DNA of 35,786 bases from Fibrobacter sp. UWH4 (GTDB taxonomy: Bacteria > Fibrobacterota > Fibrobacteria > Fibrobacterales > Fibrobacteraceae): contig NZ_FRAY01000015.1 of NCBI RefSeq assembly GCF_900142475.1, forward strand, positions 1-35,786, in the 5' to 3' direction. This document shows positions 1 through 35,786 of the stretch, piece after piece. The position numbers and the translations under genes are program-made. The first letter of the stretch is position 1, and each line of letters opens with the position of its first letter. Under the pieces are notes generated by a model. The model worked only from the letters and a program-made list of their open reading frames with translations, made no database searches and was not told where the DNA came from.

Positions 1-105
1 GGCGACACGCTTGGGCGTATCGATAAGACCTTCGCGGTTCGGGTTCTCGCCCATGCCTTCCAGAATCATCCGGAAGCCGTCTTCCATTTTCTTAAAATTC
101 ATCAT
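1..105 (-). CDS. folE: GTP cyclohydrolase I, N-terminal fragment
   Basis: The complement of the first 105 bases encodes 35 residues that begin Met-Met-Asn-Phe and contain [20 protein letters not shown], the typical N-terminal segment of GTP cyclohydrolase I. That enzyme converts GTP to 7,8-dihydroneopterin triphosphate at the start of tetrahydrofolate synthesis. The gene runs off the left edge, so the zinc-binding and catalytic residues are not visible. The start is at 105 or at the next ATG at 102. No strong Shine-Dalgarno sequence is present, but a TATCTTTG element lies five bases upstream, suggesting a nearly leaderless transcript. The upstream surface-protein gene ends 19 bases away on the same strand and is functionally unrelated. 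Confidence 0.85.
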
Positions 106-110
106 GGGGC

Positions 111-118
111 CAAAGATA
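111..118 (-). promoter_or_regulatory. TAnnTTTG -7 promoter element of folE
   Basis: The minus strand reads TATCTTTG, then five bases (GCCCC), then the folE ATG. It matches the Bacteroidetes/Fibrobacteres -7 consensus TAnnTTTG. The same element at the same short distance occurs before groES and lon in this window. Confidence 0.55.
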
Positions 119-124
119 GCAAAA

Positions 125-2707
125 TCAGCGGATCATGACAGCGCGGGTTTCGTTTCCGTAGCGAATCAGGAAACGTCCCGTCTTCGGCAATTCGATTATC
201 ATTGACGATTCCGTACGCATATGGCGCAAGACTCGGCCCTGCACATCCATTACAAGAAGCGACTTTCCTGCGGCAAGCCCCGAAAGCGAGACCTGTTTTC
301 CCTGGACATCGAGGCGCCAGTTACTTTTCGCGGCAACACTCGGAAGAGCCATACGTTCGCTTGTAACAGCAAGACTATCGATATAGCCAGAACCCATGAT
401 ATACGAATTTTTTACCGTCACCCTCGAAAGAGACTTTTCACTCCAGACTTCGCAGAACAGGCCTCCATAATGTTCCGCACTCTTGCATTCATCATTTACC
501 AGCAAGCCCGAAATAGAATGGCCGTTCCCCATAAACGTTCCGCTGAAGCTCCACATAGGATCCCAATTAAAGTAAGCAATGGTGTCTAGTTCATCTGCAG
601 ATTGTTTCGGTACAGCCTCATTGACAACGATATCGTTCTGGAGGGAAGCGCACGCTTCATAATTCTCAATTACGCCTTTCAAGGTTCCGTTTACAAGCCC
701 CGCAAACCAATACAGTTCTTCCTTGGACGTAAGGAGATAGCACCCCTTTGAATTCTTTTGCGGTTGCTGCGGAACTGGAGTCCATTCTGCATACAAATTA
801 AGATTCTTCATGTCGTCAATTTTGAGGGTTCTGTGGTACCCCAGCCTAAAATTCGCCCAGTACAGGAACTCCGCCCCCTCACGGGTCGGTTCCTTGAATA
901 CATAACCCGCATCCTGGACCGTAAACGTCGTCGGATTTTCAGGATCGTTAACGCCGCCGTTCAAGTGGTACGTGATTGTGTATTCAAGCATCTTCCACTT
1001 GGCATACACCGTAACATCTTCCGTATTCCCTGCAGGAATCCGTTCAATCTTTTCTGTGAAAAGGGGATCCGTATACCAGCCTTCGAATTCATACCCGTCA
1101 CGGCTGGCATCGTAAAGAGCAAATACCGACGAATCCGCCGACCACTTGAACTTCAATGTTCCACTTTGAGGATTGCCCCTATAACGAGTTCCGCCATTCA
1201 GGTCAATATTGACGAAAAAGAAACTTTTCCATTTCGCATAGAGAGTCCAGTCCCCATAAAGGGCCGTGTTTATAGATTCAACCTTTTGCGTAAACATTTC
1301 ATCCGTGTACCATCCCTCGAATTCGTCACCTTCCTTCACGGCATCTTCTAGGGCGAAGGGACTATCATTTATAGAATAGATACTCGGGTTCTGTTCGCTA
1401 TTCACGCCACCGTTCAGCACATAATGTATCCCGAACGGACTCACATCAAGGGCAGGGAACGCATCCGTGCCCAAATCCTGAATCCAAGCAGAACCGTTCA
1501 CTCCCGCCGAAAGCATTCCAAGAGCCGTTCCATCTGCAAACTGGGTTTCATCAAGTGACAAAGCCTGCGAAACACTCGTGTTCTTGGAATTCATGCACAG
1601 CGCATTCTCCACTTCAAAAATGCGTTCGCTTTCATAGCATATAAGTCCCTTCTCTTGCACAATGCAGTCCGAATACTTCCCTTTCAGTTCGCCAGCAAAA
1701 TAGACATTTCTCAAGACCGCCGCATCCACTTTCGAAACGATGCCACCCACATACTTTCCGTCAACAACACCCCTGCTGTAGGCGTTTTCGACAACAACAA
1801 ACTCCGATGAATCGGCCTCCATCGCCTTCGAAGCAAACTTCGCGGAAGACATTGGCGAAGGAGCTGCCAATGGACAGCCTTTATTAGTCACATCAATAAT
1901 ACCGATTAGTCCACCTGCATCCCCTAAAGCATGGACCGTAGCATTCGAATAGACGTTCCTCAGCTGCACCGGACCGACAACATTACCCGCAATACTCCCT
2001 ACAGTTTCACCGGAAAAATAGGAATCCTCAATTCCAAGGTTCCTCACATAGGTAATTTTTCTGTGCCAGCCACCATCCCATTCTCCCAGTTCTGCAAACA
2101 AACCGCTTTCAGCCACAAGGCCCGAAATTTTGAATCCATTGCCTTCAAACGTACCCATGAATCCAAGTTCATACCACGGCACATAGTCCTCTTTTACCAG
2201 CTTTCCACTCTCGTCAAGCACATTCTCGTTCACCACAATGTCACTCTGGAGAGAAATGCACCCATCGAAAACGAAACGGGGATACCAAGGATCAAGGTCA
2301 GTAAAAGAAACGGACGCTATACCATAAAGCTCATTGGCATTATGAATAAGATAGCAGCCTCGTTCATCCTGTTTGGGAATCTCTGGGACAAGCCCCCACC
2401 TAGCCTCTACGGTAAAACTACCAAAGTTATAGCCAATAGAGAGCGTTGATTTACTTGCAAGGCTCCCAAAATATATCGCATCATACAACTTTATCAAGTC
2501 AGAATAGACAATATACCAACCCATAAAGGAATACCCTTCGCGGGTTGCATCCTTTAAAACAAGATTGGTCTTATCCTGAACATAACTTGTCGGATTTTCA
2601 GGATTGTTGACACCCCCATTCAAAATATACTTGATGGTATAGGCATCCGCAGAAAGGGCAGTTGCAAGCAAAAGCACCCCAAACACTTTGCAAAACGGGC
2701 ATGACAT
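125..2707 (-). CDS. Large secreted mosaic protein with InlB-type B-repeats, GLUG-like modules and a C-terminal secretion-type domain
   Basis: The 860-residue product starts with a signal peptide (about residues 1-22, hydrophobic [14 protein letters not shown]). The ATG at 2707 is chosen because GAAGGAGG lies just upstream; an in-frame ATG 27 codons earlier has no such support. Listeria-Bacteroides B-repeat units (LNGG...EFEGWYTD...LYAKW) occur near 23-104, 425-494, 497-572 and 576-642. Between and after them are two copies of a beta-rich module starting GCYL...ELY (about 117-345 and 656-772) with GLUG-like stretches ([26 protein letters not shown]). Residues 796-860 resemble the C-terminal secretion or anchoring domains of this group, ending in RAVMIR. 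The likely role is a cell-surface or secreted adhesin-like protein. No catalytic motif was recognised. Confidence 0.75.
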
Positions 2708-2812
2708 ACTTCCTCCTTCATACGTAAATCCATCCAAAATATATATAAAAAATCCGAATTTCAAATAATTCGGATTTTCTATGGACATTTAGTCAATTTT
2801 TACAATATTATG

Positions 2813-4339
2813 TTATCTAACATTTACCTTAATCAAGTTGCCCTTACTCTTGGCGAAATAGACACCCAGCGGAAGATTTTCCAGCGAAAGGCTCCGCGTT
2901 CCTCGACGCACCAGCGCACCGTTCATATCGAACAAGGTAATATCGCTATCTGATTCCAGGCGGTTACCCACACGGACAATGCGCCCGAGATTTACTCGAG
3001 CACGCGTTGCAGCCACGATTCCTGTCGGACCGCCAAAATCATCGATATGCGTAATTCCTTTGTTCACGTAATCGTCAAGGCCATAAGCGTGACGCATAAT
3101 ATTCAGAATGTCCATGTCGAACACGGAGCCATCCGGTTCTGTCTGGCGGCGGATAATCGTCATATTATTTTCGCCCTCGTGGCCGGTATCCCAGGCGATA
3201 GGCACCACCTTATTCTGTTTTGCGAGTTTCATCACGGCATCGTAATAGGCTAGGCGGCCCTTGCGGTGCTTGGCATAGTTGTCGCCCGTCAGCACGCCCA
3301 CACGGTCATTGGCGCCGAACTCACCGATAATCACGGGCACGCCCTTGTCCACAAAGTTAACCTTCATCTTACCGAACTGGTCCTGAATCTGCGCACTCGT
3401 ACACGGATCACCCATCGCACCCGCCCAGGCATTGTAACCGCAGTTGTGCACGATGTCATTCCCTGTCGCAAGGTCATCGCCCCAGTAGTACTGCGGATAA
3501 ACTTCGGCTCCCCAGTTCACCACGTCATTCAGGAGCGTATAGGTATAAGGATCGTAGAAATGTACCTCGACCATCAGGCGATTTTCAATCACGTCTTTCG
3601 GGAGTTTGTCAACCGTCATCACTTCGGAAGTACGGTCAATGCTCGTGGAAGGCCCCTGAATAATAAGCGTACGGCTTCCGTTGTTGCCACCCGTCGCACG
3701 CACCGCATCCACGAAGGTCTGGTGGTACGTCATCAGGATTTCGGTTTCGTGCTTGTAATTATCGTCGGTAGTCGCAGGCTCGTTCGCACTTGCGAAAAGC
3801 AGATTCTCGTTGTAGTTCTTGAAGCGGCTTGCAATCTGCGTCCAGAAATCCTTCTGGCGGATATTGACGACATCCTTGTCGGTATCGTTCAGCTTGCCTT
3901 CGAGCCAGCCGTTATCCCAATGAATGTTCAGAATCGTTACAAGTCCCGCGCGCATACACATATCGACAACCGTCTGCACCGAATCCATCCAGCTCGCGGC
4001 AATCTCGTTCGGGCCACCGCCCGGAACAATATCCGTCGTACTCGAGTCGCGCGACATGGCATTCGAATGGCTGTACCACGCACACGGAATGCGCACCGTG
4101 CTGAAACCTGCCGCCTTGATAGAATCAATGTAGGCCTCGGTCGGGAACTTGTTGCCCCACCATGTGGGATTGACAGGCACTTCCATCGTATTACCGATGT
4201 TGATGCCAAAACCCATCTTCGCAAACATCTCATTTGCAGTCGGAAGCGTTTCGGCCAGCACCGGCGAAACTCCCGCCGATAACGAAACCATAGAGAAGGA
4301 AGCGGTCACTGCCGCAGTCCGTAGAATGCTTTTAAGCAT
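2813..4339 (-). CDS. Secreted GH5-family endoglucanase (cellulase)
   Basis: The 508-residue product hydrolyses beta-1,4-glucan or a related polysaccharide outside the cell. A signal peptide covers roughly residues 1-29 (LRTAAVTASFSMVSLSAGVS). The GH5 barrel follows: INIGNT (47-52), TVRIPCAW (81-88), NIHWDN (138-143), the acid/base glutamate in ANEP (E187), VHFYDP (259-264), and the nucleophile glutamate in IIGEFG (E340). WDTG (383-386) lies near the last strand. The INIGNT start suggests subfamily GH5_4, but this is tentative. Residues about 445-508 form a C-terminal domain (LFDMNGALVRRG, LENLPLGVYF, ending IKVNVR) like the one ending the 125-2707 protein, suggesting shared export. The start at 4339 puts the signal peptide at the N-terminus; the longer 4432 start would not. 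Confidence 0.9.
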   Translation of the reverse strand: MLKSILRTAAVTASFSMVSLSAGVSPVLAETLPTANEMFAKMGFGINIGNTMEVPVNPTWWGNKFPTEAYIDSIKAAGFSTVRIPCAWYSHSNAMSRDSSTTDIVPGGGPNEIAASWMDSVQTVVDMCMRAGLVTILNIHWDNGWLEGKLNDTDKDVVNIRQKDFWTQIASRFKNYNENLLFASANEPATTDDNYKHETEILMTYHQTFVDAVRATGGNNGSRTLIIQGPSTSIDRTSEVMTVDKLPKDVIENRLMVEVHFYDPYTYTLLNDVVNWGAEVYPQYYWGDDLATGNDIVHNCGYNAWAGAMGDPCTSAQIQDQFGKMKVNFVDKGVPVIIGEFGANDRVGVLTGDNYAKHRKGRLAYYDAVMKLAKQNKVVPIAWDTGHEGENNMTIIRRQTEPDGSVFDMDILNIMRHAYGLDDYVNKGITHIDDFGGPTGIVAATRARVNLGRIVRVGNRLESDSDITLFDMNGALVRRGTRSLSLENLPLGVYFAKSKGNLIKVNVR

Positions 4340-4469
4340 AAACAACCCTTTAGGGATGCAATCGCAACCCTTATTTAAACAACCCACACTAAATATACAT
4401 CCTGTCGCGACAAACACAAAAATCCACGCCAAAATAGCATGGACGATTTATCAAACACAGGACGCCACA

Positions 4470-4501
4470 CCAAGATGGTTCGGCAGGCTCACCAACCTTG
4501 G
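4470..4501. repeat. Imperfect palindromic intergenic element (GGTTCGGCAGGCTCACC core)
   Basis: CCAAG and CTTGG at the ends, with TGGT and ACCA inside, form an imperfect hairpin around TTCGGCAGGCTCA. From memory this core resembles a dispersed palindrome common between genes in many bacteria. It lies between the stop of the M41-like gene and the GH5 promoter region and may act as the terminator of the former. No second copy is visible in the window. Confidence 0.35.
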
Positions 4502-4516
4502 CGCATCGAAGGGTCG

Positions 4517-5008
4517 CTACTTGCCGCTTAAAATCGCGACGAGGTCCGCATTGCTCAAGTTCGTCTTTTCATTCAGAGCGGCGGCAATCGCAGCAAGCTG
4601 CTTTTGGCAGGCCATCATCAGGTTGAACACCTGCTCAACGACATTCGCTTCAGAAAGTTGGTAGTAGTAGCAGGAGGCCTGGAAACTCTGGTAGTCCGGA
4701 TCGCTCCGGTAAAGTTCCATCGGGAGTTCCTTCATGACGGTGTCGAGGTCGCAGGCGAAGTCTTTGCGGAACAGAAAATCCGCCACGTGTCCAGCAATAG
4801 CGATGTGCGCAGATCCTTCGAGCGAGTTCCCGAGCATGTGAGTGACGCTCGGTTTTTCTTTGGAATTGTTGATTTTGACGTAATCGACGGGGCGCTTGAA
4901 CAGGATGGCGATTAGCGCGTGGCCCGCTTCATGGCGGCAAAGTTTTTCATATTCCTGTTCACCGAAAAAATCTATTAAGGATTCACGAGTTAAAATTTGT
5001 TCAGACAT
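4517..5008 (-). CDS. Stand-alone FtsH/M41-like zinc peptidase domain protein
   Basis: The 163-residue product has the zincin motif HEAGH at residues 26-30. The following segment fits the FtsH peptidase domain: HIAIAGHVADFLF (68-80) corresponds to the FtsH region around GGRAAE, and DFACDLDTV (83-91) carries an acidic residue, D87, where FtsH uses an Asp as third zinc ligand. There is no AAA+ ATPase domain, transmembrane helix or signal peptide, so this is an orphan cytoplasmic peptidase-like domain. FtsH proteins are about 600-650 residues, so this is only the protease part or a descendant of it. It is divergently transcribed from the pectate lyase gene. The assignment to M41 is by motif; the substrate is unknown. 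Confidence 0.65.
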   Translation of the reverse strand: MSEQILTRESLIDFFGEQEYEKLCRHEAGHALIAILFKRPVDYVKINNSKEKPSVTHMLGNSLEGSAHIAIAGHVADFLFRKDFACDLDTVMKELPMELYRSDPDYQSFQASCYYYQLSEANVVEQVFNLMMACQKQLAAIAAALNEKTNLSNADLVAILSGK

Positions 5009-5094
5009 ATTTCAATCTCTATATAAAAAATACAAATTTTGGATGACGGTGGCACGAGAAAAGAGTATATTAAAAATAAAGATTTGAGGTGTAT

Positions 5095-6729
5095 ATGGGA
5101 GCAAGATTCTTATGCATATTCGCGCTCGCGTTCGCGACGCTGCAATCCTTCGGCGCCGTCTACTACGTGGCCACCGATGGCAACGACAACGCGGCGGGCA
5201 CGAAGGACAAACCCTTCGCCACGCTCAACAAGGCGAATACCGTGGTGCACGCGGGCGACACCGTGTGGATTCGCGGTGGCATCTATGACCTGCGCGATAC
5301 GGTCTTTTTCGAGCGTTACAGGATGACTGCGGCAATCGTCCTCACGGCAAGCGGCGAGAGTGACGACAACCGCATCCATTACCTGGCCTATCCGGGTGAG
5401 CGTCCGATTTTTGATGGCGCGAACCTCCCCGTGGCCGCAGGTACGGACCATAGCGACGGCACTCCCGAGGGAGCGATGTATACCTCGCCGATTGTGATTT
5501 CGGCGAAGTACCTGCACTTGAAGGGTTTTGATGTCCGCAACACGCCTATGAAACACAACTCGAATTCCGGCGTGTTTCTTTACGCGAGCAAGCACATTTT
5601 CTTGGAGCAGATTGACAGCCACCATAATGCGGGCCCCGGATTCTTCGCGAACGACGGCGCACCGGATGGCGGCGGACACATCTTCTTGAACTGCGACGCG
5701 CACGATAACTATGACCCCACCGGATGGCAGGGCGACGGCGAAAATGCCGACGGCTTTGGTGCGCACTACCAGAAACCCGGCGAGGGCGATACGACCAAGT
5801 TCATCGGGTGCCGCGCCTGGTGGAACAGCGACGACGGCTTCGACTTCATCAACCAGGAATTCCCCGTGGTGCTGGAGAACTGCTACGCCATGGGGAACGG
5901 CTACAGCGATTACGGGCTTGGCAACCCGAAGAACGGCAACGGGCACGGTATCAAGATGGGCGAAAGCACCCTCGGCGGCGGGCGGCATACCATCAAGTTC
6001 TGCGCCGCCTGGAAAAACAAGGCGACGGGCTTTTACGCGAACTACACCGGCGTGGGCAGCAAGTGGCTCAACAACACGTCGTACATGAACAAGGACCGCG
6101 AATTTGCCATGGCATCGACGCTCTTCGATTCCGAAGGGAACCGCATTGCCGAGGTGGCGCCCCTCACCGGCGACAACGCGCACGTGCTCAAGAACAACAT
6201 CGCCTTCCCGAACAAGAATTCGCAAGTCGGGGAGTGCTGGGAGTATATACCGAGCCAGAACATCGACCGTTACGTGGAATGCCCCGCTGGCGAAAACAAC
6301 ACATGGAATCTGAATCTCGACTTGACGGTCGACGATTTTGAAAGTCTTGACGACCCGAGCATGACCGTAACCGGCAAGGACCTCTCGACGATTCCGGGAA
6401 TCCTGGGCCCGCGCAACGCCGACGGCAGCTTGCCCGATGTGGGCTTCTTGAAACTCAAGAAGGGGAGCCGCGCCATCGACAAGGGCGAGGATTTGGGATT
6501 CCCGTTTGCGGGCGAAGCACCCGACCTCGGTGCGTTCGAATACGGGCTCTCGAGCAGCTCCGCAACCTCATCTAGTTCTGCCATGGGTTCTTCTTCTGGA
6601 ACAGCCCGCATCATGCCGCAAAAAAGCTTTGATAGCGAGACGCCTGTACGCCTCAATCATTTGAAAGGTTACCGCGACCTCAACGGCCGTCACTACGAAA
6701 AACAGATTCCCTATCGCGTGATGTTCTAG
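5095..6729 (+). CDS. Secreted PL9-family pectate lyase (right-handed beta-helix)
   Basis: The 544-residue product should cleave de-esterified pectin by beta-elimination. The signal peptide is about residues 1-21, followed by YYVATDGNDNAAGT...KPFATLNKA, the usual opening of PL9 enzymes. Family motifs are NCDAHDNYDP (199-208), GENADGF (215-221), CRAWWNSDDGFD (239-250) with clustered calcium-binding aspartates, and NGNGHGIKMG (280-289), in which K288 is the candidate catalytic base. A serine-rich linker lies near 485-504 and the tail is basic (ending HYEKQIPYRVMF), a Fibrobacter-type arrangement. The ATG at 5095 is preferred over an in-frame GTG six bases upstream because GAGG lies five bases before it. 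Together with the GH5 gene this makes a plant-cell-wall locus. Confidence 0.88.
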   Translation: MGARFLCIFALAFATLQSFGAVYYVATDGNDNAAGTKDKPFATLNKANTVVHAGDTVWIRGGIYDLRDTVFFERYRMTAAIVLTASGESDDNRIHYLAYPGERPIFDGANLPVAAGTDHSDGTPEGAMYTSPIVISAKYLHLKGFDVRNTPMKHNSNSGVFLYASKHIFLEQIDSHHNAGPGFFANDGAPDGGGHIFLNCDAHDNYDPTGWQGDGENADGFGAHYQKPGEGDTTKFIGCRAWWNSDDGFDFINQEFPVVLENCYAMGNGYSDYGLGNPKNGNGHGIKMGESTLGGGRHTIKFCAAWKNKATGFYANYTGVGSKWLNNTSYMNKDREFAMASTLFDSEGNRIAEVAPLTGDNAHVLKNNIAFPNKNSQVGECWEYIPSQNIDRYVECPAGENNTWNLNLDLTVDDFESLDDPSMTVTGKDLSTIPGILGPRNADGSLPDVGFLKLKKGSRAIDKGEDLGFPFAGEAPDLGAFEYGLSSSSATSSSSAMGSSSGTARIMPQKSFDSETPVRLNHLKGYRDLNGRHYEKQIPYRVMF

Positions 6730-6802
6730 GTTCTGCAAAAACAGACCTTTCCGAAAAAAGAAATTCTCGAACTTTAATTACTCTTAAAAATCACATTGCA
6801 AA

Positions 6803-6835
6803 GCGGTCCTTTTAGATATTGGGACCGCCTTTTTT
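6803..6835 (+). terminator. Rho-independent terminator after the pectate lyase gene
   Basis: GCGGTCC (6803-6809) pairs perfectly with GGACCGC (6822-6828) around a short AT-rich loop and is followed by CTTTTTT. It sits 74 bases after the pectate lyase stop and before the promoter of the next gene. Confidence 0.85.
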
Positions 6836-6857
6836 CGTTCAAAAAACATACTTCAAA

Positions 6858-6878
6858 CACGACAGTATTTGTCGCAGT
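6858..6878 (+). promoter_or_regulatory. CGACA-N5-TGTCG palindromic element, copy A
   Basis: The 21-bp stretch contains CGACA (6860-6864) and TGTCG (6870-6874) separated by five bases. It is identical at 19 of 21 positions to the minus-strand stretch at 15469-15489 in front of the hydrolase-SLOG operon. In both copies an A(A/C)CTATTTT run follows, ten bases or so after TGTCG. It could be an operator, for instance of the WYL regulator at 15570-16598, or a shared promoter box. Confidence 0.5.
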
Positions 6879-6935
6879 CATTAACTATTTTTAGACAATA
6901 ACGGATATTGAAAAAAATCCAAACGGGGGACCAAT

Positions 6936-7607
6936 ATGGCAAGGGATCTTTCAGGTACACCGAAGTGGGACATTCTCCGGAATTTCTACCGCGACTTCGA
7001 TAACGGCCGCAAACGCGGCTGTGTCGAGAAGTGGAAAAAAGAAATGCCCAAAGGCGGACTCGAACGGGATCACTTTGAAATCAGAATCCATACCGAATTC
7101 CTGAAGGACCGCCACGAAAAACTGAACAAGGAATTCCGCTGGACCTACGCGAACAAGAAAAAGCTCATCGTACTCGACCAGCGTTTCAGGGAACTTCACC
7201 GGAACATCGCCCGCACCTTCGAGGCGACCAAAAGGGACATCGCTGCACTCACCGCGCAAAATCACAAGTGGTACAGGGAATACGAACTCGAATCGGAAAT
7301 CTGCCCCGCAAACGACTGGGACATTCCCGGTGAACACGAATACATCAGCGATTTGCTTTTCTGGTACGCAAACTGGGGTTCCATCAACATCTGCTCTAGT
7401 ACGAACGAATACAGCCCCGAACGCCACAAGGTCTACCTCGTTCCCGCCTGGAAACAAATGCTGCTCGTCGACAAGTTCGTCAAGGATGATGTCACCTGGG
7501 AACTTGACTCGCTCCTCTACGACAGCGAATCGAGCCTCTACACCTTCCACGACATTGTCCGCATGAAACCGGAACAATTCGAAGTGAGATATACATTGAG
7601 TTTTTAA
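6936..7607 (+). CDS. Hypothetical protein, first gene of an unknown pair
   Basis: The 223-residue product is not recognised. It has no signal peptide or membrane segment, so it is probably cytoplasmic. The N-terminal 110 residues are highly charged and probably helical (KWKKEMPKGG, KNKKLIVLDQRFRELHRN-like pattern); the second half is rich in Trp and Tyr (FWYANWGSINIC, VPAWKQMLLVDKF) and probably beta-containing. The start has a strong GGGGGA Shine-Dalgarno. The gene at 7624 follows after 16 bases, indicating one operon. The palindromic element at 6858-6878 lies 57 bases upstream. GC-rich third codon positions match the host rather than the AT-rich mcrBC genes beyond. Location in an accessory island suggests, but does not show, a defence-related role. 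Confidence 0.6.
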   Translation: MARDLSGTPKWDILRNFYRDFDNGRKRGCVEKWKKEMPKGGLERDHFEIRIHTEFLKDRHEKLNKEFRWTYANKKKLIVLDQRFRELHRNIARTFEATKRDIAALTAQNHKWYREYELESEICPANDWDIPGEHEYISDLLFWYANWGSINICSSTNEYSPERHKVYLVPAWKQMLLVDKFVKDDVTWELDSLLYDSESSLYTFHDIVRMKPEQFEVRYTLSF

Positions 7608-7623
7608 ACAAAAGTGAGGTACT

Positions 7624-8133
7624 ATGAGAAGACGATACATTTATCAGCTGGCGGCAACGATACTGCCGAATGGACGGGGCTATGATACCGTTGACCATGA
7701 CCTGGGAATTTTCACGTCGCTACGCACCGCCAAAAAAGTGCTACGTGATTTCGTCAAGGGCGGAGATTTCTATTGCCCAACCTATAGTTTTTCCATCATG
7801 TACCTGCCCGTCGACAACGATCTGGATTATGAATCCGATAGGCAAATCAACGTCTATTCGCCCGATGGCAAATTGCAACTCTCGGAATTCAACATGATGT
7901 CCTGTAACGGGGCGTGGAGCAAGAGCCTGAATATAGACCTTCGCGCCGTCATCGACATCGGCCCCGGCAAAAAGCCTTATTTCACGCTATACAACCATTG
8001 GAAACGAGGACTCGCGACCAAAAGCGCACGCATCTCCTTTCTGGAACCCAAATACGAACTGGGCTCCTCGTACAACAAATCCGTTTGGTTTCTGGACAAT
8101 AACGAGAAAAAGATGCTCATGAAGTTCCTGTGA
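7624..8133 (+). CDS. Hypothetical protein, second gene of the pair, probably truncated by an in-frame TGA
   Basis: The 169-residue product is not recognised. It opens MRRRYIYQLAATILPNGRGYDT and alternates short beta-type stretches (IMYLPVDNDL, INVYSPDGKLQLSEF) with charged segments. No signal peptide is seen. GTGAGG precedes the ATG, and the gene is 16 bases after the 6936 gene. The reading frame stops at TGA (8131-8133) after LMKFL, but the same frame continues without a stop for 49 more codons with host-like codon use to TAG at 8281. The full-length ancestor was therefore probably about 219 residues. A CGA-to-TGA change would explain this; a genuine end at 8133 cannot be excluded. Confidence 0.55.
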   Translation: MRRRYIYQLAATILPNGRGYDTVDHDLGIFTSLRTAKKVLRDFVKGGDFYCPTYSFSIMYLPVDNDLDYESDRQINVYSPDGKLQLSEFNMMSCNGAWSKSLNIDLRAVIDIGPGKKPYFTLYNHWKRGLATKSARISFLEPKYELGSSYNKSVWFLDNNEKKMLMKFL

Positions 8134-8283
8134 ACAAAATGCAGGAGCATATTTAGCGACAAGTGCACGAATAACTGGATGAGCGTCATCGGCGCGTTCA
8201 ACAACGAAGTCAAAGGCGATGATGACAGCCGCATCCTGCCCTACGATTTACCCATCCCGAATTACAACAAACTAGAACCGTAG
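8134..8283 (+). pseudogene. In-frame continuation of the 7624 gene beyond TGA
   Basis: Directly after the TGA the frame reads 49 codons, starting TKCRSIFSDKCTNN and ending LPYDLPIPNYNKLEP, then TAG. Codons such as GTC, ATC, GGC, GCG, TTC and AAC are host-like, unlike random intergenic DNA. The only internal ATG (8176) has no Shine-Dalgarno, so a separate gene is unlikely. It is best read as the C-terminus of the preceding protein, separated by a nonsense change or reached by read-through. Confidence 0.5.
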
Positions 8284-8299
8284 TGAAAAATTTCCTTAT

Positions 8300-8404
8300 G
8301 GGCGTTCCCCTGGCGGGTCGGGCCATACTCGCACGTCGCTAACGGCGCGCTCACCGAGCCTTGCTTACGCAAGTCTCGTCCCTTCGGGTAACTGTCCCTA
8401 ACGC
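8300..8404. repeat. GC-rich foldable intergenic element
   Basis: A 105-base GC-rich block sits in otherwise AT-rich spacer. It begins GGGCGTTCCCC and ends GTCCCTAACGC; GCGTT near the 5' end is complementary to AACGC at the 3' end, which would close a multi-stem structure. Inside are CTTGC-TTAC-GCAAG and CCC-TTC-GGG hairpins. I recall elements with similar ends (GGGCGTTCCC ... CCCTAACGC) as dispersed intergenic repeats in some rumen and gut bacteria, but cannot verify that here. It lies just after the interrupted gene and before mcrB, at an edge of the AT-rich operon. Confidence 0.45.
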
Positions 8405-8522
8405 AAAATGTGCATCTATTTCTTGAAAAAAAAGAGGTAATTAAGTTTTTTTAAGCCAAAACGGATTTTTTCTAAAAAAGGATATATATTTATATTGTTC
8501 TTGAAAAACAAAGGGAGAGCAC

Positions 8523-10805
8523 ATGAATGTCAATTTAGAAGAAAAAATAATAGCCTTCCTAAACGGTTATCTAGAAGAGGCAAAAAAGAAATTTTCCTTT
8601 CTCAAAGGTGATAAGATTGCTGGTAAAACACGGGGATATTTCTTTAATTCCAACAAAAATGGATTATTAACAGGCACATATGTCGGTGTGAGTGTTGACT
8701 ATGAGAGCAACAAGTTAAATGTCTTTCTGCGTTTTTGGGAAGAAGAGGAAAAGGAAAAAAATTACGAAAATATAGAAAAAAAACTCAATATCCTAGAAGG
8801 GCATTCAAGGGAATTTCAAAATCTTTTGGGGGTGGATGTTTGGTATCACCACTATGAAAAACAAGTGCGCGGTTTCATGAGTGACAATGACGACGGAATC
8901 CGTGGTTTCTCCGTAACTTTTCCTGCTTATAAAAAATTAGGCAAAGAAATAAAAAATGATCTAGACACGGCACTTTCTGCCATCAAATTGATGAAGGGCT
9001 ATATAGAGGAACCTTTGACAGATGATTCTGACGCCAACGACAAAACCCTTCTAGAAAAGATTCAAATAGCGATGGATGCACAAAGTGAGGGGCTTCTTGC
9101 GCGTATCAAATTAGGGAATGGATTTTTGCAATATAAACCTGTGAACGCCAATTCGAATGATTGGCGTGATTCGGCATGTCATTATGAATTCCGAGAAGAT
9201 GGTAAAGGAAATATGCAAATTTGTTTTCACTGCGAGAGCAAATTTTCGAATCAAATTGAGTTTAAAAAATTAGTTGAAAAAGAGGAGTCTTTTAAGTCAT
9301 CTTTTTTTGGAAACAAAACAACTATTGACTACAAAAGAATCCCCCTCTCAAGTGGAAAAATTGTAGATGAAGCCGTTGACGGAATGCTTGAATTTGAAAA
9401 AAAATACGGATCCAAAATCTTAAAATTAATTCAAAAGAGTAAAGGCGTGATTTCTTCGGGAATTAGTAACAATGGAGAGAAAGAAATGAGTGTGTTTGAA
9501 GCGAATAAAGAAAAAATTGAATTAAATACTATTCTTTATGGGCCTCCGGGAACGGGCAAAACCTTCAACACCATGGCTTATGCCGTTGCTATTTGCGAAG
9601 ATAAAGATGTTGAAGAAATAAAAAAAGAAATGAAGGAAAATTATGATTCCGTAAAACAACGATATGATGCTCTTAAGGATGAAGGACGTATCGAGTTTGT
9701 GACCTTCCATCAATCCTATGGTTATGAGGATTTTATTGAGGGAATTAAACCAGACCTTGATGATTCTACAGGAACGTTGAAATACAAGTTGGAAACAGGA
9801 CGTTTCAAGGCTTTTTGTGATAAAATATCCGGTAATTTTGATGACGCATGGGGTGTATTGTGCGATAAACTAGATGATGAAGATAAGGAATACCTTGAAA
9901 TACCTTATATTAGCGATAAAAACAAAACCTTTGCTATTGAATGGAATGTATCTCATAACGGATTAAAGGCAAAGGATGCTCATCGATTCTTTAATAAGAA
10001 ACAACTGCAAAATATATACAGGAAAAAACCTGGTGTGAAAAAAGGTGGTCATGACAACTACAGAAAGGCCATTGTAGAGTATATGAAAAAAGAATGCGGA
10101 TTGAAAGAATTCAATGGCGACGAAAGTAATGACTTGTCAAGTAATGCGAGAGTATTTATTATAGATGAAATCAACCGTGGCAATATCAGCAAAATTTTTG
10201 GGGAGCTGATAACGCTTATCGAACCTTCTAAACGTTTGGGAGAAAAGGAAAACTTGAAAGTCACGCTTCCTTGTTCTGGAGACGAATTCGGAGTTCCAAA
10301 TAATGTTTATATTCTAGGAACAATGAATACAGCGGATCGTTCCATAGCAATGATGGATACTGCTCTACGTCGTAGGTTTAATTTTGTTGAAATGATGCCG
10401 GATACGGGTGTTCTGAGAAATGATATAGGGGATGATATTGGTATTGATGTTTGCAAAATGTTAGAAACCATAAACAAACGTATTGAATATCTCTATGATA
10501 GAGAACATACTATAGGGCATGCGTTTTTTTTAAATGTAAAAACATTTGATGATTTAAAATTAGTATTTAAAAATAAAGTCATTCCATTACTTCAAGAATA
10601 TTTCTATGACGATTACGAAAAGATTCGCCTTGTGTTAGGTGATAATGGGAAGGATGAAGTGCGTCAATTCATAACAAAGGTTCTCCCACAAGAAGATCTT
10701 TTCAAGAAGGGGGAAGATGACGAAGACCTCAATACAGAAAAATATATATATCAGATAAATCAAGATGCTTTTGATAACCCTGAAAGCTATAAAGATATTA
10801 TTTGA
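8523..10805 (+). CDS. mcrB: McrB-type AAA+ GTPase subunit of a modification-dependent restriction system
   Basis: The 760-residue product is the motor subunit of a McrBC system, which recognises modified DNA and translocates on it using GTP. The AAA+ module is clear: Walker A GPPGTGKT (340-347), the McrB-typical VTFHQSYGYEDF (393-404), Walker B FIIDEINRGN (545-554), sensor GTMNTADRS (599-607) and the arginine-finger run LRRRF shortly after. Residues 1-320 form a long N-terminal region, expected to read the modified base. I do not recognise its fold; it seems to contain two domains (about 1-165 and 175-310). It is longer than the 459-residue E. coli McrB. The gene is strikingly AT-rich compared with its neighbours, a sign of transfer. 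GGGAG precedes the ATG. The stop overlaps the mcrC start. Confidence 0.93.
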   Translation: MNVNLEEKIIAFLNGYLEEAKKKFSFLKGDKIAGKTRGYFFNSNKNGLLTGTYVGVSVDYESNKLNVFLRFWEEEEKEKNYENIEKKLNILEGHSREFQNLLGVDVWYHHYEKQVRGFMSDNDDGIRGFSVTFPAYKKLGKEIKNDLDTALSAIKLMKGYIEEPLTDDSDANDKTLLEKIQIAMDAQSEGLLARIKLGNGFLQYKPVNANSNDWRDSACHYEFREDGKGNMQICFHCESKFSNQIEFKKLVEKEESFKSSFFGNKTTIDYKRIPLSSGKIVDEAVDGMLEFEKKYGSKILKLIQKSKGVISSGISNNGEKEMSVFEANKEKIELNTILYGPPGTGKTFNTMAYAVAICEDKDVEEIKKEMKENYDSVKQRYDALKDEGRIEFVTFHQSYGYEDFIEGIKPDLDDSTGTLKYKLETGRFKAFCDKISGNFDDAWGVLCDKLDDEDKEYLEIPYISDKNKTFAIEWNVSHNGLKAKDAHRFFNKKQLQNIYRKKPGVKKGGHDNYRKAIVEYMKKECGLKEFNGDESNDLSSNARVFIIDEINRGNISKIFGELITLIEPSKRLGEKENLKVTLPCSGDEFGVPNNVYILGTMNTADRSIAMMDTALRRRFNFVEMMPDTGVLRNDIGDDIGIDVCKMLETINKRIEYLYDREHTIGHAFFLNVKTFDDLKLVFKNKVIPLLQEYFYDDYEKIRLVLGDNGKDEVRQFITKVLPQEDLFKKGEDDEDLNTEKYIYQINQDAFDNPESYKDII

Positions 10806-12112
10806 TGAAAACTCTGATAAAAAAGGAGTTTGAAATCATTGAGCAGGGAAATGCTGAAAGACAAATCTCAAACAATCGATTTAAATTGCTTCGAGATTTT
10901 GTCTTAAAGGCTAGTGATGTTTCAAAAAAAGAATATGCTCCAGATTTTTTCAAACTCATAGTAAAAAACAGTAAAGAAGCCATCAAAGTTCAAAACTATG
11001 TTGGGGTTGTTGAATTGCCGGATGGTTTTCGTATAGAGATCTTACCTAAAATTGATCTATCGGATGATGACAAAGAATGCGATAAAACACGGAATATTTT
11101 CTTAAAAATGTTGCAATGTATGGATGAAAATCAGTTCAAGGTATCTGATTTTGCAAATTTAAACACATCCAAAATGCCGTTGTTCGAAATTTTCATTCAA
11201 ATGTTTTTGAATGATGTACAGAAGCTAACTCGCATGGGTTTAAAATCTGGTTATGTTCATATAGAGGAAAATTCTAAAACTTTTAAGGGTAAATTACTTG
11301 TTTCGCAGAATATACGAGAAAACCTTGTTCACCAAGAGCGTTTTTACGTAGAATATGATGAATTCCAATTAAATCGTCCAGAAAATAGACTGGTCAAATC
11401 AACTTTACTATATCTCAATAAAAAATCAAATAGTGATTCTAATCTTGCAGAAATTCGAAGGCAACTGATGTTCTTTGAACAGGTTGAAGCCTCAATCAAT
11501 TATGAAGCAGATTTCTCAAAAGTGGTAAAAACTCGAAATACGACCGAATATGAAAACTTAATGGCGTGGGCACGAGTTTTTCTTCAAAATAAAAGTTTCT
11601 CAACATTCTCTGGAAAAACTTCTGTAAGGTCAATTCTTTTTCCGATGGAAAAAGTCTTTGAAGCATACGTGGCGAAGATGTTGCGTAAAGCGGTCATCAA
11701 GGAGACGGAAGACGATTATTGGAGAGAATGGAATGTTCGTTCGCAATATGGTGCAAAATATTTATTTGAAGTTCCTTCAAATAAATTTCATATGCGCCCA
11801 GACATCGTAATGAAAAAGGATGATAAAATCAATATCATTTTAGATACAAAATGGAAGCGGCTAGTAAATGACTATAACTCAAATTATGGTATTTCTCAAC
11901 AAGATATGTATCAGATGTTTGCCTATGGTCATAAATATAATTGTCCAAATATCTGGCTTATTTATCCTAAAAATATAGATATGAAAGAGAATATTCAAAA
12001 ATTTGAAAGCGATTGCAATAGTTTGAAGATCTCGGTAAGCGTATACTGTTTGGATTTGGATAAAAAAGGGGCGTTTTCTTTACTTTTATCGCATTTGAAG
12101 GAAGAAAAATAA
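10805..12112 (+). CDS. mcrC: McrC-type nuclease subunit
   Basis: The 435-residue product is the endonuclease partner of McrB. The C-terminal PD-(D/E)XK core is visible: RPDIV (331-335, D333), then ILDTKWKR with D347-T-K349, then QQDMYQMFAYGHKY (365-378), all typical of McrC. The N-terminal part (VGVVELPDGFRIEILPKI, 66-83) matches the McrC domain that docks on McrB. The ATG at 10805 overlaps the mcrB TGA in TGATG, so translation is coupled. An in-frame TTG one codon earlier is less likely. The AT-rich codon use is the same as mcrB. The next gene starts five bases after the stop. Confidence 0.92.
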   Translation: MKTLIKKEFEIIEQGNAERQISNNRFKLLRDFVLKASDVSKKEYAPDFFKLIVKNSKEAIKVQNYVGVVELPDGFRIEILPKIDLSDDDKECDKTRNIFLKMLQCMDENQFKVSDFANLNTSKMPLFEIFIQMFLNDVQKLTRMGLKSGYVHIEENSKTFKGKLLVSQNIRENLVHQERFYVEYDEFQLNRPENRLVKSTLLYLNKKSNSDSNLAEIRRQLMFFEQVEASINYEADFSKVVKTRNTTEYENLMAWARVFLQNKSFSTFSGKTSVRSILFPMEKVFEAYVAKMLRKAVIKETEDDYWREWNVRSQYGAKYLFEVPSNKFHMRPDIVMKKDDKINIILDTKWKRLVNDYNSNYGISQQDMYQMFAYGHKYNCPNIWLIYPKNIDMKENIQKFESDCNSLKISVSVYCLDLDKKGAFSLLLSHLKEEK

Positions 12113-12117
12113 TTTGA

Positions 12118-12876
12118 ATGGTTGTCGGTTTGAAAAGTTCCATCATTAATTTATTTTATGTACGAACCCCTCTTCAAATCGAAGCCTGCCATAATTTCTG
12201 GCAGCCGCTTGTCAAGAAGATTTATGCTTGCAATACAGACGGATTCTTCCCGGATAAAGATGGTGTTTACGCAGCGTTTATTCGCTTGAAAAAGGCGCGG
12301 CCAAATGTCGGATTTGAGATATCTTATAAGCAGGAATCCTGGGGCTATCGCGAATGCGATAAGACGCAGGCCATCTGCATCTCGAAATCTTTTGTGGGGC
12401 GGGGATCTATCAGCCTTATCGTGAATTGCGAGGCCGAGTTTTTAAGCATCCATTTTCAGCACACGGATATAGAGGCATTCAACGTTTCTTTGCGGCGCAG
12501 TCAATGCGACCTCGGCGCCACACTCGATAATCTCGCAAATTTCATTGAGAAATTTCCAATTTATTGCGAGCAGTCATCAAGAATCATAATCGAAATTGAA
12601 AAAGAGCAGAAGTTGGAAAAAATCGCGCGAGATACAATCCGTGCGACGATTTCGCACATTATGGAATCTTCAAAGTATTCCTGGAATTTGACCAAAGATG
12701 AAAATACCTTTTCGCTAGAAGTCTCAATCAACGACGAATACACCGTCGAAATGGATTTCGACACCCAAAATTACCTAGAACGAATTCCAGCTTTGCAAGG
12801 TATCTTGAAACAAACAGAAAACTTCTTAAAAGAAATTCCGTTCCCGATAACGATCCGGTTACAAGAAAAAACATGA
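12118..12876 (+). CDS. Hypothetical protein, third gene of the mcrBC operon
   Basis: The 252-residue product is not recognised. It has no signal peptide or membrane segment. The N-terminal half contains ACHNFWQPLVKKIYAC, GYRECDKTQAICISK and VNCEAEFLSIHFQHTDIEAF, a mixed alpha/beta pattern. The C-terminal half has a helix (about 155-185) and a short beta section (NTFSLEVSINDEYTVEMDF). The ATG is five bases after the mcrC stop, so it is almost surely co-transcribed; GAAGGAAG lies about 16 bases upstream. Base composition is intermediate between mcrBC and the chromosome. It could be an accessory or specificity factor of the restriction system or an unrelated passenger. The stop codon lies in the first stem of a hairpin. 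Confidence 0.6.
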   Translation: MVVGLKSSIINLFYVRTPLQIEACHNFWQPLVKKIYACNTDGFFPDKDGVYAAFIRLKKARPNVGFEISYKQESWGYRECDKTQAICISKSFVGRGSISLIVNCEAEFLSIHFQHTDIEAFNVSLRRSQCDLGATLDNLANFIEKFPIYCEQSSRIIIEIEKEQKLEKIARDTIRATISHIMESSKYSWNLTKDENTFSLEVSINDEYTVEMDFDTQNYLERIPALQGILKQTENFLKEIPFPITIRLQEKT

Positions 12877-12896
12877 GGTCAAAAAAATTGACCTCA
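12874..12896 (+). terminator. Hairpin at the 3' end of the mcrBC operon
   Basis: TGAGGTCAA pairs with TTGACCTCA around an A5 loop, and a TTTTT run follows ten bases downstream. The hairpin includes the stop codon of the 12118 gene. It probably ends or slows transcription of the mcrBC operon, though the gap before the T-run makes it atypical. Confidence 0.5.
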
Positions 12897-12906
12897 AGAT
12901 GTTTTT

Positions 12907-12929
12907 CAAGGTCAAAATTTTTGACCTTG
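12907..12929. repeat. Second GGTCAA-N5-TTGACC palindrome
   Basis: CAAGGTCAAAA and its complement TTTTGACCTTG form a 23-bp near-perfect palindrome. Its GGTCAA-N5-TTGACC core is exactly the same spacing as in the 12874-12896 hairpin, 33 bp away. It lies between convergent genes and could be a terminator part or a protein-binding site. Confidence 0.55.
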
Positions 12930-12932
12930 GTC

Positions 12933-12974
12933 TTATAGGCGGATTTATAGACGGGTTTATAGTTCGGTTTATAG
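12933..12974. repeat. 12-bp tandem repeat, four TTATAG units, overlapping the rpn-like stop codon
   Basis: TTATAG occurs at 12933, 12945, 12957 and 12969, exactly 12 bp apart, with intervening G/C-containing hexamers of the type nnnGGn. On the minus strand each unit carries CTATAA, and the unit at 12969 supplies the TAA stop of the nuclease gene. The other three TAA triplets follow in the same frame. Confidence 0.8.
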
Positions 12975-13898
12975 TTCGCGAACGATATCTTCAGAAAGAT
13001 GCGTTATTCGAGCAACCTTTTCCACCGAATCACCTTCGGCAAGCATATCACGAGCAATTTCACGAGTTTTGTCAAGGACGCCTTCGGTAACCTTCGCGTT
13101 GACTAAGTCCGCGTAGTCCTCCAAAAAGGCCTCTCCCATAAGGTTATGGTCCCATTTTTCGTGATGCATTTTCTGGTATACCTCAAATTCTTCTTTAGAG
13201 AAGTTAGATACTTTTGAACTCTCTGTCAAGTGTTCGAACTTTTCTTCATCCAATTCAGCGGGCAACTCCTTCAACTTATCCAGAAAACGGAAGAAAAACA
13301 GCCACTTGCGGAGGCTTGATGCTCCTGCCTCAATGAAAAAGGGAACCTTTGAAAGTTCAATTGCAGTGAAGTTATAGGTATCAAGAAACTGTTCCCCCGT
13401 TTCCAAGTCAACAACCGTGGCGCGATGAACAATACGTTCATCTTCGAACATCGTATGTTGCGTAAATGCAATCACATAGGTTGGCTTGATTTTGTAATTC
13501 CAATTATTGCCAGGTTCAGCCTGATTTGCAACCATTTCGCTCGCATAGAACGCAAGGCGATTCAAAAGGTTTGTCATACGGCGAATCTGCACTTCGATTT
13601 CAATCAAGTTTCCCATATCGTCTTCACAGTGCAGGTCGAAAATCGCCGTGCGAGATTCCTTGCTTCCGCTCAAATTGTGCGCCACGTTGCGAGTCTTCAC
13701 ATTTACGATTGGCCGCTTGAGTTGCGGTTCGAGCAAGTCGTTCAGCAAATTGACAAGGTTCTGACGACTTACGGGTTTGTCAGGATTGAACGCCTTCTTA
13801 AAAGCCAAATCCACCAGCAGACTGGCATACGGACTTTTTTCACCTGGTTTGACAATGCATTCTGAAAGAGGTTTGCGTTTGACGTTATTCTTTTCCAT
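12969..13898 (-). CDS. Rpn family recombination-promoting nuclease (PD-(D/E)XK)
   Basis: The 309-residue product matches the Rpn/PDDEXK_2 family, proteins often labelled putative transposase that cut DNA and promote RecA-independent recombination. Residues 23-60 carry the family opening (YASLLVDLAFKKAF, NLVNLLNDLL). The nuclease core is AIFDLHCED (D88) followed by EIEVQI (E102-V-Q104), and LLNRLAFYASEM (111-122). The C-terminal helix-rich tail ends in ITHLSEDIVREL, a typical Rpn ending. The start at 13898 has only a weak AGGA. It is convergent with the mcrBC operon. There are no terminal inverted repeats, so this is not an insertion sequence. Its stop codon lies in a 12-bp tandem repeat. Confidence 0.85.
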   Translation of the reverse strand: MEKNNVKRKPLSECIVKPGEKSPYASLLVDLAFKKAFNPDKPVSRQNLVNLLNDLLEPQLKRPIVNVKTRNVAHNLSGSKESRTAIFDLHCEDDMGNLIEIEVQIRRMTNLLNRLAFYASEMVANQAEPGNNWNYKIKPTYVIAFTQHTMFEDERIVHRATVVDLETGEQFLDTYNFTAIELSKVPFFIEAGASSLRKWLFFFRFLDKLKELPAELDEEKFEHLTESSKVSNFSKEEFEVYQKMHHEKWDHNLMGEAFLEDYADLVNAKVTEGVLDKTREIARDMLAEGDSVEKVARITHLSEDIVREL

Positions 13899-13930
13899 GT
13901 CCTATATTTTGCAAAAATTGTACCAAACGC

Positions 13931-13960
13931 AAAAATGCCGTTTCTACTCGAAAAACGGCA
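13931..13960 (-). terminator. Rho-independent terminator of the hydrolase-SLOG operon
   Basis: On the minus strand TGCCGTTT pairs with AAACGGCA across a nine-base loop and is followed by TTTTT. It lies about 37 bases past the stop of the SLOG-like gene and just before the rpn-like start, so it separates the two transcripts. Confidence 0.75.
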
Positions 13961-13979
13961 ACGTAAAAAACTTGATACC

Positions 13980-14009
13980 GATTAATCAGCGATTAATCAC
14001 CGATTAATC
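13980..14009. repeat. Three GATTAATC palindromes at 11-bp spacing
   Basis: The 8-bp palindrome GATTAATC lies at 13980, 13991 and 14002, exactly 11 bp apart. On the minus strand the unit at 14002 encodes the last residues of the SLOG-like protein (Ile-Asn-Arg) and the unit at 13991 carries its TGA stop. Confidence 0.8.
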
Positions 14010-14428
14010 ACTTTACAGGAGTTTACAATAATCTCTTGATAAGGTTTATTCATTTCCTTTATGCGGCGGATGTTCTCAGCGGTGCCTTTGCTTTTTCCGT
14101 CCCAAATCATGAGAGCCGTATCGCAGTCTTGCGCCATTTGGATGTCTTTCACATACTGGAATGCACTGCCTGTAAGGCCCTTGGCGGCTTCTGCGTAAGA
14201 ACATACTTTTGCTCCCGTAACAAAAATGTTCCTTGGTGTTTCACCGCTGCAGTAAACGATTACGTTGCTGTACCCTTTGGAATCCAAATACATTTGCACG
14301 GCAGCGTCAACGCCGTAGCAGTCACCCACGAGAATTTCCGCTCCAGTGACAATGTAACTGTCAAATAGCGACTTGACTTCTTTGGGCAATTTTGAAATCG
14401 ATTTAGAGCCGGAGATGAAAACTCTCAT
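13997..14428 (-). CDS. SLOG-like nucleotide-binding (Rossmannoid) protein
   Basis: The 143-residue product resembles the SLOG/DprA/LOG superfamily, which binds nucleotides or nucleotide-derived ligands and often acts as sensor in prokaryotic conflict systems. It opens MRVFISGSKSI (1-11), then has ILVGDCYGVDAAVQ (32-45), where the GDCxGVD turn matches the family's G-G/A-x-x-G-x-D loop. It continues with VIVYCSGETPRN (56-67) and ALMIWDGKSKGTAENI (105-120), the late phosphate-binding loop. No effector domain is fused. The ATG overlaps the upstream TGA (TGATG) and AAGGAGG lies just before it, so it is translationally coupled as the third gene of the operon. The SLOG call is by motif and moderately secure. 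Confidence 0.6.
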   Translation of the reverse strand: MRVFISGSKSISKLPKEVKSLFDSYIVTGAEILVGDCYGVDAAVQMYLDSKGYSNVIVYCSGETPRNIFVTGAKVCSYAEAAKGLTGSAFQYVKDIQMAQDCDTALMIWDGKSKGTAENIRRIKEMNKPYQEIIVNSCKVINR

Positions 14429-14805
14429 CACCCCTCCTTTTTCATATAGAAGAATCGGTTAAGTTCGTGGTCGGTTTCGATGGATTCTCCATAACAGATG
14501 GAAACCCATGGGCTCGGCCACGCTTTCTCAATGGCATTGACAAAAGCCTTATCCCTTTCGGCAGAGTATTTGTTGAAGTCGGTCGCGTCGAGAACGATGT
14601 CAATGTGAGCCAGGCGACCCGTGTGGCAGAGGAATGTCGTAAATTGTTCTAGGCGGTCCTCTTGAATTTGCTTTTTGTCATCCGTAAGAATGTAGCCCGT
14701 GATATATTCCCATATTTCATTTCGCATATTCTCATCTGCGTATGAACGCTTTACCAGGGCTTTTAAGTCATTGTACTTTTGTGTCAGGGTCATAATGATG
14801 TTCAT
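14428..14805 (-). CDS. Hypothetical 125-residue protein, middle gene of the hydrolase-SLOG operon
   Basis: I do not recognise this protein. It is acidic, probably cytoplasmic, mostly helical in its first 65 residues (LTQKYNDLKALVKRSYADEN, NEIWEYITGYIL), then has a hydrophobic strand (LAHIDIVLDATDF) and a Trp-rich segment (AIEKAWPSPWVSICYG). It could be an effector, an adaptor or an antitoxin-like partner of the flanking proteins. The ATG at 14805 has AAGGAGC seven bases upstream, within the end of the hydrolase gene. Its TGA overlaps the SLOG start. The tight packing argues that all three products act together. Confidence 0.6.
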   Translation of the reverse strand: MNIIMTLTQKYNDLKALVKRSYADENMRNEIWEYITGYILTDDKKQIQEDRLEQFTTFLCHTGRLAHIDIVLDATDFNKYSAERDKAFVNAIEKAWPSPWVSICYGESIETDHELNRFFYMKKEG

Positions 14806-14807
14806 AA

Positions 14808-15428
14808 TTATGCTCCTTGTTTCAATTTGTCTTCAGAATTTAACAGCTTCATCAATTCCAGTAGTCGAAATTCATTTCTTGAAAAGTGATGGTCTTGCCC
14901 TGGCACAATGACTACACGCATGTTCTCGCGCTCATGGAGCTTAAGAAGCCCTGCTAAATGTGCTGAAGGATCAAGGCTCCCGAAAACGAATGTCATCATG
15001 TCGCCTTCAAAAGCCTTGGCGCTGCGGCATATCCTAGTCGTGTTTATCATGAGCGGAGGGTTCACCAACAGGAATCGGCTGATTTCAAGGAATAGCGATC
15101 GTCCTATGCACCCGATGGAGGCTCCCATCGACATTCCCATAAAGTAGATTCGGGTCTGTCCGCCAATTTCAAATTCAGATTTCACCACTTCTGCAAATTG
15201 CTCCATCTGGCTTATGTCAGAGGACGGCGTAGACGCGCAAACCACAGAAAATCCGTACAGTTCCCGCATTTCGCAAGCAAGTTTCAAGTACTTGTTGCGA
15301 TACCCGTAAATGGAGCCGTCCTGTCCCGCTTTTATCAGCAGAATCTTCTGACGGTCACCTCCAAAGACGAAGCCGTAATCAATCTGATTATCTCCGTCGC
15401 CTAAAGATTTAATTAAATCGAATTGCAC
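14808..15428 (-). CDS. Small alpha/beta hydrolase, first gene of the SLOG operon
   Basis: The 206-residue product has an alpha/beta-hydrolase triad: nucleophile elbow GMSMGA with Ser100, FGSLDP with Asp153, and VPGQDHHF with His180 or His181. There is no signal peptide, so the substrate is intracellular. Length is short for the fold, with little cap domain. The start is a GTG at 15428 preceded by GGGG, with no in-frame ATG nearby. The stop is two bases before the next gene. A perfect 11-bp-arm inverted repeat (15437-15463) and the CGACA-N5-TGTCG element (15469-15489) lie directly upstream. In conflict systems such hydrolases can be effectors acting on lipids, NAD or other metabolites, but nothing here fixes the substrate. 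Confidence 0.72.
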   Translation of the reverse strand: MQFDLIKSLGDGDNQIDYGFVFGGDRQKILLIKAGQDGSIYGYRNKYLKLACEMRELYGFSVVCASTPSSDISQMEQFAEVVKSEFEIGGQTRIYFMGMSMGASIGCIGRSLFLEISRFLLVNPPLMINTTRICRSAKAFEGDMMTFVFGSLDPSAHLAGLLKLHERENMRVVIVPGQDHHFSRNEFRLLELMKLLNSEDKLKQGA

Positions 15429-15436
15429 TATATGCC

Positions 15437-15463
15437 CCTATTTTGATTTCTTATCAAAATAGG
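15437..15463 (-). promoter_or_regulatory. Inverted repeat in the leader of the hydrolase-SLOG operon
   Basis: CCTATTTTGAT and ATCAAAATAGG are perfect 11-bp arms around TTCTT. The repeat ends nine bases before the GTG start. In RNA it would be a hairpin close to the ribosome-binding region; as DNA it could be an operator. Confidence 0.65.
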
Positions 15464-15468
15464 TTTCT

Positions 15469-15489
15469 ACTACGACAAATAATGTCGTG
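15469..15489 (-). promoter_or_regulatory. CGACA-N5-TGTCG palindromic element, copy B
   Basis: On the minus strand this 21-bp stretch matches copy A (6858-6878) at 19 of 21 positions. Here the arms extend to six bases, ACGACA and TGTCGT. It lies 41 bases upstream of the hydrolase start. Confidence 0.5.
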
Positions 15490-15512
15490 TTTGAGAGTAC
15501 TTTTTGTAATCT

Positions 15513-15548
15513 AGATCCCCTCCCTCGCTATACTCGGTCGAGGATGAC
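15513..15548. repeat. AGATCCC...GAGGATGAC palindromic intergenic element
   Basis: CCTCG (15523-15527) and CGAGG (15539-15543) are inverted within a stretch opening AGATCCC and closing GGATGAC. Its ends resemble the AGATT...AATGACATT elements at 19542-19571 and 34666-34693. It may end transcription of the WYL gene. Confidence 0.35.
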
Positions 15549-15569
15549 TGCTTCTAACATTCTACACTT

Positions 15570-16598
15570 TTAATGCCTGGGGTTTCGGCGGTAGGTGCTG
15601 TCGAGGTAATACGAGAATTCGCGGAGTTTGTTGCGGAGGGAGACAGGCTTGATGACTTCGGCGCAGTCGGCGTACGAGAGCACCCAGCGGAACAGGAGTT
15701 CGTCGTTGAGCGCCTTCATCGTGACCAGTAGGCGGCCATCATACATCTTTTCCACTTTCATCGAACGTTGGAATGGCTTTTCTTCAAGATAGCACTGCAC
15801 ATGGCTACTGAACACGATTTCCACGTCTTCGGCTTTCGGGTCTTGCGGACCAAAAATTGCGGATCCGAGGCGCACGCGTTTGCGCAGCATTTCAAGTGTT
15901 TTCGGATTATCCTGAAAGGTTTCCTTGGTAAGTTCGACCTTCTGGATTCGGCGGAACTTGAGCGTATAAGTATCGCCAGGGTGCGACTGCGATTCGCAAC
16001 CGATGTAGATTTCACCCTGATACAAAATGACCATTAGCGGAATTCGTATGCTGGGGATGTTCCCATTTTCGCTGACATAGGCAACGCGTATTTTACGGCG
16101 TTGGTGAATCGCCTGCAGAATGACCTTGAGCTTTTCGCTGGAATCTTCCTCGAACATGGGCGGAGTTCCCGCAAAAAGGATTCGCGAGTTCAAGTCCTGA
16201 GCAAGCTGATCCACGGCCTTCTTTTCGCTTGCGGGCAGACTCTTCCGGATTTTTTCGAGTAAATCCGTGACGGTCTCACTTGCGGCAGGGTACATATTCG
16301 CGATGCGCTGCAGAAACACGAAATGCAGCATGGTATTTTCGAAATTCGGAAAAAGCAGGTTATCCGCCGATTTAATGGCTGACTGGTAACGGAAAGCGCG
16401 TCGGTCGCTTAACACACGGATGTAGGCGCCCCCGTTGGCAGAAGTCAACGTCTGCATATCGCGTTGCACATTGCGGCGCTCATTTTCGGGAATTTCCAAA
16501 GCCTCCATCAAGTCACTGATGGAATAGCTCCTGCTCGGATTCGTTATCAGTAGCGCGAATAGTTGAAGGACGCGGTCTGCGCGGGTAATATCTGCCAT
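15570..16598 (-). CDS. WYL-domain transcriptional regulator
   Basis: The 342-residue product has the standard layout: an N-terminal winged helix (1-75; SRSYSISDLMEALEIP, then RRNVQRDMQTL), a linker region, a WYL domain (about 150-235; KIRVAYVSENG, YQGEIYIGCES, YTLKFRRIQKVEL) and a C-terminal WCX extension (about 255-335; LLFRWVLSYADCAEVIKP). Such proteins bind nucleic-acid-like ligands and often repress phage-defence operons (CapW and BrxR are examples). AGAGG precedes the ATG. It lies directly upstream of the hydrolase-SLOG operon on the same strand, 141 bases away. TTTGTCGCAGT in its own upstream region matches part of the element before that operon, consistent with autoregulation. Confidence 0.88.
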   Translation of the reverse strand: MADITRADRVLQLFALLITNPSRSYSISDLMEALEIPENERRNVQRDMQTLTSANGGAYIRVLSDRRAFRYQSAIKSADNLLFPNFENTMLHFVFLQRIANMYPAASETVTDLLEKIRKSLPASEKKAVDQLAQDLNSRILFAGTPPMFEEDSSEKLKVILQAIHQRRKIRVAYVSENGNIPSIRIPLMVILYQGEIYIGCESQSHPGDTYTLKFRRIQKVELTKETFQDNPKTLEMLRKRVRLGSAIFGPQDPKAEDVEIVFSSHVQCYLEEKPFQRSMKVEKMYDGRLLVTMKALNDELLFRWVLSYADCAEVIKPVSLRNKLREFSYYLDSTYRRNPRH

Positions 16599-16629
16599 AA
16601 TAAACCTCTACGGTTTAATATACATTATT

Positions 16630-16640
16630 ACTGCGACAAA
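16630..16640 (-). promoter_or_regulatory. TTTGTCGCAGT box upstream of the WYL regulator
   Basis: The minus strand reads TTTGTCGCAGT, identical to the right part of copy A at 6858-6878, followed after nine bases by TATATT. The left arm CGACA is not conserved. It may be a half-site or a promoter box. Confidence 0.4.
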
Positions 16641-16665
16641 AGATGACGCGATAGAAATTTGTTTT

Positions 16666-17256
16666 TTAGACGAATACGACTTCGTTGCCGATGCGGGGCG
16701 CTTCCGTACGGTTCGGAAGGCCCGATTCGGTATCGGCATAACCGATAGCGACAGATGCATAGACACGCTCGTCGTCCTTAAGTCCGAGCGTTCCCAGGTA
16801 TCCGCGAATCGAGGGTTCCTCGTTCAGCCACTTGAGCTGATTGATATAGCAGCTACCGAGGTCGAGTTCATTCGCGGCAAGCATCATGTTTTCGACGGCG
16901 CAAGCGACATCCGCCATGTTGTTGCCGTAATCTTTCTTGTTCGCGACCACTATCAGCACGGGAGCATTGTAGCTGAAGGAATAATTTCCCTTCTGCGAAA
17001 GCATGATCGAATTCTTGAGACTCTTGTAAAGGTCGTCACGGAGTTCCATCTTCGCAAAGGCGGTCTGAACCATATCCTTGAGCATCATGAGGGCGGTCGC
17101 GTTCGAAATGACGAAGAAATGGTTGCCTTGCGCGTTGCCGCCCGTGGGTCCAAAGCGGCCCGCCTCGACAATCTGCTGCAACTTTTCCATTTCGACAGCG
17201 CGCGCCTTGAACTTACGCGTACTGCGACGTGTCTTGATTGCCTCGAGAGTATTCAT
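16666..17256 (-). CDS. Nitroreductase family FMN-dependent oxidoreductase
   Basis: The 196-residue product has the nitroreductase opening TLEAIKTRRSTRKFK (3-17), where the RRSxRxF loop binds the FMN phosphate. It continues with IVEAGRFGPTGGNAQG (29-44), ENMMLAANELDLGSCYI (122-138) and a late VYASVAIGYAD. It should reduce nitro compounds, quinones or flavins with NAD(P)H in the cytoplasm; the substrate cannot be read from the sequence. A strong GAAGGAGG precedes the ATG. The gene begins 18 bases after the argA stop and is probably its operon partner. Confidence 0.88.
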   Translation of the reverse strand: MNTLEAIKTRRSTRKFKARAVEMEKLQQIVEAGRFGPTGGNAQGNHFFVISNATALMMLKDMVQTAFAKMELRDDLYKSLKNSIMLSQKGNYSFSYNAPVLIVVANKKDYGNNMADVACAVENMMLAANELDLGSCYINQLKWLNEEPSIRGYLGTLGLKDDERVYASVAIGYADTESGLPNRTEAPRIGNEVVFV

Positions 17257-17274
17257 GGTTCCTCCTTCCCCGCT

Positions 17275-18633
17275 TTATTTATCCAACGGGAGCATCAGAA
17301 TGCGAGAATGACGTTTCTTGTTGTAATGGTCGCGCTTGGTCGGCGGAAGTTCGTCTACCGTGCCGTCGACAAAACCGAAATGATAGAACCAGTCGAGCGC
17401 CTGCGTCGTAAGCAGGAACAGCGTCTTGTAGCCCTTCATGCGGCCCACCGAAATCAGGTGACGCACGATGGCATCGCCAATGCCCGACTTGCGGTAGTTC
17501 GCGGCGACAGCGATGCCCGCCACTTCGGCCATGCCGTTTTCAAATTCGTGCAAGGCGCCGCAGCCGTGAATGCTGTTGTCGATGCTGTAGACAACGTAAT
17601 CCTTGAGCTTTTCGGAAATGCTTTCCTGCGTACGCGGCACAAGGAAACCCTTGTCGATGTAGTCCTGCATAATCCGGAGGATATCCGGAATATCTTCCAT
17701 GATCGCGGGACGGATACTGGAATACTGGTTCGCGTACACCATGGTACCGTCACCACGGGCACTGAACACTTCCTGCAGCACGCTGCCCTGGAATTCGCCG
17801 CTCAGAAGGTGGACACGGTTCGCGCCCGCCTCGCAGGCATGGATGGCGTTCATCAGGTAATCCATCTGCGCAAAGTCGAGCTGGTCGGAATTGAGTTCCA
17901 GCAGTTCCTTCGCCTGGTCCACGTCCATGGCCGAGATCACGCCCGACTCCGTGGGTTCCAGGTACTTGGTGTTCTTGCCGGTCACCAGGCCATCGAGCTT
18001 GATACCGTTCTGGTTGCCGATAAAGAAGAGCTTGCCGACCTTCATGTACTTGCAGAGTTCGGTCGCAAGTTCGGTCGAGCTGATGTTGTAAGCGTGTCCG
18101 AGCTTGTTCCAGCCAATGGGTGGAATAATCGGCACGAACTTTTCGTCGAGAAGCTGATCCAGAATGTCGCGCTGGATGCGTTCGATACGGCCGGTACGCA
18201 TGTAGTCGATGCCGTCGATGACGCCCATGCTTCGCGCAAGCACCCAGTTGCCCTGAATGCCGCGCAAGCCGCTTGCCGTAAGGTGGCTCATAATATGCTG
18301 GGCCACGCCCAGAGAGGCCTGTTCGATATGCGGAAGAGTCTCCTCGCTCGTAAGTCTCACACCCGCATAGAAACTCGATTCCAGTTCCCACGCCTTGAGC
18401 TGCGCGTCAATGCTGTTGCGCGTCCCCGGTACGATGATGATGCGGATTCCCGCCTTGTGCAGAATGGCGATATCCCTCATGAGCACCGGGAAAAGCGGAT
18501 GGCTCATCAGGTCGTCCTCGATTTTCAGCACAAACAGCTGACCCTTGAAGCGTTCCATGTAGCCGAACACTTCGCGAATGAAACCTGCAACCTCAAAATG
18601 TTGCGAATTGAAATCGGGTGTAGCGTTGCTCAT
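17275..18633 (-). CDS. argA: N-acetylglutamate synthase (amino-acid-kinase-like domain plus GNAT domain)
   Basis: The 452-residue product matches classical ArgA (443 residues in E. coli), which acetylates glutamate with acetyl-CoA as first step of arginine synthesis. Residues about 10-290 form the amino-acid-kinase-like domain (QLFVLKIEDDLM, IRIIIVPGTRNSIDAQL, VPIIPPIGWNKLGHAYNIS, KLFFIGNQNGIKL), which binds arginine in the family. Residues about 300-452 form the GNAT acetyltransferase domain (IRPAIMEDIPDILRIM, VAGIAVAANYRKSGIGDAIV, ALDWFYHFGF). The start is placed at the ATG 18633, giving MSNATPDF; an upstream ATG would add 24 unconserved residues. No clear Shine-Dalgarno is present. A 9-bp-arm hairpin lies upstream. 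Confidence 0.9.
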   Translation of the reverse strand: MSNATPDFNSQHFEVAGFIREVFGYMERFKGQLFVLKIEDDLMSHPLFPVLMRDIAILHKAGIRIIIVPGTRNSIDAQLKAWELESSFYAGVRLTSEETLPHIEQASLGVAQHIMSHLTASGLRGIQGNWVLARSMGVIDGIDYMRTGRIERIQRDILDQLLDEKFVPIIPPIGWNKLGHAYNISSTELATELCKYMKVGKLFFIGNQNGIKLDGLVTGKNTKYLEPTESGVISAMDVDQAKELLELNSDQLDFAQMDYLMNAIHACEAGANRVHLLSGEFQGSVLQEVFSARGDGTMVYANQYSSIRPAIMEDIPDILRIMQDYIDKGFLVPRTQESISEKLKDYVVYSIDNSIHGCGALHEFENGMAEVAGIAVAANYRKSGIGDAIVRHLISVGRMKGYKTLFLLTTQALDWFYHFGFVDGTVDELPPTKRDHYNKKRHSRILMLPLDK

Positions 18634-18687
18634 AGGAAATAAATTAAAAAAAAAAACACCTAGTCGTTCATCGACCGTGAGCAACAA

Positions 18688-18709
18688 GTTCTTGATATCA
18701 ATCAAGAAC
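18688..18709. promoter_or_regulatory. Hairpin between yggS and argA
   Basis: GTTCTTGAT and ATCAAGAAC are perfect 9-bp arms around a four-base loop (ATCA). It lies 56 bases after the yggS stop and 55 bases before the argA start. No T-run follows on the minus strand, so it may be an operator or leader hairpin rather than a terminator. Confidence 0.5.
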
Positions 18710-18764
18710 GGTTGCGAGAGTGAGCGCCAATCGTATTGCTTTGCTTACCTTAGCGCGAACGGTC

Positions 18765-19532
18765 TTATCTGCTGTAGTCGCGTTCACCGAAGAGGGCCGT
18801 CCCCACACGGATCATCGTGGAACCTTCTTCGATGGCGACTTCGAGGTCACCGGTCATGCCCATCGAAAGCTGGTCGAATTTCGCGAACACGCCGCCCTTC
18901 GCGAGGAATTTCTGCTGGAGGTTACGGAGGAAAGCGAAACATTCGCGGCTGTCCTCGGCGACACCGGTGTTCTTGCCGATGGTCATCAGGCCGCGGAAAC
19001 GCAGGTGCGGAAATGCATTTTCGCCGCGAGTCTCCAGAGACTCCAGAAAAGCCTCGGCTTCGTGCACGTCGAGACCGCTCTTGGTTTCTTCTTCGCCGGC
19101 ATTCACCTGGAAAAGGATTTCGAGGATTTTACCCTGAGATGCATCGGCGCCGTTGCCGGGGAGCGCCGCGCAGACTTTCTCGAGCTTTTCTACCGCTTCG
19201 ATACTTGCGATGGAGTGGATACAGTCGGCGACGATCGCCGCCTTCTTGAGTTTATTACTTTGTACAGGGCCAATCACGTGGCAACGCACGCGGCTACCGT
19301 CGAGGGCCGTACGCGGCGTCGAGAACTTGAGTTCGGCTTCCTGCACGCGGTTCTCGCCAAAGTCGGTGGCACCGAGCGCAATCGCATTTTCCACAGCCTC
19401 GGCTGGGTGGAACTTGCTTACCCACACAAGCTTTACCGCATCGCGGCTGCGGCCCGCAATCTTACAAGCTTCGGTAATCCTTGCTTCGAGAGCTGCAAGG
19501 TGCTCGCGCATTTGTTCAAGTGTGAATTCCAT
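18765..19532 (-). CDS. yggS: YggS/PROSC family PLP-binding homeostasis protein
   Basis: The 255-residue product binds pyridoxal 5'-phosphate and helps keep vitamin B6 and amino-acid pools balanced; it has no known catalytic reaction. The PLP lysine is K40 in LVWVSKFHP. Further family motifs are DFGENRVQE (57-65), HVIGPVQSNK, LRFRGLMTIG and the signature SMGMTGDLEVAIEEGSTMIR with VGTALFGER at the end. AGGAA lies five bases before the ATG. Lon lies upstream on the same strand after 42 bases, which contain a palindromic repeat. Confidence 0.93.
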   Translation of the reverse strand: MEFTLEQMREHLAALEARITEACKIAGRSRDAVKLVWVSKFHPAEAVENAIALGATDFGENRVQEAELKFSTPRTALDGSRVRCHVIGPVQSNKLKKAAIVADCIHSIASIEAVEKLEKVCAALPGNGADASQGKILEILFQVNAGEEETKSGLDVHEAEAFLESLETRGENAFPHLRFRGLMTIGKNTGVAEDSRECFAFLRNLQQKFLAKGGVFAKFDQLSMGMTGDLEVAIEEGSTMIRVGTALFGERDYSR

Positions 19533-19541
19533 AGTATTCCT

Positions 19542-19571
19542 AGATTGCCACGCTTCGCTCGCAATGACATT
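19542..19571. repeat. AGATT...AATGACATT palindromic intergenic repeat, copy 1
   Basis: ATTGC (19544-19548) and GCAAT (19561-19565) are inverted around CTTCGC. Its ends AGATT and AATGACATT and the central CTTCGC are shared with the element at 34666-34693. On the minus strand it reads TGTCATTGCGAGCGAAGC, a pattern I know as a dispersed bacterial palindrome. It sits between lon and yggS. Confidence 0.55.
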
Positions 19572-19574
19572 CGT

Positions 19575-21929
19575 TTATTTCTTTTCTTTTTTCACAGCGG
19601 CCGTCTTCTTCTCCGCAAACAGCACCTTGATGATTTCGTCGATGTGCTTGTGCGTGAAAATCTTGAGGCCCTTCTTCGCGGGAGCCGGAAGCTCGTTCAC
19701 GTCCTTCTGGTTACCTGCAGGGAGATGAAGCGTCTTCACGCCCGCTTGGAGCGCAGCAAGCGCTTTCTCGTTGAGGCCACCGATCGGGAGGCATGCACCC
19801 GTCAGGCTCACTTCACCGGTAAAGGCGATTTCGGGAGACACGGGCTGTTTCGTAAACGCCGAAAGCAGACAGAGCGTCAGCGCGATACCCGCAGAAGGTC
19901 CATCCTTCGGCACGGCTCCTTCGGGCACGTGGATATGGATATCCGTCTTCTTCACCACATTCGGGTCGATACCGAAACGTTCCAGACGCTCACGCACGAG
20001 GCTCAAGGCAATCTGTGCGGACTCCTTCATCACGTCGCCGAGCTTACCCGTCATGAGTAGCGTTCCCTTGCCGGGCAGGAGCATACATTCGATTGGCAAA
20101 ATCTCGCCGCCGACGCTTGTCCATGCAAGGCCCACGATAACGCCCGGACGGCCAGCAGGTGGCAGCTGGTTGTCAAGGTAACGCGGAGCACCCAGGTATT
20201 CCTGCAAGGTCTTCTCGGTGACTTCGGCCTTATATTTCTTGCCCATCACCTTGTCCTTTGCACGGTGACGCACCACGTTTTCAAGCGTACGTTCCAGTTC
20301 GCGCACGCCCGCCTCGCGGGTCCATTCGCGAATCACCTTCGCAATCATGTCGTCGTCAAAGGCGACATCCTTGCCGTTTTCGATACCCGTACGTTCACAG
20401 ATGCGCGGCACCAGGTACTTGCTTGCGATCTGCAACTTTTCGTGCGGATAGTAGCCGGGCAGGCGCACCATTTCGAGACGGTCTCGTAGGGCTTCCGGAA
20501 TTTCGGCCTCGTTGTTCGCCGTCGCGATAAACAGCACGCGGCTAAGGTCGAGCCCCACTTCCATAAAGTGGTCCGTAAAGTCGTGGTTCTGTTCCGGGTC
20601 CAGGACTTCAAGCATCGCGCTCGCCGGATCGCCACGGAAATCGCTCGCCATCTTGTCGATTTCGTCCAAGAGGATAATCGGGTTCATGCACTTTGCACGA
20701 CGCAGGGCCTGGATAAAGCGGCCGGGCATCGCGCCGATATAGGTGCGGCGGTGACCGCGGATTTCGGCTTCGTCACGCACGCCGCCGAGAGTGATGCGCA
20801 CAAAGTTGCGCTTCATGGCATTCGCAATTGATTCGACAAGAGTCGTTTTGCCCACGCCCGGAGGGCCCACCAGGCAAAGAATCGGTGCACGGCGTTCGGT
20901 TCCCGTGAGCTTCAGGACCGCCACGTATTCCATGATGCGTTCCTTCACCTTGTCGAGACCAAAGTGCTTGGAATCGAGTTCGCCCTTCACCTTTTTCATG
21001 TTGAGCACGGTGTCGGTATATTCGCCGTAAGGCAGGTTCAGGAACCAGTCCAGGTAATTCCTGCTCACTGCATATTCCGGGGACGTCGGCTGCATCAACT
21101 TCATGCGGCCAATTTCTTCTTCAAGCTTTTCCTGGATCGCCGGGGAAAATTTTTTCGCCTTGACTTTCTTGAGCAACTGATCCGGTTCCGAGGCGTTTCC
21201 GCTTTCGCCATCCAGTTCGTCCTGCAACTGACGGATCTGTTCCGAAATGAACCATTCCTTCTGCTGCTGAGCCATCTTCTGGCGCACATTCTGCTGCACC
21301 TTCACCATCATGGTATCGGTGTCGGCAGCCACCTGCATAATTTCGATCAGGCGCTGCGCGAGTTCGTCGATTTCGCCAATTTCGAGCAGGCGCTGGCGTT
21401 CGTCAAGCGAAATCTGCAAGAAGGGAATCATGCCGTAAAAGGCGTTGATGTGGCTATCCATGGTAAACAGCGCATCGACCATGCCTTCCGAAATGTTCCT
21501 GTGCAGGGAATATTCCTTGAAGTGCGAAAGCACCGTTTCCAGCTGGGAGCTCTTGTCCGTAGACGTAATCGTCGGCTTGTGCGGCGAAACCGTCGTCATC
21601 AGGAACTGGTCCTTCGTCGAAATCGAGCGGAGGTCCACCACCTGTTCGCCATCGAGCACCACCTTCACGCAACCGTTCGGGAAGGGGGTCACGTTACTCA
21701 CGTGCGCAACGACACCCACCGAATAAAGGTCGAGCATCGGGTTCTCGATTTCTTCCTGTTCAATATTTTTCTGCGCCGAGAGGATAATCTCGCCGTCATG
21801 CGATTCGGCATACTCAAGGGCGCGCAAAGAAATGTCTCGCCCCACCAGAATGCGGCGGGTCGTGTGCGGAAAAACAACAGCATCCCTCAGAGGGAGCAGG
21901 GGGAACGTTTTCGAAAAATCAATAGCCAT
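19575..21929 (-). CDS. lon: ATP-dependent Lon protease
   Basis: The 784-residue product degrades damaged and regulatory proteins in the cytoplasm as a hexamer. The N-terminal LON substrate-binding domain opens with FPLLPLRDAVVFPH (7-20). The AAA+ domain has Walker A GPPGVGKT (355-362), GGVRDEAEIRGHRRTYIGAM and Walker B LLDEIDKM. The protease domain carries the Ser-Lys dyad: S679 in PKDGPSAGIA and K722 in GGLNEKALAAL. Length matches the family (784 in E. coli). The ATG at 21929 is chosen because the PLRD motif then falls where expected and because a TATCTTTG promoter element lies only seven bases upstream; an ATG 10 codons earlier would overlap that element. It is divergent from the phosphomutase gene. 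Confidence 0.97.
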   Translation of the reverse strand: MAIDFSKTFPLLPLRDAVVFPHTTRRILVGRDISLRALEYAESHDGEIILSAQKNIEQEEIENPMLDLYSVGVVAHVSNVTPFPNGCVKVVLDGEQVVDLRSISTKDQFLMTTVSPHKPTITSTDKSSQLETVLSHFKEYSLHRNISEGMVDALFTMDSHINAFYGMIPFLQISLDERQRLLEIGEIDELAQRLIEIMQVAADTDTMMVKVQQNVRQKMAQQQKEWFISEQIRQLQDELDGESGNASEPDQLLKKVKAKKFSPAIQEKLEEEIGRMKLMQPTSPEYAVSRNYLDWFLNLPYGEYTDTVLNMKKVKGELDSKHFGLDKVKERIMEYVAVLKLTGTERRAPILCLVGPPGVGKTTLVESIANAMKRNFVRITLGGVRDEAEIRGHRRTYIGAMPGRFIQALRRAKCMNPIILLDEIDKMASDFRGDPASAMLEVLDPEQNHDFTDHFMEVGLDLSRVLFIATANNEAEIPEALRDRLEMVRLPGYYPHEKLQIASKYLVPRICERTGIENGKDVAFDDDMIAKVIREWTREAGVRELERTLENVVRHRAKDKVMGKKYKAEVTEKTLQEYLGAPRYLDNQLPPAGRPGVIVGLAWTSVGGEILPIECMLLPGKGTLLMTGKLGDVMKESAQIALSLVRERLERFGIDPNVVKKTDIHIHVPEGAVPKDGPSAGIALTLCLLSAFTKQPVSPEIAFTGEVSLTGACLPIGGLNEKALAALQAGVKTLHLPAGNQKDVNELPAPAKKGLKIFTHKHIDEIIKVLFAEKKTAAVKKEKK

Positions 21930-21936
21930 AACACTA

Positions 21937-21944
21937 CAAAGATA
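21937..21944 (-). promoter_or_regulatory. TAnnTTTG -7 promoter element of lon
   Basis: The minus strand reads TATCTTTG, then seven bases, then the lon ATG. No heat-shock (CIRCE-type) inverted repeat is visible next to it. Confidence 0.55.
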
Positions 21945-22029
21945 GTATCTTATTTTCATCCGCAGGTTTATGCAAAGGCAATCTTTCGCCGGAGCATTTT
22001 AATTTTTTATTTTTTAGAAAAAAGATGAG

Positions 22030-22060
22030 TCGCCGCGCTAAACCAAGGCTATTGCGGCGA
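22030..22060 (+). promoter_or_regulatory. Leader hairpin upstream of the phosphohexomutase gene
   Basis: TCGCCGC (22030-22036) and GCGGCGA (22054-22060) are perfect 7-bp arms with a 17-base loop, 20 bases before the start codon. A regulatory leader or the end of a divergent transcript are both possible. Confidence 0.4.
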
Positions 22061-22080
22061 GGATAAAATAGAGGTTTTTT

Positions 22081-23640
22081 ATGAGCGTTTCGATGCAAGA
22101 AGTAATGAAGCAATCCGGCGTGGCATTCGGCACCAGCGGAGCCCGCGGACTGGTAACGGCGATGACCGACCGCGTATGCTACGTGTACGCCCGCTCCTTT
22201 ATCAAGTACTGCGAAACAAGCTACAAGTGCGAACACACCATCGCGATCGCAGGCGACCTGCGCCCGAGTACCGAACGCATCTTGAAGGCGCTCGTGAAGG
22301 CCGGCGAAGATTCCTCGTGGAAGGTCGTCTACTGCGGACGCATCCCGAGCCCGGCCATCGCCCTTTACGGCATCGACAAGGCGCTCCCGACCATCATGGT
22401 GACGGGCAGCCACATTCCCGCCGACCGCAACGGCATCAAGTTCAACCACCCGCAAGGCGAAATCACCAAGGCCGACGAACAGGGAATCGTCTCGCAGTCC
22501 GTCGATTTCGACGAATCCATTTTTGACAGCAAGGGCATGCTGAAGAACGCCCCCGCACTTCCGACCGTCGAAACGGAAGCCGAAGAAAACTACGTGAAGC
22601 GCTACCCCGAATTTTTCGGCACCAAGGCACTCTCGGGTCTTACCATCGGCGTGTACCAGCATTCCGCCGTGGGCCGCGACATCGTGGTGAAGGTCCTTGA
22701 AAGTTTGGGTGCGACGGTGAAACCGTTTGCCCGCAGCGAGACCTTCATCCCGGTCGACACCGAGGCTATCCGCAAGGAAGACGAAGAACTCGCCCGCGAC
22801 TTTGCGCACAAGGATTTCGTGGATGCCATCTTCAGCACCGACGGCGACAGCGACCGCCCGCTTCTGGCAGACGATGTAGGCATGTGGCTGCGTGGCGACG
22901 TGCTGGGCATCCTCGCTGCCCAGGCGCTTGGGATCAAGCGCATTGCAACTCCGGTGAGTTGCAACACGTCGCTCGAAAAGTCGAACAGTTTCGAAAAAAT
23001 TTGCCGCACCCGCATCGGCAGCCCTTATGTAATCGCCGGCATGGAAAGCCTGGTGGACAGCGCCGACAAGAGCGTCTCCGTCGCAGGCTACGAGGCGAAC
23101 GGCGGATTCCTGCTGCAGACCGACCTCACCCGCGAATTCGTGGAACGCGACTGCCACGGTAACGAGACGCGCGCGACCCGTACGCTCAAGGCGCTTCCCA
23201 CCCGTGACGCGCTGCTCCCGATGCTTGCCGTAATGGTACGCGTGCGCGAAGAACGCATGTGCGTCGTGGACCTCCTGAAGAAACTCCCGAAGCGCTTTAC
23301 GCTCAGCGACCGCCTCAAGGAATTCCCGACCGATATCTCGAAGGCGAAACTCGCCGAAATCCGCGAGCAGAAACTCGGCAAGAAACTTTTCGGCAGTCTC
23401 ACCGCGAAACCCAGCCGTTTCAAGCCCAAGGACGGCTCGACCCCGGCGCCCTTCCACGGCGAAATCGTCTCCATCGACGAGACCGACGGCTACCGTATGG
23501 AATTCGACTCCGGCGACATCGTGCACCTGCGCCCGAGCGGCAACGCCCCGGAATTCCGCTGCTACGTGGAAACCGACGACAAGGCTCGTTCCGCAGAACT
23601 TTTGGCCGGTTGCATGAAGATCATGGAAAGCTGGAGATAG
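22081..23640 (+). CDS. Phosphohexomutase (phosphomannomutase/phosphoglucomutase family)
   Basis: The 519-residue product interconverts hexose 1- and 6-phosphates for cell-envelope and glycogen sugars. Four family landmarks are present: FGTSGARGL (16-24), the phosphoserine loop TGSHIPADRNGIKF (about 108-121), the Mg-binding loop STDGDSDRP (about 249-257) and the phosphate-binding RPSGNAPEFR near the C-terminus. A GYEANGGF sugar-specificity loop lies near 340. The active loop departs from the usual TASHNP, and RPSGNAP from RPSGTEP, so this is a divergent branch and the exact sugar cannot be fixed. AGAGG lies before the ATG. The stop codon TAG opens a heptamer repeat array. Confidence 0.85.
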   Translation: MSVSMQEVMKQSGVAFGTSGARGLVTAMTDRVCYVYARSFIKYCETSYKCEHTIAIAGDLRPSTERILKALVKAGEDSSWKVVYCGRIPSPAIALYGIDKALPTIMVTGSHIPADRNGIKFNHPQGEITKADEQGIVSQSVDFDESIFDSKGMLKNAPALPTVETEAEENYVKRYPEFFGTKALSGLTIGVYQHSAVGRDIVVKVLESLGATVKPFARSETFIPVDTEAIRKEDEELARDFAHKDFVDAIFSTDGDSDRPLLADDVGMWLRGDVLGILAAQALGIKRIATPVSCNTSLEKSNSFEKICRTRIGSPYVIAGMESLVDSADKSVSVAGYEANGGFLLQTDLTREFVERDCHGNETRATRTLKALPTRDALLPMLAVMVRVREERMCVVDLLKKLPKRFTLSDRLKEFPTDISKAKLAEIREQKLGKKLFGSLTAKPSRFKPKDGSTPAPFHGEIVSIDETDGYRMEFDSGDIVHLRPSGNAPEFRCYVETDDKARSAELLAGCMKIMESWR

Positions 23641-23727
23641 TTGAAGTTAGTTGACAGAACTTAGATGGTAGAGCTTAGATTTGTTCCAAACCTTAAATTC
23701 TAAACTCTAAGTTCTAAGCTCTAATCT
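23638..23727. repeat. Heptamer-iterated intergenic array, locus 1
   Basis: Starting at the TAG stop of the phosphomutase gene, the spacer is made of 7-bp units. The left half is TAGnnnn-type (TAGTTGA, CAGAACT, TAGATGG, TAGAGCT, with one three-base phase shift). The right half is TCTAANN repeated four times (23699-23726). The two halves are inverted complements of each other (AGAACTTAGA and TCTAAGTTCT; AGAGCTTAGA and TCTAAGCTCT), so a long imperfect stem can form. Confidence 0.7.
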
Positions 23728-23737
23728 CTTTTTTTTG

Positions 23738-23744
23738 TATTTTG
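23738..23744 (+). promoter_or_regulatory. -7-like element of the PorV-like gene
   Basis: TATTTTG, one base shorter than TAnnTTTG, lies seven bases before the ATG at 23752. No Shine-Dalgarno is present. Confidence 0.4.
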
Positions 23745-23751
23745 TACCTAT

Positions 23752-24696
23752 ATGCTGAAACGTTTCGTCGCCTTTGCTTTCGTATCCGCCTCCCTCGCAC
23801 TTGCCGGGGAGCACTGGAACGTTGACGCGGGCGATGTCTCGATGAAGTTCCTCTCGATGCAGGTCTCGGCCCGCAGCGCCGCTCTTTCTGGAGCCGGAAC
23901 TGCTGACGCCAAGAGCGCCTCCGAAGTTTCCCGCAACCCACTCGCCATGGGTGCCGTGCAGGAAGCCGAAGCGGGCGTGAACCACGTCATCTTCCCCGAA
24001 AATACCGCCGACGACTTCTCGACGGCCTACTTCGCCCTCCCCTTCACCCTGTTCGACTTCCCGCTGACCTTCTCGGCAGGCGCCGAATACCTGGGCTACG
24101 ACGAAATCGAGGGCCGCGACGAAGAAGGCTTCAAGACCTCGGAATACAGCGCCTACGCCTGGGCCGTACAGGCAGGCCTCGGTAACCGCGGCAAGGCATT
24201 CCGCTGGGCCGCCACCGCAAGGTTTGCCTCGCAGACCATCGACGACGAGACCGCCATCGCGATCCTCGGCGACATCGGCGGCGCCTACAAGCTCGGCGAA
24301 TACTTCGCCCTGGGCGCCACCCTCACGAACTTCGGCTACATGAGCGACTACGACGGCGAAACGGAACACGAACCGATGGCACTCCAGGCGGGCATCACGG
24401 GAATCGTCCCCGTCGCACGCCTCCTCGGATTCCAAAGCCAGTGGGACCTGCACCTTTCCGCAGACGCCTACCGCCGTGCCGACATGGAAGACCCCGAATG
24501 GAGATTCGGCGGCGAACTCAACTACATGGAAACGCTCGCCCTCCGCGTTGGCTACGCGGCACGCCCCGACACCGAAGACGGCATCAGCGCGGGCCTCGGC
24601 GTCACCTTCGGCATGATCTCCTTCGACTACGCCTACAGCCCGAAAAAGGCTTTCGACGGTGGCTACCACTACCTGACGCTCGGAATGCGTTTCTAG
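23752..24696 (+). CDS. PorV/PorQ-like outer-membrane beta-barrel protein
   Basis: The 314-residue product has a signal peptide (about 1-18, VAFAFVSASLALAG) followed by the family opening MKFLSMQVSARSAALSGAGTADA (about 29-52) and RNPLAMG, typical of PorV/PorQ proteins, which are FadL-like barrels. The rest is alternating aromatic beta strands ending with an aromatic residue (YHYLTLGMRF), as expected for an outer-membrane barrel. In type IX secretion PorV shuttles cargo with C-terminal domains; the GH5 and surface proteins of this window carry such tails, so a link is plausible but unproven. The gene starts almost leaderless after TATTTTG and is convergent with the sigma-54 activator, with a six-base gap. 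Confidence 0.75.
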   Translation: MLKRFVAFAFVSASLALAGEHWNVDAGDVSMKFLSMQVSARSAALSGAGTADAKSASEVSRNPLAMGAVQEAEAGVNHVIFPENTADDFSTAYFALPFTLFDFPLTFSAGAEYLGYDEIEGRDEEGFKTSEYSAYAWAVQAGLGNRGKAFRWAATARFASQTIDDETAIAILGDIGGAYKLGEYFALGATLTNFGYMSDYDGETEHEPMALQAGITGIVPVARLLGFQSQWDLHLSADAYRRADMEDPEWRFGGELNYMETLALRVGYAARPDTEDGISAGLGVTFGMISFDYAYSPKKAFDGGYHYLTLGMRF

Positions 24697-24702
24697 CGGC
24701 AT

Positions 24703-25713
24703 TCAGCTGCTGTGCTTCTTGATCTGGTAATTCAGGCACCCTCGACTAATCCCCAGTTTCTGCGCGGTCACGCTCCGGTTTCCCTCGTTTTTCGCGAGTT
24801 CAGTACAAATTAAATTCCACTCGGGAGACGCCGCATAACGCCGAGCCCTTTCAGCAACCCTTTCACCGCCTCTTTCTCCGCATCTATCGCAGAGCCTTTC
24901 ATAGGCAAACTCGAAGTTCCTGAATCCGCCCATCATCAGGTGCTCCGGCGCCCCTGTACTATGGGGCGCAACGATGCCAGCTTCTTTTTGGGGCAGGGGC
25001 GCCTCGCCGAATTCCTCGTCCATCACTTTAGACAAAGTAACACCATACGATTGCAGCAACGAAAATCGCTGCAATACGTTCTTGAGTTGCCTCACGTTCC
25101 CCGGCCACGTTTTTTTCCGGAGCAGCGCCATTTCATAAGGGTTCAACATCCTCGCAGAGGCCCCGTTGACATCTCGCCACAGCTCGTGTACAATCCGCTC
25201 GAAATCTTCGCGTTCCCGCAGCGGCGGGATTTTCACCGGAAACACGTTCAGCCTGAAAAACAAGTCCTCACGGAAGCGACCCGCCGCGATCTCGCTACGC
25301 AAATCGCGGTTCGTCGCACACACGAGCCTAAAATTGACGGGGACACTCTCGTAGCAGCCGAGCGGCATCACCGTGCGCTCCTGCAGGATGCGCAGCAGCT
25401 TGCACTGCGTCTCTAGCGGCATTTCGCCGATTTCGTCAAGGAAGAGCGTCCCGCCTTCGGCCGAACGCACAAGCCCCGCGCGTTCCTCGCCCGCACCGGT
25501 AAACGCCCCCTTGCGATGCCCCTCCAGAATGCTCTCGGCAAGTCCCCGGGCAATCGCACCGCAATTCAATGCGACAAAGGGGCCGCCCGCCCTTTGGCTG
25601 TGCTCGTGGATAAAGCGGGCCGCCACCTCCTTCCCCGAACCGGATTCCCCGAGCAGAAGGACCGAGATGTCGGAATTCGCCGCAATCCGCAACATGGATT
25701 CGTGTCTATTCAT
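24703..25713 (-). CDS. Sigma-54-dependent transcriptional activator without sensor domain
   Basis: The 336-residue product is a bacterial enhancer-binding protein. The AAA+ core fills the N-terminus: Walker A GESGSGKE (22-29), the sigma-54 contact loop GAFTGA (69-74), Walker B LFLDE (90-94), then [20 protein letters not shown] and WPGNVRQL. A Fis-type helix-turn-helix ends the protein (about 308-333, [20 protein letters not shown]). No receiver, GAF or PAS domain precedes the core, as in PspF, so activity must be controlled by a partner or by expression. GGAGG lies four bases before the ATG. It is divergent from ktrB. No good -24/-12 promoter was found nearby. Confidence 0.92.
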
Positions 25714-25864
25714 ATAGCCTCCACTCTATACACGCTTTTTTCACACCGCCAACGAAGAAAACCGCGATTATTTTACACAATAGGCAAATTTTTTTACATA
25801 GCACGACGCCCTGCCATATTTCTATATTGGCACACTTTGCGTGCATACAGATCGGTTCGGTCAT

Positions 25865-25887
25865 GACAAGCATATTTGATGCTTGTC
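25865..25887. promoter_or_regulatory. Inverted repeat upstream of ktrB
   Basis: GACAAGCAT and ATGCTTGTC are perfect 9-bp arms around a five-base loop, 31 bases before the ktrB start and about 18 bases upstream of its -7 element. The position fits an operator. Confidence 0.5.
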
Positions 25888-25905
25888 GCGACTCTCACCT
25901 TATTC

Positions 25906-25913
25906 TATATTTG
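25906..25913 (+). promoter_or_regulatory. TAnnTTTG -7 promoter element of ktrB
   Basis: TATATTTG is followed by CCCCC and the ATG at 25919. With the usual distance from -7 element to start site, the mRNA would begin at or next to the start codon. Confidence 0.6.
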
Positions 25914-25918
25914 CCCCC

Positions 25919-27310
25919 ATGTTACGTTCTAGGTACGAAGCATTTGACTTCGTGGAAAAGAAGGCCGAAGTCAAGAAAAAGTCGGGCAACCCGATCTTGA
26001 TGATCGTGTCGGGCTACCTCGCGCTGGTTTCCTTGGGAGCGCTCCTCTTGTCGCTCCCGTTTGCGCAGCGTGAACCCGTCGGCATCCTCGACGCCTTCTT
26101 CACGGCCATGTCCGCCGTATGCGTCACCGGCCTTTCCACGATCGACATCAGCGCAAGCTTCACCCCCTTCGGCAACTGGGTGCTCGTTCTCCTGATGCAG
26201 GCGGGCGGTCTTGGAATCATGACGATTTCTACCGTGATTATCTTGCTTGCGGGCATGCACCCGGGATTCAACCACCAGTCGGCACTGCTTGCGAACTACA
26301 CGCAGGAAGGCAACGTCGACGCGGGCCGCATCCTGAAGGCAGTGCTTCCCTTTACCTTCGGCCTCGAGGCCATCGGCGCCGTCATCTACTTCACGCAGTT
26401 CAGCGGCATGGCCCTTTACGACCGCATTTTCTGCAGCCTTTTCCAGGCGGTCAGTTCCTTCTGTAACGTGGGCTTCACCTTGTTCCCCGATTCGCTCGTG
26501 CAATTCCAGCTGAACCCGCTCATGAACATTACCACCTGCGTGCTCGCCCTCGCGGGCGGCTTCGGCTTCCTCGCGATTACCGAAATGCGCTACGTGTTCG
26601 ACCTCAAGAAACGCGCCATCCGCAAGGTGTCGTTGCATACGCACATCGCCACGGGCTTCACGCTGATTATCGTCCTCGTGAGTATCGCGTTCTTCATGTT
26701 CAGCGAATGGAGCAACACCTTCGAGGGTCTGAACTTCGGGCAGAAACTGGAAACCAGCGCCTTCATGGCGTTCACCAGCCGCACGGCAGGCCTCAATACG
26801 ATCGATGTTCCCGCCCTCAGCGTGGGTTCGCTCTTCTTCTTCGTAATTATCATGCTCATCGGCGCTAACCCGGGTAGCTGCGGCGGCGGTATCAAGACCA
26901 CCACAACCGCCGTGATTTTCCTGCTCGGATTCAACCGACTGCTGGGCCGCAACAAGACGCAGATCCTTGGCCGCACCATTCCCGAAACCACCGTCGACAA
27001 GGCCGTGCGAATCTTCGTGGTGGCCATCGTGGTAGTCGTGGTCGCAACGCTTGTGCTGCTTGAAACCGAAGCGGCGGGCAACTCCATCGAACAGGTATCT
27101 TTCCTCAAGGTGTTCTTCGAGGTCGTCTCGGCCTACAGCACCTGCGGACTTTCGATGGGACTGACGCCGGACCTCTCGATTCCGGGCCGCATCGTGATCT
27201 GCCTCGTGATGTTCGTCGGCCGTATGGGACCGCTGTTCCTTATCTCCGCCGTGGCAAAGACGCAGGAGCAGGGCATGTGGTACGCCGAAGAAGACATCAT
27301 GGTGGGCTAA
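25919..27310 (+). CDS. ktrB: KtrB/TrkH-type potassium uptake channel subunit
   Basis: The 463-residue integral membrane protein forms the K+-conducting pore. The four selectivity-filter loops are visible: VCVTGLSTID, FCNVGFTLFP, RTAGLNTID and STCGLSMGL. Between them are the expected hydrophobic helices, and GANPGSCGGGIKTTT marks the gating region of the third repeat. Length (about 450) and a partner of about 220 residues fit the Ktr rather than the larger Trk type. The ATG at 25919 is chosen because it follows the promoter element directly; an in-frame TTG 12 codons upstream would lie in the promoter. A heptamer array and ktrA follow. Confidence 0.92.
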   Translation: MLRSRYEAFDFVEKKAEVKKKSGNPILMIVSGYLALVSLGALLLSLPFAQREPVGILDAFFTAMSAVCVTGLSTIDISASFTPFGNWVLVLLMQAGGLGIMTISTVIILLAGMHPGFNHQSALLANYTQEGNVDAGRILKAVLPFTFGLEAIGAVIYFTQFSGMALYDRIFCSLFQAVSSFCNVGFTLFPDSLVQFQLNPLMNITTCVLALAGGFGFLAITEMRYVFDLKKRAIRKVSLHTHIATGFTLIIVLVSIAFFMFSEWSNTFEGLNFGQKLETSAFMAFTSRTAGLNTIDVPALSVGSLFFFVIIMLIGANPGSCGGGIKTTTTAVIFLLGFNRLLGRNKTQILGRTIPETTVDKAVRIFVVAIVVVVVATLVLLETEAAGNSIEQVSFLKVFFEVVSAYSTCGLSMGLTPDLSIPGRIVICLVMFVGRMGPLFLISAVAKTQEQGMWYAEEDIMVG

Positions 27311-27313
27311 TTT

Positions 27314-27441
27314 AGACGAAAGACGAGAAAAAACAATTCGGATTTCGGAATTCGGAATTCAGAATTATTCTAAATCCGAAATCTGAACTCTGAATTCTGA
27401 ATTTTCCTAACCACTGACAACAGACTACTAACTACCGTCTA
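27314..27441. repeat. Heptamer-iterated inverted array, locus 2
   Basis: Units of exactly 7 bp fill the ktrB-ktrA spacer: AGACGAA-type twice (27314-27327), then an AATTCGG-like unit four times (27335-27362), then the inverse CTGAATT-like unit four times (27376-27403), then CTGACAA/CAGACTA-type units to about 27441. The second and third blocks are inverted complements and would form a stem of about 30 bp. Confidence 0.75.
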
Positions 27442-27461
27442 CTTTTACTACATTATAGCCC

Positions 27462-28118
27462 ATGGCTTCTAAACAATTCGTAGTAATCGGTCTCGGAAAC
27501 ACGGGCTATTTCTTGGCCCGCCATCTGACCGCACTTGGACACGACGTGATGGTCGTGGACCCGAGCCCCGAAAAGATCCAGGATATCTCGAACCAGGTGT
27601 CGCAGGCGGTCGTTGCCGACGGCACCCGCAAGAAGCAGCTCCAGTCGCTGCCGCTTTCCAAGGTGGACAGCGTCATCTGCTGTATCGGTGAAGACCTGCA
27701 GGCATCGCTCCTGACAGTCCTCAACCTCAAGGAACTGGGCGTGAAGCACATCATCGCAAAGTCCAGTAGTCCCGCCCATACCATTATCCTCGAAAAGCTC
27801 GGCGTGGCGGACATCTTCCATCCCGAACGCGACATGGCCATCTCGCTCGCGGAAAGGCTCAACCGCCCGAACATGCTCGACTACCTGCCGTTCATGGAAG
27901 GCTTCTCCATCGTGGAAATCGCCTGCCCGGCAGCGTTCCTCGGCAAGACCCTGAAGGACCTCTCCCTGACGCACAAGTACGGCATCCAGGTGATCGCCAT
28001 CCGCGACCCGCTGGAACCCACACCCAAGATCGGTAACATCGCCGACTACGTGCTCAAGGAAAACGACGTGCTGTTCGTCATCGGCCCAAACGAGGCCCTG
28101 GACAAGCTGAAGGCGTAA
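27462..28118 (+). CDS. ktrA: KtrA/TrkA-type regulatory RCK protein
   Basis: The 218-residue cytoplasmic protein gates the potassium channel in response to nucleotides. The N-terminal Rossmann fold is clear: FVVIGLGNTGYFLARHL (5-21) with the GxGxxG loop and the acidic end of strand 2 in VMVVDPSPEKI. The C-terminal part (about 135-218, VEIACPAAFLGKTLKDLSL...NDVLFVIGPNEALDKL) is a TrkA-C domain, which in KtrA binds small ligands such as c-di-AMP. It follows ktrB by 151 bases that contain the heptamer array. TACATTATAG lies just before the start but no Shine-Dalgarno does. Confidence 0.92.
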   Translation: MASKQFVVIGLGNTGYFLARHLTALGHDVMVVDPSPEKIQDISNQVSQAVVADGTRKKQLQSLPLSKVDSVICCIGEDLQASLLTVLNLKELGVKHIIAKSSSPAHTIILEKLGVADIFHPERDMAISLAERLNRPNMLDYLPFMEGFSIVEIACPAAFLGKTLKDLSLTHKYGIQVIAIRDPLEPTPKIGNIADYVLKENDVLFVIGPNEALDKLKA

Positions 28119-28181
28119 AGTCCCCAAGACATTAGACGATTTATTTATCGTAACAAAATGCTTTTTCTGTAATTTGCAAGG

Positions 28182-28212
28182 TGGCTATGCAGTAGCCATC
28201 GTGGCATTTTTT
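28182..28212 (+). terminator. Probable terminator after ktrA
   Basis: TGGCTA-TGCAG-TAGCCA is a perfect 6-bp hairpin, and the overlapping GCCA-TCG-TGGC is followed by ATTTTTTT. Either fold could end the ktrA transcript 64 bases past its stop. Confidence 0.55.
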
Positions 28213-28272
28213 TGAAATGAAAATGCGTTTCTTATACCTAAACCGCTATAAAACTAATTGTATAATTCGAGA

Positions 28273-28881
28273 CTATTCAAATAGATACTTCATATTTTCA
28301 TTGTTCTTATCAAAGCAAAATTCTTTTTCACTTATCGGCAAAGTGACAAAACAATAACCGCCATGGCAGCCCAATTTCGACGAAATTGAAAAATTATAAT
28401 CTGGATTACCATCATTCAGTAAACTAATCTCAAAACTGAACAGCCATGCCGTATCTTGCTCTGAAATTGCATAGATATGCTCTTTCCCCTTCAGCAAGCT
28501 GTCAACCTTGATTTCGTCCAGTTGATTAGCCTTCTTTATTTGGAAAAAGACATCTTTACTTTTTAAGGACGCATTATATTTTATATAACACCCTAGTTTA
28601 ACGAACCAATCTTCATATTCGGAATCAACCTCTTCATCATTATAAGAATAATGGTAAAATTGGTCATCTTTATTTTTCTTAAAAAATAACTCAGTATTAC
28701 TTTTACAAAGAATCTTTTCATCCGTATAAGCCCTAACATCACTTACCTGCGTTGTTGAAATTACGCTGATCGCAGCAACCTGGTTTGAATCAATGCAATT
28801 ATATGTGTCTGGATCTACAGTTTCCAAGCAAGATGTTAAAGCAAAGGTAAAAAACAAAAAAAGTGATTTATAGATATTCAT
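28273..28881 (-). CDS. Hypothetical lipoprotein
   Basis: The 202-residue product has a lipoprotein signal: a charged start, a Phe/Leu-rich core (SLFLFFTFA) and a lipobox LTSC with Cys18. The mature part is acidic and beta-rich, with several cysteines (LGCYIKYN, LGCHGGYCFVTLP) that could form disulfides. I do not recognise a family. It is more AT-rich than the neighbouring core genes. It starts five bases after the stop of a possible small ORF at 28887-29003. Confidence 0.7.
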   Translation of the reverse strand: MNIYKSLFLFFTFALTSCLETVDPDTYNCIDSNQVAAISVISTTQVSDVRAYTDEKILCKSNTELFFKKNKDDQFYHYSYNDEEVDSEYEDWFVKLGCYIKYNASLKSKDVFFQIKKANQLDEIKVDSLLKGKEHIYAISEQDTAWLFSFEISLLNDGNPDYNFSISSKLGCHGGYCFVTLPISEKEFCFDKNNENMKYLFE

Positions 28882-28886
28882 AAAAG

Positions 28887-29003
28887 CTATCTCACTATAA
28901 AACTTATCGTATAGTTTAGCATTGCATCATCCTCTTGTTTTGCAATAGCATTGCTGGGTTTGTACAGGAACAAAAAGAACCCAAACAAAAGAAGGTTCTT
29001 TAT
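28887..29003 (-). CDS. Possible small secreted ORF or gene remnant without ATG start
   Basis: The minus strand is open for 38 codons ending at TAG (28887-28889). It encodes KNLLLFGFFLFLYKPSNAIA, which looks like a signal peptide, then KQEDDAMLNYTISFIVR, which resembles a single beta strand. The codon in the natural start position is ATA; a TTG four codons later could also serve. It may be a deletion remnant joining the signal peptide and last strand of a secreted protein, or a tiny gene coupled to the lipoprotein downstream. Confidence 0.3.
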   Translation of the reverse strand: MKNLLLFGFFLFLYKPSNAIAKQEDDAMLNYTISFIVR

Positions 29004-29024
29004 CTGACTTACGTATAAATTAGG

Positions 29025-29612
29025 CTAGAACACCGGCTGGTTCGAGACAGCCTTCTCGGACTTGCGACCGGCACCCGCATTCTTTTCGGTAGCGAGCTTG
29101 CGGTGCGTCACGGAGCCAACCACGAAATAGCGGCCGTCCTTCTGGACGAGGGCCGTGTAGATGTTGAGCACCTTGACCGAGAACCACTGCTGGTAAAGGT
29201 TCAGCAAGTTTTCCTTGAGGGAAGAAGTCTCGTCGATAGCGGGGTTGGCCGAGGGCTTGCCGTACTTGAGCGTGAACTGCTCGGACATATAGGCGACAGC
29301 TTCGAAGGACTTGCTCAGACGGGCGCGTTCCACACGGCCGGTACGGATTTCGAAGGAGTAGAACTTGTCATTCTTGTTGAAAATGAAATCGACCTGCACA
29401 GGCAGTTCGCCGAACATGAACACGGGGATAACGACGCGTTCACCCTCGCCGCTCTGACCGTAGGGCTCGTAACCGAGCTTCATCACTTCTTCGATAACGG
29501 TTTCGCGGGAGGCCCCGAACGGAATTCCGGCAAAGTCGTTATAACGTTGAGCAACCGCTTCCAAAGACAGAAGCAGCGTCAAGAGCGTTACTATAAATCC
29601 GATTCGTTTCAC
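29025..29612 (-). CDS. Hypothetical secreted protein
   Basis: The 195-residue product starts with a signal peptide (about 1-21, RIGFIVTLLTLLLSLEAVA). The mature part has an FAGIPFGASRETVIEEV start, a pattern seen in small periplasmic proteins of unknown role where a short loop leads into a helix, and then strands with VDFIFNKNDKFYSFEIR. The C-terminus is Lys/Arg-rich. I cannot assign a function. The start is a GTG at 29612 with GGAGA six bases upstream. Confidence 0.7.
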   Translation of the reverse strand: MKRIGFIVTLLTLLLSLEAVAQRYNDFAGIPFGASRETVIEEVMKLGYEPYGQSGEGERVVIPVFMFGELPVQVDFIFNKNDKFYSFEIRTGRVERARLSKSFEAVAYMSEQFTLKYGKPSANPAIDETSSLKENLLNLYQQWFSVKVLNIYTALVQKDGRYFVVGSVTHRKLATEKNAGAGRKSEKAVSNQPVF

Positions 29613-29704
29613 AGGAATCTCCTAAATCCAATGTAAAAGATAGTAAACTTCTTTCGGTTGTTAAGTCCTTTATGGATAATTTTTTAGAAAAACTTACGAT
29701 TATC

Positions 29705-29713
29705 TATATTTTG
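29705..29713 (+). promoter_or_regulatory. -7-like promoter element of aroC
   Basis: TATATTTTG, one base longer than TAnnTTTG, lies four bases before the aroC ATG. No Shine-Dalgarno is present, so the mRNA is probably leaderless or nearly so. Confidence 0.5.
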
Positions 29714-29717
29714 TGGC

Positions 29718-30800
29718 ATGTCCAGCACTTTTGGTAAAATTTTTAGCGTCTCCACTTGGGGCGAATCCCACGGTCCGGCAGTAGGTTCGGTCCTGGACGG
29801 ATGCCCCGCAGGTCTCGAAATCTCCGAAGAGGAAATCCAGGCGGAACTCAACCGCCGCCGCCCCGGGCAGGGCAAGATGACCACCGCCCGCGACGAGAAG
29901 GACCAGGTGAAAATCCTTTCGGGAGTCTTCGAAGGAAAGACCACCGGCACCCCGATTTCGTTTGCCGTCTTTAACGAGGACCAGCGCAGCCATGACTACG
30001 CCGAGATCCAGAAATGGTACCGACCGGGACACGCGGACCTGTGCTACGACCTCAAGTACGGGTTCAGGGACTACCGTGGCGGTGGACGCAGCTCCGCCCG
30101 CGAAACGATCGGCCGCGTAGCCGCCGGCGCCGTCGCGAAAAAGCTCTTAAAGCAGGTGAACGGCACCGAGATTATCGCCTGGGTGAATTCCATCGGCGAA
30201 GTCGACTGCGGCCCTGTGGACCTGAACACCCTCTCGCTTGAACAGATCGAAGAATCCCCCGTGCGCTGCCCCGACAAGGAAGCGAGCGCCAAGATGGAAC
30301 AAGCCGTACTCGATGCACGCGCCAACGGCGACAGCATCGGCGGCACCGTATGCCTCCTGGTCAAGAATCCTCCGGTGGCGCTGGGCGAACCGGTGTTCGA
30401 CCGCCTGGACGCGCTACTCGCGCAGGCGATGCTGTCGATCCCCGCCTGCAAGGGATTCGAAATCGGAAGCGGTTTCGCCTCGGCACGCATGCACGGGAGC
30501 AAGCACAACGACGAACTTTACTTTGACGGTCACCGTTACCGCACCCGCACCAACAACGCAGGTGGCAGCCTCGGCGGCATCAGCAACGGCGAGCCCATCT
30601 ACTGCCGCATGGCCTTCAAGCCGACCGCCACGATCTCGCAGGAACAGAAGACCGCCGGTCGCGGTGGCGAAAACGGAACGCTCGCCGCTCGTGGACGCCA
30701 CGACCCTTGCGTCGCCGTACGCGCCCCGGTGATTGTCGAAAGCATGGCCGCCCTCGTCCTTGCGGACCTGTTCTTGCAGCAAAAGAGAAACTGCCTGTAG
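29718..30800 (+). CDS. aroC: Chorismate synthase
   Basis: The 360-residue product converts 5-enolpyruvylshikimate 3-phosphate to chorismate using reduced FMN, the last shared step of aromatic amino-acid synthesis. Family signatures are visible throughout: FSVSTWGESHGPAVG (9-23), RRRPGQGKMTT (46-56), RPGHADLCYDLKYGFRDYRGGG (about 99-120) with RSSARET following, GSKHNDE, NNAGGSLGGISNG and GRHDPC near the C-terminus. Length fits the family. The lpxK gene follows after 51 bases. Confidence 0.97.
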   Translation: MSSTFGKIFSVSTWGESHGPAVGSVLDGCPAGLEISEEEIQAELNRRRPGQGKMTTARDEKDQVKILSGVFEGKTTGTPISFAVFNEDQRSHDYAEIQKWYRPGHADLCYDLKYGFRDYRGGGRSSARETIGRVAAGAVAKKLLKQVNGTEIIAWVNSIGEVDCGPVDLNTLSLEQIEESPVRCPDKEASAKMEQAVLDARANGDSIGGTVCLLVKNPPVALGEPVFDRLDALLAQAMLSIPACKGFEIGSGFASARMHGSKHNDELYFDGHRYRTRTNNAGGSLGGISNGEPIYCRMAFKPTATISQEQKTAGRGGENGTLAARGRHDPCVAVRAPVIVESMAALVLADLFLQQKRNCL

Positions 30801-30810
30801 GAGCGAGGTC

Positions 30811-30845
30811 GCGGCGTTGCCGCTTTGAGGTATGAGGTTTGAGCA
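30811..30845. repeat. Short heptamer array with hairpin, locus 3
   Basis: GCGGC-GTT-GCCGC (30811-30823) is a small hairpin, followed immediately by TTGAGGT, ATGAGGT and TTGAGCA (30825-30845), three 7-bp units. It fills the aroC-lpxK spacer. Confidence 0.5.
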
Positions 30846-30851
30846 AGAAGA

Positions 30852-31766
30852 ATGAAGAGCTTAGCCATTGTCCTCTGTTACCGTGCCGCCTACCTGTTGC
30901 ATCACGCAATTTGCCTTAGGCCGGGGAAACCGCTGAGGCATTCGCGGCTTGTCGTTGTCGGAGCCTACCGCACCGGTGGCGCGGGAAAGACGCCCTTCTG
31001 CACCTGGCTTGCAGAAACACTTTCCGCGCATGAGAAACACGTCGCCATTCTCTGTCACGAATACGCCTACGACGAAGCGGCAATGCTCCAGGAACATTTT
31101 GCAGGAACTCCCCGTGTCAAAATCTTTACGACGCGCAACCGTTACCGCCTCGCCCACGAACTAGACCGCACCCAGGAATTCGACTTCATCCTCTGCGACG
31201 ACGGCTTCGAAGACAGCAGGCTCGTCGGGGCGACCACCTTCGTGCTCCTCTGGGAAAATGCACCCACACGCCTCTGCGAACTGTGGCCGCTAGGAAGTGC
31301 CAGGAGCCTCGCCAAAGATCACTCCGACCACCACTCCGGCCGCACAGTCGAAATCCGCTGCAACGGCTCCGCCTCAAAAATCCGATTTGCCATAGACAAC
31401 ATAACAAACAGGAAAGGCGAAGACCTCCGGAGTGTTCAGGGTTCAGCGCATTACAGACAAATAAACATTTTCTGCGGAATCGGAGACCCGGAGCGCCTTT
31501 GCAACGACATCCGGGAACAGGGAATCGCCATCACGGGAACGACCTTCTTGAAGGACCACGACCGCCATTTTTCGGACAAATTGCAAAGGGCCCTGCAAGA
31601 AAATCCGCAAAGCGCCTTCGTCATTACCGAAAAAGACGCGGCGCGCCTTGAAAAAGCCCCCGAAAAGCCTTTCCCGTGGCCCGACAACCTCTATATTGCC
31701 CGCCAAAAGACCATCGTAGACGAGACCCTGGCCCATCGCATTTTGTACGAATTGTTAAATTCATAG
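30852..31766 (+). CDS. lpxK: Divergent LpxK, tetraacyldisaccharide 4'-kinase
   Basis: The 304-residue product phosphorylates the lipid A precursor at the inner membrane. An N-terminal amphipathic or membrane helix (about 5-22) precedes the P-loop VVGAYRTGGAGKTP (35-48), which matches the LpxK pattern VGNxxxGGxGKTP. DFILCDDGFEDSRL (111-124) replaces the common DDGxQHxxL, and the usual SRGYG after the P-loop is CHEYA here. Late motifs FCGIGDPERL, DHDRHF and VITEKDAARL are well preserved. Sequence and motif order support LpxK, but the altered residues make it a divergent form. The gene probably shares a transcript with aroC. Confidence 0.82.
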   Translation: MKSLAIVLCYRAAYLLHHAICLRPGKPLRHSRLVVVGAYRTGGAGKTPFCTWLAETLSAHEKHVAILCHEYAYDEAAMLQEHFAGTPRVKIFTTRNRYRLAHELDRTQEFDFILCDDGFEDSRLVGATTFVLLWENAPTRLCELWPLGSARSLAKDHSDHHSGRTVEIRCNGSASKIRFAIDNITNRKGEDLRSVQGSAHYRQINIFCGIGDPERLCNDIREQGIAITGTTFLKDHDRHFSDKLQRALQENPQSAFVITEKDAARLEKAPEKPFPWPDNLYIARQKTIVDETLAHRILYELLNS

Positions 31767-31790
31767 TAAATTTACACGAAGGATTGGGAA

Positions 31791-33239
31791 ATGACTTTAA
31801 CACAACGCATCCAGGAATTGTTGCAGAACCTCTGCGTCGACTTTCCAGAAAGGGAATCCTGCCTCAGGCTAGGGTTCCTGGCCGCTGTCAACAACGAGCC
31901 TTTCTACCTTTACGGCCGAACCGGCTCGGGCAAGAACCTTCTGACCAGCCGTCTGATATCCGCGTTCAAGGACGCCAGGGTATTGCAAGTCGGTTCACGC
32001 CAGCATGACTTCCCGGCCAAAGTCAGCGACTTCGATTTGATCATTTTCCAGAACTTCAACCCCATCGACGATTCCACCAAGGAAAACGTCCGCAACTCCC
32101 TGCGATACAACAACAACGCCACCGTCATCCTGAGCAGCGACATCCGTCCCGAAAACGCCATGGGTCGCGCCGAAATCGCCGACGAGATTACGCTCACCAT
32201 TTCGATGCCCGACAGCCTGAGCCCCGAAGCGCTCTGCTCGCTCCTGCAGAACCAAGGCAAGCTCCAGAACTTCCATACCCCCGAAGAGCTCGCCATTTCC
32301 AACGAAGAAAAGCTCGCCTGGAAAGAGGAAATCAAGAAGGTGGAACTTTCGGAAGACACCCTCGCCCTCGTCGGGAAAATCGCGGAACTATGCTCGCAGA
32401 ACGGAATCTACGTGCCTATCAGCAAGTGGCTCGCTCTCACCAACATGGCAAAGGCCATCGCCTTTTTCAACGGACGCAACAAGACCACCTTTGCCGACAC
32501 GCTTTTCCTGGGAGGCCCCATCTGGGGACGTTCCACTTCGAACAACATCGTCATGGAAAGCTTCAACGGCATCGTGAAAACGGTCATGCTCAAGGACCTC
32601 GCGAACCTTGCCGAAAACGCCTACGACGCCGAAGGCCTGTATCGCAGGGTCAAGTCGATGATGCACAGCAGCAACAACTTGTACGAAACCAAGGAATTCA
32701 ACGGCGAGCCCTGCATCTGTTACCGCGTGACCGTGGCGGGTGAACCCGCACCGCTGTACGTGCCCCTGCGCTATATCGAAACCGACGAGGACTTCAACCC
32801 CTTCAACGAACTCCGCCAAATCGAAAAGCACGTGCGCTGCAATTACCACGGAACATCGAGCTGCACCATTTCTATCGACGCCGCTGTCAAGGGAATCGGG
32901 CTCCGCAACAACATGTCCCGTAACGGAAACGCTCCCACCAAGTTCGAAGACTTCGCGACGCTACCAACCTACATTCTCCGCGAAAACGACCCCGAGGTCG
33001 CCAAGCAGAAAAAATTGCAGCTGGAAGAATTCCGCAAGGAAGCCCAGTCGCAAATGGAGCAGCAGGCGAAAATCCTCAGGACGCTCCGCGACATCTACCA
33101 GGCGAACAAGGTTTACCGCACCGATCTCTTCTGCGACATTCCGCTGTTCGACAAGATCCAGGGCGAGCTGCGCTCCCTCTTCGACATGGTCAACGGAATC
33201 GCGACCAAGCTGAAGGAAACGCAGGAACTTTACAAGTAG
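31791..33239 (+). CDS. RavA/MoxR-like AAA+ protein with degenerate nucleotide-binding motifs
   Basis: The 482-residue product resembles RavA, a MoxR-type ATPase. The order is conserved: an N-terminal helix leading to a P-loop (YLYGRTGSGKNLL, 40-51), LISAFKDARVLQVGSR, a sensor-like stretch, and then VPISKWLALTNMAKAIAFFNGRNKTTFADTLFLGGPIWG, which matches the RavA lid region. However the P-loop ends GKN instead of GK(S/T), and the Walker B position reads LIIFQNFN (83-90) without the Asp-Glu pair. ATP hydrolysis is therefore doubtful. A long C-terminal coiled-coil-prone region (about 400-482) follows. GAAGGATTGGG precedes the ATG. The stop codon TAG opens a heptamer array. Confidence 0.65.
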   Translation: MTLTQRIQELLQNLCVDFPERESCLRLGFLAAVNNEPFYLYGRTGSGKNLLTSRLISAFKDARVLQVGSRQHDFPAKVSDFDLIIFQNFNPIDDSTKENVRNSLRYNNNATVILSSDIRPENAMGRAEIADEITLTISMPDSLSPEALCSLLQNQGKLQNFHTPEELAISNEEKLAWKEEIKKVELSEDTLALVGKIAELCSQNGIYVPISKWLALTNMAKAIAFFNGRNKTTFADTLFLGGPIWGRSTSNNIVMESFNGIVKTVMLKDLANLAENAYDAEGLYRRVKSMMHSSNNLYETKEFNGEPCICYRVTVAGEPAPLYVPLRYIETDEDFNPFNELRQIEKHVRCNYHGTSSCTISIDAAVKGIGLRNNMSRNGNAPTKFEDFATLPTYILRENDPEVAKQKKLQLEEFRKEAQSQMEQQAKILRTLRDIYQANKVYRTDLFCDIPLFDKIQGELRSLFDMVNGIATKLKETQELYK

Positions 33240-33297
33240 TTGGTAGAACTTAGTTGGTAGAACTTAGATGAATTCATCTAAATTCTAATCCCTAAGG
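33237..33297. repeat. Heptamer-iterated inverted array, locus 4
   Basis: Beginning at the TAG stop of the RavA-like gene, a 14-bp unit (TAGTTGG plus TAGAACT) is repeated exactly twice (33237-33250, 33251-33264). It is followed by the perfect palindrome TAGATGAATTCATCTA (33265-33280) and inverse-sense units TAAATTC and TAATCCC. The array separates this gene from the convergent groES-like gene and overlaps its last codons. Confidence 0.75.
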
Positions 33298-33677
33298 ATC
33301 CCGTCGATATCGTCGGGGACTTCGGGGCGCATCACCAAAAGCACGGCGTTCTGCGAAATAATCACGTACTGTTCGCCGTCGATTTCAATTTCATGACCGC
33401 TCGCGTGCAGGTAGAGGGCCTCGTCGCCTTCCTTGACCTGCAAGGGCAAGTACTTCACGTTTTCGGGATTTTCGTTGCGGAAAATTTCGTCGCCGTCCTG
33501 GTTCACGGGAATCGGGTAACCCGGCCCCACGCGCACCACCAGGCCCGTATGCACGGCATCGCGCTCCTTCACGCTCGGTGGCAGGTACAAACCGCTTCCG
33601 GTCTTGTTGGAAGCTTCCAGGGGCTTGAGAAGGATACGGTCACCGATGACCACGACATTCTTTAACGGATTCAGCAT
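33285..33677 (-). CDS. GroES-like co-chaperonin (elongated)
   Basis: The 130-residue product has the Cpn10 fold signatures VVVIGDRILLKPL (8-20), the mobile-loop region NKTGSGLYLPPSVKE (24-38), GLVVRVGPG (45-53) and a late DEALYLHASGHEI and YVIISQNAVLLVM. GroES is about 95 residues; here an insertion (about 54-80, PIPVNQDGDEIFRNENPENV) and a C-terminal extension lengthen it. No groEL lies next to it. It may cap GroEL or a specialised partner. TATCTTTG five bases upstream suggests a nearly leaderless transcript. Confidence 0.8.
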   Translation of the reverse strand: MLNPLKNVVVIGDRILLKPLEASNKTGSGLYLPPSVKERDAVHTGLVVRVGPGYPIPVNQDGDEIFRNENPENVKYLPLQVKEGDEALYLHASGHEIEIDGEQYVIISQNAVLLVMRPEVPDDIDGILRD

Positions 33678-33682
33678 AGCGA

Positions 33683-33690
33683 CAAAGATA
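33683..33690 (-). promoter_or_regulatory. TAnnTTTG -7 promoter element of the groES-like gene
   Basis: The minus strand reads TATCTTTG, then TCGCT, then ATG. The spacing equals that of folE and ktrB. Confidence 0.55.
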
Positions 33691-33721
33691 AAATTTCATT
33701 CCTTTTGCTATAATATGGAAT

Positions 33722-34645
33722 ATGATTTTTGTCGTGCTCTGGAGCGTCATTTTCACCTTCCTCGCCATCTACCTCGGGCGAAGTCCCAAGGTGCGCGGGT
33801 GGCTCAAGCTCCTTGGCCGCAACCGTAGAATCTGGCGCGTCACGATTGCGACCGCAGCAATCATTACAATCATCGCGACAACCTACCTGCTACTCCCCGC
33901 CGCACACCGGCACCAGACCGACGAAAGGGAACTTTTCGAGGAATTCGCCGCCGAAGCGGTACTCAAGCTGCACACCCTGCAGAAAGTCACTATCGATTCC
34001 ACCTGCGACCTGACGCACCCGAAACCGGAACTCGCCTACATTCTTCCGCTGATTATTGCGGCCTACAACGAAGTCGTGGAAAAACCGACGCGGCCCGAAC
34101 TCACCCGCCTCGACGATACGCTCCACTTCACCATGTACGGCTACAAGCAATTCAAGAACCGCGGAATCCGCCTGAACAGGGCCCTGCAAAAGAGGCTAGG
34201 CAACCGTTACACAACCCGCATCGAAAGCGAAGAATCGACCCACACCTTGATTGTCACCTACAATGGAGCCCCCTGGGACACCGAACAGTTGACGGCGCTC
34301 CCCGTCATGGACGCCGCCCAAAGCAACCAGGTGGACGCGGCACTGCTGATGTCCCTGATTCGGCACGTGTCGAATTTTGATTTTGACTACCGCGGACAAA
34401 AGGATTCCCACGGGTTGCTCGCCCTAGATGACGGCGAAGGTCTACAGCAAATCTATATCGGGGCCGAACGGCTAAGCAAGCTCCTGAAGGTCGGCATCAG
34501 CCAGGAGAACGCCATCGCGACCTTCTATCCCGATCCCGAAATCGGCGCCAAGCCCGAAAACTGGAACCAGTCGCCGCTCACCAAAAGCTGGGTGGACCAG
34601 GTCATGGCCGATATCCAGTTCTACAAGGCGAACGGGATGAAATAA
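33722..34645 (+). CDS. Membrane-anchored protein with degenerate lytic-transglycosylase-like region
   Basis: The 307-residue product has two N-terminal hydrophobic segments (about 2-18 and 41-60) that anchor it in the inner membrane. Residues about 195-275 (DAALLMSLIRHVSNFDFDY, SHGLLALDDGEGLQQIY, LLKVGISQENAIATFYP) follow the pattern of soluble-lytic-transglycosylase domains, where a helix carrying Glu-Ser precedes a GLMQ-like segment. Here the Glu-Ser position is His-Val-Ser, so catalysis is questionable. The resemblance is weak; a cell-wall-binding role is an inference. TATAAT and GGAAT precede the ATG. It is divergent from the groES-like gene. Confidence 0.45.
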   Translation: MIFVVLWSVIFTFLAIYLGRSPKVRGWLKLLGRNRRIWRVTIATAAIITIIATTYLLLPAAHRHQTDERELFEEFAAEAVLKLHTLQKVTIDSTCDLTHPKPELAYILPLIIAAYNEVVEKPTRPELTRLDDTLHFTMYGYKQFKNRGIRLNRALQKRLGNRYTTRIESEESTHTLIVTYNGAPWDTEQLTALPVMDAAQSNQVDAALLMSLIRHVSNFDFDYRGQKDSHGLLALDDGEGLQQIYIGAERLSKLLKVGISQENAIATFYPDPEIGAKPENWNQSPLTKSWVDQVMADIQFYKANGMK

Positions 34646-34665
34646 AATAGTTTGAGTAGAAATGG

Positions 34666-34693
34666 AGATTCCCGCCTTCGCGGGAATGACATT
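34666..34693. repeat. AGATT...AATGACATT palindromic repeat, copy 2; likely bidirectional terminator
   Basis: ATTCCCGC (34668-34675) pairs with GCGGGAAT (34680-34687) around CTTC. The ends AGATT and AATGACATT are shared with 19542-19571. It sits between convergent genes, 20 bases after one stop and seven bases before the murJ stop. Confidence 0.65.
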
Positions 34694-34699
34694 TCAATA

Positions 34700-35786
34700 T
34701 TAATGTTTCAGATGCAGCTTGCGGAGCACCTTTCCTAGAAGCTCGTTCAGAATATCCTTTGCATCCTTGCTACCCAGGTAACGCTGGACGATGAGCGTGA
34801 GCGTAAACAGCAGGATTCCCGCCGCACAGGCGTAAACGACAAGCACCACAAAACCTGCGTTACGGACAAATTCACCCGACACGCGGTCAAGGCCAACAGC
34901 CGCAACAATCATGATGCCGAAAGCGACCAGGGCACGAACCATGTTCAAAAGCGCTTCCTTCATGCCGTCGGTGCCGTTCTTTTTCGCCCACATGACAATC
35001 ATCGCAATCACCTGGAGAATGGCTCCCGTCGCACCGACAATCGGCACGCTCTTGATGCCGAGACCCGCCTCGGGAGCGCCGAGCAGGATGTAGGCAGGAA
35101 TCGTCGCCGCGAAAATGCCGGTATTGAGGAGCGTCGGCACCCACATACGTTCGCAGGCATAGAAGCTACGCACCAGCACCGCCTGCAAGCAAAGGCCGAG
35201 GCTTACGGGTAGGTACCAGCGGAGAATTTCGGAAATGGCCTCGGTGGTTTCACGCTGGAAGGCGCCGCGTTCAAAGAGGATACGCACCGCCGGAAAACTG
35301 AGCGCCCACACGGCGACCACCGCCGGAATCAAGATGCAGAACATGCGCGAAAGGCTCTTCCAGATTTTGCGGTTCAGCTGGCCGAAATCACCTTCTTTTA
35401 CGAGGCGAGCCATGTCGGGGTAGCTCGTGACGCTCACCGAGAATCCGAAGACCGCCACCAGCGTGTACATCACGCGGTAGGCGTAGTTGAGGCTCGAAAT
35501 GCCTCCCGTACCGAAATTCGCCCCGAAACTACGGATAATGAATTCGAGGCCGAACATGGAGCCCACGCCCAAGGACATCGGGAGCATCATCTTGAAGTAG
35601 CGTACGATATCGGGGTGCGTCGGCTGCACCAAGAGTTCATAATGCACCCCGCCACGCCGGGCGCCAAAAATCTGCAACGCGAAGAATCCGATGAAGGCGC
35701 CCACCGGCACGCCCCAGGCGAATCCTTCGAGGCCGTATTCCGTGCCGGTGAACTTTTCGAGCGCGATTCCTAAAGCACCGCCGCCC
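34700..35786 (-). CDS. murJ: MurJ/MviN lipid II flippase, C-terminal part
   Basis: The reading frame is open from the right edge to the stop at 34700, giving about 362 residues of a polytopic membrane protein. MurJ moves lipid II across the inner membrane for peptidoglycan synthesis. Typical features are MMLPMSLGVGSMFGLEFIIRS, the segment SSLNYAYRVMYTLVAVFGFSVSVTSYPDMARL that corresponds to the family's LxxADRLxxxPxxxxGxAxxTxLxPxxS motif, and FPAVRILFERGAFQ, which matches the conserved ILFxRGxF. Eight or so hydrophobic helices follow. The N-terminal helices lie beyond the window. Confidence 0.9.
   Translation of the reverse strand, partial: GGGALGIALEKFTGTEYGLEGFAWGVPVGAFIGFFALQIFGARRGGVHYELLVQPTHPDIVRYFKMMLPMSLGVGSMFGLEFIIRSFGANFGTGGISSLNYAYRVMYTLVAVFGFSVSVTSYPDMARLVKEGDFGQLNRKIWKSLSRMFCILIPAVVAVWALSFPAVRILFERGAFQRETTEAISEILRWYLPVSLGLCLQAVLVRSFYACERMWVPTLLNTGIFAATIPAYILLGAPEAGLGIKSVPIVGATGAILQVIAMIVMWAKKNGTDGMKEALLNMVRALVAFGIMIVAAVGLDRVSGEFVRNAGFVVLVVYACAAGILLFTLTLIVQRYLGSKDAKDILNELLGKVLRKLHLKH

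Follow-up and report, generated by a model that had tools for sequence, protein, structure and literature searches.

A Flavo-1-related dispersed element at the edge of an mcrBC locus in Fibrobacter sp. UWH4

Introduction

Insertions of the IS200/IS605 type, made by HUH (Y1) transposases, have a T-rich flank and lack a target duplication. Integron attC sites are defined by the polarity RYYYAAC...GTTRRRY, in which AAC precedes GTT. Both features bear on the element described here, which nevertheless finds its closest described counterpart in an orphan family, Flavo-1 (Rfam RF01705).

Flavo-1 was named as a candidate RNA in 2010 (PMC2864571). An RNA-seq study reports no real clue to its function (PMC9723704). 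Among the matches listed in keyword and topic searches of the literature, no title or abstract opening describes the element of this report.

That element lies in a stretch of 35,786 nt from Fibrobacter sp. UWH4 (NZ_FRAY01000015.1; genus Fibrobacter, family Fibrobacteraceae, phylum Fibrobacterota), which we call the window. It is related to the orphan family Flavo-1.

Results

A block with the boundaries of a dispersed family

The element spans positions 8300 to 8404, a non-coding stretch of 105 nt that reads GGGCGTT...CCCTAACGC. The complementary ends GCGTT/AACGC reported in the first-pass annotation can be read directly in the window sequence. The same annotation had described the block as GC-rich within AT-rich surroundings, and this is accurate for the block itself (GC content 0.657) and for the 120 nt rightward (0.250), but not for the 300 nt leftward (0.463). 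As many as 1107 of the 35,682 stretches of 105 nt in the window have an equal or higher GC content. A 5-nt complement between the ends is present in 329 of 5098 such stretches sampled. Folding energies for the element as RNA correspond to z-scores of -1.18 (plus strand) and -0.25 (minus strand), and the minus strand folded as DNA gives -2.30. Taken on their own, base composition, end complementarity and folding energy would not single out positions 8300 to 8404.

Comparison with other copies indicates that the block is a real unit, since it begins and ends where the members of a dispersed family do and its pairs covary. We used two covariance models, R1 built from 36 copies from Bacteroidota only, and R2 built from 18 copies from the genus. 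R1 matches the window on the minus strand at exactly 8300 to 8404 (E 1.2e-6, or 1.3e-4 when the element's own genome is searched), and its ends are identical to those of the element. Because R1 was constructed without any copy from the genus, this homology is independent of the genus set. The earlier proposal of a bounded non-coding block holds. The R2 match to the same positions reaches 102.7 bits (E 1e-19), a score obtained with the window copy in the R2 training set.

Covariation supports a conserved frame and a variable interior

Three alignments were scored for covariation: A2, with the 36 Bacteroidota copies; A3, with the 18 genus copies including that of the window; and A4, with 101 distinct copies. 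The score for A2 is 0.316, compared with 0.100 for shuffled alignments and at most 0.105 for slid ones. For A3 the corresponding values are 0.155, 0.060 and at most 0.035, and for A4, which was fitted to R1 and therefore leans towards it, 0.353, 0.098 and at most 0.078. The evidence for compensatory changes in the element family is thus strong. Their absence had been named in advance as grounds for discarding the annotation, and they are abundant.

The fold was derived from column covariation together with the structure line of Rfam Flavo-1. RNAalifold applied to the first MAFFT alignment returned three pairs only and was rejected as a source of structure. In this model, P1 closes the folded minus strand and P2 comes next, with variable hairpins inside; a further hairpin, H1, branches off to the side where P2 meets P1. 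The parts are as follows.

8300..8404, minus strand: whole element; the folded strand is the minus strand, with its 5' end at 8404
8400..8404, minus strand: P1 5' arm, GCGTT, pairs with 8302-8306
8302..8306, minus strand: P1 3' arm, AACGC, pairs with 8400-8404
8393..8398, minus strand: P2 5' arm, GGGACA; the A at 8395 is opposed to the G at 8323
8320..8325, minus strand: P2 3' arm, TGGCCC, pairs with 8393-8398
8380..8388, minus strand: interior hairpin a, CCC-GAA-GGG; paired in 18/18 copies, one compensatory pair
8355..8378, minus strand: interior hairpin b, outer stem CGAG...CTCG; 91.4% of cells paired, three pairs with double changes
8331..8350, minus strand: interior hairpin c, variable; 78.4% of cells paired, five pairs with double changes
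8308..8317, minus strand: side hairpin H1, between P2 and P1; CCC/GGG invariant in 18 copies

P1 is paired in all 18 genus copies and in every lettered cell among the 101 copies of A4. It is nearly invariant, although one pair is UA in 98 copies and GC in two, which is a compensatory change. Others are found in L216, a copy from the same genome as the window (GCGGG/CCCGC), and in L390 (GCGTG/CACGC). P2 is laid out as GGG, an A.G mismatch and two further pairs; both inner pairs covary, with compensatory changes among the 18 genus copies of the kinds CG/UA and AU/GC/CG. H1 is highly variable in length and sequence in other copies; of the two pairs modelled in it, one shows double changes. In five loci (L156, L157, L160, L161 and L164), H1 holds about 50 nt of extra sequence containing TGTCATCCTGAGCG...GAAGGATCT, a motif common across bacteria.

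The mismatch in P2 is purine-purine in 101 of 101 A4 copies (A.G in 96, G.A in three and A.A in two), and would be pyrimidine-pyrimidine if read on the plus strand. This suggests that folding takes place on the minus strand, whether as RNA or as single-stranded DNA. Wobble counts provide a weak test of the same point: G.T exceeds A.C by 18 to 5 in the 19 best pairs, whereas over all 26 modelled pairs the counts are 30 and 76, with 54 of the 76 A.C cells in one poorly paired position. In the interior typical of Bacteroidota, 86 of 101 copies have GNA/GNA as the loop joining P2 to P3. About 43 have such a loop between P3 and P4 as well, where the commonest alternative is GGC/ANA (27 copies). The window element has three hairpins in place of these 3x3 loops, P3 and P4.

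The element is a relative of Flavo-1 outside its Rfam definition

A lenient scan identified many of the Bacteroidota copies as Flavo-1, on the strand opposite to the one that reads GGGCGTT...TAACGC. Of 16 Bacteroidota loci chosen from good R1 matches, 15 reach 60-70 bits, where the Flavo-1 cut-off is 42 bits. Altogether 16 of 20 sources pass this cut-off, namely these 15 and L389 (61.5 bits), a locus whose genome belongs to a different genus of the window's family and carries Bacteroidota-type copies. L390 falls just below it at 40.9 bits. Some Bacteroidota copies with the same ends also fall below it, including L113 (31.4 bits) and the second copy in L129 (29.3 bits). L338 is likewise under the cut-off or unmatched, and L153, L120, L097 and L152 have no Flavo-1 match in lenient scans.

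An Rfam scan of the window at curated cut-offs returned no match. When compared with Flavo-1 directly, the window element gave no match at E<=5 or E<=10 and so stays short of 42 bits, and at E<=5 none of ten own-genome copies (that of the window and nine others) was matched. Among the candidates scored at E<=1e-3, R1 recovers just one copy from this genome, the window element. Because R1 finds this single copy only, it is the outer frame that connects the form seen in the genus with that of Bacteroidota. The window element is thus a relative of Flavo-1 that stands outside the membership defined by Rfam, with a common outer frame and a different interior.

Copies in the genome, the genus and other phyla

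The large model searches scored 17-42 candidates per genome, so the counts they gave are lower bounds. In the genome of the window, R2 matches 11 places at E<=1e-3 and one more at E<=0.1; by eye, these 12 comprise ten full copies and two partial ones (L218 and L220). Matches by blastn, many of them partial, are present in 33 of 61 genomes of the genus (E<=0.1), and R2 matches in at least 73 of 80, including 40 of 40 high-quality ones. Copy numbers in the genus are modest, and some copies are common to the same place in several genomes. R1 matches at least 31 of 120 genomes of the phylum, which fall in five of 37 genera and all belong to the window's own family.

Outside the phylum, R1 matches (E<=1e-6) were found in at least 37 of 247 genomes sampled around that of Flavobacterium psychrophilum (G080, the genome of L101). 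All 11 genomes searched from the Bacteroidota and Spirochaetota loci have R1 matches at E<=1e-3, with between 8 and at least 150 per genome. A pattern scan of genome contigs returned at least 118 stretches, many of which appear to be chance hits within coding sequence, and reveals a clear family in Bacteroidota and in some Spirochaetota; 60 copies from outside the genus were kept by regular expression. The first-pass annotation had staked its reading on the existence of further copies, and these occur in the same genome, the genus and other phyla. Its mention of similar ends in dispersed elements of other anaerobes was only partly right, in that Bacteroidota, among them Flavobacterium, Algibacter and Aquimarina, had the largest numbers seen here. 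Its broader suggestion, a mobile non-coding element or a structured RNA, is strengthened by the copies and by the compensatory changes.

Several individual copies were also recorded. A subclass of about 133-137 nt, for example L212 (G000:C10:23843-23977), recurs in many genomes of the genus, several times with the same left flank, and is probably an old fixed copy. One own-genome copy (L006) directly adjoins a 5S rRNA gene. A sheep-rumen Bacteroidales contig (L107) has a different palindrome, GCGTTAGGGGCTGTGG...CCACAGCCCCTAACGC, twice; the plus-strand occurrence ends at 1245 and the other at 6795 of the reverse complement.

Signs of dispersal and movement

Twenty copies from Aquimarina have a mean pairwise identity of 0.934 (range 0.761-1.0), and yet their 200-nt flanks match in only six of 760 pairs (E<=1e-5). 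All six matches involve the right side of four copies (L301, L308, L309 and L316) and apparently stem from another repeat of about 100 nt that lies there at differing distances and in differing orientations. By simple ORF calling, 45 of 47 copies from outside the genus lie outside ORFs of at least 90 aa. For these 47 (the rest of the 60 were short of flank or neighbor), the orientations of neighboring genes are ++ in 10, -- in 16, -+ in 12 and +- in 9, with no clear preference.

In 100 copies picked by regular expression, the preceding triplet is TTT in 56 and TTA in nine, with T at 73-83% in each position, and the base that follows is a purine in every case. One of the 60 regex-kept copies has a T after it; its flank is short and it was left out of the 100-copy set. 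These 100 copies, drawn from Bacteroidota and other groups outside the genus, show no excess of target duplication for lengths of 2 to 10 nt.

Differences in presence were also observed. Of nine own-genome sites prepared, eight were compared and that of L216 was followed up. This copy is present in two genomes, its own and G020, and its flanks are joined without an element in six others (G062, G067, G079, G003, G010 and G035), in which R2 has no match there. These empty sites are diverged and the join is not base-perfect, and three further genomes (G078, G049 and G018) carry other insertions between the flanks. One of four Aquimarina sites, L319, was compared by the orthologue of its left gene alone; in the 19 genomes examined out of 51 others, none of the 19 loci has an R1 match around this gene. 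One Aquimarina copy had no match in plasmid and phage collections, and the element pattern matches 74 stretches of viral contigs.

The family looks mobile because of its copy number, the occurrence of similar copies in mostly unrelated flanks, the lack of an orientation preference, the differences in presence, and the TTW on one side without target duplication. We regard the evidence that the family is dispersed as good, and the evidence that it moves as fair.

The right edge of the element coincides with a variable junction

The surroundings of the element in the window are arranged as follows.

6936..8282, plus strand: left neighbor block, with ORFs 6936-7607 and 7624-8133; homology runs to 8282
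8404..8405, no strand: recurrent junction; in seven loci that differ rightward, left-block homology stops between 8396 and 8410
8523..12112, plus strand: right neighbor, mcrB-like (AAA_5) and mcrC (PF10117)

The left block and the element (about 6859-8404) are conserved in related genomes and the DNA rightward varies. The genes mcrBC lie to the right of the element in the window and in two other genomes (G049 and G031). In seven element-bearing loci with a different right side, left homology ends at 8396, 8405, 8406, 8406, 8406, 8408 and 8410, all within 8 nt of the right edge of the element. The loci of G001 and G067 read alike, leaving six distinct loci among the seven. In the locus with the end at 8396 (G059), the element's own end is lost and homology to mcrBC resumes at 9383. 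In G005 the left block is present without an element, and homology ends at 8282. The border that had been proposed at the edge of the mcrBC operon is therefore recovered as a left junction, at which homology ends in seven loci that differ rightward.

Blocks further right mostly keep their order across related loci, and for this reason the idea that the left gene and the element travel as a cassette was dropped. The locus is a place in the chromosome at which DNA is exchangeable, and its left edge falls at the element. The two short ORFs of the left block had no match in a Pfam search and may be one broken gene. A gene for a PDDEXK_2 family transposase (12969-13898) is located close to where the variable region ends on the right. 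In L155, L157, L158, L159 and L162, a further stretch that ends in a CCTAACGCA-like sequence, and that is a hairpin in most of these loci, lies just to the right of the element, giving direct repeats of that end.

Discussion

We consider it likely that positions 8300 to 8404 hold a non-autonomous, dispersed, Flavo-1-related element of a kind that ranges from about 85 to 190 nt, whose copies spread by way of a folded single strand through an enzyme encoded elsewhere, and that its right edge at this locus is the left junction. Transposition would proceed through a folded single-stranded intermediate. By one route, the DNA would be cut beside TTW; by another, a minus-strand RNA would be reverse-transcribed into T-rich DNA, which the flanks would fit too. 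Since the moving enzyme would be encoded elsewhere, the element itself would need no lasting transcript. More tentatively, Flavo-1, rather than being an sRNA gene, might form the core of a superfamily of transposable elements folded as single strands, found in Bacteroidota, Spirochaetota and the window's phylum, which insert at TTW without duplication, combine a recognised frame with an interchangeable interior, and have an edge at which defence cargo such as mcrBC is exchanged.

Strongly conserved structure could also reflect an RNA function, so that a structured RNA gene or cis-regulatory RNA, with each copy transcribed on the minus strand and paralogues arising by duplication, has to be considered. 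The purine-purine mismatch in P2 (A.G 96, G.A 3 and A.A 2 of 101) marks the minus strand as such a gene would, the excess of G.T over A.C in the 19 best pairs (18 to 5) agrees in a weak test, and 86 of 101 copies have GNA/GNA in the first 3x3 loop, as in Rfam Flavo-1. However, folded single-stranded DNA predicts an equal strand bias, the wobble counts over all 26 pairs run the other way (30 to 76), copies show no clear orientation relative to genes, and a genome can have 150 matches or more. In the F. psychrophilum transcriptome study, Flavo-1 hits are reported to lie sense or antisense to transcribed regions alike, many fall outside them, and some hits overlap with several 5' transcribed regions (PMC9723704). 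In our reading, this pattern suits scattered DNA more than it does a dedicated RNA gene, and gives no support for a dedicated transcript. Overall, we find the RNA gene explanation unlikely.

Mobility could also be explained by more familiar machinery. Movement of a REP/RAYT-type element by a Y1 (HUH) transposase is suggested by the TTW on one side, the lack of a target duplication and the folded strand, all of which resemble insertion of the IS200/IS605 type. Yet a Y1_Tnp search returned no match in five of 12 element-bearing genomes, the window's own included, neither R1 nor R2 matches any of 28 Y1 loci, and the size and ends are unlike those of REPs, so that we judge this explanation to be slightly less plausible still than an RNA gene. 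It is very improbable that the element is a classical MITE, with terminal inverted repeats and target duplications generated by a DDE transposase, given that the 100 copies have no target duplication, the flanks are asymmetric, and the inverted repeat is 5 bp long and, at one end, starts two bases inside the element; the short, dispersed, non-coding character and the complementary subterminal 5-mers are what speak for it. The TAACGC and GCGTT motifs, the exchange of DNA at the element edge and the second hairpin with a CCTAACGCA-like end in some related loci recall an integron attC-like recombination site marking a cassette array, but the polarity GTT...AAC is the reverse of attC and the copies are scattered, which makes this reading more improbable again. 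That the block is merely a chance structured GC-rich stretch, as its weak folding z-scores might suggest, is refuted by the copies in the genus and other phyla, the independent R1 match and the covariation in A4, and we give this almost no credence.

Returning to a dispersed element moved as a folded single strand, the findings suggest that Flavo-1-like repeats should be seen as small mobile elements and not as ordinary RNA genes. They also suggest that the folded interior can differ from phylum to phylum within a single conserved outer frame. Recurrent ends, copy numbers, differences in presence and a target preference turn the puzzle of Flavo-1 into a testable question, namely, whether the element moves and by which enzyme.

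How the element compares with known systems can be stated part by part. It resembles attC sites in its folded strand and its GCGTT/AACGC motifs, but it reads GCGTT...AACGC on both strands, a polarity opposite to the attC definition, and its copies are scattered. Like REPs, it is short, intergenic, folded and present in high copy number; it differs in its size of 85-190 nt, its ends and the lack of a Y1_Tnp match in the window's genome. With MITEs it has in common that they are short, non-autonomous, dispersed repeats with presence and absence at orthologous sites (L216 and, more weakly, L319), although it has neither a target duplication nor long terminal inverted repeats. Flavo-1 is filed by Rfam as an sRNA with a model of 76 positions that pairs neither P1 nor H1, and the window element has three hairpins where Flavo-1 has P3, flanked by 3x3 loops, and P4. 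The layout of these GNA/GNA loops in the Bacteroidota copies is that of Rfam Flavo-1, and P2 with its A.G mismatch (GGGACA/TGGCCC) is present in the window element as well.
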